Positions 1-64,000 of a stretch of DNA of 64,000 bases are shown here, in pieces; the first letter of the stretch is position 1; every line of letters begins with the position of its first letter. Location of the stretch: the NCBI RefSeq assembly GCF_028553805.1, contig NZ_CP067140.1, positions 1,240,001 to 1,304,000 on the forward strand, given 5' to 3'. Made by a program: the position numbers and the translations under genes. This DNA comes from Paracoccus saliphilus (GTDB lineage: Bacteria > Pseudomonadota > Alphaproteobacteria > Rhodobacterales > Rhodobacteraceae). The notes beneath the pieces are model-generated. The model did no database searches and was not told the DNA's origin. It saw only the letters and a program-made list of their open reading frames with translations.

Positions 1-2
1 GT

Positions 3-332
3 GCAACCGGGCAGGGCGCCTTCGGCGATGGCAGCGCGTTCGATATCCTGATGTTGCTGGGCTGCGGGCCGGTGACGGCGATTCCACTGCTGTTCTATGC
101 AAATGGCGCCAAGTTGCTGCGGCTTTCGACCATCGGTATCCTGCAATACCTGACCCCGACAATGATCTTTCTGACGGCGGTCTTCATGTTCAACGAGCCA
201 TTCGGTCCGGCTCGCATGATCGCCTTTCCGATGATCTGGGCGGCATTGGCGATCTATTCCGTCTCGCTGTTCCGCGAGGCGGGGGAACGCCGCCGCAACC
301 GCCGCGATGTCGCGGCGCATCGGATCCAGTAG
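3..332 (+). CDS. rarD: EamA/RarD-type membrane permease, C-terminal part
   Basis: This open frame enters from outside the window, so only about 109 C-terminal residues are seen. It contains hydrophobic segments and the RarD-like stretch PVTAIPLLFYANGAKLL followed by LSTIGILQYLTPT and a conserved EPFG, then a short basic tail typical of the end of these ten-helix inner-membrane drug/metabolite-type transporters. The substrate of the family is poorly defined. The 5' end is truncated by the window edge, not by mutation. A GC-rich hairpin of the dispersed repeat family follows it. Confidence 0.8.
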   Translation, partial: ATGQGAFGDGSAFDILMLLGCGPVTAIPLLFYANGAKLLRLSTIGILQYLTPTMIFLTAVFMFNEPFGPARMIAFPMIWAALAIYSVSLFREAGERRRNRRDVAAHRIQ

Positions 333-365
333 AGGCGGCAGTTCGATCATGCGTCCGGCGATGGC

Positions 366-460
366 CGGGGGCGCTTCGCCCCCGTCGCCGGGTGGTTCTC
401 GAACCAGTGGCGCACCACCCGACGACCCCCCGAGGATATTTGCCTGAAGAAGAAAAGAGC
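366..460 (+). repeat. Dispersed hairpin plus GAAGAAGAAA element, copy A
   Basis: A perfect 8-bp stem (CGGGGGCG at 366-373, CGCCCCCG at 377-384) is followed about 40 bp later by CCCCCGAGGATATTTG and GAAGAAGAAA. The same arrangement occurs at 15604-15668 (minus orientation) and 55236-55285. All three copies sit in gaps just 3' of genes, which suggests a repeat that accompanies transcript ends. Similar short repeats are common in Rhodobacterales genomes. Confidence 0.65.
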
Positions 461-545
461 GGGGAGATACGGGGAACCCGGATAAGGCTTGCCGGAAATG
501 GTTCCGCGTGTCAGCTTTCGCGCATGTATCCGAGGGGAGGTTGAG

Positions 546-986
546 ATGGCGCTTCCAAGACAGCGCGTGACGCTGATCACGCTTGGTGTTGCCGACCTGG
601 CGCGGGCGCAGGAGTTCTATGCCGCTTGGGGGTGGCAGCCGCACGATGCCTCGCAGGAAGGGGTGGCGTTCTACCAGATGAACGGGGCGGTGTTGGCGCT
701 GTTCGGCAAGGCCGATCTGGCCGCTGATCAGGGGCGGGCAGAGGATGAGTTGGGGACCGGTGCGATGACGCTGGCCCAGAACTGCGCCGATGATGTCGAG
801 ACGGACGAGGTTTTCGCCGCTGCGCTGGCCGCGGGAGCGGTCTGCCTCAAGCAGCCGGAGAAGGTTTTCTGGGGCGGCTATTCTGGTTACTTCGCCGTTC
901 CTGACGGGCATGTCTGGGAAATCGCCACCAACCCCTTCTGGCCGCTGGCCGATGATGGTGCGCTGACCTTGCCCGATCCCGGTTGA
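546..986 (+). CDS. VOC (glyoxalase/bleomycin resistance-like) family protein
   Basis: The 146-residue product has the single vicinal-oxygen-chelate fold pattern: an N-terminal VTLITLGVADLARAQEFY strand-helix and a C-terminal YFAVPDGHVWEIATNPFW, where the Glu and neighbouring residues would form the metal site. The start at 546 is chosen because GGGGAGG lies about 5 bases upstream; a longer frame from 489 lacks such a site. The substrate cannot be told from sequence. It directly precedes recO on the same strand with almost no gap, so the two are probably co-transcribed. Confidence 0.8.
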   Translation: MALPRQRVTLITLGVADLARAQEFYAAWGWQPHDASQEGVAFYQMNGAVLALFGKADLAADQGRAEDELGTGAMTLAQNCADDVETDEVFAAALAAGAVCLKQPEKVFWGGYSGYFAVPDGHVWEIATNPFWPLADDGALTLPDPG

Positions 987-993
987 CATGGCG

Positions 994-1734
994 ATGGAAT
1001 GGCAAGCCGAAGGCACGGTGATCGCCCGGCGTCCGCATGGCGAGACGGCGGTGATCATCGAGGTGCTGACAATGCAGCATGGCCGCCATGCCGGGCTGGT
1101 CCCCGGAGGAGCATCGCGCAAGCGGGCGGCCATGCTGCAGCCCGGTGCCCGGCTGGACCTGCGCTGGCGGGCGCGGCAAGAGGATCATCTGGGGCATTTT
1201 ACCGCCGAGTCGCTCAGGCAGCGCGTTTCGCTGCTGAGTGATCCCCTGGGGCTGGCGGGGCTGAACGCGGTTTGCGCGCTGTTGTGCTTCGCTCTGCCCG
1301 AACGCGATCCGCATCCGGCCCTGACCGCGATGACCGAGGCCATGCTGGACAGGATGGAGGCCGGAGAGGATTGGGCCGAGGATTACCTGCATTGGGAAAT
1401 GCGATTGCTCGACGAGATGGGCTTTGGCCTTGATCTGAGCACATGCGCGGTGACCGGCGCGGAGGAAGGGCTTGCCTATGTCAGCCCGCGTTCCGGCCGG
1501 GCGGTCAGCCGGGAAGGAGCGGGGGAGTGGGCCGAGAGATTGTTGCCACTGCCCGCGCTGTTGGGAGGCGCAGGTGACAATCGCGGCAATGGTCTTGCCG
1601 AGGGGTTGGCCATCACCGGGCATTTCCTGGAATCAAGGCTGGCAGCGGAACTGGTTGGTCGTCCGCTGCCTGCTGCCCGGGAACGCCTGATCCGGCGGCT
1701 GACAAGGGCCGCCGGGTCCGTTGGAAGTTATTGA
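994..1734 (+). CDS. recO: DNA repair protein RecO
   Basis: The product (246 residues) matches RecO, which helps RecR load RecA on SSB-coated single-stranded DNA in the RecFOR gap-repair pathway. Visible features are the N-terminal OB-fold start MEWQAEGTVIARRPHGE, the segment GRHAGLVPGGASRKR, and an alpha-helical C-terminal part with GFGLDLSTCAVTG where other members place zinc-binding cysteines; here only one cysteine remains. The ATG at 994 (MEW) is preferred over the ATG at 988 because family members usually begin MEW. The 3' end overlaps the convergent META-domain gene by 7 bases. Confidence 0.9.
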   Translation: MEWQAEGTVIARRPHGETAVIIEVLTMQHGRHAGLVPGGASRKRAAMLQPGARLDLRWRARQEDHLGHFTAESLRQRVSLLSDPLGLAGLNAVCALLCFALPERDPHPALTAMTEAMLDRMEAGEDWAEDYLHWEMRLLDEMGFGLDLSTCAVTGAEEGLAYVSPRSGRAVSREGAGEWAERLLPLPALLGGAGDNRGNGLAEGLAITGHFLESRLAAELVGRPLPAARERLIRRLTRAAGSVGSY

Positions 1735-2204
1735 CCCCCGCGAACGGCATCCAATGCGTTCACTGCGCTATCCGCGCGAACGCCACGTTCGAAGATCAGC
1801 CATGTCGAGGGCGATTTCACCTTCAGGACACCGCCGTAGTATTCCATCTCGGTCGCCGATTGCAGCACCGACATGAAGCGATTTTCCAGTTGAAGGTTCT
1901 TGCAGGCTGCCTTCGTCGAAACGATCGGCGCCAGCGCCAGCGCGGGCAGTTCGGCCTGGTTCTGAGCCGAATAGCCGTTGCATGGCCCCTTGCCCGAAAT
2001 GCGCTTTTCCTCGACCCGCAGCGTGACGTCACGCAGGGGAACCGCTTCGCCATCCATGCCGACCAGCACGTAATCGCCGCCCGGGATGAAGCCGCGATCC
2101 TCCTCCCCCGCCGAGGCAGGTGGGGTGGTCGGTTCACAGGCGGCAAGCGCGAGCGCCGCTGTAGCGACAGCGACGGGAAGGCCGAGGCGAGCAAGTCGGG
2201 ACAT
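1728..2204 (-). CDS. META-domain lipoprotein (HslJ-like)
   Basis: The 158-residue product begins with a lipoprotein signal peptide ending at ALAAC (Cys about residue 25), so it should be anchored in the outer or inner membrane facing the periplasm. The mature part holds a META/HslJ-type beta-barrel pattern, with GPCNGYSA and a later Lys-Ala-Ala-Cys stretch. META proteins such as HslJ are stress-linked, but no enzymatic activity is established. The start at 2204 gives the signal peptide directly; the frame is open further upstream but lacks a signal sequence at its head. Confidence 0.75.
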   Translation of the reverse strand: MSRLARLGLPVAVATAALALAACEPTTPPASAGEEDRGFIPGGDYVLVGMDGEAVPLRDVTLRVEEKRISGKGPCNGYSAQNQAELPALALAPIVSTKAACKNLQLENRFMSVLQSATEMEYYGGVLKVKSPSTWLIFERGVRADSAVNALDAVRGGQ

Positions 2205-2284
2205 GGCAAATCTCCTAGGGCAGTCTAATTCGGTTTGAAACGCGGTAAATCCGCTTTGGTTCCAGACTTCTAGTCTAATTCCGA

Positions 2285-3892
2285 TCAACCCAAAAGACGC
2301 CGCGCGATCACTTGGGCCTGAATTTCCGCTGCGCCCTCGAAGATATTGAGGATTCGCGCGTCGCACAGGACCCGGCTGATCTGGTATTCCAGCGCGAAAC
2401 CGTTGCCGCCATGGATTTGCAGCGCGTTGTCAGCCGCCGACCATGCGACGCGGGCGCCCAACAGCTTGGCCATCCCGGCCTCGAGGTCGCAGCGATGGCC
2501 GTGATCCTTTTCCCATGCACTGAAATAGGTCAACTGCCGGGCGATCATGATCTCGACTGCCATCATCGCCAGCTTGTCGGCAACGCGCGGGAAATGGACC
2601 AGTGACTTGCCGAACTGCTTGCGATCCAGTGCGTATTGCAGCCCCAGCTCCAGCGCGTTCTGGGCGACGCCAATGGCGCGGGCGGCGGTTTGAATGCGTG
2701 CGGATTCAAAGGTTTGCATCAGCTGCTTGAAGCCTTGCCCGGTGACGCCGCCAAGCAGGTTCTCGCCCTTGATCTCGAAGCCGTCAAAGCCGAGCTCGTA
2801 TTCTTTCATGCCGCGATAACCCAGCACCTCGATCTCGCCGCCGGTCATGCCGGGGGTGGGGAAAGGATCGCCATCGTCGCCCGGAGTCTTTTCGGCGATG
2901 AACATCGACAGGCCGCGGTAATCCGTGGTCTCGGGATCGGTGCGGGCCAGCAGGGTCATGATATGAGTGCGGGCAGCATGGGTGATCCAGGTCTTGTTCC
3001 CGGTGACCTTCCAATCCTCGCCATCCTTGACCGCACGGGTCCGCAGGCTTCCCAGATCGCTGCCGGTATTGGGTTCGGTGAACACGGCGGTCGGCAGGAT
3101 TTCGCCACTCGCCAGCCGGGGTAGCCAATGTTCCTTCTGTGCATCCGTGCCGCCGCCGAGAATCAGTTCCGCCGCGATTTCGCTGCGGGTGCCGAGCGAA
3201 CCCACGCCGATATAGCCGCGCGAGAGCTCCTCGCTGACCACGACCATGGCCGCCTTGGACATGCCCAATCCGCCCAGATTTTCGGGGATGGTCAGACCGA
3301 AGACGCCCAGTTCGGCCAGTTCCTCGATGATCTCCATCGGGATGAGCTCGTCTTTCAGATGCCATTCATGGGCGTGCGGCACCACCTTGTCGTCGGACCA
3401 GCGGCGGAACTGGTCGCGGATCATTTCCAGGTCCTCGTCCAGACCGGTGGTCCCGAAAGTCGCGCTGCCCCGGTTCTCGGCGATCAGGGCGGCCAGCCGG
3501 GCGCGGGTCTCGGGCGAGTTCCCGGCCATCAGGGCGCGTGCCGCGTCGGACGGATGCCAGTCGATCCCCAGATCCGAGAGGCGGGCGAACTCGTTCTGGC
3601 TCATCGGGATGCCGCCGGCGATCTGGGCGAGGTATTCGCCAAAGCCGATCTGCAGGATCAGTTCCTCCATCTCGCCTTCGACCCGGTCCGCCCAAGCGGC
3701 GAGCTGCTTGAGGGCTTCGACATAGGTTGTCAGCCATGACAACGCATGGGCGGCATGTTGGTGTTGTTCCAGCAATTCGGCATCGGGTTTGCCCTCGGGG
3801 GCAACCATGCCTCGCAACGCCTCGGTCGCGCGCTTCTGCAAATCCTCGATCTCGGGCAGGACGGTTTCAGTCCGGTGCTGCATGTCTTTCAT
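2285..3892 (-). CDS. mcd: Acyl-CoA dehydrogenase, probably (2S)-methylsuccinyl-CoA dehydrogenase
   Basis: The 535-residue product has a complete acyl-CoA dehydrogenase core (FTEPNTGSDLGSLRT, KTWITHA, and a C-terminal half with QIHGGNGFALEYQISR) plus about 150 extra N-terminal residues. That extension is characteristic of Mcd of the ethylmalonyl-CoA pathway, which oxidises (2S)-methylsuccinyl-CoA to mesaconyl-CoA using FAD. The start at 3892 (MKDMQ) has AAAGGA about 8 bases upstream. It lies on the same strand as bhcR, 155 bases downstream. The assignment to Mcd rests on length and layout; another long-chain acyl-CoA dehydrogenase remains possible. Confidence 0.72.
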   Translation of the reverse strand: MKDMQHRTETVLPEIEDLQKRATEALRGMVAPEGKPDAELLEQHQHAAHALSWLTTYVEALKQLAAWADRVEGEMEELILQIGFGEYLAQIAGGIPMSQNEFARLSDLGIDWHPSDAARALMAGNSPETRARLAALIAENRGSATFGTTGLDEDLEMIRDQFRRWSDDKVVPHAHEWHLKDELIPMEIIEELAELGVFGLTIPENLGGLGMSKAAMVVVSEELSRGYIGVGSLGTRSEIAAELILGGGTDAQKEHWLPRLASGEILPTAVFTEPNTGSDLGSLRTRAVKDGEDWKVTGNKTWITHAARTHIMTLLARTDPETTDYRGLSMFIAEKTPGDDGDPFPTPGMTGGEIEVLGYRGMKEYELGFDGFEIKGENLLGGVTGQGFKQLMQTFESARIQTAARAIGVAQNALELGLQYALDRKQFGKSLVHFPRVADKLAMMAVEIMIARQLTYFSAWEKDHGHRCDLEAGMAKLLGARVAWSAADNALQIHGGNGFALEYQISRVLCDARILNIFEGAAEIQAQVIARRLLG

Positions 3893-4047
3893 CGATTCGT
3901 CCTTTCGCGGCATTGCAGCATTGCTAGAGCCTTCGCGTTCTTGGCGCAACTATAATGCGCAATTCTGCCGTTTCGAGACTGAAAATGTCGCGATGATTTC
4001 GGCGGTCACACAGCGTTTGAGCAAAGAAGAAGGCCGAGCCGGGCGGG

Positions 4048-4851
4048 TCAGCCACCCAAGGCTTGTGTCAGTTCCTGGGCAGAGGCGGCCACCGCTGCAC
4101 CAAGGGTCTTCACATGCTCATGCCCGATCCGGTGAGTCGGTCCGCTGACCGAGAGCCCGGCGACGGCCTCTCCCGTCAGGTCGAAGACCGGGGCGGCGAT
4201 GCAGCGCATTCCGCGCGTGCGTTCCTCGTCATCGAAGGAAAATCCGCGGGCGCGGATACGGATCGTATCCTCTTGCAGGGCTTCTGCGGTGGTCAGCGTC
4301 TTGTCGGTAAAGCGGGGAAGCTCAGCCTTGTCGAGCAGCATCCGCAGGATTTCCGGTCGGCCGAAGGCCAGCAGCGCCTTGCCGATGCCCGAGGCATGCA
4401 GGGGCGAGCGTGTGCCGGGCGGAAAGAAGGCGCGGATCGTCTCATGCGTTTCGGCCTGGCTGACGAACAGCACTGCGTCGCCGTTGAGGATGCCGAGATT
4501 GGCGGTCTCGCCGGTATGTTCCATCAGGGTGCGCAGGATGGGGCGAGCGCGTTCCACGATGCCCGAGCGGCGCATGAAGGCCGAACCAAGGCGGAAGGTC
4601 GCGGGGCCGATATGCCATGTCTGGGTGGCCGGATCGCTTTCGGCGACACCGCGCGCAGCCAGCGTATGCAGTACCCGATGCACGGTCGAGGGCGATTGCT
4701 TCATCTGCTCGGCCACTTCGCTGAGCGTCAGGCCGGGATGGGCGGCCAGCAGGTCCAGCATGTCCAATGCACGATCCAGTGCCTGAATGGTGCCGGATGT
4801 TTCGGGCGCGTCCTTGCGCGGGCGACCCCGTTTGCGAGTCGGTTCGGCCAT
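4048..4851 (-). CDS. bhcR: IclR-family regulator of the beta-hydroxyaspartate cycle
   Basis: The product (267 residues) has a basic N-terminus (RKRGRPRK), a winged helix-turn-helix at about residues 20-85 (HPGLTLSEVAEQMKQSPSTV), and an IclR effector domain to the end with GTRSPLHASGIGKALLA. It is divergent from bhcABCD with a 185-base gap, the arrangement of bhcR in Paracoccus denitrificans, where BhcR binds this intergenic region and responds to glyoxylate. GGAGGT lies 6 bases upstream of the ATG. Palindromes in the shared gap are candidate operators. Confidence 0.9.
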   Translation of the reverse strand: MAEPTRKRGRPRKDAPETSGTIQALDRALDMLDLLAAHPGLTLSEVAEQMKQSPSTVHRVLHTLAARGVAESDPATQTWHIGPATFRLGSAFMRRSGIVERARPILRTLMEHTGETANLGILNGDAVLFVSQAETHETIRAFFPPGTRSPLHASGIGKALLAFGRPEILRMLLDKAELPRFTDKTLTTAEALQEDTIRIRARGFSFDDEERTRGMRCIAAPVFDLTGEAVAGLSVSGPTHRIGHEHVKTLGAAVAASAQELTQALGG

Positions 4852-4934
4852 TATTTACCTCCGCTTGATGATGCATTGTCATTGCGGCGAAAATCGACTT
4901 CAGCAAGTGGAAAATCCCAACTGGCTGTAAAGAC

Positions 4935-4977
4935 GCCATATTATGGCATATTTCCGCTGATCGGAAATATTTTCCAG
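4935..4977. promoter_or_regulatory. Candidate BhcR operator cluster in the bhcR-bhcA gap
   Basis: Three overlapping dyads are visible: GCCATAtTATGGC (4935-4947, perfect 6-bp arms), ATATTTCC-N7-GGAAATAT (4948-4970, perfect 8-bp arms), and CGGAAATATTTTCCA (4962-4976). The last closely resembles the E. coli IclR box TGGAAATnATTTCCA. Their place between divergent bhcR and bhcA suits an IclR-type operator. Binding is inferred. Confidence 0.6.
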
Positions 4978-5036
4978 AAAAATTGCAGCATTGCAACCCG
5001 TGCGATAGATTGGAGATAACCTGCAGGAGGAGTGCC

Positions 5037-6224
5037 ATGACAAGCCAGAATCCCGTTTTCATTCCCGGCCCGACCAATATCCCCGAGATATTGCGCAAGG
5101 CCGTGGACATGCCCACGATCGATCACCGCAGCCCGGTTTTCGGCAAGATCCTTCACCCCGCACTGGAAGGGGTGAAGAAAGTGCTGAAGACCGCCGAGGG
5201 GCAGGTTTTCGTCTTTCCCTCGACCGGCACCGGCGGGTGGGAGACGGCGATCTCGAATACCCTGTCGCCGGGCGACAAAGTGCTGGCCACGCGCAACGGC
5301 ATGTTCAGCCATCGCTGGATCGACATGTGCCAGCGCCACGGGCTGGATGTAGAGGTCGTCGATCAGAAATGGGGCGAGGGCGTTCCCGCGGATCGGTTCG
5401 AGGAAATCCTGACCGCCGACAAGGCGCATCAGATCAAGGCCGTGCTGGCCACGCATAACGAGACCGCGACCGGCGTGAAATCCGATATTGCCGCCGTTCG
5501 CCGCGCGATGGACGCCGCGGGGCATCCGGCACTGCTTTTCGTCGATGGCGTCAGCTCTATCGGAAGCATGGATTTCCGCATGGACGAATGGGGCGTCGAT
5601 ATCGCCGTCACCGGGTCGCAGAAGGGTTTCATGCTGCCGCCCGGCTTGGCGATCATCGGTTTCTCGCCCAAGGCGATGGCGGCACTCGAGACGGCGAAAT
5701 TGCCGCGCACCTTCTTTGACATCCGCGACATGGCCAAGGGTTATGCGGCGAATGGATTTCCCTATACGCCTCCGGTCGGGTTGATCAACGGGCTGAACCT
5801 GTCCACGCAGATGCTGCTGGAGGAGGGGCTGGAGAATGTCTTTGCCCGCCATCACCGCATCGCCGAAGGTGTCCGCAAGGCCGTCGCGGCGTGGGGGATG
5901 GAGCTTTGCGCCGCCCGGCCCGAGCTTTATTCCGATAGTGTCAGCGCGATCCGGGTGCCTGAAGGCTTCGACGCGAACAAGGTCGTCGGTCACGCGCTGG
6001 AAGCTTACGGCGTGGCCTTCGGGACAGGCCTGGGCGATGTCGCGGGCAAGGTTTTCCGCATCGGCCATCTGGGCAGCCTGACCGATGTCATGGCGCTGTC
6101 CGGCATTGCCACAGCCGAGATGGTCATGGCCGATCTTGGTTTGCCGGTGGCGCTCGGCAGCGGCGTTGCCGCCGCACAGGAGCATTACCGTCAAAGCGCC
6201 GCCGCATTGGAAAAGGCCGCATGA
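5037..6224 (+). CDS. bhcA: L-aspartate:glyoxylate aminotransferase
   Basis: This 395-residue PLP enzyme of the class V (serine-glyoxylate aminotransferase) family begins NPVFIPGPTNIPEILR and carries the Schiff-base lysine in TGSQKGFMLPPG (Lys about 196). In the beta-hydroxyaspartate cycle it transaminates glyoxylate to glycine with aspartate as amino donor, giving oxaloacetate. The ATG at 5037 has AGGAGGAG about 5 bases upstream. It is first in an operon-like run followed by a dehydratase, an aldolase and a reductase of the same cycle. Confidence 0.93.
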   Translation: MTSQNPVFIPGPTNIPEILRKAVDMPTIDHRSPVFGKILHPALEGVKKVLKTAEGQVFVFPSTGTGGWETAISNTLSPGDKVLATRNGMFSHRWIDMCQRHGLDVEVVDQKWGEGVPADRFEEILTADKAHQIKAVLATHNETATGVKSDIAAVRRAMDAAGHPALLFVDGVSSIGSMDFRMDEWGVDIAVTGSQKGFMLPPGLAIIGFSPKAMAALETAKLPRTFFDIRDMAKGYAANGFPYTPPVGLINGLNLSTQMLLEEGLENVFARHHRIAEGVRKAVAAWGMELCAARPELYSDSVSAIRVPEGFDANKVVGHALEAYGVAFGTGLGDVAGKVFRIGHLGSLTDVMALSGIATAEMVMADLGLPVALGSGVAAAQEHYRQSAAALEKAA

Positions 6225-6238
6225 TGAAGGATCAGACC

Positions 6239-7186
6239 ATGTATATTCCAACGCTGGAGGACATGCAGGCGGCGCGGGAACGGATCGCCGGGCATGTGCA
6301 TCTGACACCGGTGCTGACTTCGCGGATGCTGAACGAGCTGACCGGGGCCGAGCTGTTCTTTAAATGCGAGAACCTGCAGAAGGCCGGGGCGTTCAAGGCG
6401 CGCGGAGCCTCTAACGCGGTGTTCGGCCTGTCGGACGAGCAGGCCGCGAAGGGCGTTGCCACCCATTCCAGCGGCAATCACGGCAGCTGCCTTTCCTACG
6501 CGGCCGGGCGGCGCGGCATTCCCTGCACCGTGGTCATGCCGCGTACCGCGCCGCAGGCCAAGAAGGATGCAGTCAAGGGTTATGGCGCGAGCGTGGTGGA
6601 ATGCGAACCGTCCACCACGAGCCGCGAGGCGGTGTTTGCCGAGGTCGTGGCAGAGACCGGGGCGGAATTCGTCCATCCCTATAACGATCCGCGGGTGATC
6701 GCTGGGCAGGGCACCTGTTCAGCCGAACTGATCGAGCAGGTCGAGGGGCTGGATGCCGTGATCGCGCCTATCGGTGGCGGCGGGATGGTGTCGGGCACCT
6801 GCCTGACCCTGTCGAACCTTGCGCCGAACGTGAAGGTCTATGCCGCCGAGCCCGAGCAGGCCGATGACGCCATGCGCAGTTTCAAGGCCGGTCATATCAT
6901 CGCCGATGATGCGCCGGACACGGTGGCGGACGGGCTGAAAGTGCCGCTGAAGGAACTGACATGGCATTTCGTGCAGCGCCATGTCACCGACATCCTGACC
7001 GCCTCGGACGCCGAGATCGTCGAGGCGATGAAGCTGATCTGGAAGCGCATGAAGATCGTGATGGAGCCATCGAGCGCTGTGCCGCTGGCCACCATCCTGA
7101 AGAACCGCGACGTTTTTGCCGGCCAAAGGGTCGGCATCATCATTACCGGCGGCAATGTCGATCTCGACAAGCTGCCTTGGAATTGA
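6239..7186 (+). CDS. bhcB: erythro-3-hydroxy-L-aspartate dehydratase
   Basis: This 315-residue fold-type II PLP enzyme (serine/threonine dehydratase family) has AFKARGASNA with the Schiff-base lysine at about residue 53, SSGNHG for the phosphate/PLP contact, and APIGGGGMVSG. In the cycle it removes water (to iminosuccinate) from beta-hydroxyaspartate. The ATG at 6239 is chosen because GAAGGA lies 7 bases upstream and homologues begin MYIPT; an ATG pair at 6221/6224 overlapping the bhcA stop would add up to six residues. Its place between bhcA and bhcC supports the role. Confidence 0.93.
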   Translation: MYIPTLEDMQAARERIAGHVHLTPVLTSRMLNELTGAELFFKCENLQKAGAFKARGASNAVFGLSDEQAAKGVATHSSGNHGSCLSYAAGRRGIPCTVVMPRTAPQAKKDAVKGYGASVVECEPSTTSREAVFAEVVAETGAEFVHPYNDPRVIAGQGTCSAELIEQVEGLDAVIAPIGGGGMVSGTCLTLSNLAPNVKVYAAEPEQADDAMRSFKAGHIIADDAPDTVADGLKVPLKELTWHFVQRHVTDILTASDAEIVEAMKLIWKRMKIVMEPSSAVPLATILKNRDVFAGQRVGIIITGGNVDLDKLPWN

Positions 7187-7197
7187 GGGAGGAAACC

Positions 7198-8361
7198 ATG
7201 AACGCACCTGTGAATATGGACGAACTGGAAGTTGGCTTCGACGTGCCGGCCCTGCCGGGGATGGATGAGGCGGATATTCAAACCCCCTGCCTGATCCTCG
7301 ATCTGGACGCGCTTGAGCGGAACATCAGGAAGATGGGCGATTACGCCAAGGCACATGGCATGCGTCACCGCGCCCACGGCAAGATGCATAAATCGGTCGA
7401 TGTGCTGAAGCTGCAGGAAAAGCTGGGCGGCGCCATCGGTGTCTGCTGCCAGAAGGTCAGCGAGGCCGAGGTCTTTGCGCGTGGCGGGATCAAGGATATC
7501 CTTGTCAGCAACCAGGTTCGCGACCCGGCCAAGATCGACCGGCTGGCGCGGATGCCCAAACTGGGCGCGAAGATCATCGTTTGCGTCGATGATCTGGCCA
7601 ATGTCGCCGATCTGTCGGCTGGCGCGAAAAAGCACGGCACCACGCTGGAATGCTTTGTCGAGATCGATTGCGGCGCCGGGCGCTGTGGGGTCAAGACGAC
7701 CGAGGAGGTGGTCGAGATCGCCAAGGCCATCGACGCCGCCGAGGGTCTCAAGTTCAGCGGTATCCAGGCGTATCAGGGCGCGATGCAGCATATTGACGGC
7801 TTTGATGACCGCAAGGCCAAGCTGGACGCCGCCATCGCGCAGGTGAAAGACGCCGTGGACGGGCTCAAGGCCGCGGGGCTGGAACCCGAGCTGGTCTCGG
7901 GCGGTGGCACCGGGTCTTACTATTTCGAAAGCAATTCGGGCGTTTACAACGAGTTGCAATGCGGCTCCTATGCCTTCATGGACGCAGATTATGGCCGCAT
8001 CCTGGATGAGGACGGCAACCGCATCGACAAGGGCGAATGGGAAAACGCGCTGTTCATCCTGACCAGCGTCATGAGCCACGCGAAATCCGACAAGGCGATC
8101 TGCGATGCCGGTCTCAAGGCGCAATCGGTCGATAGCGGGCTGCCCTTCATCTATGGCCGCGAGGATGTGAAATACATCAAATGCAGCGATGAGCATGGCG
8201 TGATCGACGATCCTGACGGCGTGCTGAAGGTCAATGAGAAGCTGCGGCTGGTGCCGGGCCATTGCGACCCGACCTGCAATGTCCATGACTGGTATGTGGG
8301 TGTCCGGAACGGGAAGGTGGAAACCGTCTGGCCTGTCAGCGCGCGCGGAAAGGCTTATTGA
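7198..8361 (+). CDS. bhcC: erythro-3-hydroxy-L-aspartate aldolase
   Basis: The product (387 residues) is a fold-type III PLP enzyme of the D-threonine aldolase family: DTPCLILDLDALE-like opening, a lysine in HGKMHKS (about residue 62) for the cofactor, and a C-terminal metal site in PGHCDPTCNVHDWY. It joins glycine and glyoxylate to form beta-hydroxyaspartate, the carbon-carbon bond-forming step of the cycle. GGGAGGA lies about 5 bases upstream of the ATG. The stop overlaps the bhcD start by one base. Confidence 0.93.
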   Translation: MNAPVNMDELEVGFDVPALPGMDEADIQTPCLILDLDALERNIRKMGDYAKAHGMRHRAHGKMHKSVDVLKLQEKLGGAIGVCCQKVSEAEVFARGGIKDILVSNQVRDPAKIDRLARMPKLGAKIIVCVDDLANVADLSAGAKKHGTTLECFVEIDCGAGRCGVKTTEEVVEIAKAIDAAEGLKFSGIQAYQGAMQHIDGFDDRKAKLDAAIAQVKDAVDGLKAAGLEPELVSGGGTGSYYFESNSGVYNELQCGSYAFMDADYGRILDEDGNRIDKGEWENALFILTSVMSHAKSDKAICDAGLKAQSVDSGLPFIYGREDVKYIKCSDEHGVIDDPDGVLKVNEKLRLVPGHCDPTCNVHDWYVGVRNGKVETVWPVSARGKAY

Positions 8362-9323
8362 TGTGGGTTGTTCCTGAGAAAGAGATCGCCGGTCTGATGA
8401 CCCCCGAAGCGGCATTCGATGCCGTCGAGGCGGTGTTCGCCGCAATGGCGAGCGGGGAAGCCAATAACTTCCCCGTCGTGCGTGAGGCGATCGGGCATGA
8501 GGATGCGCTTTACGGCTTCAAGGGCGGATTCGACAAGAGCGCCCTGAACCTGGGGCTGAAGGCCGGAGGTTACTGGCCGAACAACCAGAAACGCGACCTG
8601 ATCAATCATCAGTCCACCGTGTTTCTGTTCGACCCGGATACCGGGCGGGTTTCGGCAGCGGTCGGGGGCAACCTGCTGACCGCCCTGCGCACCGCCGCGG
8701 CAAGCGCCGTCTCGATCAAGCATCTTGCGCCGGAGGGGGCCAAGGTGCTGGGCATGATCGGTGCGGGCCATCAATCGGCGTTCCAGATGAAGGCCGCTGC
8801 CCGCGTGGGCAATTTCGAACGCGTCATCGGCTGGAACCCGCATCCCGAGATGCTGACCCGTCTGGCCGATACAGCCGCCGAACTGGGCCTGCCTTTCGAG
8901 GCGGTGGAGCTGCCCCGTCTTGGAGCAGAGGCGGATGTGATCATCTCGATCACCTCGGCTTTCGAGCCGCTTTTGATGGACGCCCATGTCAAGGGGCGCA
9001 CCCATATCGCCGCGATGGGCACCGATACCAAGGGCAAGCAGGAACTCGACCCGGCGCTGGTCGCGCGGGCGCGCCTGTTTACCGACGAGATTGCCCAATC
9101 GCTCAGCATAGGTGAATTTCAGCACGCCAGCGCGGCCGGAAGCATTTCCGACGGCGATGTCACCGCGATAGGCCAGGTCATCACTGGCAATCACGAGGGA
9201 CGCGGCGATGCGGAGATCACCATTTTCGACGGTACCGGTGTCGGGCTGCAGGATCTTGCGGTCGCGGGAGCCGTCGTCGATCTTGCCCGGCAGCAGGGAA
9301 AAGCCGTCGAGGTCGAGATCTGA
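8361..9323 (+). CDS. bhcD: Iminosuccinate reductase
   Basis: This 320-residue member of the ornithine cyclodeaminase/mu-crystallin family has a Rossmann motif GMIGAGHQS, a substrate-side lysine in LGLKAGGYWP, and the late DGTGVGLQDLAVAGAVVD. It reduces iminosuccinate to aspartate, regenerating the amino donor for BhcA. The ATG shares one base with the bhcC stop (TGATG), implying translational coupling. The cluster order A-B-C-D matches the described cycle of marine Proteobacteria and Paracoccus. Confidence 0.93.
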   Translation: MWVVPEKEIAGLMTPEAAFDAVEAVFAAMASGEANNFPVVREAIGHEDALYGFKGGFDKSALNLGLKAGGYWPNNQKRDLINHQSTVFLFDPDTGRVSAAVGGNLLTALRTAAASAVSIKHLAPEGAKVLGMIGAGHQSAFQMKAAARVGNFERVIGWNPHPEMLTRLADTAAELGLPFEAVELPRLGAEADVIISITSAFEPLLMDAHVKGRTHIAAMGTDTKGKQELDPALVARARLFTDEIAQSLSIGEFQHASAAGSISDGDVTAIGQVITGNHEGRGDAEITIFDGTGVGLQDLAVAGAVVDLARQQGKAVEVEI

Positions 9324-9358
9324 TAGAGTTCCGACAGTAGTGGAAAGGGAGGTCCGCA

Positions 9359-10852
9359 ATGTCTGATGCAAGCATTGAGGCCGGGAAGCTTGGGGCGGTG
9401 CATACCGTTGACGAGATCTTGCCCGCGCCAAAGCTCATCACTTTAGGGTTCCAGCATGTGCTGGTCATGTATGCGGGTGCGATCGCGGTTCCGCTGATCG
9501 TCGGCAGGGCGCTGCAATTGTCGGCCGAGGAGGTCGCATTCCTGATCTCGGCCGACCTGTTCGTCTGCGGGATCGTATCGATCATCCAGAGCCTTGGCAC
9601 GACACAATATTTCGGCATCAAGCTGCCGGTGATGATGGGCGTCACATTCGCCTCTGTCGGGCCGATGGTGGCGATTGCCTCGGCCACTCCGGGGCATGAA
9701 GGGGCAAGGGCGCTGTTCGGCTCGATCATCGCGGCGGGCCTGATTGGCATCCTGCTTGCGCCCCTGGTCAGCAAGATGCTGCGCTTCTTTCCGCCTGTGG
9801 TGACGGGAACGCTGATCCTGACCATCGGTATCAGCCTGATGCCCATCGGAATCAACTGGATCTTCGGGTTGCCGGTCGGACCGACCGCGCCCAAGATCGT
9901 CGCGCCGGAAGCACAGGAATGGCTCAACCAGGCGATGGCGGCGGGTGGCGTGCCCGAGAGCGTGCAGCTTGCCCCGACGGTGAAGAACCCGGCCTATGCC
10001 TCGGCCCAGAGTATCCTGATCGCGGTCCTGGTGCTGGGTACGATCCTGATCGTGTCGCGCTATGCCAGGGGCTTCCTCGCCAATATCGCGGTGCTGATCG
10101 GCATCGCTGTCGGCGGCGTGGTGGCAGCGATGCTGGGCATGATGCATTTCGAGAAGGTCGGAGAGGCAAGCTGGTTCGCCCTGATCAAGCCGCTGCATTT
10201 CGGCATGCCGATATTCGATCCGATCATGATCGTCACCATGCTGCTGGTCATGCTGGTCACGATGATCGAATCCACCGGCATGTTCCTTGCCCTCAGTGAT
10301 ATCTGCAAGAAGCCGCTGACCCAGAAATCGCTGGCCGCCGGTCTGCGGGCCGACGGGTTGGGCACGGCGATCGGTGGGCTGTTCAATACCTTCCCCTATA
10401 CCTCCTTCAGCCAGAATGTCGGCCTTGTCGGCGTCACCGGCATCCGCTCGCGCTTTGTCTGCGTGGCTGGGGGCGCGATCATGATCGTGCTGGGGCTCAT
10501 CCCCAAGATGGGTGCGCTGGTGGAAAGCCTGCCGACGACAGTTCTTGGCGGGGCCGGGCTGGTGATGTTCGGCATGGTCGCGGCGACTGGTGTGCGCATC
10601 CTTGCTCGGGTCGATTTCGTGAACAATCGCCATAACCTGTTCATCGTCGCGATCTCGGTCGGGATCGGGATGATCCCGATGATCGCGCCCAATTTCAATC
10701 AGTGGATGCCGCATGCGATCCACCCGTTGATTCATTCCGGCATCCTGCTGGCGGCGATCTCGGCGGTGCTCCTGAACTGGTTCTACAATGGTGCGCCGCA
10801 TGTCGATGAAGACAGCGTACGCGAGGCAGGACATGCATCGGATGCCCACTAA
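9359..10852 (+). CDS. NCS2-family purine (xanthine/urate) permease
   Basis: The 497-residue, multi-spanning protein has the nucleobase-ascorbate transporter signature QNVGLVGVTG and many hydrophobic helices, so it is an inner-membrane proton-coupled purine importer. A substrate of xanthine, urate or a related oxopurine is inferred from the neighbouring 8-oxoguanine deaminase and urate-degrading genes. AAGGGAGGT lies 4-6 bases upstream of the ATG. It starts only 35 bases after bhcD but serves a different pathway; whether it is read with the bhc operon is unclear. Its end overlaps the next gene's start. Confidence 0.85.
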   Translation: MSDASIEAGKLGAVHTVDEILPAPKLITLGFQHVLVMYAGAIAVPLIVGRALQLSAEEVAFLISADLFVCGIVSIIQSLGTTQYFGIKLPVMMGVTFASVGPMVAIASATPGHEGARALFGSIIAAGLIGILLAPLVSKMLRFFPPVVTGTLILTIGISLMPIGINWIFGLPVGPTAPKIVAPEAQEWLNQAMAAGGVPESVQLAPTVKNPAYASAQSILIAVLVLGTILIVSRYARGFLANIAVLIGIAVGGVVAAMLGMMHFEKVGEASWFALIKPLHFGMPIFDPIMIVTMLLVMLVTMIESTGMFLALSDICKKPLTQKSLAAGLRADGLGTAIGGLFNTFPYTSFSQNVGLVGVTGIRSRFVCVAGGAIMIVLGLIPKMGALVESLPTTVLGGAGLVMFGMVAATGVRILARVDFVNNRHNLFIVAISVGIGMIPMIAPNFNQWMPHAIHPLIHSGILLAAISAVLLNWFYNGAPHVDEDSVREAGHASDAH

Positions 10853-12185
10853 GCTGCTGATCCGCAACGCCGATGCCGTCGTCACCATGGACGAGGCACG
10901 GCAAGAGATCGCAGGCGGCGATGTGCTGGTCGAGAACGGAAAAATCGTTGCGGTGGGCCAGGGCCTGCCGCGCGATGATGCCGAAATCGTCGAGGCCGGG
11001 GGCTGTGTTGTCACACCCGGCCTCGTGAACACCCATCACCACCTGTTCCAGACCCTGACCCGTGCCGTTCCAGCCGCCCAGGATGCTGCGCTTTTTGGTT
11101 GGCTGCGGACGCTCTATCCAATCTGGTCGCGGATGGGGCCCGAGGATATCCGCCTGTCGGCGCAGGTCGGCCTGGCCGAGCTTGCGCTGTCGGGCTGCAC
11201 CTGCAGTTCGGATCATTTGTATTTGTTTCCAAATGGTTCGCGGTTGGATGACAGTATCGAGGCCGCGGCGGATATCGGCATCCGGTTCACCGCCACGCGC
11301 GGGGCCATGTCAATCGGCGAGAGCAAGGGCGGCTTGCCGCCCGATGCGCTGGTCGAGGACGAGCCCGCGATCCTGCGCGACAGCGAGCGGGTGGTGGATG
11401 CGTTTCACGATGCGGGCGAGGGAGCGATGGTGCAGGTGGCGCTGGCGCCCTGTTCGCCCTTTTCTGTCAGCCGGGAACTGATGCGCGATGCTGCGGTGCT
11501 GGCGCGGGAAAAGGGCGTGCGTCTGCATACCCACCTGGCCGAGAATGACGAGGATGTCCGTTATTCTCTGGATAATTTCGGAATGCTGCCAGGGGATTAT
11601 GCGGAAAGTCTTGGTTGGACCGGGGATGATGTCTGGCATGCCCATTGCGTGAAACTGTCGGACCCGGAGATCGATCTTTTCGCCCGGAGCGGAACCGGCG
11701 TGGCGCATTGCCCCTGCTCGAACGCGCGGCTGGCCAGCGGCATCGCCCCGGTGCGGGCGATGCGTGACAGGGGCGTGCCGGTGGGGTTGGGCGTAGATGG
11801 CTCAGCCTCCAATGATTCCAGTCACTTGGGCGCAGAGGCGCGACAGGCGATGCTGGTTGCCCGGCTGAAGGACGGCCCCGCGGCGATGGGGGCGCGCGAG
11901 GCGCTGGAGATCGCTACGCTTGGTGGTGCCCGGGTGTTGGGACGCAGCGATATCGGCGCCTTGCGTCCGGGTATGCAGGCCGATCTGGTCCTGTGGGATA
12001 TCAATGAGTTACCTGCCGCCGGTCAATGGGATCCGGTCGCGACGCTGGTGTTCTGCGCCCCGATCCGGCCCAGGGCGGTCTATGTGCGGGGCAGGGCGGT
12101 GGTCGCGGACCATCAGCTTTTGACCGCCGATCCGCGTGACTTGCGGACGCGGGCGCAGAAGGCTGTGGCCCGGCTGGCAGGATAG
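10842..12185 (+). CDS. 8-oxoguanine deaminase-like amidohydrolase
   Basis: This 447-residue amidohydrolase has the metal motif NTHHHLFQTLTR, a second metal histidine in HTHLAEND, HCVKLSD, and GVDGSASNDSS with the catalytic aspartate. The NTHHHxxQ form is typical of 8-oxoguanine deaminases and hydroxy-triazine hydrolases rather than ordinary guanine deaminase. It would convert 8-oxoguanine to urate, matching the urate-using genes downstream. The start at 10842 has AGGCAGG about 11 bases upstream; an ATG at 10833 is nearly as good. It overlaps the permease by 11 bases. Confidence 0.78.
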   Translation: MPTKLLIRNADAVVTMDEARQEIAGGDVLVENGKIVAVGQGLPRDDAEIVEAGGCVVTPGLVNTHHHLFQTLTRAVPAAQDAALFGWLRTLYPIWSRMGPEDIRLSAQVGLAELALSGCTCSSDHLYLFPNGSRLDDSIEAAADIGIRFTATRGAMSIGESKGGLPPDALVEDEPAILRDSERVVDAFHDAGEGAMVQVALAPCSPFSVSRELMRDAAVLAREKGVRLHTHLAENDEDVRYSLDNFGMLPGDYAESLGWTGDDVWHAHCVKLSDPEIDLFARSGTGVAHCPCSNARLASGIAPVRAMRDRGVPVGLGVDGSASNDSSHLGAEARQAMLVARLKDGPAAMGAREALEIATLGGARVLGRSDIGALRPGMQADLVLWDINELPAAGQWDPVATLVFCAPIRPRAVYVRGRAVVADHQLLTADPRDLRTRAQKAVARLAG

Positions 12186-12186
12186 C

Positions 12187-12320
12187 GCAACAGCGGCGTG
12201 CGTTGCGTCCCTGTGAGACGCGCAACGCCATGCCCGGCTTGACACGGGAAATACCGGGTTTTCGGCTGCACAGCCCGTACACCACGCGTGCACAACCTGT
12301 ACACAGGGCGTACACAGGCA
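12187..12320 (-). repeat. 134-bp dispersed element with 11-bp GTGYAC units, copy 1
   Basis: Read on the minus strand from 12320, this block aligns without gaps to 56597-56730; a hand count gives about 95 of 134 identical bases. Its first part is five consecutive 11-base units, each starting GTGTAC, GTGCAC or GTGCAG (12315 down to 12261). The block lies between the convergent ends of the 8-oxoguanine deaminase and Hint genes. The frame LPVYALCTGCARVVYGLCS is open through it, but no good start or ribosome site is seen, so I treat it as non-coding. I do not recognise the family. Confidence 0.7.
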
Positions 12321-12470
12321 GCGTGCGTTGCGCAGCGAGGATCAGATGTTCGTGATCGGGAACCTCGCCGCAGGCATGATCGGTTCCAGCGGACCGGTGA
12401 TCGTGGCCGAAACCCGCTAGCATGCCGCCCAGAACCCTTGTGGATACCCATGATCTCGACCGGCGGATGT

Positions 12471-13592
12471 TCAGCCCGTCAAAATATGCCGGATATGTTT
12501 TTTGCGTTCCGCGAATGGTCTTGCCGGCGCTGCCTGAAAGTTTCCGTCGGCGATCCCGGGGAAGATGGCGGCGATTTCATCGCGTCCTTCTTGCGTGATT
12601 GCCTGCAATGCCTGGCTTCCAAGATACAGGCTTTCTGAAAGGCATCCATTGCTCCAGAGAATTTCATGCTCGTCCAGCAGGACATGATAATAGGTGATCT
12701 CTGCGAGATCGGAGACATCGATTCCCGGGAGTTCGGTCAGCTTCTTGACCGGCACCAGGATTTCGTCGGTGCCGAACAGATCGATTGCTTGCGAGGATCG
12801 GAGCATGACGCGATGCTGCGGCGATAATGTCAGCGGTATCGAGGGCCGGTTATCGCCAAGAGCCCCGGCCTGGATGGTCACAGGGCGAAGTTTCGGGTTG
12901 GCTTCAAGTTCCGACCCAGAGATCGATCGGGACCCGATCCAGCGAATGGGCTGGTAGCCATTGTCGAATGTCAGAAGCAGGTCCCCGATCCGTAGATCCT
13001 GCACGTCGCGCAGGCCATCGGCGGTGTCAAGGAAGGTTCCGGCAGCGAAACAGATGGGGAAGGGGGCGTTCTGGCTGCTTAGCAGGGTACCACCATACAA
13101 ATACCCATTGTCAATTTTGCCGATCGTGTAGCTTGTCAGGCGCACACCGGGATGATCCTTGATATAGCCAGCAATTTTCAGTCGGAGATGGTTGATCGGG
13201 TTCACCAGGATGTCGCCCGTCAACATTTCGCGATCGGATGTCCCGAGGAAGAATAACTGGGCACCTTTTGGGTGAACTACCTCGTGATCGTCATCGAAAT
13301 GCAGGGTTATTGCCGCCTCTCTAAACGCTTGTACGGAATGAGACACGCCATCCACCACGACGCGCGTGCCCTTGGTGGAGTCATGTGGCGCTTCGTATTC
13401 CATGACTATGTTGTCCCAAAGGATTCCTTCGTTCTGATTGCCGTCTTTAAAGTCGAAATGGGTGAGAGTTTCCGATACATTGAAAGTCGGGTTCTCTAAT
13501 TCATCAGGCGGTTGGATAGGGTTGGAATTCATTTCCGTGTCGGGGAATACATCCCTGATGATGAATGACTTGATCCCGTAAATATCTGGCAT
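12471..13592 (-). CDS. Hint-domain (hedgehog/intein-fold) protein
   Basis: The 373-residue product has an uncharacterised N-terminal part of about 180 residues and then a Hint domain of the bacterial type: CFAAGTFLDTADG with the nucleophilic cysteine at about residue 181, LRIGDLLLTFDNG, QPIRWIGSR, and LSPQHRVML. Such domains cleave their own polypeptide at the cysteine; in Rhodobacterales they occur in secreted or surface proteins of unknown role. No classical signal peptide is visible. The start at 13592 has AAGGAAGCAGG about 9 bases upstream. It sits inside a purine-degradation locus without an obvious link. Confidence 0.82.
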   Translation of the reverse strand: MPDIYGIKSFIIRDVFPDTEMNSNPIQPPDELENPTFNVSETLTHFDFKDGNQNEGILWDNIVMEYEAPHDSTKGTRVVVDGVSHSVQAFREAAITLHFDDDHEVVHPKGAQLFFLGTSDREMLTGDILVNPINHLRLKIAGYIKDHPGVRLTSYTIGKIDNGYLYGGTLLSSQNAPFPICFAAGTFLDTADGLRDVQDLRIGDLLLTFDNGYQPIRWIGSRSISGSELEANPKLRPVTIQAGALGDNRPSIPLTLSPQHRVMLRSSQAIDLFGTDEILVPVKKLTELPGIDVSDLAEITYYHVLLDEHEILWSNGCLSESLYLGSQALQAITQEGRDEIAAIFPGIADGNFQAAPARPFAERKKHIRHILTG

Positions 13593-13904
13593 AACTGATA
13601 ACCTGCTTCCTTGATCCGCGACAATCCGGATGATTTGTTTCGGAGCATGAGGGAAGCACATGAAATCAGAGATTTATACTTAATGAACAAACCTTTAAAC
13701 ATTTTACGGACCTGTCGCATCCATATGGGTGCAACCTCGGAGCCACCCTTGGGAGGACATCCGATGTCACCGGGACTGACGGCTGTCACGTAGCCCGCCC
13801 CACCAATTTTCTATGAAAATTATAGACTGCCTTGCCTTCACGCCCTCTCGTCTTACCGGCAGGATCGGTTATCAATGAATTAGTGATAATCAGGGGAGGC
13901 GCAG
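13593..13904. other. AT-richer gap upstream of the Hint gene and uraH
   Basis: This 312-base divergent gap must carry the promoters of the Hint gene (minus) and of uraH (plus). It is visibly richer in A and T than its surroundings around 13660-13720 and 13800-13890. A 60-codon frame from 13611 on the plus strand has no convincing ribosome site and resembles nothing I know. No clear promoter pair could be singled out. Confidence 0.4.
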
Positions 13905-14258
13905 ATGCCGGGTTACCTGACAACCCATGTTCTCGATACCGCCCGCGGCAAGCCTGCCGAGGGGATGGAGGTGGTGCTGTATCGTCTGCAGGACGGGCAG
14001 CGGGTCGAATTGGCACGGCTGACAACCAATGCCGATGGCCGCACCGACCGGCAAATCCTGCCGGAAAGCGAATTCGAAACCGGCGTTTACGAGCTGGAAT
14101 TCCATGCCGGCGCGTGGATGGATACGACGGGAATCCCGGCGGAAACCCCGCGTTTCCTGGACGTGATCCCGATCCGTTTCGGTATGTCGCAGCAGGACCA
14201 TTACCACGTGCCGCTGCTGATCTCGCCCTTCGGCTATTCGACCTATCGGGGGAGTTGA
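13905..14258 (+). CDS. uraH: 5-hydroxyisourate hydrolase
   Basis: The product (117 residues) is a transthyretin-related protein with the N-terminal [11 protein letters not shown], an arginine in LYRLQDG, and the diagnostic C-terminal YRGS, the residues that form the active site. It hydrolyses 5-hydroxyisourate, the product of urate oxidation, to OHCU. GGGGAGG lies about 5 bases upstream of the ATG. It is followed after three bases by puuD, whose product supplies its substrate. Confidence 0.93.
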
Positions 14259-14261
14259 GCG

Positions 14262-15515
14262 ATGATTCCCGATTATGTCGTCATCTGGGAATGGCTGAGC
14301 TTTGCCGTCCGTTGGGTCCACGTTATCACGGCCATCGCCTGGATCGGCTCTTCCTTCTATTTCATCGCGCTGGACCTGGGGTTGCAAAAGTCACCCGGCT
14401 TGCCCAAGGGCGCGCATGGCGATGAATGGCAGGTTCATGGCGGCGGCTTTTACCATATCCAGAAATATCTCGTCGCGCCGGAGCGGATGCCCGAGCACCT
14501 GACATGGTTCAAATGGGAAAGCTATGCGACATGGCTTTCTGGCGCGGCACTGTTGATGGTGACCTATTGGGCCGGGGCGAACCTGTACCTGGTCGATCCG
14601 GCCAAGATGGAACTGGCGCAATGGCAGGCCATCCTGATCTCGGGCGCATCGCTGGCGATCGGCTGGCTGATCTATGACACGCTGTGCAAATCGCCGCTCG
14701 GGGAACGCCCAACAGTGCTGATGCTGCTTCTGTTCGCGGCGCTGGTCGTCATGGGCTGGGGCTATGACCAGGTCTTTACCGGGCGGGCGGCGCTGCTGCA
14801 TCTGGGCGCGTTCACCGCGACCATCATGACCGCGAATGTGTTCCTGATCATCATGCCGAACCAGCGCATCGTGGTGGCCGATCTCAAGGCCGGACGCGCG
14901 CCCGATCCGAAATACGGAAAAATCGCCAAGCTGCGTTCGACGCATAACAACTACCTGACCCTGCCGGTCATCTTCCTGATGCTGTCGAACCATTACCCGC
15001 TGGCCTTCGCAAGCGACTACAACTGGCTGATCGCGGCGCTGATCTTCCTGATGGGGGTGACGATCCGGCATTTCTTCAACACCATGCATGCCCGCAAGGG
15101 CGAGCTGTGGTGGACATGGGCGGTAACCACGGTGCTGTTCATCATGATCATGTGGCTGAGCTCCATCGGTCTCAACCAAGATACGCTGGAAAATGCCGAG
15201 ACCCGTGCCCTGACCCCGGTCGAGACCCGTTACGCCGAGGCGGCGGGTTTCGACGAGGTCGCCAGCATCGTGGCGGGGCGCTGTTCCATGTGCCACGCGC
15301 GCGAGCCGGTCTATGAGGGTATCTACCATGCGCCCAAGGGGCTGTTCCTCGAAGCGCCCTCGGACATCGCCCGGGCGGCGCGCGAGATCTATGTGCAAGC
15401 GGGGCTGACCGATGCCATGCCGCCTGCCAATGTCAGCTTCATGGAAGATGAGGAACGAGCCAAGGTGATCCGCTGGTTCCGCGCGGCAGGGGGCGCCGAT
15501 CTCGCCGGGATGTAG
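14262..15515 (+). CDS. puuD: Membrane urate oxidase with C-terminal cytochrome c domain
   Basis: The 417-residue protein has about eight membrane helices in its N-terminal three quarters (WVHVITAIAWIGSSFYF and others) and a C-terminal cytochrome c domain with the haem motif CSMCH at about residues 341-345. This is the layout of PuuD, which oxidises urate to 5-hydroxyisourate and passes electrons to the respiratory chain instead of oxygen. It directly follows uraH. Some relatives function in a different electron context, but the pairing makes the urate role likely. Confidence 0.9.
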   Translation: MIPDYVVIWEWLSFAVRWVHVITAIAWIGSSFYFIALDLGLQKSPGLPKGAHGDEWQVHGGGFYHIQKYLVAPERMPEHLTWFKWESYATWLSGAALLMVTYWAGANLYLVDPAKMELAQWQAILISGASLAIGWLIYDTLCKSPLGERPTVLMLLLFAALVVMGWGYDQVFTGRAALLHLGAFTATIMTANVFLIIMPNQRIVVADLKAGRAPDPKYGKIAKLRSTHNNYLTLPVIFLMLSNHYPLAFASDYNWLIAALIFLMGVTIRHFFNTMHARKGELWWTWAVTTVLFIMIMWLSSIGLNQDTLENAETRALTPVETRYAEAAGFDEVASIVAGRCSMCHAREPVYEGIYHAPKGLFLEAPSDIARAAREIYVQAGLTDAMPPANVSFMEDEERAKVIRWFRAAGGADLAGM

Positions 15516-15603
15516 GAGCTCGGGCTGTCTTGTCCTTCTGTGCAACGGCCTCTCGTGATAGTTCTCGACATGACCGCCATTCGCGAAGTCTGCTTTTCCC
15601 TGC

Positions 15604-15668
15604 CTCTTCTTCTTTGTCCAAATACCTCGGGGAGTCGCCGGAACGGCGACGGGGCAAAGCCCCGCAAG
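15604..15668 (-). repeat. Dispersed hairpin plus GAAGAAGAAA element, copy B
   Basis: Read on the minus strand it has GCGGGGCTTTGCCCCG, then a second small hairpin, CCCCGAGGTATTTGG and AAGAAGAAG. This matches the copies at 366-460 and 55236-55285. It lies in the convergent gap between puuD and the gene ending at 15698. Confidence 0.65.
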
Positions 15669-15697
15669 ACAATCCCGCCCGTCGTCGCCAGGGCCCT

Positions 15698-16573
15698 CTA
15701 TGGCAGGATGAACTCAACCCCTGGAAGCGCCGCGATTTCCGCGACATCGCGATAATAATTGTCCGTTACCTCGTCGACCAGTTCCTGGGTCCAGCCGGGC
15801 AGTTTGATGTCTTGATCAAGGGCTTCTGTTGCGGAATGCCCCTGCAACATCTGGGTGCAGAGCGCACGGCGGTCGGCGATGGAAAGCTGATCGCGACTGC
15901 TCATCGCATCGCGCAGTTTTTCGGTGCCGGCGCTGTCGAGTAATTCATCCATGTACAGCATCCCTCCCTTAAGCGGTGCATCGGGGGCGATGTCACCGAC
16001 GAGCCGGACCACCTCGGGCCAGACGAGCGGAACATCCTCGTGGCACCAGATGACGACTCGCCGTCCCTGGGCTGCCTGAACCATGCGCTGCGCAGCCTCG
16101 CGCCAGCGCAGATCCAGCGGATGGCGTCCCTGCATGAGCACATTGTAATCGCCGGTCTTGAACTTCGGCAGCATGTCGGAGAGCAATGTGGCGGGGTTCC
16201 GGATCGCCATGAAGAATTCGGAATCATACTTGGGGAACAGGTTGGCCAGCGCGGCCACCCGGTTGCCGATCTGCGGATACAGCCCCTCTCGCCCGACGAT
16301 TCGACCGACCGCACCCATGAAGGTGGGCGTGGAGAAGATCACCCGCTCCGGATCGTCCGTGGTCAGCAGGGCGTCGAGGATGACTTCCTCCATCTCGACG
16401 GTGGCAGGCCCGCCCTTGAGCGGCATCAGCGCCTGTTCGAACAGCCCGCTATGCCTGCTGGGCGGTACGATCTCCGTCCCGTTCTTCAGCAGCCATTCGC
16501 GATTGTTCAGCAGCGTTTTCAGTAACCGGTCGTCATCCGTTCCATGTACGCCGATATGAAATACCATCTGCAT
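15698..16573 (-). CDS. Uncharacterised protein, possibly sulfotransferase-like
   Basis: The 291-residue soluble product begins FHIGVHGTDDDRLLKTLL, which resembles the start of P-loop sulfotransferase-like proteins (a short strand, then a helix running on from a dyad of small residues), and later has FFMAIRNPATLLSDML, a segment similar in character to the RxP region of such enzymes. No canonical PAPS-binding loop is clear, so the family is uncertain. It is divergent from the ABC permease, with the gap holding both promoters. No functional link to the neighbours is visible. Confidence 0.6.
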   Translation of the reverse strand: MQMVFHIGVHGTDDDRLLKTLLNNREWLLKNGTEIVPPSRHSGLFEQALMPLKGGPATVEMEEVILDALLTTDDPERVIFSTPTFMGAVGRIVGREGLYPQIGNRVAALANLFPKYDSEFFMAIRNPATLLSDMLPKFKTGDYNVLMQGRHPLDLRWREAAQRMVQAAQGRRVVIWCHEDVPLVWPEVVRLVGDIAPDAPLKGGMLYMDELLDSAGTEKLRDAMSSRDQLSIADRRALCTQMLQGHSATEALDQDIKLPGWTQELVDEVTDNYYRDVAEIAALPGVEFILP

Positions 16574-16691
16574 GTGGTTTGTCCTCTTGAATACGATAAA
16601 CCTTGCACATCAAAATCTACGAGATGCAAATCACGGCGCACATTACCCGGCAAAGATAGACAGTCAAACCGCTTTGCGCTATCGGCCCGAT

Positions 16692-18413
16692 ATGAGCGTT
16701 TCTGACATGCCCGGACGGCGGCGGGGCAGCCGTGAAAACAGCCTGCGGACAGGCTCCGGACGTGCATGGTCCATCATGGCGGCGCTGATTGCCGCGCTGG
16801 TTCTGATGCCGGTTGCTGCGGTCGCCTGGATGGCGCTGAACCCGACCGAGAACATCTGGCCGCATCTGCTGAACTCGGTCCTGCCGCGTTACCTGTCTAA
16901 TACGGTGATCCTTGCGGTCGGAACCGGATTGCTGTCGGCCTGCATGGGGGCGGGGTCCGCATGGCTGGTCAGCATGTATGAGTTCCCCGGCCGCCGATGG
17001 CTGCAATGGCTGCTGCTGGCGCCATTGGCCGTGCCGGCCTATATCGGCGCCTATGCGCTGGCGGATTTCCTGGATTATTCCGGCCCGGTTCAGACCGCCA
17101 TGCGCGGCTGGTTCGGCTGGACAAATGCGGGTGATTACTGGTTTCCCCGCATACGCTCGATCGAGGCGGCGATCCTGGTCCTGTCGGCGGCGCTTTATCC
17201 CTATGTCTACCTGCTGACCCGGGCGGCCCTGCATGAGCAATCGGGCAGCGCCTACGAGGTTGCGCGCGCCCTTGGGGCTGGTCCTTGGGGGTTGTTTCGC
17301 CGTGTCGGCCTGCCGCTAGCCCGGCCTGCCATCGTCGCCGGTTCGGCCATCGCGATGATGGAGTCGGTCGCCGATTACGGTGTCGTCAGCTATTTCGGGG
17401 TGCAGACGCTGAATACCGGTATCTTCACCACATGGCTCGAACGCCGCAATGCCGGTGGCGCGGCGCAGATCGCCTGTGTCATCCTGCTGGTGGTCCTGGT
17501 CCTGGCGTTGTGGGAGCGTTTTGCACGCCGCAATGCCCGTTTCCATCAAAGCGCGCGCCAGCCCCGCCCGATCAGCCGCCAGTTGCTGAGGGGAGTGCCC
17601 GCCGGGGCCGCGACGGTCGCCTGCACGATTCCCTTCGCCCTGGGCTTCCTGCTGCCGGTCGGGGTGATCCTGAATTATGCGCTGGCCTATCCCGAGGGGT
17701 GGATAACGCCCGGGCTGGGGCTTGCCGTCTGGCACACGGTCAGCCTGGGCGGAATCGCGGCCTTCCTGACCGTGGGAATGGCCCTGACCATGGTTTACGG
17801 GGTGCGCCTGTCCGGGCGCAGCCTGCCCCGGTTGCTGCTGCCGGCGACCATGATCGGATATGCCGCGCCCGGTGCGGTGCTGGCAGTCGGCATCCTGATT
17901 CCCCTGGCGGCTTTGGATCATCGGGTCGCCGATGGCTGGCTGGCGTTGACCGGCACCGATCCGGGGCTGATCCTGACCGGCAGCGGGGCGGCGATCGTGC
18001 TTGCCTATATGGTGCGTTTCTTCGCCATCGGGCAGGGCGCCATTGACGGCGCTTTCACGCGGGTCGCGCCATCGCTGCCGATGGCGGCCCGGTCCCTGGG
18101 GCGCAGCAATACCGGAGTGTTACGCGATGTTTTCATGCCACTGATGCGCGGCTCGGTCGGCTCGGCGCTGCTGTTGATCTTTGTCGATAGCTGCAAGGAA
18201 CTGCCCGCCACATTGTTGCTACGCCCGTTCAGCTATGAGACCCTGGCGACCCGCGTGCATGAAAAGGCCAGCCTCGAAGACCTGGGTAATGCGGCTCCGG
18301 CCGCGCTTTTGGTCATGGCGGTCGGATTGCTTGCGGTGATCTTGCTGGCACATACCAACCCCGGCTTGCGTAAAGTCGCGCCACGCGCTATCGGAGTGTC
18401 GCAAGCGGGGTAG
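16692..18413 (+). CDS. ABC transporter permease, fused iron(III) type
   Basis: The 573-residue protein has two homologous permease halves with about twelve membrane helices. The first half carries the ABC loop around EVARALGAGPWGLFRRVGLP and the second around AARSLGRSNTGVLRDVFMP, both contact sites for an ATPase. The layout is that of FbpB/ThiP-like permeases for ferric iron or thiamine; iron is more common for this length. No binding protein or ATPase gene is next to it, so partners must lie elsewhere. The ATG at 16692 (MSVSDM) was taken because the upstream frame is poor; no strong ribosome site is visible. Confidence 0.8.
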   Translation: MSVSDMPGRRRGSRENSLRTGSGRAWSIMAALIAALVLMPVAAVAWMALNPTENIWPHLLNSVLPRYLSNTVILAVGTGLLSACMGAGSAWLVSMYEFPGRRWLQWLLLAPLAVPAYIGAYALADFLDYSGPVQTAMRGWFGWTNAGDYWFPRIRSIEAAILVLSAALYPYVYLLTRAALHEQSGSAYEVARALGAGPWGLFRRVGLPLARPAIVAGSAIAMMESVADYGVVSYFGVQTLNTGIFTTWLERRNAGGAAQIACVILLVVLVLALWERFARRNARFHQSARQPRPISRQLLRGVPAGAATVACTIPFALGFLLPVGVILNYALAYPEGWITPGLGLAVWHTVSLGGIAAFLTVGMALTMVYGVRLSGRSLPRLLLPATMIGYAAPGAVLAVGILIPLAALDHRVADGWLALTGTDPGLILTGSGAAIVLAYMVRFFAIGQGAIDGAFTRVAPSLPMAARSLGRSNTGVLRDVFMPLMRGSVGSALLLIFVDSCKELPATLLLRPFSYETLATRVHEKASLEDLGNAAPAALLVMAVGLLAVILLAHTNPGLRKVAPRAIGVSQAG

Positions 18414-18422
18414 TCCCGCAGG

Positions 18423-18498
18423 GCCGGTTTAGCTCAGTTGGTAGAGCAGCTGATTTGTAATCAGAAGGTCGCGGGTTCGACTCCTGCAACCGGCACCA
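18423..18498 (+). tRNA. tRNA-Thr (anticodon TGT)
   Basis: The acceptor stem GCCGGTT pairs with AACCGGC, followed by A and an encoded CCA. The D-arm AGCTCAGTTGGTAGAGC and T-arm GCGGGTTCGACTCCTGC are canonical, and the anticodon loop TTTGTAA reads TGT. It starts ten bases after the permease stop. Confidence 0.97.
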
Positions 18499-18744
18499 AT
18501 AAAACCATTGAACATCAAGAATTTACAGCTATTTCGCCTGGATGCGGTGACGGCGAGATGGCGACTGTCAAACTTGTGGCAGACATTATGGCGTCGTTTC
18601 GACAGGGTTCCCACTGGGGCGATGGTGGGGCCCTTGGGGATATTCGGATAGATGAATCTGTCGGGAGATGCTGCCCTAGGGGAGTGAGCTCTTATTACTT
18701 ATCGGGGCCTTGACGCGAGGCAGAGCTTGGAGGAAAGCAAAGCC

Positions 18745-19761
18745 ATGGGATTGCAGATCGATATTGCGGCCATCGTGGCCAATTGGAAAGCGCTGGCGGC
18801 AAAGGCGCCCACTGCGCGTGCGGCAGCGGTGGTCAAGGCGGACGGTTACGGGCTCGGCGCGGCGAAAGTCGTTCCCGCGCTTTACGAGGCCGGGGCGCGC
18901 GATTTCTTCGTTGCGCTGGCGAATGAGGGGCAGGCGATCCGAGCATCTCTTCCGGATGACGCAACTATCAATGTGTTGTCAGGACATATGGAGGGCGCGG
19001 ATCTGGAGGGACTCGTTCCGGTCATCAACAACCCCGAACAATTCTTCCGTGATCGCGCCATGCGCCCCGAAAAACCCTTCGCGATCCAGCTCGACAGCGG
19101 TATGAACCGGTTGGGGATGGAGGCGGCGGAATGGGCCGGTATCCGTGACGAGGCGCTGGCCGCCGGTCCCGCGTTCATCATGTCGCACCTGGCTTGCGCG
19201 GATGAACCGGAGCACCCGGCCAATGCCTTGCAACTCAAGGCTTTCCGGGAAATGACGGAAGGGGTGGGGGTGCCGCTCTCGCTGGCGGCGACAGGGGGAA
19301 TCCTGCTTGGCCCGGATTTCCATTTCGACATGGTGCGTCCCGGTGTCGGCCTTTACGGAGGCATGCCTTTCGCCGATGCGAAGCCGGTGGTGCGCCTGTC
19401 CCTGCCGGTGATCCAGACACGCGAGGTGCAGGCTGGCGAGATCGTGGGTTACGGGGCGACATGGACCGCCGATTCCCCGCGCCGGGTCGCCACGGTCGCG
19501 GCGGGCTATGCCGACGGAATCCTGCGGATGCTGTCCTCCAGCGGAGCCAGCCTTTATGCCGATGGAAAGGCCTGTCCAATCGTCGGCCGGGTCTCTATGG
19601 ATCTGGTCACTGCCGATGTGACGCATCTGGACGAGATTCCTGCCGAGCTGGAACTGATATGCCCCGAACAGCCTATCGATGCCGTGGCCGGATATGCGGG
19701 AACGATCGGCTATGAAATCCTCACATCCCTTCGGCATCGATACAAGCGGGCCTACCTGTGA
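18745..19761 (+). CDS. alr: Alanine racemase
   Basis: The product (338 residues) has the PLP-binding motif AVVKADGYGLG with the Schiff-base lysine at about residue 31, the DSGMNRLG stretch, and GYGATWTADSPRRVATVAAGYADG containing the second catalytic tyrosine region. It makes D-alanine for peptidoglycan. GGAGGAAA lies about 8 bases upstream of the ATG at 18745. The 246 bases between tRNA-Thr and this start hold nothing recognisable. The protein is slightly shorter than the usual 360-380 residues. Confidence 0.92.
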   Translation: MGLQIDIAAIVANWKALAAKAPTARAAAVVKADGYGLGAAKVVPALYEAGARDFFVALANEGQAIRASLPDDATINVLSGHMEGADLEGLVPVINNPEQFFRDRAMRPEKPFAIQLDSGMNRLGMEAAEWAGIRDEALAAGPAFIMSHLACADEPEHPANALQLKAFREMTEGVGVPLSLAATGGILLGPDFHFDMVRPGVGLYGGMPFADAKPVVRLSLPVIQTREVQAGEIVGYGATWTADSPRRVATVAAGYADGILRMLSSSGASLYADGKACPIVGRVSMDLVTADVTHLDEIPAELELICPEQPIDAVAGYAGTIGYEILTSLRHRYKRAYL

Positions 19762-19894
19762 CCTTGCTTCGGCATATTTTGCGCCGAATTGTCACATTCT
19801 TGTCGCAGGATTGCCGCAGAAAATGGCGTCATGACCTTGTGCGAATCCCATTGGATCGCCACCATAAGGACATAGTCTCAAGCAGGAGAGAAAT

Positions 19895-20971
19895 TTGGGC
19901 CTGACCCCAACGCCCCCCGTTGCCACATCGCCTAGCGAAACTCTGCTGGAATTTCCCGACAACCGGCTGCTGATCGATCTGTGCGGTGCCAATGACCGGC
20001 ATCTTGCCCGCATCGAAGAGGCATTGTCCGTCCATATCCTTCGCCGCGGCAACCAGCTTGCCGTCGTGGGCGAGGCCGAGGCGCAGACCGAGGCCGCACA
20101 ACTGCTGCAGGGTCTCTATGCCCGGCTGGAACAGGGGCGTCCGGTCGAAATGGCCGAGATCGATGCTGCCTTGCGCATGGGCGTGGACAGCACGACCGAG
20201 ACCACGACATCCGAACAGCTCGAGATGTTCGCCGCGGGGAATTACGAGTTGCGGACCCGCAAGAAATCGGTCGAGCCGCGCACTGAGGCGCAGAAAGCCT
20301 ATGTCCGCTCGCTGTTCGAGAACGAGTTGGCATTCGGCATCGGCCCGGCGGGCACCGGTAAGACCTATCTTGCGGTTGCCGTTGGTGTGACCATGCTGAT
20401 CGGCGGGCAGGTCGATCGCATCATCCTGTCGCGCCCCGCGGTGGAAGCGGGCGAACGCCTTGGTTTTCTGCCCGGCGACATGAAGGAGAAGGTCGATCCC
20501 TACATGCAGCCGCTCTACGATGCGCTCAACGATTTCCTGCCGAGCAAGCAGATGCAGAAACTGATGGAGGAAAAGCGGATCGAGATCGCGCCGCTGGCCT
20601 TCATGCGCGGGCGCACCCTGTCCAGCGCTTTCGTGGTTCTGGACGAGGCGCAGAATGCCTCGACCATGCAGATGAAGATGTTCCTGACGCGCTTGGGCGA
20701 GGGGTCGCGCATGGTCATCACGGGCGACCGTACTCAGATCGATCTGCCGCGTGGGGTGCAGTCGGGCCTGACCGATGCCGAGCGGATTCTTGACGGCGTC
20801 AAGGGGATCAGCTTCAGTTACTTCACCGCCAAGGATGTGGTCCGCCACCCGCTGGTTGCCCGCATCATCGAGGCTTATGACGTCGAGGATCAGGCGGCAT
20901 TGGCCCGTGGCGCAACCGGAGAGACCCGGGGCAGTTATGTTCCGCGCCGGGCAACACGAAACGATGCCTGA
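19895..20971 (+). CDS. phoH: PhoH-family ATPase
   Basis: The 358-residue protein has an N-terminal KH-like RNA-binding part (RGNQLAVVGEAEA) and a RecA-like ATPase core with Walker A GPAGTGKTYLA (about residues 149-158) and Walker B FVVLDEAQN. It is PhoH-like, thought to act with YbeY in RNA metabolism. A TTG start at 19895 with AGGAGAG about 5 bases upstream is used, since no ATG is suitably placed. It overlaps ybeY by 8 bases and heads the common phoH-ybeY-corC gene string. Confidence 0.9.
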   Translation: MGLTPTPPVATSPSETLLEFPDNRLLIDLCGANDRHLARIEEALSVHILRRGNQLAVVGEAEAQTEAAQLLQGLYARLEQGRPVEMAEIDAALRMGVDSTTETTTSEQLEMFAAGNYELRTRKKSVEPRTEAQKAYVRSLFENELAFGIGPAGTGKTYLAVAVGVTMLIGGQVDRIILSRPAVEAGERLGFLPGDMKEKVDPYMQPLYDALNDFLPSKQMQKLMEEKRIEIAPLAFMRGRTLSSAFVVLDEAQNASTMQMKMFLTRLGEGSRMVITGDRTQIDLPRGVQSGLTDAERILDGVKGISFSYFTAKDVVRHPLVARIIEAYDVEDQAALARGATGETRGSYVPRRATRNDA

Positions 20972-21461
20972 CGAGATATCCACCGACAGCGTTATCGAAG
21001 ACGACCGATGGGAGGAGGCCGGGCTTGAGAGCCTGGCCGAGCGCGCCGTCACTGCCGCGCTGGAATGGCACGGCATCGGCGGCGAGGTGGTGGTGCTGGG
21101 TTGCGACGATGCCCGGATCGCGGCGCTGAACGCCGATTTTCGGGGCAAACCGCGCGCGACCAACGTGCTGTCATGGCCCGCGGTTGAACATATTTCACGT
21201 GATCCAGGCGCCCGCCCTCTGCTTCCCGAGGTCGAGGAATTGGGTGACATCGCCATCGCTTTCGATACTTGCGAGGCCGAGGCGCTGGCGCAGGGCAAGC
21301 CTTTCTCGGATCACGTCACCCATCTGCTGATCCATGCTGTCCTGCATTTGCTGGGCTATGATCACGAAAACGATCTCGATGCCGAAACCATGGAGGCGGC
21401 CGAGCGTTCTATCTTGCAAATCCTCCAGATCCCCGACCCATATCAAGAGAAAGTGTCATGA
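20964..21461 (+). CDS. ybeY: Endoribonuclease YbeY
   Basis: The 165-residue product carries the metal-binding signature HAVLHLLGYDH (three histidines, spacing H-x3-H-x5-H) and the upstream NADFRGKPRATNVLSWP, both diagnostic of YbeY. It takes part in 16S rRNA 3' maturation and ribosome quality control. The start overlaps the end of phoH by 8 bases, and its stop overlaps the corC start (ATGA), so translation is probably coupled across the three genes. Confidence 0.95.
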   Translation: MPDEISTDSVIEDDRWEEAGLESLAERAVTAALEWHGIGGEVVVLGCDDARIAALNADFRGKPRATNVLSWPAVEHISRDPGARPLLPEVEELGDIAIAFDTCEAEALAQGKPFSDHVTHLLIHAVLHLLGYDHENDLDAETMEAAERSILQILQIPDPYQEKVS

Positions 21462-22405
21462 ATTCCGAGTCTCGATTATCCGCCCCTCATCTCGGCGACG
21501 AACCCGCTACGGCGGCTGACGGCGTAGGAGGTGAGGGTCGTGACCTGCCGGCCTCACGCGGTTTCTTCGGCCGTGTTTTCGAGGCATTGACCGGACATGA
21601 CGAGGATTCCGAAAGCGTCGTGGAAGAGGACCGGCCCACGGCCCATCCCGCACCGGGCATGGTCAATCTGCGTCGGATGCGGGTCGATGATGTGGCCATT
21701 CCCAAGGTCGAGATCGTCGCCGCGCCGCTGACGGTATCGCTGGATGACCTGGTCGAGATGTTTCGCGAACACGGCTTTTCGCGCATCCCGGTCTTTCGCG
21801 GCACCCTGGACAGTCCGCTTGGCCTCATCCATCTGAAGGACCTGGCGCTCAAGCATGGTTTCGGCAAGGGCGGCAAATTCACCTTGCGTCCGATGCTGCG
21901 TCCTCTGCTTTATGTTCCACCCTCGATGCCCATCGGTGTGCTGTTGCAGCAGATGCGGCAGAAGCGAACCCATATGGCTCTGGTCATCGATGAATATGGT
22001 GGCGTGGATGGGCTGGTCACGATCGAGGACCTGATCGAACAGGTGATCGGCCAGATCGAGGACGAGCATGACGAGGAAGAGGGCGATCTGTGGAACTCGG
22101 AAAAGCCCGGCCAATGGCTGATGCAGGCGCGCGCGCCCCTGAACGAGGTCGAGGCGGAAACCGGCCTGCGCCTGTTGGAAGAAGACGAGGACGAGGATAT
22201 CGACACGCTTGGAGGCCTGATCTTCATGCTGGCCGGCCGCGTGCCTTTGCGCGGTGAGGTGATTACACATGACTCGGGGGCCGAATTCGAGATCGTCGAG
22301 GCCGATCCGCGCCGCATCAAGCGCATCCGACTGCGGCTGCCGGGGGTCGTCGCGTCATCGGCAGCGAGCAGGACGGACGGAAATCCTGCGGGGCCGGTCG
22401 AGTAG
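21458..22405 (+). CDS. corC: CorC/HlyC-type CBS-domain protein
   Basis: The product (315 residues) has two CBS domains (about residues 75-195, including the IPVFRGTLDSPLG and VIDEYGGVDGLVTIEDL stretches) and a C-terminal CorC_HlyC domain with LGGLIFMLAGRVPLRGE. It lacks the membrane DUF21 part of longer relatives, as in E. coli CorC, implicated in magnesium/cobalt efflux. In most related genomes lnt (apolipoprotein N-acyltransferase) follows this gene; here it is replaced by phage and IS debris. Confidence 0.88.
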   Translation: MNSESRLSAPHLGDEPATAADGVGGEGRDLPASRGFFGRVFEALTGHDEDSESVVEEDRPTAHPAPGMVNLRRMRVDDVAIPKVEIVAAPLTVSLDDLVEMFREHGFSRIPVFRGTLDSPLGLIHLKDLALKHGFGKGGKFTLRPMLRPLLYVPPSMPIGVLLQQMRQKRTHMALVIDEYGGVDGLVTIEDLIEQVIGQIEDEHDEEEGDLWNSEKPGQWLMQARAPLNEVEAETGLRLLEEDEDEDIDTLGGLIFMLAGRVPLRGEVITHDSGAEFEIVEADPRRIKRIRLRLPGVVASSAASRTDGNPAGPVE

Positions 22406-22546
22406 AAGCTACGATTTCCGCTTCCGGTGCTGGCGCGATCGGTTCCGGGCGCGGGAGCGAGGTTTCGCATATCTCGTGATCGGGGTCATCCTCGTGGCAA
22501 ATCGCCGGATATGGACATCTCCGCTCGGCATTGACGATGGGTTGCG

Positions 22547-22857
22547 ATGGCTCTGCGCTGGATTGGCAATCAGGATGTGGTTGTCGATATCAACTCTCCC
22601 GGTGGTGATTTCTTCGAGGGCCTGATGATCTACCACCTGCTGCGAGAGCATGAGGGCAAGGTTCGCGTTCTGGGGCTTGAGGCTTCTGCAGCCTCCATCA
22701 TTGCAATAGCCGGGATGAGGTCGAGGTCGCGAAAAGCAGCTTCCCGATGATCCACAATGTCTGGACCGTCGCGATGGGAGACCGGAACGCAATGGCCTCC
22801 ATGTTGGAAGAACTGGAAGTTATGGACGAGGTTTTGGCGGAAATCTACACGGCCGCA
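22547..22857 (+). pseudogene. Phage ClpP-like head maturation protease, frameshifted and truncated
   Basis: Two frames together give a ClpP-like prohead protease: the first holds VVVDINSPGGDFFEGLMIY and LEASAASIIAIAG (with the serine of the catalytic SA-A type region), the second holds MIHNVWTVAMGDRNAM with the catalytic-type histidine. The frames join if one G is missing in the GGG at about 22712-22715, which would restore AGDEVEVAKSSFPMIHN. The 3' end breaks off after EIYTA into transposase-like sequence. It is a relic of a Caudoviricetes-type capsid module. Confidence 0.8.
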
Positions 22858-23040
22858 CCGCTGTTCTCACCACTGAAGGGAAGCGCGGGAGAAGCGCTCT
22901 TCGCCGTGCTTTGCGCCTGCGGATACAACATCCGGAAGCTCCTCGCCCACCTCAGAGCCCTTTGGCTCCTCATCCTTCTGATCGTCAGCTACGCCCAACC
23001 AATCGGCCCGTGCCGTAATCCCGTCGGCTGTGCAGCCTAA
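22858..23040 (+). mobile_element. Transposase C-terminal remnant (IS5-like)
   Basis: From about 22864 the frame reads LKGSAGEALFAVLCACGYNIRKLLAHLRAL and ends at 23040. This resembles the C-terminus of IS5-superfamily DDE transposases (the ...NAVLCACGYNIRKLL type). There is no upstream catalytic part, so it is a scrap. It is fused in frame to the broken protease, marking an insertion or deletion junction near 22857. Family assignment is tentative. Confidence 0.5.
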
Positions 23041-23097
23041 ACGTTTTGTTCAGGATCGACTAATTAACGGAGAGTTGGACTCGTCATTGGTTTGATA

Positions 23098-23229
23098 TTA
23101 TGCGGCGAGCTTGCGGTGGTGCAAACGCCGCTGTTCGATGGTCTTTCGCTTTATCCTTTCGCGTTGTTTGATGACGGTGTCGGCCCTGCCGAAGTAGGCG
23201 TCGGCTGGTGTCAAGTTACTCAGGCTGTG
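23098..23229 (-). mobile_element. IS3-family transposase C-terminal remnant
   Basis: Read on the minus strand, the frame ends LTPADAYFGRADTVIKQRE and RRLHHRKLAA before a stop at 23098. This is the characteristic tail of IS3/IS481-type integrase-fold transposases. Upstream similarity is lost at about 23230, so only some 40 residues survive. It is part of the debris field between corC and xdhC. Confidence 0.75.
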
Positions 23230-23325
23230 AATAGGCGACCCCATCTAGGTATCCAACGACTTATGACGCCTATTAGCGTCGAGACCCCACGCCTGTTCAT
23301 ATCTTAATCGAGAGGCTTCCTGCAT

Positions 23326-23544
23326 TTAACCTTACCGCCTCCCGGAAGCAAATCGGAAGCAGTTGAAAGGAAGCTACAGCGCAAAATCGGCGAAAATTAC
23401 AAGGGCGTGAAGGTGTCGCCGGAGAATCTTGCCGAGAAGATCGTCGAATTCTTTCCGCGCGACGCAGGTGATATCGTCACCGTACGCGTGTCACCGATAG
23501 CTGAAGGTCTGATCGGCCTACCTTTCTTATGTGGCTCAGCGTAG
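23326..23544 (+). other. Orphan open-frame fragment without start
   Basis: A frame of about 72 codons without an ATG or good start reads SEAVERKLQRKIGENYKGVK, then VSPENLAEKIVEFFPRDAGD and ends at a TAG at 23542. Its composition is protein-like (charged, amphipathic), so it is probably the tail of a broken mobile-element gene. I do not recognise the family. It abuts the 3' end of xdhC. Confidence 0.35.
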
Positions 23545-23546
23545 GT

Positions 23547-24479
23547 TCATACGCTGTTTCGCTTCCACAGGTCGAATTTCGAAATCACCTCGGCAAGCAC
23601 CGAGACAGCGATTGATCGCGCGACGCGGGCGGGTCCGAATATGCCGATAGGGGCATGGATGCGGGCGATCTGGCCGGATGAAATCCCCTCGTTCTCAAGG
23701 AGTTCTATACGCTTTGCATGAGTTCGGCGGCTGCCGAGGCAACCTATGTAGAATGCATCCGTGTCCAGGGCGGCTTTAAGCATGAGTAGTTCAGTATCTA
23801 CGTCGTGGTGCAAAAGGACAACGGCCGTTTCCCGATCGGTGGTTGCATCTATCCTGCCATTATCAGCCTGCAAGACGCGAAATCCAGCAGCTGAGGCCAT
23901 CGCGGCGAGCGCGATGCTTTCGACCCCCCGGCCCGATATCAGGAACTGGGGTTCGGGCCGCTGCACGGAGACAAAGACGTCACCGTCCCAGCCCGTTGAC
24001 GCATCTCCCTCGTGAACGGAGAGAACCTGCCGGTCTGGATTGTAGATCAGGCTCGCGGTCTTGCGATCGGCGATTGCTGTCAGTATCGCGTCGATGGGGG
24101 CTGTTTCCCTGAGAACATGGATGTTCAGGCGAAGTCCTCCACCACAGGGTAGCACGATGTCGAAATAGGGCGATCCTTTTCCGAATTGGCATTCGCGGTC
24201 CGCGCCTTCGGAGATCGCCATGATTGCCTCCCGCGCGACCGCAGTTTCAATGCAGCCGCCCGATACGAAGCCGCAATAACGGCCATCTTCGCTGACCCCC
24301 ATATGCGTGCCCAATGCCCGGGCACCGCCGTCGATGATTTCCACAAGCGTGACCAATGCACAGCGTCGACCGCTTTTCATTTCGGTCTGGAGAAACCCGA
24401 AGATCTCTTCGGGCCGGTCCGTCGGGAATGCGGCTCGCAGTTCTGGTTGAAATCGCGAAGAAGAAAAATCAAGCGTCAT
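23547..24479 (-). CDS. xdhC: XdhC-family molybdenum cofactor insertion protein
   Basis: The 310-residue product has the XdhC/CoxI N-terminal domain (ALVTLVEIIDGGARALGTHM, then GRYCGFVSGGCIE with conserved cysteine) and a C-terminal Rossmann domain ending IGCLGSRRTHAKR and IHAPIGIFGPARV. XdhC binds Moco, promotes its sulfuration and hands it to xanthine dehydrogenase-family enzymes. It belongs with the three-subunit hydroxylase at 26335-30117, though it is on the opposite strand together with a serine hydrolase and TetR gene. Confidence 0.9.
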   Translation of the reverse strand: MTLDFSSSRFQPELRAAFPTDRPEEIFGFLQTEMKSGRRCALVTLVEIIDGGARALGTHMGVSEDGRYCGFVSGGCIETAVAREAIMAISEGADRECQFGKGSPYFDIVLPCGGGLRLNIHVLRETAPIDAILTAIADRKTASLIYNPDRQVLSVHEGDASTGWDGDVFVSVQRPEPQFLISGRGVESIALAAMASAAGFRVLQADNGRIDATTDRETAVVLLHHDVDTELLMLKAALDTDAFYIGCLGSRRTHAKRIELLENEGISSGQIARIHAPIGIFGPARVARSIAVSVLAEVISKFDLWKRNSV

Positions 24480-24481
24480 GC

Positions 24482-25477
24482 TCAGGCAGCCTCTGCGAAG
24501 GTGAGAATCGGGTTGTCGAGCAGGTCGATCAGATCTCCGAAATAACCGCCTGAACGAGCCGGACGATTGGGGTCCGAGGTAATGGCAACGGCGAGGCCGA
24601 GATCACGGTGAGCCGCGATGACCTGGCCGCCATATCCCCGTGCCAATGCATAGCCGGAGCGGGTCAGGAACCAGCCATAGCCGTAACCCATGCCCGAATA
24701 GGGCGAGCGGCCCCGGCTTATGGTCGACGCCCTGATCCAATCGCTCGGTACGATCCGGGTTCCCCTGAAAGTACCATCATCACGCATCAGTAAAGCGAGC
24801 GAAAGCATGGCGCGCGGTGTGAGCGCCATTTCATTGCCCCCCAGGTAATATCCCTGAGGATCGCGCACCCATGGCGGTATCTCGAAGCCCATGTGGTCGC
24901 CCAGACGCTGCCTTGCCAGCGAAAGCAGGCTCTGTCCGGAGGCCTCCGTCATCGCGGCCCCGAGGATATGGGTGCTCCCTGTCGAATAGATCATGCGACT
25001 GCCCGGCTCGGCGATCATTGGTCGTCGTAACGCGTCTGCAACCCAGTTGCCGGAGGCGATCCAGCCCCCATATCGGCTGCCGGATGTACCTTCCAGCCCG
25101 GCCTGAAGTGTAACCAGATTTTCTATCGTGATATCGGCTGCACCCTCGGTCGCATCTTCGGGAAGGAGGGCAGGGGCGACGTCAGCAAGACGGGCAGTGT
25201 GCGATGAAATCTCGCCTCGCGCGATGCATGTGCCCAGTAGTAGTGCGACGATACTCTTCGAGCAAGATTTGATATTCGCCAGTTCGTCCAGCCCCGGTCC
25301 CCGGGCAGCGCGCGCATAAACGAGATCGTCACCACGCTGGACCTGTATCGAGTGCAGTTGCTCCAGCCGCTCGAAGGCGCTGTCCAGAACCGATGCGTTC
25401 TGGCTTTGGGCCGGACGTGCAAATGGTGCGGCGACGCTCATGGTGGCAAGTGCGGTGAAGCTGCGGCGGGTGAGCAT
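24482..25477 (-). CDS. Serine hydrolase, class C beta-lactamase fold
   Basis: The 331-residue product starts with MLTRRSFTALATMSVAAPFA, a twin-arginine-like signal peptide (RRSF), so it is predicted to be exported folded. The catalytic SxxK motif is SCSK at about residue 96, and MIYSTGSTHILG holds the YxT/YSN-type region. Relatives include 6-aminohexanoate-dimer hydrolase-like and esterase-type enzymes. It ends 2 bases before the xdhC start, so it is probably co-transcribed and may act on the substrate of the molybdenum enzyme (inference). Confidence 0.8.
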   Translation of the reverse strand: MLTRRSFTALATMSVAAPFARPAQSQNASVLDSAFERLEQLHSIQVQRGDDLVYARAARGPGLDELANIKSCSKSIVALLLGTCIARGEISSHTARLADVAPALLPEDATEGAADITIENLVTLQAGLEGTSGSRYGGWIASGNWVADALRRPMIAEPGSRMIYSTGSTHILGAAMTEASGQSLLSLARQRLGDHMGFEIPPWVRDPQGYYLGGNEMALTPRAMLSLALLMRDDGTFRGTRIVPSDWIRASTISRGRSPYSGMGYGYGWFLTRSGYALARGYGGQVIAAHRDLGLAVAITSDPNRPARSGGYFGDLIDLLDNPILTFAEAA

Positions 25478-25614
25478 GGGTTCCGGATTTATGCTTGGGC
25501 GAAATCTCAAGGCAAGAAGATAGCTATGCCGCGCACCCAATCCAAGACGTTGACCATGATTCGCGTGCTTGAACTTTTTGGACTGCGGTCCCGATGTGCC
25601 TGAACGCCGCAATC

Positions 25615-26196
25615 TTACCGCTTAAGTCCCTCCACGAAAATGTCGAGCAGATGCAGGACTTGCGCGCGCCAGCCGGGGCCGGGTTCGCGAGCGTAACACA
25701 GGGCATAAACGACTTGCAGCAATTCTTCGGCGGTCACGTCCTCGCGGGCATGGCCGACATCTGCCGCTTTATGCAGCATACGGTTTATTGCAGTGGAAAT
25801 GCGCTCGGAAAGTTCACTATAGGTCTGCTTGGACTCCTCTGCCATCACCATTGAAAGCGCTCCAAGCATACCGCGCTTGGTTTCGACCAAAGCAACATAA
25901 TCGTGCAGCCAGCCGCGCAGTGCGGCCACCGGCTCGGGCTCGTCCGCCAGTCCCTCGACCGTCTCGACAAGCAATTCCAACTCCTTGCGGAACACTGCAT
26001 GGAACAGCTCTTCGCGGCTTGGAAAATGCCGGTAGAGCGTCCCGATGCCCACACCGGCTTGCCGTGCCACTGCCTCCAGACTAGCCTCCGGACCGCCATT
26101 GCCAAGCACATCCTTTGCTGCCTCGATCAGGCGGTCACGGTTTCTCAATGCGTCCGAGCGCGGTTTGCGTTTGCGGTTTTCCACCGAAGTATTCAC
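25615..26196 (-). CDS. TetR/AcrR-family repressor
   Basis: The product (193 residues) has an N-terminal helix-turn-helix of TetR type (LEAVARQAGVGIGTLYRHFP) and a C-terminal ligand domain with a helix rich in SMVMAEESKQTYSEL. It is divergent from the molybdenum hydroxylase operon and probably represses it. No ATG exists near the N-terminus; GTG at 26196 is the best start though the frame is open upstream into the promoter region. The dyad CGGAGG-N3-CCTCCG between the two genes is the likely operator. Confidence 0.85.
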   Translation of the reverse strand: MNTSVENRKRKPRSDALRNRDRLIEAAKDVLGNGGPEASLEAVARQAGVGIGTLYRHFPSREELFHAVFRKELELLVETVEGLADEPEPVAALRGWLHDYVALVETKRGMLGALSMVMAEESKQTYSELSERISTAINRMLHKAADVGHAREDVTAEELLQVVYALCYAREPGPGWRAQVLHLLDIFVEGLKR

Positions 26197-26203
26197 CTTC
26201 TTC

Positions 26204-26232
26204 TTGATAAGCGGAGGATGCCTCCGTATAAT
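26204..26232 (+). promoter_or_regulatory. Sigma70-type promoter with operator dyad in its spacer
   Basis: TTGATA (26204-26209) and TATAAT (26227-26232) are separated by exactly 17 bases. That spacer contains CGGAGGatgCCTCCG (26212-26226), a perfect 6-bp dyad. It faces the hydroxylase operon starting at 26335 and lies just upstream of the divergent TetR gene. A bound repressor would block RNA polymerase. Function is inferred from position. Confidence 0.75.
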
Positions 26233-26334
26233 GAGTGCGTAGCATGTAATTGCACCAGCTACCAACCTTACCGAATTCTTCGCCCGGGCGCGACCGCCCG
26301 ACATCCAGCACATCGCCAGATAACGGGAAGACGC

Positions 26335-26832
26335 ATGTCAATCTCCATTACCCTTACACTCAACGGGGTTGCCCGCGAGATCGTACTTGACGATACGCGT
26401 GTGACCCTTCTCGATCTGCTACGGGAGCGCCTGGCGTTGCCCGGAACGAAGAAAGGCTGCGACCGCGGTCAATGCGGAGCCTGCACGGTGCTTGTCAACG
26501 GACGGCGGGTAAATTCCTGCCTGACGCTGGTCGCAACGCTTGACGGCGCCGAGATCACCACCGTCGAAGGACTCGCGGAGGGCGGCGAACTGCATCCGGT
26601 CCAGTCGGCCTTCATCGAGAATGACGGTTTCCAATGCGGCTACTGTACGCCCGGACAGATCATGAGCGCCGTCGGCCTTATCGCTGAGGGTCACGCGGGT
26701 GAGGATCTCGAACGTATCCGGGAAGGCATGAGTGGCAATCTTTGCAGATGCGCCGCCTATCACGGGATCACGCTTGCCGTGCGCGAGGCGACCCGCCGGA
26801 TGGCGGCAGAGGACAAGGGAGAGGTGGCATGA
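26335..26832 (+). CDS. Molybdenum hydroxylase, [2Fe-2S] subunit (PaoA/YagT type)
   Basis: The 165-residue product has a plant-type ferredoxin domain with GCDRGQCGACTVL and a later Cys (first cluster), and the second-cluster domain with FQCGYCTPGQIM and GNLCRCAAYHGI. It relays electrons from Moco to FAD in an aldehyde or xanthine oxidoreductase. Unlike E. coli PaoA it shows no twin-arginine signal, so it should stay in the cytoplasm. It overlaps the next gene by 4 bases. Confidence 0.92.
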   Translation: MSISITLTLNGVAREIVLDDTRVTLLDLLRERLALPGTKKGCDRGQCGACTVLVNGRRVNSCLTLVATLDGAEITTVEGLAEGGELHPVQSAFIENDGFQCGYCTPGQIMSAVGLIAEGHAGEDLERIREGMSGNLCRCAAYHGITLAVREATRRMAAEDKGEVA

Positions 26833-27884
26833 AGCGCTTCGATTTCATCCAGCCCGCCACGATCGAGGAAGCTATCGCGGCATGGACGCCCGAAGCGGCA
26901 TGGCTGGGGGGCGGCACCAATCTCGTGGACCTGATGAAGACCGGTGCGCTGCAACCGGAGTTAGTGATCGATATCACGCGCCTGCAAGGGCTGGGGAATA
27001 TCGAAACTCTGCCGGATGGTTCGACACGGATCGGTGCATTGGTGAACAATAGCGATCTTGCGTATGATCCCGGGATATTGCGCCGCTTCCCGATGGTCGC
27101 CGAGGCATTGCTGTCCGGTGCCTCCGGTCAGCTTCGCAATGCGGCGACGGTTGGGGGAAATCTGATGCAGCGAACCCGCTGTGCCTATTTCCAGGACCCA
27201 AACGCGGCCTGCAACCGGCGCGCGCCGGGCTCGGGTTGCGATGCACAGGAAGGCGAAAACGACAACCTTGCAGTGCTGGGATGGAGCGATGCCTGCATCG
27301 CGACGAACCCCTCGGATTTCTGTGTTCCTCTCGCCGCCCTCGATGCCGTAGTCGAGGTGCAGGGACCGGCGGGCAGGCGGGAGATCGCTTTCGCCGATTT
27401 TCATCGCCTGCCGGGTGACGCGCCGGAACGTGAAAGCGCATTGGAACCCGGCGAGTTGATCCTGGCGCTTCGCCTACCCGCCGAGGCGGCGGCCTTCGCC
27501 GCCAATGCGCGCTATCTGAAACTCCGTGATCGGACGTCTTTTGCCTTTGCCATCGCCTCCGCCGCGGCTGCGTTGCGGATCGAGGGCGGGCGTATTTCAG
27601 AAGCGAGGCTGGCTTTGGGCGCGCTTGCCGCCAAGCCCTGGCGTGTGACCGAGGCCGAAGCACTGCTGACTGGACGGGCGCCGGAGCCCGCGCTTTTCGA
27701 GCGTGCCGCAGACGCCGCCCTTGCCGATGCCACGCCGTCAGGGAGCAATGCCTGGAAGATCGACTTGGCCCGGCGTGTTGCCACCCGCGCGCTGACAATG
27801 GCCGCTGCCGGCACACCGGCACGGATACCCGCTCTTCCCGCTTCTCCCTTCGGGGACCAAACCGGAGAACCCGCCCATGTCTGA
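26829..27884 (+). CDS. Molybdenum hydroxylase, FAD subunit with extra Fe-S site (PaoB/YagS type)
   Basis: The 351-residue product has the FAD motif AWLGGGTNLVDLMK and the insert RTRCAYFQDPNAACNRRAPG followed by SGC, which in PaoB binds a [4Fe-4S] cluster absent from ordinary xanthine dehydrogenases. The insert puts it in the YagS/PaoB family. The ATG overlaps the small-subunit stop, and the gene overlaps the next by 8 bases. Confidence 0.9.
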   Translation: MKRFDFIQPATIEEAIAAWTPEAAWLGGGTNLVDLMKTGALQPELVIDITRLQGLGNIETLPDGSTRIGALVNNSDLAYDPGILRRFPMVAEALLSGASGQLRNAATVGGNLMQRTRCAYFQDPNAACNRRAPGSGCDAQEGENDNLAVLGWSDACIATNPSDFCVPLAALDAVVEVQGPAGRREIAFADFHRLPGDAPERESALEPGELILALRLPAEAAAFAANARYLKLRDRTSFAFAIASAAAALRIEGGRISEARLALGALAAKPWRVTEAEALLTGRAPEPALFERAADAALADATPSGSNAWKIDLARRVATRALTMAAAGTPARIPALPASPFGDQTGEPAHV

Positions 27885-30117
27885 CGTTCTTTCCCGACCC
27901 GCCCGTTTCGGTTCCAATTCCGGCCAGCCAGTCACCCGCCGCGACGGTATCGCCAAGGTGACGGGCAGCGCGATCTTTGCCGCCGATAATGCGCCGGACG
28001 GCTTCCTGCATGCCGTCTTCGTGCCTGCCAGAATCGCCCGGGGACGTGTCACCCATCTCGATACCGAGGCGGCACAGGCGCATCCCGGCGTGACCCATGT
28101 CATCACGCCACAAAACCGCCCACCGCTTCAGGGCGATCCTTCCGAAAAACCCACGATGTTCTCATTCCGCGTTGAAGTGCTGCAAGACAATACGGTTCGT
28201 TATGCCGGACAGCCCGTCGCGATGGTGCTTGGCGAAACGCTGGAGGCGGCCACGGAAGGCGCTCGCCTTCTGGCCCCCCGCTATGATGCGGAACCGGCGC
28301 GCGTCCGGCTTGACGACAGCGTACCCTACGCGTTCGACCCGGTAGGTTTCGGCCTGCCCGCCGATGTCGAACATGTCGAGGGCGGGCACAGGGCCGCCGA
28401 AAAGGTGATCGATGTTACCTATGAAACCGCATCGCAATATCACAACGCGATGGAAACCCATGCCGTCGTAGCCGAATGGGACGGCGACCGGCTTACGCTC
28501 GACATGCCAAGTCAGGCGCTTGCGCTCTCCTGTGCAGGCTATGCCCATTTCTTCGGTATTCCCGCCGAGAATGTCACGATCCGCAGTCCCTATCTTGGGG
28601 GCGGTTTTGGCTCCAAGGCCTTTCCGACCGGGCCGCAGGTGCTGGCGATTCTCGCGGCGCGCATGACGGGCCGGCCGGTCAAGCTGATGCTGACGCGGCA
28701 ACAGATGTTCGGTCCCGTCGGCCATCGCGGAGCGACATGTCAGCGGCTCCGCCTCGGGGTCGATGGTGATGGGGCCCTTACATTCATCGATCACGAGGGG
28801 CTGGCGGAAACATCCAGTTTCGACGATTTCGTCGAGCCTGCGGCGGGAGCTTCGCAGGGACTCTATGCGGCCCGGGCGCTACGCTCCGCCCACCGGGCGG
28901 TACGTCTCGACATCGGAACCCCCGGTCCGATGCGTGCACCGGGGGAGGCGTCGGGTTCGGCGGCGCTCGAATGCGCCATGGACGAGATGGCCGAGAAAAT
29001 CGGGATCGATCCGCTCGAATTCCGCCTGCGCAATTACGCCGAAACCGAACCGGGAACCGGGCGGCGCTATTCCTCGAAGGCGCTGCGCGAGTGCTACGCG
29101 CAAGCCGCCGAGCGTTTTGGTTGGGCCGGAAGATCTCTGGAATCGGGCCAGATGCGCGACGATAACGGGCTGCTCGTGGGGTGGGGTATGGGGACGGCGC
29201 TTTTCCCATGCCCGATGTTTGCCGCCGAAGCCCGCGCCACGCTGCATCCGGACGGCACCGCCCTGGTTGAAACCTCGGCCGCCGATATGGGGCAGGGCGC
29301 CTGGACCGCGCTGGCGCAGATCGCGGCGGATAGCCTGGGCCTGCCGCTGGACAAGCTGGAGTTCCGTGCCGGTCATTCCGGGCTGCCTGATGCCGGTGTC
29401 GCGGGAGGTTCGGGCCACACCGCGACAGCGGGTGGTGCATTGCATGCGGCAGGCATTGACGTAATTCGGCAATTGGGAGAAATTGCGGCGGCAGATCCCG
29501 CGTCGCCACTACATGGCTCGGGAAATGCTGGGTTCGTGGCGCGGGACGGGCGGCTTCACGTTGCGGATGACGACAGCCGGAGCGAGGCCTTCGCCGATAT
29601 CATCAGCCGCGCCGGCGGGGCCGGAATCACCGGGAACGGCAGTGCTTCTCGACCGCCCGAGGATGCCGAGAAGCATGCCATGAGCTCGCATGGCGCGGTC
29701 TTTGCCGAGGTGAAGGTGGACCCCGATCTGTACCAGATGCGCGTGACGCGGCTGGTCGGCGCTTTTGCGGCGGGAAGGATCATCAACCCGCGGCTGGCGG
29801 AAAGCCAGCTTATGGGCGGGATGATCTGGGGCATCTCCTTTGCCCTGCACGAAGAAGCCCGGCATGATCCCCGAACAGGACACATCGTGAATGCGGATTT
29901 TGCAGGATACCACGTGCCGGTGAACGCAGATGTGCGCGGGCTGGAGGTCATCACCGTTCACGAGGATGATCCCTATGTGAACGCGCTTGGCATCAAGGGG
30001 GTGGGCGAGGTCGGCATAACCGGTACCGTGGGCGCGATCGCGAATGCTGTCAGGCATGCTACCGGCAAACGTATCCGCCGTTTTCCGATCCGCATCGAGG
30101 ACCTGTTGACGGCATGA
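27877..30117 (+). CDS. Molybdenum hydroxylase, Moco-binding subunit (PaoC/YagR type)
   Basis: The 746-residue product carries the aldehyde oxidase/xanthine dehydrogenase large-subunit features: RRDGIAKVTGSAIFAADN at the N-terminus, SPYLGGGFGSKAF, PMRAPGEASGSAALE, DMGQGAWTALAQIAADSLG, and GIKGVGEVGITGTVGAIANA with the active-site glutamate. It holds molybdopterin and oxidises an aldehyde or N-heterocycle. The substrate cannot be read from sequence. It is the last gene of the operon and is followed by a hairpin at 30130. Confidence 0.9.
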   Translation: MSDVLSRPARFGSNSGQPVTRRDGIAKVTGSAIFAADNAPDGFLHAVFVPARIARGRVTHLDTEAAQAHPGVTHVITPQNRPPLQGDPSEKPTMFSFRVEVLQDNTVRYAGQPVAMVLGETLEAATEGARLLAPRYDAEPARVRLDDSVPYAFDPVGFGLPADVEHVEGGHRAAEKVIDVTYETASQYHNAMETHAVVAEWDGDRLTLDMPSQALALSCAGYAHFFGIPAENVTIRSPYLGGGFGSKAFPTGPQVLAILAARMTGRPVKLMLTRQQMFGPVGHRGATCQRLRLGVDGDGALTFIDHEGLAETSSFDDFVEPAAGASQGLYAARALRSAHRAVRLDIGTPGPMRAPGEASGSAALECAMDEMAEKIGIDPLEFRLRNYAETEPGTGRRYSSKALRECYAQAAERFGWAGRSLESGQMRDDNGLLVGWGMGTALFPCPMFAAEARATLHPDGTALVETSAADMGQGAWTALAQIAADSLGLPLDKLEFRAGHSGLPDAGVAGGSGHTATAGGALHAAGIDVIRQLGEIAAADPASPLHGSGNAGFVARDGRLHVADDDSRSEAFADIISRAGGAGITGNGSASRPPEDAEKHAMSSHGAVFAEVKVDPDLYQMRVTRLVGAFAAGRIINPRLAESQLMGGMIWGISFALHEEARHDPRTGHIVNADFAGYHVPVNADVRGLEVITVHEDDPYVNALGIKGVGEVGITGTVGAIANAVRHATGKRIRRFPIRIEDLLTA

Positions 30118-30129
30118 GATCGATTGGCT

Positions 30130-30153
30130 CTGCCCCGTAACAACGCGGGGCAG
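30130..30153 (+). terminator. Hairpin after the molybdenum hydroxylase operon
   Basis: A perfect 8-bp stem CTGCCCCG/CGGGGCAG with an 8-base loop lies 12 bases after the stop codon of the large subunit. No U-tract follows, so it may be a stabiliser of the 3' end or a weak terminator. The remaining gap to 30340 holds nothing else recognisable. Confidence 0.5.
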
Positions 30154-30339
30154 GGCACCTATCTCACCCCCGCGGCTCTCCCCATGTAGTTGGGAAACGC
30201 ACGCGACATCTGGGCCGAGCACTCTGGAGGAGATGGGCAGGATACCATGTCCGAAGTCGAATCGAGGCAGGTATGCACTGCCTGAAACTCTTCGGCGAAA
30301 GGATCATGTCACAAGATCCCGACCGCCAGACCGCCGCGA

Positions 30340-32370
30340 TCACAAGTTGCGGATGAAGTCCGCAACATTGCGCCGCTGCTCGTTGAGTGTCATCTCGGCG
30401 GCGCTTAGACTTTCATCGAGCTCGGAAATCGCGTTTTCCTCTTCTTCGAGCATCTTGAGATAGCGTTGCCCCAGGGAGCTGTCCGGTGGAACCGCGCCGA
30501 GGTTTTCCCGGATGCGGGCTTGGTTTTCGGATGCGCGCTCAATGTCGTGCCGGATCTTCTCGACCGTATCGCGGCTTTCGGTTTCCCGCTGTTTGATCTC
30601 TGCCAGATCGTCGAGCTTTGCCGCGGTTTCGGGATCGGTAGCCATGCCCGACCAGTGGATGATCATGTCCGCGTCGGTATTGATGAGGGCGTAGGTTTCG
30701 CCCTCGCGTCTCTCGGAGACGGCTGTCACCGTGGCCGATCCGTCCGCAGGAATCTCGGCCCGCAACCGATGATGGGTCGGCGTTTCACTGTCGAGCGCAT
30801 CGGATGAGAATTGCCAGCCCTCATCGCGGGGATGTTCGATGATGATGGTGCGTGCTGCATCCGGCGCTCCCTCGATCGAATAGGTGGTGGTTTTGCGCGA
30901 GAACCGGGTCGCACGAAGATTGCCATCGACGATGATGATCTGTTCGACCGAGTCCTGTGATCGGGTTTCGGTCGTGATCTCGACCTTCCGGTCAGCAGCG
31001 AAGCTCGCCATGCGGTTTTCGCCTGCCGGAAGCCCTGTGAGTTGAGCATCCCCCACATAACCATCCGCCTCGTCATAGACAGTCAGCAGCCCTGGAGGCA
31101 GGCTGGCCCCGGTATCGTTTTCAAGAAACAATGCAGCGATAGGATAAGGATCGCCACGCTCGGGCTGGAAAAGAGAGATCCGCTCGGCCGGGATTTCCTT
31201 GTCGATGAAGGCAATGGACACTGTCCGACCCGCCGGCAGGTCAACCGCTGATGGAATACGATATGTTGCCGTTGTCAGCCCTTCCTGTGCAACAGCCGGA
31301 TTAGCTGGTGCGGCGGGTTCGAACGACGCCATGTCGGCCATCTCCATCGCGGGTTCGGCCTTAGCGGCTGGCGCTATCGAGCGACTGACCCGTGACTGTC
31401 CATCACCGGCGCCAACTGCCTTGGCGCTGGAATCGTCCGGACGCGGCGGCGCGGTCGTGCCCGCCGTTACCGGAATTTCGGGACGGTCATGCCAATATCT
31501 TTGATGCAGCTTTTGCGACAATGTCACGGGGGCGCCAGAAGAAAGTGTCAGTGAAACACCATCCCAGTCTTCCCCGGTCGCATTCTCGATTACCGCCCAG
31601 GCTTGAAGACGCGCGGTTCCCTCCGGCCCAGTCACCAGGCGATAGGCTGTCTTCCAGACCGGAGCGGGGGCGAGATAGGTCAACTCGATCTCCCTGCTGC
31701 TCTCGCCCGCAAGCTCGATCTCAACGGTCCGGATGTCGTCCATACGGCCCCGGCCACTGACTGCGGCGGCTTCCCGCAGCTTGTCGCGCATGTTCTCGTC
31801 AAGAATGGTGAGGGCGGCATCCGTTCCAAGTGGCAAGGCCTCGATCTCGCCGCTGTCAGCGAGAACGGACAGGACCTGTTGCTGTCGCGGCATGTCGTCC
31901 TGCGAAATCTCGTAGCGGCCGACACCGAGTACCGCGCCTTCTATCGTGCGACCGCCTGATGATGCGCGGACCCGGATTCCCTGCAGGGAGGCCGCGAGGC
32001 TCGGCAAGGAACCCATTTGTTCCGGGCCGAATGGCAGGCGGCGAAAGGTTTCCTCGACGGGCGACAGGCCGTCCAGTGTCATCGCGCCAACTCGTCCGGA
32101 AGGATCGCGGATGACGAGTGTCTTCAGGAAGTCATCCACTTGATCAAGGGGAATGTCGATGTTCAGACTCGTGGAGCCGTCGATGGCGGCGCTACGATGA
32201 ATTTCGGCTAGTCCGCCAGAAGACAACGTAACGCCATCGATCCGGCTGGAGCTGATGCCCTCTTGGGCAAGGGAGGACGTCGAACAGGCCAGCAGGAAAG
32301 CAAGTGAAAACCCGCCTCCGACCATCGTCAGGTTTCTGTTTTGTCCAGAATGCGACAGGTAATTTCTCAT
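30340..32370 (-). CDS. DUF4139 / mucoidy-inhibitor MuiA-like exported protein
   Basis: The 676-residue product begins with a signal peptide (FSLAFLLACSTSSLA) and has a DUF4139-like core with SREIELTYLAPAPVWKTAYRL, VIENATGEDWDGVSLTLSSG and a late DADMIIHWSG. The last 90 residues are charged and form a predicted coiled coil (RQRETESRD-type repeats). Relatives are annotated as MuiA-family envelope proteins of unknown activity. The start at 32370 is preferred because it begins the signal peptide. It ends close to the 3' end of the hydroxylase operon. Confidence 0.72.
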   Translation of the reverse strand: MRNYLSHSGQNRNLTMVGGGFSLAFLLACSTSSLAQEGISSSRIDGVTLSSGGLAEIHRSAAIDGSTSLNIDIPLDQVDDFLKTLVIRDPSGRVGAMTLDGLSPVEETFRRLPFGPEQMGSLPSLAASLQGIRVRASSGGRTIEGAVLGVGRYEISQDDMPRQQQVLSVLADSGEIEALPLGTDAALTILDENMRDKLREAAAVSGRGRMDDIRTVEIELAGESSREIELTYLAPAPVWKTAYRLVTGPEGTARLQAWAVIENATGEDWDGVSLTLSSGAPVTLSQKLHQRYWHDRPEIPVTAGTTAPPRPDDSSAKAVGAGDGQSRVSRSIAPAAKAEPAMEMADMASFEPAAPANPAVAQEGLTTATYRIPSAVDLPAGRTVSIAFIDKEIPAERISLFQPERGDPYPIAALFLENDTGASLPPGLLTVYDEADGYVGDAQLTGLPAGENRMASFAADRKVEITTETRSQDSVEQIIIVDGNLRATRFSRKTTTYSIEGAPDAARTIIIEHPRDEGWQFSSDALDSETPTHHRLRAEIPADGSATVTAVSERREGETYALINTDADMIIHWSGMATDPETAAKLDDLAEIKQRETESRDTVEKIRHDIERASENQARIRENLGAVPPDSSLGQRYLKMLEEEENAISELDESLSAAEMTLNEQRRNVADFIRNL

Positions 32371-32722
32371 GATAAATTCTCGCTGTGGGCTGGAGAATTG
32401 AAGCATGGCGAGCGGGTTTGCTCAACCAAGATATTACGGGGCATATTCAGTGGCTCGTTGGGCCTTGGATTAGGAAAATTACATGGACAGCGAGCATGCT
32501 GCGTTTGATGTCCATTTCGGCTTGCCTCGGTGTCAGGAAACATAGTCAATATGCCGAGACACGGTACATCACCGATTTAGATAGCTCACTTCAGCAATCG
32601 CCTCGCGGCGGTTTTGGTTTGCATCAGTTTTCAATGCCTCGCTTGTTGCGCCTCGGCTGAGGGGTTACCGGTGCAGCGCAACGGCGTTTAGCCAGATGGT
32701 GACGCCGGGCTGACTATGGCGG

Positions 32723-32854
32723 CTATGGCCATGTCCGGACATCATTCGTATCTGGAAGGTCGCCGCCGGGTTGCGATCCCGCGATCAATGCGCCGGCTTC
32801 CGCGAGGCGTTCATCGGATAGTGCAGGCGAATGCTCGGTGCGAGAGACCTTCAT
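32723..32854 (-). CDS. Small hypothetical protein, possible antitoxin remnant
   Basis: A 43-residue frame begins MKVSRTEHSPALSDERL and ends at 32723. It is preceded by the dyad at 32892-32911, as for autoregulated small operons. I do not recognise the family, though its polar N-terminus with a short helix resembles antitoxins of some type II systems. No toxin frame is found beside it. It lies in a 1.2-kb stretch of degraded mobile DNA. Confidence 0.35.
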   Translation of the reverse strand: MKVSRTEHSPALSDERLAEAGALIAGSQPGGDLPDTNDVRTWP

Positions 32855-32891
32855 AATCTGTCCTATCGTCTTGGATTGGCATTGACTGGAG

Positions 32892-32911
32892 TAAAGAAAG
32901 TATATTCTTTA
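32892..32911. promoter_or_regulatory. Operator-like dyad TAAAGAA-N6-TTCTTTA
   Basis: Perfect 7-bp arms flank AGTATA in an A/T-rich stretch 38 bases upstream of the small minus-strand frame starting at 32854. The position suits a repressor site for that gene. No regulator gene is next to it. Confidence 0.4.
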
Positions 32912-33138
32912 TACTAAACAGCAGCTTGTATCGAATATCGGTGTCGGTAGTTGTGAGCGGCGTTGTTGCACAATCGAAGAACGTTGCGGGTTAGGTGCCC
33001 TGCGTCGAAAGATCTTGCATTAGTGTGACGCAAAAAAACAACCGACGAATGGGGCTGCTACGCAAGAACCTCCGCTTGTGTAACAACGCCGCCGGGACGC
33101 AGCGGGACGGCGCGGTCCCGCCCGAGATTTTTCGAGGA

Positions 33139-33174
33139 AGGGCGCGCTTATACGTCGTTCCGACGTGCGCCAAG
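33139..33174 (+). other. oriT-like nick region of a mobilizable plasmid
   Basis: The stretch GGCGCGCTTATACGTCG, then TTC, then CGACGTGCGCC forms an interrupted inverted repeat (ACGTCG/CGACGT and GGCGC/GCGCC). This resembles oriT cores of the Ti-plasmid/IncQ-related mobilization systems, with the TTATACGTCG block. It lies 23 bases upstream of a truncated MobA/MobL-type relaxase, which is where oriT is expected. Identification rests on similarity recalled, not on a search. Confidence 0.5.
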
Positions 33175-33196
33175 ACGGCATAGATCACCTGTCATC

Positions 33197-33298
33197 ATGG
33201 CGATCTATCGCCTCTCCGTTCAGGTCATGTCCCGCAAGGCGGGACGCGGCGCGGTGGCTGCTGCCGCCTATCGCGCGGGGGTGACCCGCCCCATCTGA
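33197..33298 (+). pseudogene. MobA/MobL (TraA-type) relaxase, N-terminal 33 residues only
   Basis: The frame reads MAIYRLSVQVMSRKAGRGAV and then AAAAYRAGV before a premature TGA at 33296. This is the characteristic beginning of MobA/MobL relaxases, which nick oriT through a tyrosine and are normally several hundred residues long. The rest is missing, so conjugative function is lost. With the oriT-like site it marks a former mobilizable element. Downstream to 33572 the DNA is A/T-rich and holds no other recognisable gene. Confidence 0.75.
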
Positions 33299-33572
33299 TT
33301 GGTCCGGCCCGTTCAACGACGATCTGCTGTGCCCATTCGCTATTGGAAGGAGGTTGTATTTGCACTTGGCAATCAAACAAACAGCAACCAGCTTACGGAG
33401 ATTTTAGAAGAGGCAAGCTTCAGGTTGCATCTCATCATAAATTTTATGAACTTAAAACCATCCGTTGACCGATTCTCTTCTGTTATCTAATGCAGAGATC
33501 ATAACGATTGAAAAATTAATTTTGTAATATCATTGCCGTAAGCGCTGGTTGCGATTTCGAGAAGGCTTGCAG

Positions 33573-33995
33573 ATGTTTCATATGAACGAGTGTTCAATTC
33601 AACTGCCCAAGGAGTGGAATGACCAGTCGATCAACGTTGTTTCTTCTAACTCCCCAATGGCTCCGGGCCTCACTGTGACGATCACAAGGGACGATTTGCC
33701 GTTCGGTATGTCATTTGAGGAGTACCTGGAAGATCAGGTCGATCAGGTGAGCAAGTCCATGATCGATTTTAGTATGCGTGGAAGGAAGTCGGTCATGCTT
33801 GACGGGGTAAAGGCAGCAGAGATCGAATGCAGTTGGTTGGCCAAGGATGTCCGGCTTCACCAGCTCATCTACATGTTCCCGACTCCTGGCGGACGGGCAA
33901 TGGTCGTTACTGCTTCCATGCCGGGTGAGATGACTGGTAGCCAGTGCGCAGAGATAAGGCGAATTGTTGGGACCTTGAAGTTCCGGAGAGCGTGA
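33573..33995 (+). CDS. Eag-type (DUF1795/DcrB-like) chaperone for the Rhs effector
   Basis: The product (140 residues) has the DUF1795 fold pattern: CSIQLPKEWNDQSINVV, LTVTITRDDLPFGMSFEEYL and a C-terminal hydrophobic strand AMVVTASMPGEM. In other bacteria Eag chaperones shield the N-terminal membrane helices of Rhs/PAAR toxins before type VI secretion. It lies immediately upstream of such a toxin and overlaps its GTG start. Its paralogue at 39077-39547 shares layout and motifs. The start at 33573 has AAGG 7 bases upstream. Confidence 0.85.
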   Translation: MFHMNECSIQLPKEWNDQSINVVSSNSPMAPGLTVTITRDDLPFGMSFEEYLEDQVDQVSKSMIDFSMRGRKSVMLDGVKAAEIECSWLAKDVRLHQLIYMFPTPGGRAMVVTASMPGEMTGSQCAEIRRIVGTLKFRRA

Positions 33996-36900
33996 CGAAG
34001 GAGGCCTGGACCGGTATGGGGTTGCTTCACCAAGCCATGAATATCGGTGCGGAAACTTCCGCACGGCAAATGGGCTGGGGATCCGGAGGGGATAACACCG
34101 AACCCGTTGGATCAACCCCGGAGATGCGCGAGGCAATTTCAAACCAGACAGATGCCCGGAGTGACCTTGAACGTGGATGGGATTCCACACTGGACTTCAT
34201 GGAAAGCCCGACCGTTCAGTACTCAGCCATGGGTGTTGGAGCGGCGGCTGTCATGGCCAACGCTGGATTGGGAGCGGCCGCTTGCGCAACCGCCTCGGCA
34301 AGTTCTATCGCAATCGCTTCCGGGTCGGCCCTGATACCATTAGCTGCCGGCGTCGGTGCGGGATTGATAGGCAATTGGGCGGGTGGTCATATCGGCAATT
34401 GGGTCGGATCGGCAATGGGGCTGGAACCTCTTTCCGGCCCAAGCGAAGAACCTGCCGTTGTCGGGGACAAGATCTATCACGCTCCCTCAGGGCTCGTGGC
34501 CGGACTGATGGGCGCGGCTATCGTTCTGGGCGCTGTCGCTGCAATAGGTGCTATGGCTGCCCTGACAGCTGCGACGGGAGGAGCCGCAGCGCCGCTATTG
34601 GTAGCTACCGTGGGTTTCATTGCGGGTGGCCTGGTTGGAGGGACACTGTTCGGTGCTGCGAGTTCCCTGGGCCAGCAGGGCGAAGAGAAAGGTGAGATAC
34701 GCAAAGGTTCACCAGACGTCTTATTCGAAAACAAGGCGGTCGCTCATGTGAGCGCATTCATCGATTGTCGGGACCATGGCATGGAGAAACAATGCGCACA
34801 GGGTTCGGACACCGTTTATGTCAATGGATTTCCGCTATCTCGAAAAGGGCACAAGACGACCTGTGACGGTACGATCCAGACCGGACGGAAAACGATCAAG
34901 CTTGATATGACGACATCCGCCGATCAACTGGACATCGACGGGGGCTGGCTCAATCGCATCGTCCGGACCGGCGTTGCCATTTCGGACTTTTTACCGTTTC
35001 CGCGCAGTGCGAAACCCCGCCCAGGAGACAGTACTCCACCGAGGCCGAAACCTGATGACTCGACTCCAGCGCCGCCAACCAGGCCCAGGGAGAGCGCAGA
35101 GTCAGATGGGATTAATACAAATGCGCAAAATCGAGTTGGCGATCCCGTCGACGTGGCGTCTGGACAGGTCAGCGAGTGCCGTATCGATATCACGATCCCC
35201 GGAACCATTCCATTGCGTCTTGATCGCAGCTACCGGCGCGGCGCGACCGGTATCCAGGGCAATGACTGGTCTGGTACGTGGGCGCAACATCTGAGAATCG
35301 AGGCGGGTCGCACCGTTTGGCAGGATCCCGACGGTGTCGAATTCACCTTCGACACACCGGATGACAATGTCTGGTCTGTCAACCTTCGCTGCCCTCACAT
35401 TGCGCTGCTGGGGAGCCGTTCGGGCCTGATGTATCTTTACGATTATCGCAGCCAGCTGTTCACGATCTTCAACCACCGGGTCAAAAACCGGCTGTTGCTG
35501 AGTGCGATACAGGATCGCAATGGGAACGAGATCACATTTCATTATGGTGAAGAGGGGCTGAAATCGGTCAACCACAGCGACGGTTTCGGCCTGGCCGTGG
35601 ACAGCCGGCGCATGCTGATTCATCACGCCGCACTGATCGGCCACGATGCGGGCGATTGTGTCTTTACCTGGCAATATGACCGGACAGGTCGCCTGACCCG
35701 CGTGGACTCGGCGCAAACAGGACAGCTGCGCTACGGCTATGATGAGCAGGGGCGGCTTAACATGTGGGCCGATAGCGGCTTGACCCGGGCACATTTCGCT
35801 TATGATCGTGCTGATCGGGTCATCCGCAACTGGAGCGACAGTGGTCATCTGTCGGTCGAACTTGCCTATGATGTCGATGCAAGGCGCACCCGTGTCACCG
35901 ATGCTGCGGGTTGCGTCAGCTTCTTTGACTGGAACGAACGCGGGCTGGTCTGGCGCGAGATCGATGCGTTGGGCGGCGAATGGCTTACCGAATGGGGATC
36001 TGCCTGTGAAGTCCGGGCATGGCAGGATCCATTAGGGAACCGTTGGGCGTTTTCTTATAACGGTGTTGGCGACTTGGTGCGCACCACTGATCCAGATGGC
36101 AATATCGATAGCTGGGAATACAATGCCGACCGGCTGCCTATCGCTCATATCGACGCCACTCGCGCACGCACCGAATTCCGCTATAACAAGAATGGAAAGC
36201 TTGTTGCAGTCATCGATCCGACCGGCACCGAGCGGCTTTATCGCCGCGACGAACAGGGCAAGATTATGCGGATCGACCTGCCGCAAATGCGACAGACGCG
36301 CATCTATTACGATGCGCTGAACCGCCCCTCTCGCCTGCAGACCCCCTCCGGGGAAGTGATCAGGTTGATACATGATACGGAAGGCCGGCTGATCCGTCAA
36401 ATCGATGAAATTGGTGCGGAAACTTGCTTTGACTACGCGCGTGGCCCCCAGAACCCGCGTGGCGATCTGGCGCAGGTTACGCTACCCGATGGCACGGTCG
36501 TCGATACCGCCTATGATGGCGAAGGTCTTGTTGCTGCAGTCAGAAACGGTGTCGGAGATACGCGTCACTTCCGTTACGGTGCCTTCGGTCTGCCGCTGGA
36601 GACACGGGACGCACAGGGTAACCGCGTCAGGCTGGAGCACGATCACGCGCTTTGCCTGACCGCTATCATCAACGAGTCAGGACAGCGGTATGAGTTAACC
36701 TACGACGCCGTTGGTCACCTTATCACCGAGAGAGACTATTCCGGACTCGTCACGCGCTATGACTACGATATTGCCGGGCGGGTGTGTCGCCGGATCGCCC
36801 CTGATGGCGTCGAAAGCCGCTATACATGGTCGCCTGCAGGTCGCCTTGTCCGGGTCGAGGTGGCCGCTGGCGAAAAAGTTGCTGTCACTACATCGGAATA

Positions 36901-38776
36901 TGACGCGGCCGGCAGACTGGTCGAGATTCGAAACGATGACGGAGTGGTGACCCGCTCCTATGATGCCGCGGGACGGATGATCAGCGAAACGGTCAACGGT
37001 CGCCAGATGACCTATGCCTATGAAACCGGCTCTGCTGCGCCTGTTGCTCGTGGCGGCGATGGGCTTGAGCTGGAACTGGCGTATTCGCTGGATGGCAGCA
37101 TGTCTGCCATGCGTTTTGCAGGGACGGAGCTTTGCTTTGAACGTGATGCGCGCGGTCTGGAAATCCAGCGCCGCACAACCGGCGGCTTCACGCATGAGCA
37201 AGGCTGGGACGTCATGCGGCGCCTCGGCGGACAACTGGTCGGACCTGAGGCGATGAACGGCCGTCCGTCAGCCGCTCGGATTGAACGCGGCTATAACTGG
37301 GACCGCGCCGGACGCGTTATCTCCATTGCCGATCGGTCTGCCGGGGTGACCAATATTCATTACGATGCGCGCGGCCTCGTCACCGGCATCTCACAACAGC
37401 GCCCCGACGGATCGTCCCCGATCCTGCATCAATACGATTACGATCCGAGCCGGAACCTTGCCGAGCTGATCGAGAACATGCATTCGCAGCAGATCGAAGC
37501 GCATGCCGGTCGTATCCGCCGCCGCGGCAATATCACCTATCAACACGACGCCTGTGGCCGGGTCATCGAAAAACGCCATGAGGAACCGGGTTTCCGCCCG
37601 CGTATCTGGCAGATGAGCTGGGACGCCCATGACCAGCTGGTGCGGCTCAGGACGCCGGACGGGTCGGTCTGGTGCTATGAATATGACGCCTTGGGTCGCC
37701 GCATCCGCCGCCTGCGAGTACTCGAGGGGGGCGTGAAATCGCATGCTAGGCAGAATCGCGCGCCCGATGACTGGAGCCTGCCCGAGAGTGCCCCGGCGCA
37801 GGATCGGTCTTCTGCAGACGATCCGGGCGGGGTTGCCCTCCGGCGCATTGGCAGCGCCTATCAGTGGGACGGCGACTGTATCGCGGCCGAGGCTCCGGTC
37901 TATGCCGATGGTACGGTTGCCTGGGATCAGGCAGAGCATTGGATCTACGAGCCGGGCAGTTTCCGCCCGCTGGCCCGCGTATATCAGGATCATATCGCCC
38001 ATGTGGTCACAGATCACCTGGGCACTCCGCGCGAACTTGTTTCCGAGGATGGTCGAAAGGTTCTCTGGCGCGCCGAACTGGGCCTGTGGGGCAAGCTGGA
38101 CCATCTTGAGCAGACCGCGAATGACGACCAACCGCCGGTGGCCTGCCCGATCAGGTTCCAGGGGCAGTGGGAGGATCCGGAAAGCGGGCTCTATTACAAC
38201 CGGCACCGTTACTACGATCCGGATGCGACCCAGTATCTGTCGCCGGACCCGATTGGATTGGAAGGCGGGCTCCGGCCACAGGGTTATGTGACCGATCCGA
38301 ATGGTTGGGTGGATCCGTTGGGCCTGGACCGTCAAGGACCCCGTTATGAACCTGGATCCGGCAGCGGTGGCGGCCAGCCAGTTAGCTCAGATTGGATGCG
38401 CAGGGTTGTCAATGAAAGTGGAGGGCCAATACCTAATACCATTGCTGATAAGCTGCGTGGACGGCATTTCTCCACGTTTGATGATTTCCGTTCAGCGTTC
38501 TGGCAAGAAGTCGCAACTGACCCGAAGCTAGCGAGTCAGTTTAACGCGGCAAATCGCGCTAGGATGGCAAAAGGACTTGCGCCAATTGCGCCCAGAACCG
38601 AACAAATAGGCGGCCGCAAATCGTTCGAACTAGACCATGCTCGACCAATATATCAAGGAGGCGCCGTGTACGATGTTGATAACTTGCAGGTTATGACGCC
38701 TCGTGCGCATATAGAAAAAACAGGGATTGATAATAATCTTCCTAGGAACAATGGCCCATGTCCCGGTGCTGGGTAG
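33992..38776 (+). CDS. rhs: Rhs-PAAR toxin with colicin-type HNH DNase tip
   Basis: The product is about 1594 residues. In order it has two hydrophobic stretches (about residues 70-140 and 170-225), a PAAR-like domain (about 237-310), a long run of YD/RHS repeats, the Rhs core end (DPIGLEGGL to VDPLGLD at about 1446), and a 148-residue tip. The tip ends in an HNH motif, ELDHARPIYQGGAVYDVDNL and TPRAH, matching colicin E9/pyocin DNases. A GTG at 33992 overlapping the chaperone stop is used; an ATG at 34016 is possible. The tip is less GC-rich than the core, consistent with tip exchange. Delivery by a T6SS is inferred from the PAAR and VgrG neighbours. Confidence 0.9.
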   Translation: MTKEAWTGMGLLHQAMNIGAETSARQMGWGSGGDNTEPVGSTPEMREAISNQTDARSDLERGWDSTLDFMESPTVQYSAMGVGAAAVMANAGLGAAACATASASSIAIASGSALIPLAAGVGAGLIGNWAGGHIGNWVGSAMGLEPLSGPSEEPAVVGDKIYHAPSGLVAGLMGAAIVLGAVAAIGAMAALTAATGGAAAPLLVATVGFIAGGLVGGTLFGAASSLGQQGEEKGEIRKGSPDVLFENKAVAHVSAFIDCRDHGMEKQCAQGSDTVYVNGFPLSRKGHKTTCDGTIQTGRKTIKLDMTTSADQLDIDGGWLNRIVRTGVAISDFLPFPRSAKPRPGDSTPPRPKPDDSTPAPPTRPRESAESDGINTNAQNRVGDPVDVASGQVSECRIDITIPGTIPLRLDRSYRRGATGIQGNDWSGTWAQHLRIEAGRTVWQDPDGVEFTFDTPDDNVWSVNLRCPHIALLGSRSGLMYLYDYRSQLFTIFNHRVKNRLLLSAIQDRNGNEITFHYGEEGLKSVNHSDGFGLAVDSRRMLIHHAALIGHDAGDCVFTWQYDRTGRLTRVDSAQTGQLRYGYDEQGRLNMWADSGLTRAHFAYDRADRVIRNWSDSGHLSVELAYDVDARRTRVTDAAGCVSFFDWNERGLVWREIDALGGEWLTEWGSACEVRAWQDPLGNRWAFSYNGVGDLVRTTDPDGNIDSWEYNADRLPIAHIDATRARTEFRYNKNGKLVAVIDPTGTERLYRRDEQGKIMRIDLPQMRQTRIYYDALNRPSRLQTPSGEVIRLIHDTEGRLIRQIDEIGAETCFDYARGPQNPRGDLAQVTLPDGTVVDTAYDGEGLVAAVRNGVGDTRHFRYGAFGLPLETRDAQGNRVRLEHDHALCLTAIINESGQRYELTYDAVGHLITERDYSGLVTRYDYDIAGRVCRRIAPDGVESRYTWSPAGRLVRVEVAAGEKVAVTTSEYDAAGRLVEIRNDDGVVTRSYDAAGRMISETVNGRQMTYAYETGSAAPVARGGDGLELELAYSLDGSMSAMRFAGTELCFERDARGLEIQRRTTGGFTHEQGWDVMRRLGGQLVGPEAMNGRPSAARIERGYNWDRAGRVISIADRSAGVTNIHYDARGLVTGISQQRPDGSSPILHQYDYDPSRNLAELIENMHSQQIEAHAGRIRRRGNITYQHDACGRVIEKRHEEPGFRPRIWQMSWDAHDQLVRLRTPDGSVWCYEYDALGRRIRRLRVLEGGVKSHARQNRAPDDWSLPESAPAQDRSSADDPGGVALRRIGSAYQWDGDCIAAEAPVYADGTVAWDQAEHWIYEPGSFRPLARVYQDHIAHVVTDHLGTPRELVSEDGRKVLWRAELGLWGKLDHLEQTANDDQPPVACPIRFQGQWEDPESGLYYNRHRYYDPDATQYLSPDPIGLEGGLRPQGYVTDPNGWVDPLGLDRQGPRYEPGSGSGGGQPVSSDWMRRVVNESGGPIPNTIADKLRGRHFSTFDDFRSAFWQEVATDPKLASQFNAANRARMAKGLAPIAPRTEQIGGRKSFELDHARPIYQGGAVYDVDNLQVMTPRAHIEKTGIDNNLPRNNGPCPGAG

Positions 38777-38803
38777 TGTAAAACTGACTGACGGAGACAC
38801 ACC

Positions 38804-39082
38804 ATGGTTGATGCCTTGACGAAGCATAGTTTGTCTGAATTCACACGCGCGGAGTTTCTGGATTTTGTTGAACGGATTTCGCGTGCGGAGGGGGCAACGG
38901 AAAAAGAGAATGACGAATGGGTGGATCATTTTGCCAAACTTGTTGAACCTCATCCAAAAGGAACAGACATAATGTTTTGGCCTGAGGAAGGAGCAGATGA
39001 TTCACCAGAAGGAATTGTTTCCGAAGTTGAACGATTCTGCCGCGAGAATAAACTACCTTGCTTCAAGGATTGTGATTCATGA
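38804..39082 (+). CDS. Im-type immunity protein for the colicin-like DNase
   Basis: The 92-residue acidic product matches the colicin E immunity family (Im2/Im7/Im8/Im9): SLSEFTRAEFLDFVERI, then HPKGTDIMFWPEEGADDSPE with the conserved toxin-contact SP and DD region. It should bind the HNH domain of the neighbouring Rhs tip and protect the producer. GGAG lies about 7 bases upstream of the ATG, 27 bases after the toxin stop. Its stop overlaps the convergent gene by a few bases. Confidence 0.92.
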   Translation: MVDALTKHSLSEFTRAEFLDFVERISRAEGATEKENDEWVDHFAKLVEPHPKGTDIMFWPEEGADDSPEGIVSEVERFCRENKLPCFKDCDS

Positions 39083-39547
39083 ATTGATCCGGCTCATATG
39101 CACATCATCCTGTATCCCGGCTCGGCAATGGGTTTTTTCTTTCGCCCTGAAACTCTCCACGATCCTTTGCATCTCGGCCTTCTGGCTGGGGCTCATCTGG
39201 CCGTCAGTGGAGGCTGTGACGATCAGCGCTCTATCGCCCATATCGATGATCGTGCTCAACATATGGACAGGAGTCTTGTTGCGCATCCAGCGGCCTTCCA
39301 TCTCATGCGCTGGTAGGCCGGAGACGTGAAATTCACGACGACCCAGCAATTCGAAACCCTCGAGCGCTTTCTCGACGCGTTTCATTTGATCTTCCAGATA
39401 TTCCGGAAAGCTGACGCCCCATGCCCTGTCGTCGCGGGTGATCGTCAGCGCCATCTGTGTCGGTGAATTGTCTGACGCCATGACGTTGACAGTTCGGTCG
39501 CGCCAACCGTCCGGCAGGTCAAACACGCCTTCGTTGATGCGGTACAT
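39077..39547 (-). CDS. Second Eag-type (DUF1795/DcrB-like) chaperone, paired with vgrG
   Basis: The 156-residue product resembles the chaperone at 33573: FDLPDGWRDRTVNVMAS, MALTITRDDRAWGVSFPEYL and ALIVTASTDGQM. It overlaps the vgrG stop (ATGA), so the two are co-translated. No Rhs gene of its own lies beside it on this strand. It may serve the toxin across the convergent boundary or be a remnant of a lost cargo. Homology suggests an adaptor role between VgrG and PAAR toxins (inference). Confidence 0.8.
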   Translation of the reverse strand: MYRINEGVFDLPDGWRDRTVNVMASDNSPTQMALTITRDDRAWGVSFPEYLEDQMKRVEKALEGFELLGRREFHVSGLPAHEMEGRWMRNKTPVHMLSTIIDMGDRALIVTASTDGQMSPSQKAEMQRIVESFRAKEKTHCRAGIQDDVHMSRINS

Positions 39548-41529
39548 CAGCCCCCTACACCCTTGTTCAGATGAATTTCCGGCCCGGATTGATCCAACCC
39601 GTTCTTGTTGAAAATAATCTTGGAGCCGTCGCCGAACTGCAGCACGACCTGATCCGTCGTCATCGTCAGTGAGCCATCGCCCACCTTCAGCGTCAGCTTC
39701 TCGGTCGCTTCGGCCTCGATGACTTTCGAACCCATGCTCATCTTGTTGGTGGACAAATGCTCCATGACGTCATGCGATTCGACATGAACCTTTACCGTGG
39801 CGGCCATCTCTATATCGTTGTCTGCCTTGTAGGATATGATTCCCGGCCCACCATCGCCCGCAACAGCCGTCTCGGTGACCTTGTTTGCCTTGACGCTGCG
39901 CGTCAGCGCGACTGTCTCGGCAAGATTGCCGCTTGCGACCGCCTTGGCCTCGTCTCCGGACTGCACGGTGATGCTGCGATTGCCGCCTTCGACCATAGTG
40001 GATTCATTGTCCTTGATGACCCGCTCCATGTCTTTCTGGGCATGCATGAAGATCTTTTCGGCGCCACCGGCATCCTCGAAGCTCAGTTCGTTGAAGCCCG
40101 ATCCGCCATGCGTCTTGGTCTTGAAGCCACTTTTCGTCTTGCTGGCCGGCAGGCCGTAGATATTGCCGTTCTTGCCGTTCACCACGCAGCCAGTTACGAT
40201 TGGCTTGTCGGGGTTGCCATCAATGAAATCAACCACCACCTCCATGCCGATGCGTGGGATGACGACGCCGCCAAGCCCGTTACCGGCCCAGTTCTGCGAC
40301 ACACGGCAGCGCATAGATCGGGCGCCTTCAAGATCCCAGTGGAATTGGACAAGGATACGCCCGAATTCGTCGCAGTCGATCTCTCCGTCACCGACCACCA
40401 CTGCGGTCTGCGGCCCCTGCACGATCGGCGCCGGCGTCCGCCTCGGCGGTGCCATCGGTGCGGTGTCGGGCATCAGAGTATAAGAGCCGGTAAAGGCATA
40501 GCCGTCGTCCTCGGCTCCACCCGAGCCATATGCCTCACTGACGAAATTATGCGAGGCGCTCAGGCAGAGATAGCGCTCGCCCGTTCCAGGCACCGGTTCT
40601 CCGGCGAGTATCACCACCATCCCTGAACCAAGACTTACACAGTCTCCCACGGCCCGGTTGCGCCGATCGCTACCGCGCTCCTGCTTCGTACGCAGACGAG
40701 CCGTCATCTTGCCGCTGTCCTGATCAGCGAAATCACCAGGATATTCATAGCTTTCAAGCTGGCCGAAAGCATGAATCGCGTCCCCGACATGGTCGGATTC
40801 CATCGTGGCTGTCGGAGTCTTGAAATTGTAATCGATCAATCGCACGGCTCCGGTGGTCAGGTTCCGCTCGGGTGACCATTCCCAGAAATGCTCCCCTGGC
40901 GCCTGATGGTGCCTGTCATAGCGCCTGAATTCGCGTGGCCCAATATTCTCATGGGTAATGACATCATCGGTGAGCACAAGAACATGCTTGCCCGGTTCGT
41001 GACGGAAATGGAAGCTGATCCCGTGCCGCTCCATCTGGCGGCGGGCAAAATCCAGATCGCTTTCACGATATTGAACAGTGTATTCCAAGATGGGATACAC
41101 TTCGGATAGTTTCATCTCGAAATCCACGTCGCCGGTAACGACGTAATCTAGGAACAGTTCCTGAAGAATCTGGTCCACGGACTTGTTATGGAAGATCCTC
41201 TGGTTGCGCCGCTGCCCTGCAAGCCAAAACCAGGGTCGTAGCGTCAAATCGTAGCGGTGTCCGTTTTCTCCCACGCCGACCCATCTGGCCTTGGTCACGA
41301 TTCCATCGAAGGGACGCATCACGTCATGAGCCTCGATTTCCACCGTGGCATGGGTGCCAATCAATGCATCGAAATCAAGATTGTCCCGGGTGGACAAGGC
41401 TTCGACCTGGTATTCGAACAACTCATTCAGACGGTCCGTTCCACTGAAGCGCAACAGGACCAATTCATCCTGTCCAAGTGCCGTGTGCAGCCGGCCAGTA
41501 CGTTCAATCTGCTTGAAGGGGGCATTCAT
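39547..41529 (-). CDS. vgrG: Type VI secretion tip protein VgrG (TssI)
   Basis: The 660-residue product has the gp27/gp5-like start (LFEYQVEALS, IGTHATVEIEAHDVMRPFDG), the segment RVSQNWAGNGLGGVVIPRIG and the VDFIDGNPDKPIVTGCVVNG of the OB fold, and a C-terminal beta-needle region with Thr/Val-rich repeats. It caps the T6SS tube and would carry the Rhs-PAAR protein. Start at 41529 (MNAPF). No other T6SS structural genes are in the window, so it is an orphan cargo locus. Confidence 0.92.
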   Translation of the reverse strand: MNAPFKQIERTGRLHTALGQDELVLLRFSGTDRLNELFEYQVEALSTRDNLDFDALIGTHATVEIEAHDVMRPFDGIVTKARWVGVGENGHRYDLTLRPWFWLAGQRRNQRIFHNKSVDQILQELFLDYVVTGDVDFEMKLSEVYPILEYTVQYRESDLDFARRQMERHGISFHFRHEPGKHVLVLTDDVITHENIGPREFRRYDRHHQAPGEHFWEWSPERNLTTGAVRLIDYNFKTPTATMESDHVGDAIHAFGQLESYEYPGDFADQDSGKMTARLRTKQERGSDRRNRAVGDCVSLGSGMVVILAGEPVPGTGERYLCLSASHNFVSEAYGSGGAEDDGYAFTGSYTLMPDTAPMAPPRRTPAPIVQGPQTAVVVGDGEIDCDEFGRILVQFHWDLEGARSMRCRVSQNWAGNGLGGVVIPRIGMEVVVDFIDGNPDKPIVTGCVVNGKNGNIYGLPASKTKSGFKTKTHGGSGFNELSFEDAGGAEKIFMHAQKDMERVIKDNESTMVEGGNRSITVQSGDEAKAVASGNLAETVALTRSVKANKVTETAVAGDGGPGIISYKADNDIEMAATVKVHVESHDVMEHLSTNKMSMGSKVIEAEATEKLTLKVGDGSLTMTTDQVVLQFGDGSKIIFNKNGLDQSGPEIHLNKGVGG

Positions 41530-41724
41530 CCATGGCCTCCATGAAATTGAGATAATATAGCTTATATGTTTACCGCGATTCTGCTCAAAGTGACAGTCTG
41601 GTCGGCATTTTGTTGCCCTGACGTCAAGCAAGTGCCGCGACTCTCAACCGCCCCCTGATTTCGAATGTTGTTGCTGGTCGCCTGGACCCTAAGGTGTATC
41701 CCGAACCTGTTGAAGGGATACGAG

Positions 41725-41805
41725 ATGGCGAAACGCGGGAAATTTACAGATCAATTCAAGGCGAAGGTCGCGCTTGAGGCGCTGCGTGGTGATGCAGACC
41801 AATAA
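41725..41805 (+). mobile_element. IS3-family orfA remnant (26 codons)
   Basis: The frame MAKRGKFTDQFKAKVALEAL then RGDADQ ends in a stop at 41803-41805. It is the start of an IS3-family helix-turn-helix orfA, cut off after the first helix. The stretch 41530-42017 holds no other recognised gene; it is a boundary zone between the vgrG module and tRNA-Thr. Confidence 0.75.
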
Positions 41806-42017
41806 CAGACAAGCGCAGTGTGCAGCTTCTTCGGTGAAACGCCCATCACGACACTCACCAAAGAGGGCGGGAACGATTCGCGCGAGAACAGGCCGTGAAT
41901 CGCTGTGCCAATTCTGTGCCACATAGCTATGCGTGTTCTTGCCACGTTCTGCCATAGAGCAACCTAACCACATATCACGCGCGGATGAATTTTCCTTAAT
42001 ACTCATAAGGGATTGAC

Positions 42018-42092
<75 letters not shown>

Positions 42093-42223
42093 GCCGTGCA
42101 GGGCGTTTAGACAAAGCTGAAGGGTCGCGCAAGGGGGGCGCCACAAAAATCCCGAAGGCATTCGTCTGCAGGAGGATCGCGGCATCGCTGGACTGTCGTG
42201 CACGGGGGCGATAACAGGATCGG

Positions 42224-42433
42224 ATGGCAGATCGGTCAAAGGATAGGCGCAGGCCCGGCACGGGCAAGAACGAAGGCGAGGCCGGTTCCCGCGAGGACAG
42301 GCTGCGGGCGGCATTGCGCGCCAATCTGGCGCGCCGCAAGGCGCAGGCGCGGGCTCGTTCGGATCGGAATGTGCCGGAGACCGGAAGCGGCGAGACTGAG
42401 CGCGGCAAGGATACAGGCGGAGACGACAGCTAG
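42224..42433 (+). CDS. Small conserved-type basic protein upstream of murA
   Basis: The 69-residue, highly charged, hydrophilic product ([20 protein letters not shown] in the middle) ends one base before the murA ATG. The helical Arg/Ala repeat suggests binding to nucleic acid or a ribosomal surface, but no function is known to me. CAGGA lies about 4 bases upstream of its ATG. Such short frames recur before murA in Rhodobacterales as I recall, which supports it being real. Confidence 0.6.
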
Positions 42434-42434
42434 A

Positions 42435-43706
42435 ATGGACCAGATCATCGTTCAGGGGAACGGCCCCCTACAGGGCGAAATTCCGATTGCGGGGGCAAAG
42501 AATGCCTGCCTCACGCTGATGCCCGCGACGCTATTGACGGATCAGCCGCTGACGCTGACCAATGCGCCGCGGCTGTCGGATATCCGCACCATGACCGAGC
42601 TCTTGCAAAGTCTTGGCGCCGAAGTCGCCAGCCTGCAGGAGGGTAAGGTATTGTCGCTCTCCAGCCATGCGCTGGACAGCCATCGCGCCGAATATGACAT
42701 CGTGCGCAAGATGCGCGCCTCGATCCTCGTGCTCGGCCCTATGCTGGCACGGGATGGCCGTGCCGAGGTTTCGCTGCCTGGTGGTTGCGCGATCGGCGCG
42801 CGTCCGGTCGATCTGCATCTCAGGGCGCTGGAGGCGATGGGCGCCGAACTGGATTTGCGCGACGGTTATGTCTATGCGAAAGCCCCTTCCGGGGGGCTGC
42901 AAGGCGCGGTCGTGGAATTTCCGCTGGTCTCTGTCGGCGCGACCGAGAACGCTCTGATGGCCGCGACGCTGGCGCGGGGCACCACAGTGCTGAAGAACGC
43001 CGCCCGCGAGCCCGAGATCTCTGACCTGGCCCGATGCCTGCGCCGCATGGGTGCACAGATCGACGGCGAGGGAACCGACACGATCACCATTCAGGGGGTC
43101 GATTCACTGGGGGGGGCGACGCATCCGGTGGTGACCGACCGGATCGAACTCGGCACCTATATGCTGGCCCCCGCCATGTGTGGCGGCGAGGTCGAACTGC
43201 TGGGCGGTCGCATCGATCTGCTGGCGTCCTTTTGCGAAAAGCTGGACGAGGCCGGGATCAGCGTCGAGGAAACTGCGCGCGGCCTCGTGGTGGCGCGGCG
43301 CAATGGCCGGGTGCGGGCGGTCGATGTGACGACCGAACCCTATCCGGGCTTTCCCACCGATCTGCAGGCGCAATTCATGGCGCTGATGTGCCTGGCCGAG
43401 GGCACCAGCACGCTGGAAGAGACGATTTTCGAGAACCGCTTCATGCACGCCCCGGAGCTGACCCGGATGGGTGCGCAGATCGAGGTGCATGGCGGTCATG
43501 CGAAGGTTACAGGGGTCGAGGAATTGCGCGGGGCTCCGGTCATGGCGACCGATCTGCGCGCCTCTGTCAGCCTGATCCTTGCAGGGATGGCCGCCGAGGG
43601 GCAGACCACGGTCAGCCGCGTCTACCATCTGGATCGCGGTTATGAACATGTCGTGGGAAAGCTGCGTGGGGTAGGCGCTCATATCGAGCGTGTGAAAGAG
43701 GAGTAA
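42435..43706 (+). CDS. murA: UDP-N-acetylglucosamine 1-carboxyvinyltransferase
   Basis: The 423-residue product has [11 protein letters not shown] with the substrate-contact Lys22-Asn23, the catalytic cysteine at about residue 118 in [13 protein letters not shown], and the loop region [13 protein letters not shown]. It catalyses the first committed step of peptidoglycan synthesis and is the fosfomycin target; a cysteine (not aspartate) in the loop predicts sensitivity. The small gene upstream overlaps its translation region. DUF2948 follows. Confidence 0.96.
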
Positions 43707-43709
43707 GGA

Positions 43710-44186
43710 ATGGTCGAAGACGCCCGTTTTGCCGATGCCGATCCGCGTCCGATGACGCTGAAGGCCGAGGATGAGGCCGATCTGCGGATATTCTCGGCGC
43801 TGGTGCAGGACGCGATCCTGCCTGCCTCGGAAATCAGCTTCGATCCGAAGGCGCGGCGTCTGGCCCTGCTGTTGAACCGCTTCCGTTGGGAGGATGCCGA
43901 GCAGGCGCGGGCCGAAGGGCGCGGATTCGAGCGGGTCCGGGCGCTTCTGATTGTGAATGACGTGCTGGATCTGCACAGCGACGGAATAGATCGCGATGGC
44001 GATACGGTGCTGGAACTGCTGGCGCTGAGCTGGGCACCCGGCGAAGATGGCACCGGGCGATTGTCGCTGGAATTCGCCGGGGATGGCACGCTGGCGGCCG
44101 AGGTCGAATGCATCAACCTTGATCTGCGGGACGTGACGCAGCCTTATCTCGCTCCATCGGGTAAGGTGCCGTCGCATCCCGAGTGA
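43710..44186 (+). CDS. DUF2948-family protein
   Basis: The 158-residue product (MTLKAEDEADLRIFSALVQD, FERVRALLIVNDVLDLHSDG, INLDLRDVTQPYLAPSGKVPSH) matches DUF2948. It lies three bases after murA, as in many Rhodobacterales, where it often sits between murA and hisD. Function is unknown. Here an acetyltransferase gene follows instead. Confidence 0.8.
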   Translation: MVEDARFADADPRPMTLKAEDEADLRIFSALVQDAILPASEISFDPKARRLALLLNRFRWEDAEQARAEGRGFERVRALLIVNDVLDLHSDGIDRDGDTVLELLALSWAPGEDGTGRLSLEFAGDGTLAAEVECINLDLRDVTQPYLAPSGKVPSHPE

Positions 44187-44230
44187 TCTGGCCGGGTGAT
44201 TCAGGTATTTATCGCAAAGAAGAAACTGCC

Positions 44231-44722
44231 ATGGTGAAGGTCTGGCACCTCGATCCTGGGTGCGCTGCCGAGTGGCGCGAGATCCGGCTGGCCTCGTTGC
44301 GCGACGCACCCGAGGCCTTCGATGCGACATTTTCGGAATGGCGGGACCGGCCGCTGGCAGATTTCGCGGCGCGGCTTGAAACGGTTCCGACATTCGCGGC
44401 GGGGGACGAGATCGGCTGCGCTTTGGCAGTCGCGTCATGGCAGGCAGGACTGGAACCGCACGATGCGGAACGCGGCTGGCTGCTATCGGTCTTTGCCCGG
44501 CCCGAGGCGCGCGGGTGCGGCTATGCCGAGGCGGCGATCCGGGCGGTTCTGCAGGATGCGGCAATGGCGGGAATGCGCTCGGTCGGGCTGCATGTGCTGG
44601 CGTCGAATTGGGCGGCGCAGGCGCTGTATCGGCGCATGGGATTTCGCGAAACCGGACGTACGAGCGTAACCAATAGCCGGGGCGAGCCTGAAGTCGAGAT
44701 GATCTTGCCGCTTCAGAAATAA
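44231..44722 (+). CDS. GNAT-family N-acetyltransferase
   Basis: The 163-residue product has a GNAT core with the acetyl-CoA loop LLSVFARPEARGCGYAEAAI (R-x2-G-x-G/A-type) and the late AAQALYRRMGFRETGRT. The substrate is unknown. The start at 44231 (MVKVW) has AAAGAAGA about 9 bases upstream. It overlaps nothing downstream and is followed by an 86-base gap before nth. Confidence 0.8.
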   Translation: MVKVWHLDPGCAAEWREIRLASLRDAPEAFDATFSEWRDRPLADFAARLETVPTFAAGDEIGCALAVASWQAGLEPHDAERGWLLSVFARPEARGCGYAEAAIRAVLQDAAMAGMRSVGLHVLASNWAAQALYRRMGFRETGRTSVTNSRGEPEVEMILPLQK

Positions 44723-44808
44723 TCTCAACAGGAATAGCGCGCTTTCCACCGAATTTTAGACATCGGCGGCTTGCATTGCGGCACGGGCGGGGTCAAAACC
44801 GGCTGATC

Positions 44809-45471
44809 ATGGTTCAATCTCGCCGTTTGCCCTCTGCGCTGCCCTTTGTCGATCAGATCGCGATATTCTCGCGATTGGCCGAGGCGAATCCGCATCCCGA
44901 GACCGAACTGGAATTCACCAATCCCTATACGCTGGTCGTGGCAGTGGCCCTGTCGGCGCAGGCGACCGATGTGGGGGTGAACAAGGCGACGAAGGGGCTG
45001 TTTGCCGTGGCCGATACGCCGGCCAAGATGCTGGAACTGGGACTCGAAGGCGTGACCGAACATATCAGGACGATCGGGCTTTACCGACAAAAAGCCAAGA
45101 ATGTCATCGCCTTGTCGCAGATACTGGTGGATGAGTATGGCGGCGAGGTTCCCGATAGCCGTGCTGCCCTGATGAGCCTGCCCGGAGTGGGGCGCAAGAC
45201 CGCGAATGTGGTGCTCAACTGCGCCTTTGGCCATCCATCGCAGGCGGTGGATACGCATATTTTTCGCGTCGGCAATCGCACGCGCGTGGCTCCGGGACGT
45301 GATGTCAACGCGGTAGAGCGTGCGATCGAGGATAATGTGCCGGTGCGGTTCCAGAACCATGCCCATCACTGGCTGATCCTGCATGGCCGCTATATCTGCC
45401 AGGCACGCCGCCCGCGCTGCGGGATCTGCACCATCGCCGACCTGTGCCCCTATGAGGAGAAGACCGAATGA
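44809..45471 (+). CDS. nth: Endonuclease III
   Basis: The 220-residue product has the helix-hairpin-helix LPGVGRKTANVVL with the catalytic lysine (about 130), the aspartate in AVDTHIFRVGNR (about 148), and the [4Fe-4S] ligands CQARRPRCGICTIADLC at the C-terminus. It removes oxidised pyrimidines and nicks abasic sites. The start at 44809 (MVQSR) begins the known fold. It overlaps the downstream kinase gene by 4 bases. Confidence 0.95.
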   Translation: MVQSRRLPSALPFVDQIAIFSRLAEANPHPETELEFTNPYTLVVAVALSAQATDVGVNKATKGLFAVADTPAKMLELGLEGVTEHIRTIGLYRQKAKNVIALSQILVDEYGGEVPDSRAALMSLPGVGRKTANVVLNCAFGHPSQAVDTHIFRVGNRTRVAPGRDVNAVERAIEDNVPVRFQNHAHHWLILHGRYICQARRPRCGICTIADLCPYEEKTE

Positions 45472-46481
45472 CCACCCCCTACGTGATCGGCATCGGCAAT
45501 GCGGTGATGGATGTTATCTCTCCCACGGACGATGATCGGCTCCAAGCCCTGGGTATAGAGAAGGGCATCATGCAACTGATCGAGCGTGAGCGGTCGGAAT
45601 ACCTGATGGCCGCGCAGGCCGACGATCACGGGCCGGGGCAGGCCGAGGCGCGGCTGGTGCCGGGCGGATCGGTGGCCAATACACTGGCCGGGATCGGGGC
45701 GATGGGGCTGCGCACAGCCTTTATCGGGCGGGTCGCCGATGACAGCCTGGGCCGGACCTATGCCGACAAGACCGAGGCGGCGGGGACGCGTTTCGTCAAC
45801 CCGCCGGTCAAGGGCGATGTCCTGCCCACTTCGCGCAGCATCATCCTTGTGACGCCGGATGGCGAACGGTCGATGAATACCTATCTGGGCATCTCGACCG
45901 AACTGGGTCCGGAACATGTCGCGCCCGAAGTGTTCGAGGGCGCTGGCTGGTTGTTCCTCGAAGGTTATCTCTTCGACAAACCCAAGGGGAAAGAGGCTTT
46001 TCTGAAGGCCGCGAAATGCTGTCATGAAGCCGGCGGGCTAGCGGGCATTGCCCTGTCCGATCCGTTCTGCGTGGATCGCCACCGCGAGGATTTCCGGCGG
46101 CTCGTGGCGGGGCCGATGGATTACGTGATCGGCAATGTCCATGAATGGACCTCGCTCTATCAGACCGAGGATCTCGAGGTCGCTTTGGCGCAGGCCGTGG
46201 CGGATTGCGGCACGGTGATCTGCACCCGTTCGGGCGAGGACGCGATCCTGATTCGCGATGGTGAACGGGTTCTGGCACCGGTGCATAAGGTGGTGCCGGT
46301 GGATGCCACGGGGGCAGGGGACCAGTTCGCCGCCGGGTTGATCCACGGCTTGGCCACGGGCGCACCGCTGGAAATTGCCGGACGAATGGGTTGCATCGCC
46401 GCGGCCGAAGTGATCGGCCATGTCGGGCCGCGGCCCGAGCGGGATATCCTGGCGGATTTCCGGGCCGAAGGCTTGATCTGA
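45468..46481 (+). CDS. PfkB-family sugar kinase, adenosine kinase-like
   Basis: The 337-residue product has PfkB signatures: LVPGGSVANTLAGIGAMG near the N-terminus and DATGAGDQFAAG with the catalytic aspartate at about residue 285. Rhodobacterales relatives are annotated adenosine kinase; ribokinase-type sugar specificity remains possible. Its start overlaps the nth stop. The region after 46481 is IS debris. Confidence 0.82.
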   Translation: MTTPYVIGIGNAVMDVISPTDDDRLQALGIEKGIMQLIERERSEYLMAAQADDHGPGQAEARLVPGGSVANTLAGIGAMGLRTAFIGRVADDSLGRTYADKTEAAGTRFVNPPVKGDVLPTSRSIILVTPDGERSMNTYLGISTELGPEHVAPEVFEGAGWLFLEGYLFDKPKGKEAFLKAAKCCHEAGGLAGIALSDPFCVDRHREDFRRLVAGPMDYVIGNVHEWTSLYQTEDLEVALAQAVADCGTVICTRSGEDAILIRDGERVLAPVHKVVPVDATGAGDQFAAGLIHGLATGAPLEIAGRMGCIAAAEVIGHVGPRPERDILADFRAEGLI

Positions 46482-46510
46482 TCGCGGCGGTTGCCGCTGG
46501 TCTCAGCGTG

Positions 46511-46722
46511 CTCTGCCTACTGAAAACGGGACCGTTTGAGGTTAGAGTTCTCGGCTACTCTTTCTTGGCTGGGAGAGGAGCGGAAACGCATAAAAGCATC
46601 GAAGTTCATGGGCGCACAGAAGGCGTTCATTCTGAAGCAGGGCGAAGACGGGATGCCCGTGGCCGAGATTTACCGCAAGGCGGGGATAAGCCAGGCGACC
46701 TATTTCAACTGGAAGAAAAATT
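46511..46722 (+). mobile_element. IS3-family (IS407-like) orfA remnant
   Basis: The frame has SKFMGAQKAFILKQGEDGMP and AEIYRKAGISQATYFNWKKN, the helix-turn-helix of IS407-like orfA, which breaks off at 46722 exactly next to the tRNA-Ser 3' CCA. The sequence upstream (about 46511-46590) has the A/T-rich look of an IS left end. No stop or full orfB remains. Confidence 0.75.
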
Positions 46723-46723
46723 A

Positions 46724-46813
46724 TGGCGGAGCAGGTGGGATTCGAACCCACGGGACCATCTCTGGCCCGGCCGATTTCAAGTCGGCTGCCTTAGACCACT
46801 CGACCACTGCTCC
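46724..46813 (-). tRNA. tRNA-Ser (anticodon TGA)
   Basis: On the minus strand the acceptor GGAGCAG pairs with CTGCTCC, followed by G and encoded CCA. The long variable arm (CGGGCCAGAGATGGTCCC) is typical of serine tRNAs, and the anticodon loop CTTGAAA reads TGA. It is 90 nt and intact despite IS remnants on both sides. Confidence 0.97.
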
Positions 46814-46899
46814 GCCCGTCTACCTACTTGCTACTTTGGGATTTGCCAAGGCAGAGTGAGGATAATCTTCCCTGTTTTTAGCGGGTGCATTCGTAGAAC

Positions 46900-47081
46900 T
46901 TATACAGTCTTTTTCAGTTTTTTGGCGGGGGTAATGCCGCCGATGCCTAGGTTCGGGCGGTCGTTGTTGTAAGTCCAGAACCGTTGTGTGGCGTGATCCT
47001 GAGCCTCTTCGATGATTCGATCCAGGCTTCGAATAACTCTCTCTGCAAGCCGCGAAAAGTCGATCTCGATGACCTAGCCTT
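46900..47081 (-). mobile_element. IS3-family orfB C-terminal remnant
   Basis: On the minus strand the frame reads RLAERVIRSLDRIIEEAQDH then RFWTYNNDRPNLGIGGITPA and ends at 46900. This is the tail of IS3/IS407-type transposase orfB. It lies beyond tRNA-Ser and runs opposite to the orfA remnant at 46511-46722, so the two come from separate or rearranged insertions. The following stretch to 47327 contains nothing else I recognise. Confidence 0.78.
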
Positions 47082-47327
47082 GCGGGCACCGGTCAGACCG
47101 GCAAGCAGATCGGCGATCTCCTCGTTCAACTTGCCGATAAAGCCCCGCTTATCCAGCCCCTTACTATCGGGGGGTATCCACTCAGTGTGGAGTAACACCA
47201 GCTCTTCTACCAGATTCGGGCCCGTCGTGACGCAGGTTCAAGGCCGGTGCACTAAACCACACTGCCCCACCCCCGAGGCATGCTCGATTATCTTGCCGCG
47301 TGGGCAGGCGCAATCTCTCGGCGCAAC

Positions 47328-47834
47328 TCAGCGGCGCAATGTGACCACGTTCGAGGCTCCGGCAATCTCGACCCGGGTCACGCCGGCAAGCTGCGTATTC
47401 GACAAGGACAATGCTGCCGTGATAGAATCGACAGCCGGATTGGTGGGGAGCCGGGCCGCTTCGTCCGTTGGAGGCGGTGGAACCGCCACGAAACGCAGCC
47501 GCAGCACGCCATCGGGGTCGGGCGATATGCGTCCGCGCGGCTGTGGGCGCAGGGTGACAAGTTCGGCATCGTGATAACCCTTGGTCGGAGCGATGCCCGT
47601 GACCACGAGCAGACGCCCTTCGTTCAGTGGCTCCCACCTTGCCGACAGGATCTGGGGGATGCCGGCGCGGCGATCGCCCGCAGCTTCATAGCCGCCTTCG
47701 GGGGCAAGCGTAGTGGCTTGGTCTCTGCTGCCGCCTCCCCAGCCAAGCGGGTTCCAGCCGCTGTCGCTGAATCGGCCGCCACAGCCGGACAGCAGCAGCG
47801 CAGAGATCAGCAGAGGTGCGGTCAGTTTCGTCAT
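47328..47834 (-). CDS. Lipoprotein of unknown function
   Basis: The product (168 residues) has a lipoprotein signal ending LLLSGCGG (Cys about 18) and a mature domain with IPQILSARWEPLNEGRLLVV and VTRVEIAGASNVVTLRR. The beta-rich mature part resembles proteins conserved in Rhodobacterales without known role. It is divergent from sufE. Confidence 0.65.
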   Translation of the reverse strand: MTKLTAPLLISALLLSGCGGRFSDSGWNPLGWGGGSRDQATTLAPEGGYEAAGDRRAGIPQILSARWEPLNEGRLLVVTGIAPTKGYHDAELVTLRPQPRGRISPDPDGVLRLRFVAVPPPPTDEAARLPTNPAVDSITAALSLSNTQLAGVTRVEIAGASNVVTLRR

Positions 47835-47948
47835 TTGGCTTCCCCCGAAGGTTTTGCCCGATTGTTAGGGGAAAGTGACGCGTCGTTAAAGCCTCTTTGA
47901 CCTTCGCCCCCGCCCGCGTTAATCCGTCATCGAAAAAAGGAGCCCCCA

Positions 47949-48359
47949 ATGGCCAGTCCCGCATTCGAAGACATCGCTGACACTTTCGACTTCCTGGATG
48001 ACTGGGAGGAGCGCTACCGGCATGTGATCGAGCTGGGTAAGGCCATGCCCCCGATGGAACCGGCGCTGCAGGTGCCCGCGACGAAGGTCGAGGGTTGCGC
48101 CAGCCAGGTCTGGATCATGCCGCGGATCGAGGATGGGCGCTTCGATTTCATGGGCGATAGCGATGCGATGATCGTGCGCGGGCTGATCGCGATCCTGCAT
48201 GCGCTCTATTCCGGCCTGACCGTGGCAGAGGTGGGGCAGGTGGATGCGCAGGCCGAACTGGCGCGGCTTGGACTGGACGAGCATCTGTCATCGCAGCGCT
48301 CGAACGGTTTGCGCGCCATGGTGGTGCGGATCAGGCAGCTCGCTGCCGCCGCAGCGTGA
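47949..48359 (+). CDS. sufE: SufE-family sulfur acceptor
   Basis: The 136-residue product has the SufE fold with the acceptor cysteine in [11 protein letters not shown] (about residue 50). SufE takes persulfide sulfur from SufS and passes it to the SUF scaffold. AAAAAAGGAG lies upstream of the ATG. Its end overlaps the convergent mnmA by 29 bases. Confidence 0.92.
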
Positions 48360-49503
48360 TCCAGCCACCGCCCAGCACGCGGGTGCCGTCGGTTTCATAG
48401 AACACGCAGGCCTGGCCGGGGCTGACACCTTCCTCGGCATCCAGCAATTCGACCTCGGCACGGCCATTTTCCAATGGGCGCAGGATCGCCGGGCGCGGAG
48501 GCCGGGTCGAGCGGATGCGGACCGAGCAGGGGATCTCGCCCGTGAATGGCTGATCGCCCAGCCAGTTGACTTCGGAGACCGGAACGATGGTCGTGGCCAG
48601 CTCGGATTTCGGGCCGACGATCACTTGCCGGGTTTCGGGATCGAGGCGGACGACATAGAGCGGTTCGCCCAATCCACCGATGCCCAGCCCGCGGCGCTGG
48701 CCGACCGTGTAATGGATCACGCCGCGATGTTGGGCCAGCACGTTACCCTCCATATCCACGATTTCGCCCGGATCGGCGGCGCCGGGGCGCAGCTTTTCGA
48801 TCACGCTCGCATAATCGCCATTCGGCACGAAGCAGATATCCTGGCTGTCGGGCTTGTCGGCAACCGACAGGCCGTATTCGGTGGCCAGCGCCCGGGTTTC
48901 TGCCTTGCTGACCAGATGGCCGAGCGGAAAGCGCAGGTAATCCAGCTGCTCTTGCGTGGTCGAGAACAGGAAATAGCTTTGATCGCGGGCCGGATCGGCG
49001 GCCATGTGCAGTTCGGCCCGCCCGGCACCGGGTTTGCGCTGGATATAATGTCCGGTCGCCATGCAATCGGCATCCAGGTCGCGCGCGGTTTCCAGCAGGT
49101 CGCGGAACTTCACCCGCTCGTTGCAGCGGATGCAGGGCACCGGGGTCGCCCCGGCCAGGTAGGCATCGGCGAATTCGTCGATGACCGATTCGCGGAACTT
49201 GTTCTCGTAATCCAGAACGTAATGCGGAAAGCCCATCCGCTCGGCCACCCGGCGGGCATCGTGAATATCCTGCCCGGCACAGCAGGCGCCTTTCTTGGCC
49301 AGCGCCGCGCCGTGATCGTAAAGCTGCAGCGTGACCCCGATCACGTCATAACCCTCTGATTTCAGCTTGGCAGCCACGACCGAACTGTCGACGCCGCCCG
49401 ACATCGCCACCACCACGCGCGTCTGCGCGGGCGGTTTGGCAAAGCCGAGGCTGTTCAATTCGGCATCGCGCGCCGGGGCGCGATCGGGGGCAAGAAAGAT
49501 CAT
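48331..49503 (-). CDS. mnmA: tRNA-specific 2-thiouridylase
   Basis: The product (about 390 residues) has the PP-loop [34 protein letters not shown], and [13 protein letters not shown] with the cysteine pair used in sulfur transfer. It thiolates U34 of tRNA-Lys, -Glu and -Gln. A start at 49503 (MIFLAP) is used; the frame is open a few codons further. It overlaps sufE by 29 bases at its 3' end, an interesting pairing because both are sulfur-transfer proteins. Confidence 0.95.
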
Positions 49504-49657
49504 GGATGGGCTCCGGGCCAAGTGGCCATCATCGATTTACGTAGAAATATAGGCAAATGCCAAGCATTCTCAACCCGAACAATGCATCGGGCTAACCCGG
49601 AATTAAGCTTTTTGTGACCAGAATTCCCTGACTTTATCAAGAACAGGGAACAGAGTC

Positions 49658-49924
49658 GTGACGAAGAAAGACCGCCCTCTGACCGCGACCTTGCCGGATG
49701 GGACGATCCTGACGGTTGCGGATTTGCCGCCACCTTCGACCCGTTGGGTTGCATCTCGCAAGGAAACTGTCGTGAATGCAGTCGCTTACGAGTTGATCTC
49801 ACGCGAAGAGGCACTGGAGCGATACGGCCTCTCCGAGGAGGAGTTCGATAGCTGGTGCCGTGCGATGATCGAGCACGGACCTGCTGCATTGAAGGTGACG
49901 TTACTGCAGCGTTACAGAAAATAG
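49658..49924 (+). CDS. sciP: CtrA inhibitor SciP
   Basis: The product (88 residues) is a DUF1153 helix-turn-helix protein with TATLPDGTILTVADLPP, STRWVASRKETVVNAV, and LSEEEFDSWCRAMIEHG. In Caulobacter SciP restrains CtrA-activated genes. A GTG start at 49658 is used with AGGGAA upstream. It is immediately upstream of ctrA on the same strand. Confidence 0.93.
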   Translation: MTKKDRPLTATLPDGTILTVADLPPPSTRWVASRKETVVNAVAYELISREEALERYGLSEEEFDSWCRAMIEHGPAALKVTLLQRYRK

Positions 49925-49945
49925 TGGATCTCGGAGGAAACAACT

Positions 49946-49969
49946 TTAAGGTGCATTAAGATTCCTTAA
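49946..49969. promoter_or_regulatory. Three TTAA half-sites on one helical face upstream of ctrA
   Basis: TTAA occurs at 49946-49949, 49956-49959 and 49966-49969, exactly 10 bases apart, in the sciP-ctrA gap. CtrA boxes in Caulobacter are TTAA-N7-TTAA; here the spacer is 6. They could still be CtrA or SciP contact sites for autoregulation. This is a positional inference. Confidence 0.45.
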
Positions 49970-50024
49970 ATACAATCTGAAGTAACCTTACCGGAATCAT
50001 AGATCGACCAGGACCACGGATGTC

Positions 50025-50735
50025 ATGAGAATTTTGCTAGTAGAAGATGACCCCAGCACCGCCCGCGCCATCGAACTGATGCTGGTTTCCGCCAGTTACA
50101 ATGTTTTCGTCACCGATATGGGTGAGGAAGGCATCGATCTGGCAAAGCTTTACGATTACGATCTGATCCTCCTGGATCTGGACCTGCCCGACATGAATGG
50201 CATGGAGGTCGTGCGGAATATCCGCCTCGCCCGGATCGATACGCCGATCCTCATCCTGACCGGCTCGGATGACATGGAAGACAGGCTGCGCGGTTTCGGC
50301 TTCGGGGCTGACGATTACATGACCAAGCCCTTTAACCGCGAGGAGTTGCAGGCCCGTATCCGCGCCATCGTGCGCCGTTCGCAGGGGCATAGTCAGGCGA
50401 TCATCCAGATCGGCGAGATCACGGTGAACCTTGATGCCCGCGCGGTCGAGGTGCGGGGCAGGCCGGTTAATCTGACCGGCAAGGAATACCAGATCGTCGA
50501 GCTTCTGGCGATGCGCAAGGGCACCACGCTGACCAAGGAGATGTTCCTCAACCATCTCTATGGGGGCATGGACGAACCCGAGTTGAAAATCATCGATGTC
50601 TTCATCTGCAAGCTACGCAAGAAGCTGTTCGAGGCGCTTGGCTATGACAGCCCGATCGAAACGGTCTGGGGGCGCGGCTATGTGATGCGTGACCCGGCTC
50701 CCGTGGAAGAGAGGAAGGTAGCCGTCGGAGGCTGA
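50025..50735 (+). CDS. ctrA: Cell-cycle response regulator CtrA
   Basis: The 236-residue OmpR-type regulator has a receiver domain with the phosphoacceptor aspartate at about residue 51 ([16 protein letters not shown]) and a winged-helix C-terminus ending [20 protein letters not shown] and VWGRGYVM. It is the master regulator of motility, division and gene-transfer-agent genes in alphaproteobacteria. The sciP gene and TTAA sites lie directly upstream. Confidence 0.96.
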
Positions 50736-55207
<4,472 letters not shown>

Positions 55208-55235
55208 GTCCGGCTTCATTGCGTCCCGCGATGGC

Positions 55236-55285
55236 TGGGGCTCTGCCCCAGACCCCGGGATATTTGCATGAAGAAGAAATGGGAC
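55236..55285 (+). repeat. Dispersed hairpin plus GAAGAAGAAA element, copy C
   Basis: GGGGCTCTGCCCCAGACCCC, then GGGATATTTGCATGAAGAAG and AAAT. It matches the copies at 366-460 and 15604-15668 in the order hairpin, CCCCG-GGATATTTG, GAAGAAGAAA. It lies just 3' of recG. Confidence 0.65.
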
Positions 55286-55343
55286 GAGCCCGGCACAATC
55301 CCGAAGGTTGCGCCCATGGCCCGGATCTGGTCTTGTGAGCCGT

Positions 55344-55413
55344 GACGGGGGCGCCCATCCGGGCTGAGATGCACCCTTTGAACCTGAACCAGATCATGCT
55401 GGCGGAGGAAGTC
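55344..55413 (+). promoter_or_regulatory. TPP (THI-element) riboswitch
   Basis: The conserved thi-box signature is present: GGGGGCGCCC then GGGCTGAGATGCACCC, TTTGAACCTGAACCAGATCA, and the closing CTGGCGGAGGAAGTC. These form the pyrimidine- and pyrophosphate-sensing arms of the TPP riboswitch. It precedes thiD by about 55 bases, and the GGGGGAGG ribosome site of thiD could be hidden upon TPP binding. Confidence 0.93.
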
Positions 55414-55468
55414 GCGTTGCCGTCATGGCCTTCACATGTCGCCCGCGTGCCGCGCCGGGGGAGGCAAG

Positions 55469-56263
55469 ATGATTCCGAATATTCTGTCGATCGCGGGCTC
55501 CGATCCTTCGGGCGGGGCGGGAATCCAGGCCGATCTCAAGGCGATTTCGGCCAATGGCGGCTATGGCATGGCCGCGATCACTGCCCTGACCGTGCAGAAC
55601 ACGCAGGGCGTCAGCGCGGTTCAGATGGTGCCGCCGGATTTCGTGGCGGCGCAGATCGGGGCGGTTTTCGACGATATCCGCGTCGATGCCGTCAAGATCG
55701 GCATGCTGGGGGATGCGGCGGTGATCGCTGCCGTGGCGCGGGCGCTGGAGGGGCGGGGTTGTCCCATCGTGCTGGACCCGGTGATGGTTGCCAAGGGTGG
55801 CGACCGGCTGCTGGCGGTCGATGCAGTTGCGGCACTGCGCGAGTTGCTGATCCCGCGCGCCACGATCATCACCCCGAACCTGCCCGAGGCCGCCGATCTG
55901 CTTGGATGCGCCGAAGCGCGGGATCGCGCGGGGATGGAGGCGCAGGCAAGTGCTTTGATGGACCTGGGGCCGCAGGCGGTCCTGCTGAAGGGTGGGCATC
56001 TGGGAGGGGCCGACTCGCCGGATCTGTTGGTTAGCGCGAATCGGATACAGTGGTTGGAGAGCGCGCGCCACGCGACTCGCAACAGCCATGGAACAGGATG
56101 CACGCTGTCTTCGGCACTGGCCACGCAGCTGGCCTTGTCGGAGGAGGTTGGACAAGCCGTGGAAGCCGCAAAATCATATGTTTACAGGGCATTGATTGCC
56201 GCTGACCGGCTTCGGGTCGGGCAGGGACACGGCCCCCTGGATCATTTCTGGGCGCTTCGATAA
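55469..56263 (+). CDS. thiD: Hydroxymethylpyrimidine (phosphate) kinase
   Basis: The 264-residue product has IAGSDPSGGAGIQADLKAIS at the N-terminus, GDRLLAVDAV, and the C-terminal GTGCTLSSALATQLA with the anion-hole motif of the ribokinase fold. It phosphorylates HMP and HMP-P in thiamine synthesis or salvage. GGGGGAGG lies 4-5 bases upstream of the ATG. The upstream riboswitch controls it. No other thi genes are beside it. Confidence 0.95.
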   Translation: MIPNILSIAGSDPSGGAGIQADLKAISANGGYGMAAITALTVQNTQGVSAVQMVPPDFVAAQIGAVFDDIRVDAVKIGMLGDAAVIAAVARALEGRGCPIVLDPVMVAKGGDRLLAVDAVAALRELLIPRATIITPNLPEAADLLGCAEARDRAGMEAQASALMDLGPQAVLLKGGHLGGADSPDLLVSANRIQWLESARHATRNSHGTGCTLSSALATQLALSEEVGQAVEAAKSYVYRALIAADRLRVGQGHGPLDHFWALR

Positions 56264-56341
56264 TTCAAAATGTTCTCATAAAGTTCTTTACAGGCGGGTG
56301 CGGATATGAGAACAAAGCAGCAACACGAAGGAGTTGCCATC

Positions 56342-56437
56342 ATGAACCGCGAATTCGTTTCCGATCTGCTCGGCGTTGCCGCATTGTCCGTGACCACCAT
56401 CGTCATTCTCTGGCTGCCAGCCATCCTGCAAGCCTGA
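56342..56437 (+). CDS. Small single-pass membrane protein (31 residues)
   Basis: The frame gives a 31-residue peptide with one hydrophobic helix (DLLGVAALSVTTIVILWLP) after a short polar start MNREFVS. AAGGAG sits 8-9 bases upstream of the ATG, and a strong terminator follows at 56509, so it looks like a genuine monocistronic small gene. I do not recognise a family. Confidence 0.55.
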   Translation: MNREFVSDLLGVAALSVTTIVILWLPAILQA

Positions 56438-56508
56438 CCTACTGCCCCGCGTTGCATCATCGGCGCCGCGCCTGTGCGCCGTCACTGTCTCCCTGCACGC
56501 GCAACTTG

Positions 56509-56536
56509 ACCGGCCCCATCGCGGGCCGGTTTTTTC
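56509..56536 (+). terminator. Rho-independent terminator
   Basis: CCGGCCC (56510-56516) pairs with GGGCCGG (56523-56529) around a short loop, followed by TTTTTT at 56530-56535. It ends the transcript of the small membrane protein gene (and possibly thiD). It is 60 bases before the second copy of the 11-bp-unit repeat. Confidence 0.85.
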
Positions 56537-56596
56537 TTTGCCGAGATCGATTGCACTGGCGTCACGCAAAGGTGAAGACGGCAGGGAAGCGTGCGT

Positions 56597-56730
56597 TGCC
56601 TGTGTACGGGTTGTGTACGCCCTGTGCATATCTGGTGTACCGGTTGTGCAGCCCGAAATCCGGCATTTACTATGTCAGGCGGCGGCCGCCGTTGCACATG
56701 ACAACGGGGCGCAACGCTCGTAACCGTTGC
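56597..56730 (+). repeat. 134-bp dispersed element with 11-bp GTGYAC units, copy 2
   Basis: It aligns without gaps to the minus strand of 12187-12320. The first part (56602-56656) is five 11-base units beginning GTGTAC, GTGTAC, GTGCAT, GTGTAC and GTGCAG. The element lies between a terminator and the convergent 3' end of the NifU/SufU-like gene. The frame LPVYGLCTPCAYLVYRLCS is open through it, as in copy 1, but there is no start with a ribosome site near. Confidence 0.7.
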
Positions 56731-56761
56731 GTGGTGTTTTCCGAATGCGCTGCGGGAAGGG

Positions 56762-57205
56762 TCAGGCCCCTGCCTGCGCCTCGTCCATGGCCGCGAGTGT
56801 CGCTTCCCATGCCAGCAGGATCGAAGCATGGCGGTTCGGGTATTCCCGCGCCGGCAGCAATGCCTCGAGTTCAGCAAAGGGCGCGCCCGGCGCCTCTCCA
56901 CCCTGTTTCAGCATGGATTTCAGCTGGTCGCGGGTCGTCTCGATTTGCTCGCGCGTTTGGCCGATGACCGCCGAGCCGAGCACGGAGGCTGAAGCCTGCC
57001 CTAGGGCGCAGGCGCGGACTTGTTGAGCGAATTCAGCTATTTGATCATCTTGCACGATGACGTCCACGGTCACCGAGGACCCACAATGGGGCGAGCGGCG
57101 CATGGCGCTGCCTTCGGGGGCGGTCAGCCGCCCCTGATGCGGGATCGAGGTGGTCAGCGCCAGAATCCGGCGCGAGTAGAGTTGCATCAGATCGCTATCG
57201 CTCAT
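56762..57205 (-). CDS. NifU/SufU-like iron-sulfur cluster scaffold protein
   Basis: The 147-residue product has the NifU-N fold: an N-terminal helix with LMQLYSRRILALTTSIP, HCGSSVTVDVIV, and VRACALGQASASVLGSAVIG with a conserved cysteine. The first two cysteines (HCGS and RACA) fit scaffold ligands; a third typical Cys near the C-terminus is not seen. It fits Fe-S or sulfur relay together with sufE elsewhere in the window. It is divergent from hisI. Confidence 0.78.
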   Translation of the reverse strand: MSDSDLMQLYSRRILALTTSIPHQGRLTAPEGSAMRRSPHCGSSVTVDVIVQDDQIAEFAQQVRACALGQASASVLGSAVIGQTREQIETTRDQLKSMLKQGGEAPGAPFAELEALLPAREYPNRHASILLAWEATLAAMDEAQAGA

Positions 57206-57266
57206 CGGTCTTCCCCGCGCGGTCCATTCGTCCTAGATAGGTGTCCCGATTGCGAAAGGAAACCCG

Positions 57267-57623
57267 ATGTTCGACCCGGCCAGCCTGAAGTACGATGCGA
57301 ACGGCCTGATCCCGGTCATTGCGCAGGACGATTCCAGTAGCGAGGTGCTGATGATGGCCTGGATGAATGCCGAGGCCATCGCCCGAACATTGCAGACAGG
57401 GCGCGTCACCTATTGGTCGCGTTCCCGCAAGTCCTTCTGGATCAAGGGGGAAAGCTCGGGCCATGTGCAGGAGCTGGTCGAGCTGCGCGTCGATTGCGAC
57501 CGCGACTGCCTGCTGGCGCTGGTCCGGCAGACCGGCCCGGCCTGCCACACCAACAGGCGCAGCTGCTTCTATACGGCGATCCGCGAAGGGGAAGAGGTCG
57601 AAATCATGCGGCCGATGGCCTAG
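57267..57623 (+). CDS. hisI: Phosphoribosyl-AMP cyclohydrolase
   Basis: The 118-residue product has LMMAWMNAEAIARTLQTGRV, WIKGESSGHVQEL, DCDRDCLLALVRQTGPACHT with the zinc and magnesium ligands, and NRRSCFY. It opens the AMP ring in the third step of histidine synthesis. It stands alone, not with hisE. Its stop overlaps the convergent gluQ by 4 bases. Confidence 0.95.
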   Translation: MFDPASLKYDANGLIPVIAQDDSSSEVLMMAWMNAEAIARTLQTGRVTYWSRSRKSFWIKGESSGHVQELVELRVDCDRDCLLALVRQTGPACHTNRRSCFYTAIREGEEVEIMRPMA

Positions 57624-58471
57624 AATCCGACCAGGCGGCGAAGGTCAGCGGGGCTGGTGCCTTCGTCGCGGTAATGGCGGATGGTGCGGGCATCGTCGCG
57701 CTTGGCCAGCCGCTTGCCGGTATCGTCCCGGATCAACCGGTGATGGTGGTAAAGGGGCGTCGGCAGCTTCAGCAGTTTCTGAAGAAGAGTATGTATCCAC
57801 GTGGAATCGAACAAATCTTTTCCGCGTGTGACAATATCTATGCCCTGCGCCGCATCATCCACGACCACCGCCAGGTGATAGGATGTGCCCATGCCGCGCC
57901 TGGACAGGATCACGTCGCCGATCCCGTCCAGGAACTCGTCGCGGGTAAGGCTGTGGTCATGTCCGGGCATGATGGTCTCGTCGCGAAAACTCAACCGATC
58001 CAGTCCGAGGGCGTCAAAGGCGCGGGCGGTGTCCAGCCTGATGACATCATCGGGCGCCGCCTTGGACAGGTGACGCCCCCGACAGGTTCCGGGATAGATC
58101 AGGCCGTCAGGTCCGGCGGGCAGGGCGCCTTCCTGCGGGGCTGACAGTGCCGCGCGGATATCGCCTCGGCGGCAGCGGCACGGATATGAGAAGGGCGCCA
58201 ACTGTGCCAAGGCGGCACGATAGGCTTCCATCCGCTCGGATTGCCGCATGACCGGGCGCTGCCATTCCAGGCCCAGCCATGCCAGATCCTCGTATATTGC
58301 TGCTTCGAATTCGGTCTTGCAGCGGTCGCGGTCGATATCCTCGATCCGCAGCAGGAACTGTCCTTCAGAGGCTTCGCGGGCGGCGACAAGCGCGGCATAG
58401 GCATGGCCCAGATGCAAAAGCCCGGTCGGCGAAGGGGCGAAGCGGCCGCGTCTTACTGTGTCGCCAGCCAT
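57620..58471 (-). CDS. gluQ: Glutamyl-Q tRNA(Asp) synthetase
   Basis: The 283-residue product has the class I HIGH-type motif in [18 protein letters not shown], the zinc-like cysteines CRCRRGD, and the KMSKS-like [12 protein letters not shown]. Lack of an anticodon-binding domain marks it as GluQRS, which charges queuosine of tRNA-Asp with glutamate. It overlaps trmFO by 19 bases, so they are probably co-transcribed. Confidence 0.92.
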
Positions 58472-59790
58472 GCCCGGAAATCGTCCTTGGCGCGCTGCGT
58501 ATAGGCCGGGTAGCGGTCTTTCCGTCCCTTGCGTCCGCTTCGCATCTCTTCCAGCGGCGGAAACAGCCCGAAATTCACGTTCATGGGCTGGAAGGTCTTT
58601 GCCTCCGCCCCGCCGGTGATGTGATTGACCAGCGCGCCCATCGCCGTGGTGAAGGGCGGCGGCCCCAGGTCGTCTCCACGTGCCTGCGCTGCGGCCATGC
58701 GTCCGGCCAGCAGCCCCATCGCGGCGCTTTCGACATAGCCTTCGACGCCGGTGACCTGTCCGGCAAAACGCAGATTGGGGCGTTTGCGTAGCCGCATCCG
58801 GTCGTCCAGCAGGGTGGGCGAGTTCAGGAAACTGTTGCGATGGATGCCACCAAGCCGGGCAAAGCTGGCATCCTGCAATCCCGGGATCATCCGGAACACC
58901 TCGGTCTGTGCCCCGTATTTCATCTTGGTCTGGAAGCCTACGATATTATAAAGCGTTCCCAAGGCATTATCGCGCCGAAGCTGGACCACCGCATAGGCTT
59001 TTTCCTCAGGCTTGTGGGCATTGGTCAGCCCCACCGGCTTCATCGGCCCATGGCGCAGGGTTTCGCGGCCACGCTCGGCCATCACCTCGATGGGCAGGCA
59101 GCCATCGAAGTAACCGGCGGTTTCGCCTTCGCGGAACTCGGTCTTGTCGGCGGCCAGCAGCGCGTCGATGAAGGCCTCGTATTCGTCCCGGTTCATCGGG
59201 CAGTTGATATAGGCGCGGCGCTCGGCCTCGGTTTCGCCCTTGTCGTAGCGGCTCTGCTCCCATGCCACACCCATGTCGATCGTGTCGGCATGGACGATCG
59301 GGGCGATGGCGTCGAAGAAGGCCAGCGCCTCGGTGCCGGTCACCGCCCGGATCGAGCCCGCCAGCCGGTCGGATGTCAGCGGCCCGGTGGCGACGATCCA
59401 ACTTCCTTCGGTGGGCAAATCGTCGATCTCGCCCGTGCGGATCTCGATCAGCGGCTCGGCTTGCAGCGCCTCTGTCACCGCTTGCGAGAAAGCCTCTCGG
59501 TCCACGGCCAGCGCGCCGCCCGCGGGCAGGCGATGCTTGTCGGCCATGGACATGATCAACCCGTCCGCCGTCCGCATTTCCCAGTGCAACTGCCCCACGG
59601 CGTTCATCACGTCGTCGTCCGAGCGGAAAGAGTTCGAGCAGACCATCTCGGCGCAATCGCCGGTCTTGTGGGCGAAGGTCCCGACAGCCGGGCGCATCTC
59701 GTGCAGGATCACCGGGACGCCGCTGCGGGCCGCTTGCCATGCGGCCTCGGATCCGGCGAGGCCGGCGCCGATGATGTTGACGGGCTCCAT
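58453..59790 (-). CDS. trmFO: Folate/FAD-dependent tRNA (uracil-54-C5) methyltransferase
   Basis: The 445-residue product starts [20 protein letters not shown] (FAD-binding Rossmann), has [13 protein letters not shown] with the catalytic Cys-type region, and [20 protein letters not shown]. TrmFO makes T54 in tRNA using methylene-THF. Start at 59790 (MEPV). It overlaps gluQ, forming a two-gene tRNA-modification unit. Confidence 0.95.
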
Positions 59791-59845
59791 GCGGTCCTCT
59801 TTGCGATAAGTTCGACAGGCTGCTTGGCTAGCAGTGACCGGGCGA

Positions 59846-59878
59846 AAAGGAAAGGGCGGCGCCGCAGTGGCACCGCCC
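59846..59878 (-). terminator. Terminator between rplY and trmFO
   Basis: On the minus strand GGGCGGTGCC pairs with GGCGCCGCCC (one U-G pair) around a 5-base loop, followed by TTTCCTTTT. It lies between the rplY stop at 59909 and the trmFO start at 59790. It should end the rplY transcript and separate it from trmFO. Confidence 0.8.
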
Positions 59879-59908
59879 TCGATCCATGTCCACGATGGGA
59901 CAGGGCGA

Positions 59909-60559
59909 TTATTCTTCTGCGGCCTCTTCGGTCGCTTCCTCTTCGGTCGCGGCGCTTTCGTCCTCTTCCTCGTCATCGCTGGAGCGCAGCGCGGAAGGCG
60001 CGGCGATATTGGCGATGGCGAAGTTGCGGTCGATGGTCGGCTTGGCACCGGCGGGCAGCTTGACGTCCTCGATATGAACGCCGTCGCCGATTTCCAGCCC
60101 CGACAGGTCGACGGTGATCTGTTCGGGAATGTCGCCCGCGGTCACGATCAGTTCGACTTCCGAACGGACGGTCACGATCGTTCCGCCCTTGCGCAGGCCG
60201 GGGCAGTCATCATGGCCGGTGAATTCGACCGGAATGAACAGTTTTACCTTCGAGGTGCGGCGCAGGCGCATGAAATCGACATGGATCGGCAGATCCTTGA
60301 CGACATCCTTCTGAACGCCACGGCAGATGACGCGGACGTCTTCCTGTCCGTCGACCTTCAGGTTCCACAGCGTGGACGTGAAACGCCCGGCGCGCAGCTT
60401 GGTCAGCAGGTCGTTGAAGTTGAAGGCGACTGGAACGGGGTCCTTGTGGTCGCCATATACGATGCCGGGCACCTTGCCTTCGCGGCGAGCTTGGCGGGCG
60501 GCCCCCTTGCCTGTCCCCGCGCGTGCCTCGGCCACCAGATCCGGGATCTCTTTGGCCAT
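59909..60559 (-). CDS. rplY: Ribosomal protein bL25 (long, Ctc-type)
   Basis: The 216-residue product begins [20 protein letters not shown] and has [15 protein letters not shown], then a second beta domain ([20 protein letters not shown]) and an acidic C-terminal tail ([20 protein letters not shown]). This is the long, CTC-type form that binds 5S rRNA. Start at 60559 (MAKE). A terminator separates it from trmFO. Confidence 0.95.
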
Positions 60560-60661
60560 GATATCTATCCTAACAGTTGTTGACACCGCCATCCTCCAAG
60601 GGTGCATGGCGGCAAGGTGGGGCCTATAGCGCAGGACAGCCGGGTTGTGAAGGGGGATTCG

Positions 60662-61828
60662 TCACGCTCCGTATTCGCTCAGGAACCCTTCCGGCAACAG
60701 CAGGTTATGGCGGCCGACCGCGTGGATGTCGCGCTCGCCGCACAGCGCCATGGTGGTGTCCAGCTCGCTGCGGATCACCTCCAGCGCTGCCTTTACCCCG
60801 GCCTCGCCCATCGCGCCCAGCCCGTGGACGAAGGCGCGCCCGATCCATGTGCCATGCGCCCCGAGCGCCAGCGCCTTGAGCACGTCCTGACCGCTGCGGA
60901 TGCCGCTATCCATGTGGATCTCGACCTTGTCGCCCACCGCCTCGACGATATGCGGGAGCATCCTGATTGCGGACAGCGCACCGTCCAATTGCCGCCCGCC
61001 ATGGTTCGAGACCACGATCGCATCCGCGCCGAAATCGGCGGCAATGCGCGCGTCCTCGGGGTCGAGAATGCCCTTCAGGATCAGCTTGCCGCCCCACATG
61101 TCGCGGATTTTCGCGATCTTGTCCCAATCGAGACGCTCGTCGAATTGCTCGTTGGTCCAACTGCTTAGCGACGACATGTCACCGACGCCTTTCGCATGGC
61201 CGACGATATTGCCAAAGGAACGCCGCCTGGTCTGTGCCATGCCCATGCACCAGCGCCATTTCGTGGCCAGGTTCATCATCGTCGGCAGGGTCAGCTTGGG
61301 AGGTGCCGACAGCCCGTTCTTCAGGTCCTTGTGCCGCTGCCCGAGGATCTGCAGATCCAGCGTCAGGACCAGTGCGTTGCACCCGGCGGCCTTGGCCCGC
61401 TCGATCATGCCGGCGACGAAATCCTGATCCTTCATCACGTAAAGCTGGAACATGAAAGGCTTGGAGATATGCGCTGCGACATCCTCGATCGAGCAGATCG
61501 ACATGGTGGACAGGGTGAATGGCACGCCGGCCGCTTCGGCCGCCTTGGCCGCGAGTATCTCGCCATCGGCATGTTGCATGCCGGTCAGTCCCACCGGTGC
61601 CAGCCCGACCGGCATGCTGACCGGCAGCCCGACCATGTCCGAGGCGATGCTGCGATTCGACATGTCGACCGCCACTTTCTGCTTCAGCCGGATCTTGGCG
61701 AAATCGCTCGTGTTCTCGCGAAAGGTTTGTTCGGTATAGCTGCCCGATTCGGCGTAATCATAGAACATCCGCGGGGTCCGGGCCCGATGCAGGGCCTTCA
61801 GGTCCTCGATGCAGGTTATGACAGGCAT
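60662..61828 (-). CDS. lldD: FMN-dependent alpha-hydroxy-acid dehydrogenase (L-lactate type)
   Basis: The 388-residue product has the alpha-hydroxy-acid oxidase TIM barrel: RMFYDYAESGSYTEQTFREN, LSTMSICSIEDVAAH, GADAIVVSNHGGRQLDGALS with the catalytic histidine region, and IHMDSGIRSGQDVLKALALG. L-lactate is the usual substrate (LldD); glycolate or other hydroxy acids are possible. It runs on the minus strand, with rplY downstream and a small lipoprotein gene upstream. Confidence 0.88.
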   Translation of the reverse strand: MPVITCIEDLKALHRARTPRMFYDYAESGSYTEQTFRENTSDFAKIRLKQKVAVDMSNRSIASDMVGLPVSMPVGLAPVGLTGMQHADGEILAAKAAEAAGVPFTLSTMSICSIEDVAAHISKPFMFQLYVMKDQDFVAGMIERAKAAGCNALVLTLDLQILGQRHKDLKNGLSAPPKLTLPTMMNLATKWRWCMGMAQTRRRSFGNIVGHAKGVGDMSSLSSWTNEQFDERLDWDKIAKIRDMWGGKLILKGILDPEDARIAADFGADAIVVSNHGGRQLDGALSAIRMLPHIVEAVGDKVEIHMDSGIRSGQDVLKALALGAHGTWIGRAFVHGLGAMGEAGVKAALEVIRSELDTTMALCGERDIHAVGRHNLLLPEGFLSEYGA

Positions 61829-61884
61829 GGCACGCTCCGATAAATTGGTAAATTTTGCTTACCAGCCTTTCCGGTGCCGCACAA

Positions 61885-62148
61885 TCAGCCGCCGTTCCGC
61901 TGCATCCGGCGCTGGATCTCGGGTTCGATCACCGGGTGCCGCAGCGCCTCGGCCCGCGCCCGCAACGCCTCCGCCCTGGACTGCGTAGCCTCGGCCACGG
62001 CGGCTGGATCCGTGCCGTCGGGGGGAAGCTCCGGTTCGGCCAGCAATTGCTCCATGGGCAGAAGCTGCGGGTAATCTCCGCCCTGATCGGCGCAGGCCGA
62101 CACAAGGGGCAATGCGGCGCAAAGCGCGATCTGGGCAATTCGTGTCAT
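61885..62148 (-). CDS. Small lipoprotein of unknown function
   Basis: The product (87 residues) has a lipoprotein signal ending LPLVSACADQG (Cys about 19) and a short, Ala/Glu-rich helical mature part (EATQSRAEALRARAEALRHP). No domain is recognised. It lies upstream of lldD on the same strand, with 56 bases between. Confidence 0.6.
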   Translation of the reverse strand: MTRIAQIALCAALPLVSACADQGGDYPQLLPMEQLLAEPELPPDGTDPAAVAEATQSRAEALRARAEALRHPVIEPEIQRRMQRNGG

Positions 62149-62233
62149 GAGGCTAGACTAGGCCTGCCGGGGCTCGGCCACAACGGCCGATCACCGCTTC
62201 CACATCGGTCGCCTTCCTCGTAAGAGTGGACCC

Positions 62234-62821
62234 ATGGCCCGCACCCAAGGATCCCGTGCAGATATTACCGGTCCGCTCATCCGTGACCACGCCCGCCGCC
62301 TCTTCGCGCGACAGGGCTATGCCGCCGTGTCGATGCGCCAGATCGCCTCGGCGGTAGGAGTGCAGGCCGGGGCGCTCTATGCCTATACGCCCGACAAGCA
62401 GGCGCTGCTGTTTGATCTCATGGAAAGCCATATGCGGGATCTGCTTGCCGCGTGGCAGGACGAACCCGCGGCCGATCCTCTTCAACGGCTGGAGAATTTC
62501 GTCCGCTTCCATATCGGCTTCAGTCTCGATCACTCCGATGCGGTGTTCCTGTCCTATATGGAGTTGCGCAACCTGACACCCGACAATCACGCCCGGATCG
62601 CCGATCTGCGCGGGCGCTACGAGACGGCGCTGGAAAACATCCTCCGCGACGGGATCGAGTCGGGGATGATGTTCGTCGACGATCCGAAACTCGCGACCAT
62701 GGCCCTGATCGCCATGCTGACGGGCGTCACGAACTGGTATCGCGAGGGCGGGCGCCTCGACCGCCAGCGGATAGGCGACATCTATTGGGGTCTTGCCCGT
62801 GGCGCTGTCGGTGCGGCATGA
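62234..62821 (+). CDS. TetR/AcrR-family regulator
   Basis: The 195-residue product has a TetR helix-turn-helix (YAAVSMRQIASAVGVQAGAL) and a helical C-terminal domain with LDHSDAVFLSYMELRNLTPD. It is divergent from the small lipoprotein and lldD, so it may regulate them, but no clear dyad in the 85-base gap proves it. The target is unknown. Confidence 0.85.
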   Translation: MARTQGSRADITGPLIRDHARRLFARQGYAAVSMRQIASAVGVQAGALYAYTPDKQALLFDLMESHMRDLLAAWQDEPAADPLQRLENFVRFHIGFSLDHSDAVFLSYMELRNLTPDNHARIADLRGRYETALENILRDGIESGMMFVDDPKLATMALIAMLTGVTNWYREGGRLDRQRIGDIYWGLARGAVGAA

Positions 62822-62897
62822 TGGCTTCTTCTTCACATCGGCGGTCGATCAGGGCCGCGCCCACTGCTACAGTCACAAACAATCGAAAGGACCGGCG

Positions 62898-63263
62898 ATG
62901 GTGCAATCGAAAGCTGCGACCGTCGATGATTGGCTGAGCGATCTTGCGGCGTCCGACCAGCAGGTCTTCAAGCATTTGCGCGCAGCATGCCTGCAGGAAT
63001 TGCCTAATTGGGAAGAGCGAATGCAATGGGGCATGCCCGGCTACGGGCCACCCGGTCAGGACAATGCCGTCAGCTTCAATGCGCAAAAGCGGCACATCGC
63101 CTTCTACGCTGGCCCGACGGCGATCGAGCGGTTCCAAGAACGGCTTGCCGGCATCGATTGTGGCAAAGGCTGCGTACGTTATCGCAATGCCGATGACATA
63201 GACTTCGACGTAGTGCGAGCGATACTGCGCGATATCCATACGCGCGGCGAACCCATGTGCTGA
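62898..63263 (+). CDS. DUF1801-family protein
   Basis: The 121-residue product matches DUF1801: TVDDWLSDLAASDQQVFKHL, EERMQWGMPGYGPPGQ, and KRHIAFYAGPTAIERFQERL. The family (YdhG/YjbR-related fold) has no established activity. The start at 62898 has AAAGGA about 7 bases upstream. It follows the TetR gene by 76 bases. Confidence 0.82.
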   Translation: MVQSKAATVDDWLSDLAASDQQVFKHLRAACLQELPNWEERMQWGMPGYGPPGQDNAVSFNAQKRHIAFYAGPTAIERFQERLAGIDCGKGCVRYRNADDIDFDVVRAILRDIHTRGEPMC

Positions 63264-63402
63264 AGCGAGACGCGAACAATACGCAAATGGTAAGCCATTC
63301 ACTGCAACAGCGCCCGTCCGCCCAATCCCGTTGCCTCACAGGCCATCAAATATCCAAATTCCACCGCTTGCCCGCACGCGCTTCTGGCCCGATAATCACC
63401 CC

Positions 63403-64000
63403 ATGAGTCTGCCCCCCGGTTTCCTCGATGAACTTCGCGCCCGTGTTCCGATCAGCCGCGTGATCGGGCGCAAGGTGGTTTGGGACCAGCGCAAATCCAA
63501 TCAGGCGCGCGGGGATTGGTGGTCGCCATGTCCGTTCCACCAGGAAAAGACAGCCAGCTTCCACTGTGACGACCAGAAGGGCTTCTATTATTGCTTCGGC
63601 TGCCATGCCAAGGGCGACGCGCTGACCTTCCTGCGCGAAGCGGACGGGATGGAGTTCATGGAGGCGGTCAAGCATCTGGCGGCCGAGGCTGGCATGACGA
63701 TGCCCGAACAGGATCCCCGCGAACGCCAGCGCAGCGACCGCCGCAGCCAGTTGCTGGAGGTGACCGAGGCCGCCTGCCGCTGGTTCCGCCTGCAACTCCA
63801 GACCGGGGCAGCCGCCGAGGCGCGCGACTACCTGGCCCGCCGGGGGCTGGACCAGGCGGCGCAGGATCGCTTTGAAATCGGCTTTGCCCCGGGAAATCGA
63901 AATGCTCTGATCCAGGCACTGCGCGAAAAGGGATATGACGAGGCGCGGATCATCGAGGCGGGGGTGGCCGCCAAGCCCGACGATGGCGGGGCGGCCTATA
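63403..64000 (+). CDS. dnaG: DNA primase DnaG, N-terminal part
   Basis: The first 199 residues are seen. They include the CHC2 zinc ribbon (CPFHQEKTASFHC then FGCHAKG) and the start of the linker and TOPRIM-proximal part (LLEVTEAACRWFRLQLQTG). DnaG lays RNA primers for replication. The ATG at 63403 (MSLPPGF) begins the zinc domain at the usual distance. The gene runs off the window. Confidence 0.95.
   Translation, partial: MSLPPGFLDELRARVPISRVIGRKVVWDQRKSNQARGDWWSPCPFHQEKTASFHCDDQKGFYYCFGCHAKGDALTFLREADGMEFMEAVKHLAAEAGMTMPEQDPRERQRSDRRSQLLEVTEAACRWFRLQLQTGAAAEARDYLARRGLDQAAQDRFEIGFAPGNRNALIQALREKGYDEARIIEAGVAAKPDDGGAAY

Follow-up and report, generated by a model that had tools for sequence, protein, structure and literature searches.

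Dispersed non-coding cassettes with 11-bp direct-repeat arrays in Paracoccus saliphilus and related arrays in other Rhodobacteraceae

Two similar blocks in a 64,000-nucleotide window of the Paracoccus saliphilus genome (the whole stretch of DNA that was analysed) belong to a real, large Paracoccus repeat family, which we found nowhere described and which is built on a wider class of arrays. The repeated cassette is about 146 bp long and non-coding. A sequence-only model, built from an alignment of 31 copies, finds it at no fewer than 70 places in the genome with E-values of 1.8e-16 or better, all on contig C1 (4.38 Mb). With a probability of roughly 0.45, we infer that the cassette is a DNA-level assembly site for a putative DNA-binding protein, which would bind head to tail, and that in Paracoccus it serves as a boundary at gene ends.

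The preliminary description of this DNA presented the blocks as a 134-bp pair that aligns without gaps, in opposite orientation, at about 71% identity. A recount agrees, with 95 of 134 positions identical (70.9%). The local score of one block against the other is 79, compared with a mean of 26 for random pairs; the maximum of this control is uninformative, because some draws landed on the locus itself. The blocks are real but too short, since the cassette extends beyond them (Table 1). The five 11-bp units claimed for each block are present in both copies. On the minus strand, the core of copy 1 at 12266 is degenerate (CTGCAC), while the cores of copy 2 start at 56602, 56613, 56624 (GTGCAT), 56635 and 56646 (GTGCAG). 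Copy 1 begins at the base that directly follows the stop codon of an amidohydrolase gene, and the GCAAC and GTTGC boxes by this stop codon are kept in the alignment of 70 copies. The neighbouring genes bear out that both window copies lie between gene 3′ ends. To the left of copy 2 the gene caller placed a short ORF on the minus strand; the annotatable neighbour, which ends at 56263, lies on the plus strand. On the far side of the copy 2 gap, a TPP riboswitch (55337-55427, plus strand, 64 bits) precedes the phosphomethylpyrimidine kinase gene.

Table 1. Features of the two cassette copies and their surroundings (window positions)
Feature	Position	Strand	Basis or remark
Amidohydrolase gene ending at copy 1	10788-12185	+	PF01979, E 6.8e-56
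Cassette copy 1	12186-12332	-	model match 110.8 bits, E 9.8e-33
GCAAC and GTTGC boxes of copy 1, adjoining the stop codon	12187-12206	+	sequence
Second GCAAC box of copy 1	12222-12226	+	sequence
Place of the short hairpin (consensus CCAGCAAATGCTGGG), then TTTT, copy 1	12244-12263	+	sequence; 70-copy consensus
Array of copy 1, five 11-bp units (cores 12266, 12277, 12288, 12299, 12310)	12266-12320	-	sequence
GTTGC box of copy 1, past the array	12327-12331	+	sequence
Hint_2-domain gene, 3′ end toward copy 1	12471-13661	-	PF13403, E 9.5e-50
ctrA, intact	50025-50735	+	within the window
Phosphomethylpyrimidine kinase gene, other neighbour of copy 2	from 55469		Pfam search
Cassette copy 2	56586-56731	+	model match 85.5 bits, E 7.5e-25
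Array of copy 2, five 11-bp units	56602-56656	+	sequence
GTTGC, GCAAC and GTTGC boxes of copy 2	56691-56730	+	sequence
NifU_N-domain gene, 3′ end toward copy 2	56762-57205	-	PF01592, E 6.9e-07

The matches far exceed chance, and the number of copies is a lower bound, since 150 of 1456 candidates were scored. The next model matches are six at E 0.011-0.3, four of which overlap known copies on the opposite strand. The model search found no cassette on the second contig, C2 (approximately 0.24 Mb). A DNA search of the P. saliphilus genome with copy 1 gave 46 matches, corresponding to about 40 real places. Rfam, searched at gathering scores, has no match at the locus, and no description of the repeat family was found in the open-access literature searched, although its absence is not thereby proven; to this extent the earlier remark that no named family has such a layout stands.

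Starting at the stop codon, the 70-copy consensus consists of GCAAC, GTTGC, about 20 variable bases and a second GCAAC, followed by a short hairpin (CCAGCAAATGCTGGG), another stretch of about 20 bp, the array with its CGTRCACAnnn units and lastly AGGCAGCGTGCGTTGC. The hairpin is followed by a T-run in part of the copies only. Measured from the array, the usual upstream distances of GCAAC are 53-54 and 87-88 bp; GTTGC stands 72-73 bp before the array and 11 bp after it. Pairwise identity among the copies averages 67% (range 51-85%) and amounts to 75% in the array columns and 63% elsewhere. Unit logos reveal direct repeats of 7-8 conserved and 3-4 variable bp at 11-bp steps, and the distance between cores on the same strand (up to 40 bp) is 11 in 195 of 199 cases. 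In the logo of 262 P. saliphilus units, whose core GTGYAC was fixed by the search itself, the two bases before the core and the one after it are moderately conserved and the last two vary. A count of strict cores that includes the terminal GTGCAG gives five units in 26 copies, four in 36, three in seven and two in one. By eye, the alignment shows arrays lacking 11 or 22 bp in 7 of the 70 copies. A coding origin, left open in the preliminary description, fails because these shifts in unit number and further indels are not multiples of three. The same description proposed a non-coding repeat with helix-phased units, and this is upheld by at least 70 copies with 11-bp phasing; far from being absent elsewhere, the copies are numerous, and the array is their best-kept part. 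Neither solo GCAAC hairpins nor solo arrays occur outside the elements in 537 kb of P. saliphilus DNA chosen around elements. A TGACGTnnCGTCA-like palindrome just beyond the array end distinguishes a subfamily of 10 of the 70 copies (L063, L068, L069, L072, L073, L076, L082, L086, L092 and L101), several of which have GTTAAC farther out.

Gaps were typed with a purpose-written hexamer gene caller. The 70 P. saliphilus copies occupy 32 convergent, 33 tandem and five divergent gaps, and four overlap a called ORF. Element-free gaps of at least 100 bp (n = 222) comprise 29 convergent, 114 tandem and 79 divergent ones. The convergent excess (32/70 versus 29/222) has a Fisher p of 4e-8 and the divergent deficit (5/70 versus 79/222) one of 1.5e-6, in a comparison whose gaps come partly from the same loci as the elements and in which the element itself makes its gap longer. 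The suggestion that the repeats sit between 3′ ends and away from promoters is thus right as a tendency but not as a rule, given the 33 tandem and five divergent copies. A gene 3′ end is found no more than 60 bp from the GTTGC end in 45/70 copies and from the array end in 5/70. Of the 32 copies in convergent gaps, 28 have their GTTGC end closer to a gene 3′ end than their array end (p 2e-5), with a median distance of 17.5 bp for the former versus 179.5 bp for the latter. We prefer this end-distance test to the orientation count of 53/70, which contains 32 convergent copies that meet it trivially; among tandem copies the orientation (21 versus 12) is not significantly biased (p 0.16).

Genes flanking the cassettes are diverse, with 200 Pfam families in 133 flanking proteins and the commonest family in five, so a single regulon was not seen. 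Hint_2-domain proteins were found on 5 of the 133 sampled element sides. With a view to a replication-linked layout, GC skew was sampled at 20 stretches and indicated no clear origin or terminus.

The fate of individual copies was followed in a sister species (G018; 0.8 Mb read), in which the flanks are 80-95% identical. Both flanks are syntenic at 11 of the 70 P. saliphilus sites. At these sites, one copy is intact (94% identical, with four cores and their spacers unchanged), one is short by exactly 22 bp of array, one has large deletions and eight are missing, three of these with end remnants recognizable by eye. Two arrays are left in the G018 DNA read. None of the eight element-free sites has a target duplication or is a clean empty site, and the pattern looks more like decay than clean insertion. 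Since most of the compared copies are gone in G018, the cassette is dispensable. Among 30 genomes with the gene, the copy 1 site is filled only in P. saliphilus; therefore gains also occur, or the others have lost the copy.

The cassette model matches at least 19 of 36 other Paracoccus genomes versus none of 24 genomes taken from other families in the class (E 0.01), and at least 48 of 125 Paracoccus genomes including P. saliphilus (E 1e-6); these counts are low estimates, with at most 51 and 25 candidates scored per genome. Within the family, at least 14 of 295 genomes, P. saliphilus included, have the cassette (E 1e-5; 10 candidates scored in each). Outside Paracoccus the array alone is shared, in 30 loci read from seven genera, and several of these arrays lie a few bases past a stop codon. 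The free-gap pattern GTGTACN{2,8}GTGYACN{2,8}GTGYAC matches 20 of the 295 family genomes, and 73 of the 79 matches listed from outside P. saliphilus are 28 nt long, i.e. two 11-bp steps; read backwards, the pattern gave about a dozen matches in total.

A scan for four cores at 11-bp steps, using one genome per species, returned at least 120 stretches. Among the 80 loci listed are 74 that we take, by their names, to be from Rhodobacteraceae (76 rows, as arrays L180 and L253 each appear twice). The other six (L195, L202, L215, L218, L227 and L236) come from records of other phyla and may reflect chance, other repeats or contamination. The 51 non-Paracoccus GTRCAC arrays comprise 29 tandem ones, split 15 and 14 by orientation, eight convergent, four divergent, three inside a called ORF and seven undecided; Paracoccus rows were set apart in this recount (5, 4, 9, 1 and 4 undecided), and in the tandem split one twice-listed array was taken out. 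The convergent excess in the four-core loci comes mostly from Paracoccus, and outside this genus there is no strand bias and a weak convergent excess. Terminator-like hairpins accompany 9 and 6 of 79 other-genera arrays on the two sides, a slight enrichment over a background of 3% per side.

Different genera also have arrays beside the same genes, named here from a reading of their translations. In G316, Planktomarina and Paracoccus aestuariivivens, the array lies 9-13 bp past the stop codon of a gltD-like gene. Palleronia, Yoonia and SKW120 have one between a lipoamide-dehydrogenase-like gene and the gene next to it, and both G316 and G344 have one adjacent to a chorismate-mutase-like gene. 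Such single cases outweigh a tally of recurrences, because second and third neighbours also give cross-genus matches. gltD was found in 118 family genomes, and the DNA past it was read in 30. None of these 30 stretches has two in-phase GTRCAC cores. Four have other 11-bp arrays, with cores GTATGG (L341), GTATGA (L359), GTCGG passing into GTATGG (L339) and GTGCAN (L348), and 15-18 matches of 22 at lag 11. Over all 30 stretches, lag 11 is the sole clear excess among lags 6-16, a modest one (z 2.3, several other lags being at about -2).

These arrays led to a search for GTATG three times at 11-bp steps. The P. saliphilus genome has no match, but 21 of the 295 family genomes do; overlapping matches number 126 in G127, 69 in G205, 49 in G206 and 30 in G131; the reversed-pattern control is uninformative, GTATG being identical when read backwards. 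Thirty rows of GTATG loci, in which two arrays appear twice, comprise 19 tandem (7 and 12), four convergent and three divergent placements, three inside a called ORF and one undecided. At L433 and L448, the GTATG array continues into oppositely oriented units (GTCATAC or CATAC), so arrays of mixed orientation exist. Mutual exclusion of the two cores was rejected: they occur in 20 and 21 of the 295 genomes, with one genome in common (G337) versus 1.4 expected by chance. No genome with at least ten matches of one core kind had ten of the other. The preliminary description envisaged a dimer bound to a palindromic core. GTGCAC is indeed palindromic, but GTGTAC is not, and the dimer finds no support as the general mechanism because other genera use the non-palindromic cores GTATGG and GTATGA at the same period.

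GTTAAC boxes accompany part of the arrays. In intergenic DNA no farther than 120 bp from the 51 GTRCAC arrays outside Paracoccus, GTTAAC is 18-fold denser than in the intergenic background of the same loci (25 in 7.5 kb versus 9 in 51 kb), and it is present at 18 of these arrays. Near GTATG arrays it is 9-fold denser (8 in 3.2 kb versus 3 in 11 kb), while near P. saliphilus arrays the excess is twofold only. GGATCC, GAATTC, AAGCTT and CATATG display no comparable excess near GTRCAC arrays. Around 79 arrays, the distance from an upstream GTTAAY box to the first core is 30-32 bp in 10 of 21 cases and 42-43 bp in three, and the 25 downstream boxes cluster near 10, 22, 33 and 47 bp. The upstream box of GTATG arrays lies at 29, 31 and 31 bp (n = 3; G206 twice and G330).

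In the favoured reading, a putative DNA-binding protein would bind the units head to tail on one helix face and build a short nucleoprotein filament on the array. At Paracoccus gene ends, such a filament might stop or insulate transcription and so form a boundary, and the cassette could perhaps also be a nucleoid site. OmpR/PhoB-type regulators would fit the geometry of the array. Their sites, among them the PHO box and those of mycobacterial PhoP, are reported to be 7-bp direct repeats separated by 4-bp spacers, on which the protein binds head to tail; the affinity of PhoP is higher for three and four motifs than for two (PMC4832192). The units of SARP sites are reported to be 11 bp long (PMC5930380). 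OmpR/PhoB-type operators thus have direct repeats at an 11-bp step (approximately 7 bp plus a 4-bp spacer) in common with the array, whose GTRCACA-N4 resembles GTTCACC-N4, the motif quoted for Streptomyces coelicolor PhoP. However, they are found at regulon promoters, whereas the cassettes are scattered among unrelated genes, many of them close to gene ends, with 5/70 in divergent gaps. Moreover, the array core shifts between genera, whereas the conserved OmpR/PhoB-type regulators compared do not.

Six genomes encode 13, 12, 9, 10, 11 and 9 proteins with the DNA-binding domain PF00486, and five ortholog groups are common to the genomes compared. The recognition helix is identical in CtrA and one other group; two of the remaining three groups have conservative changes and one is variable but not by core, being alike in G205 and G309. 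An OmpR/PhoB-type regulator that follows the core was therefore not found among these five groups. Two OmpR/PhoB-type response regulators of one genome, at L451 and L455 (G000:C1:1891528 and 3139472), have the same 230-residue frame and DNA-binding domain, and look PhoB-like in sequence.

Other systems of repeated sites share some of these traits. ParR of plasmid R1 is reported to require at least two 11-bp repeats (PMC9426499), and the ParR/parC complex to wrap into a helix (PMC5016525). ParR/parC centromeres are direct-repeat arrays like the cassette, but there is one locus per plasmid, by parM/parR, whereas the cassettes are dispersed over the chromosome in at least 70 copies, with none on the second contig. 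BldC of Streptomyces, a developmental regulator, is reported to form a cooperative multimer on DNA direct repeats (PMC5859096), and its likeness to the array lies in this.

The main rival to the protein-assembly reading is that the cassette is a REP- or MITE-like mobile repeat, in which the array and boxes would be recognition sites of transposase type and gene ends harmless insertion spots. We consider this origin unlikely, and it is compatible with a boundary role. REP/BIME and MITE elements are dispersed short intergenic repeats, often found just past stop codons, as is the cassette. A mobile origin would suit the 70 or more copies that are about 67% alike, their patchy occurrence (48/125 Paracoccus genomes, with very different numbers), the copy 1 site filled in P. 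saliphilus only and the GCAAC/GTTGC boxes close to both ends. These boxes are inverted with respect to each other. REP/BIME elements have a palindromic REP unit and a RAYT transposase. The core of the cassette, however, is a direct-repeat array, which occurs without the cassette in other genera, recurs beside the same genes in different genera and is the best-kept part, rather than the ends alone. Against a MITE speaks that no target duplication or clean empty site was seen at the eight G018 sites, in spite of the boxes near both ends, and the three with remnants are deletion-like.

It appears improbable that the cassettes are sites of the CtrA network, at which CtrA or a partner binds the GTTAAC boxes, the arrays or both. 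The CtrA site, reported as TTAA-N7-TTAAC (PMC7200025), shares the 11-bp step. GTTAAC is enriched at fixed distances, ctrA is intact in P. saliphilus, and best-hit orthologs 71-74% identical are encoded in the four other-genus array genomes compared. In G018, with its decaying copies, ctrA is truncated to its last 69 residues in mid-contig, with unrelated DNA before it (L511). As a lead, this co-loss amounts to a single event, seen in one genome with 94% completeness. As a direct reader of the core CtrA is disfavoured: its recognition helix does not differ between GTRCAC and GTATG genomes, and therefore the reader is probably another protein. The array cores are GTRCAC or GTATG, not TTAA-N7-TTAA; GTTAAC is a flanking box at part of the loci, and only twice as dense near P. 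saliphilus arrays. Slightly less probable still is an element of the 3′ untranslated RNA, i.e. a terminator, a Rho entry region or a source of small RNA. It would account for the same end pointing toward the stop codon in P. saliphilus and for the short hairpin (5-bp stem, 87% of cells paired) with its T-run in part of the copies. An intrinsic terminator would have a G+C-rich hairpin with a T-run behind it. Pairing is slightly above that of shuffles, with seven two-side-changed cells reached by 6/500 and 3/500 shuffles, but the covariation term is just -0.86 kcal/mol (31 copies), and RNA structure is weakly supported only. Rfam offers no match at the locus, and upstream and downstream alike the GTTAAC distances stay in register with the array. 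Beside tandem genes, the arrays outside Paracoccus favour neither strand, which speaks for DNA, not RNA.

More tentatively than the assembly-site reading of the cassette itself, we propose a chromosomal Rhodobacteraceae system of nucleoprotein arrays with a fixed 11-bp step, many of them with GTTAAC at a fixed distance. The units of a genome would switch core together between genera, even past gltD, following a fast-changing putative reader, and loss of the system, as in G018, would leave whole sets to decay. Its cores would be GTRCAC, GTATGG and GTATGA, and perhaps GTCGG and GTGCAN. At the least, a defined repeat family becomes available for the annotation of Paracoccus genomes. If the proposal is true, it would add an undescribed class of chromosomal sites, with dozens per genome in some species, to a large and much-studied family. 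The site code would differ by genus while the step of one helix turn stays constant, a natural experiment in the joint change of a DNA-binding protein and its many sites, and the arrays would offer a foothold for studying transcription boundaries or the layout of the nucleoid in alphaproteobacteria.
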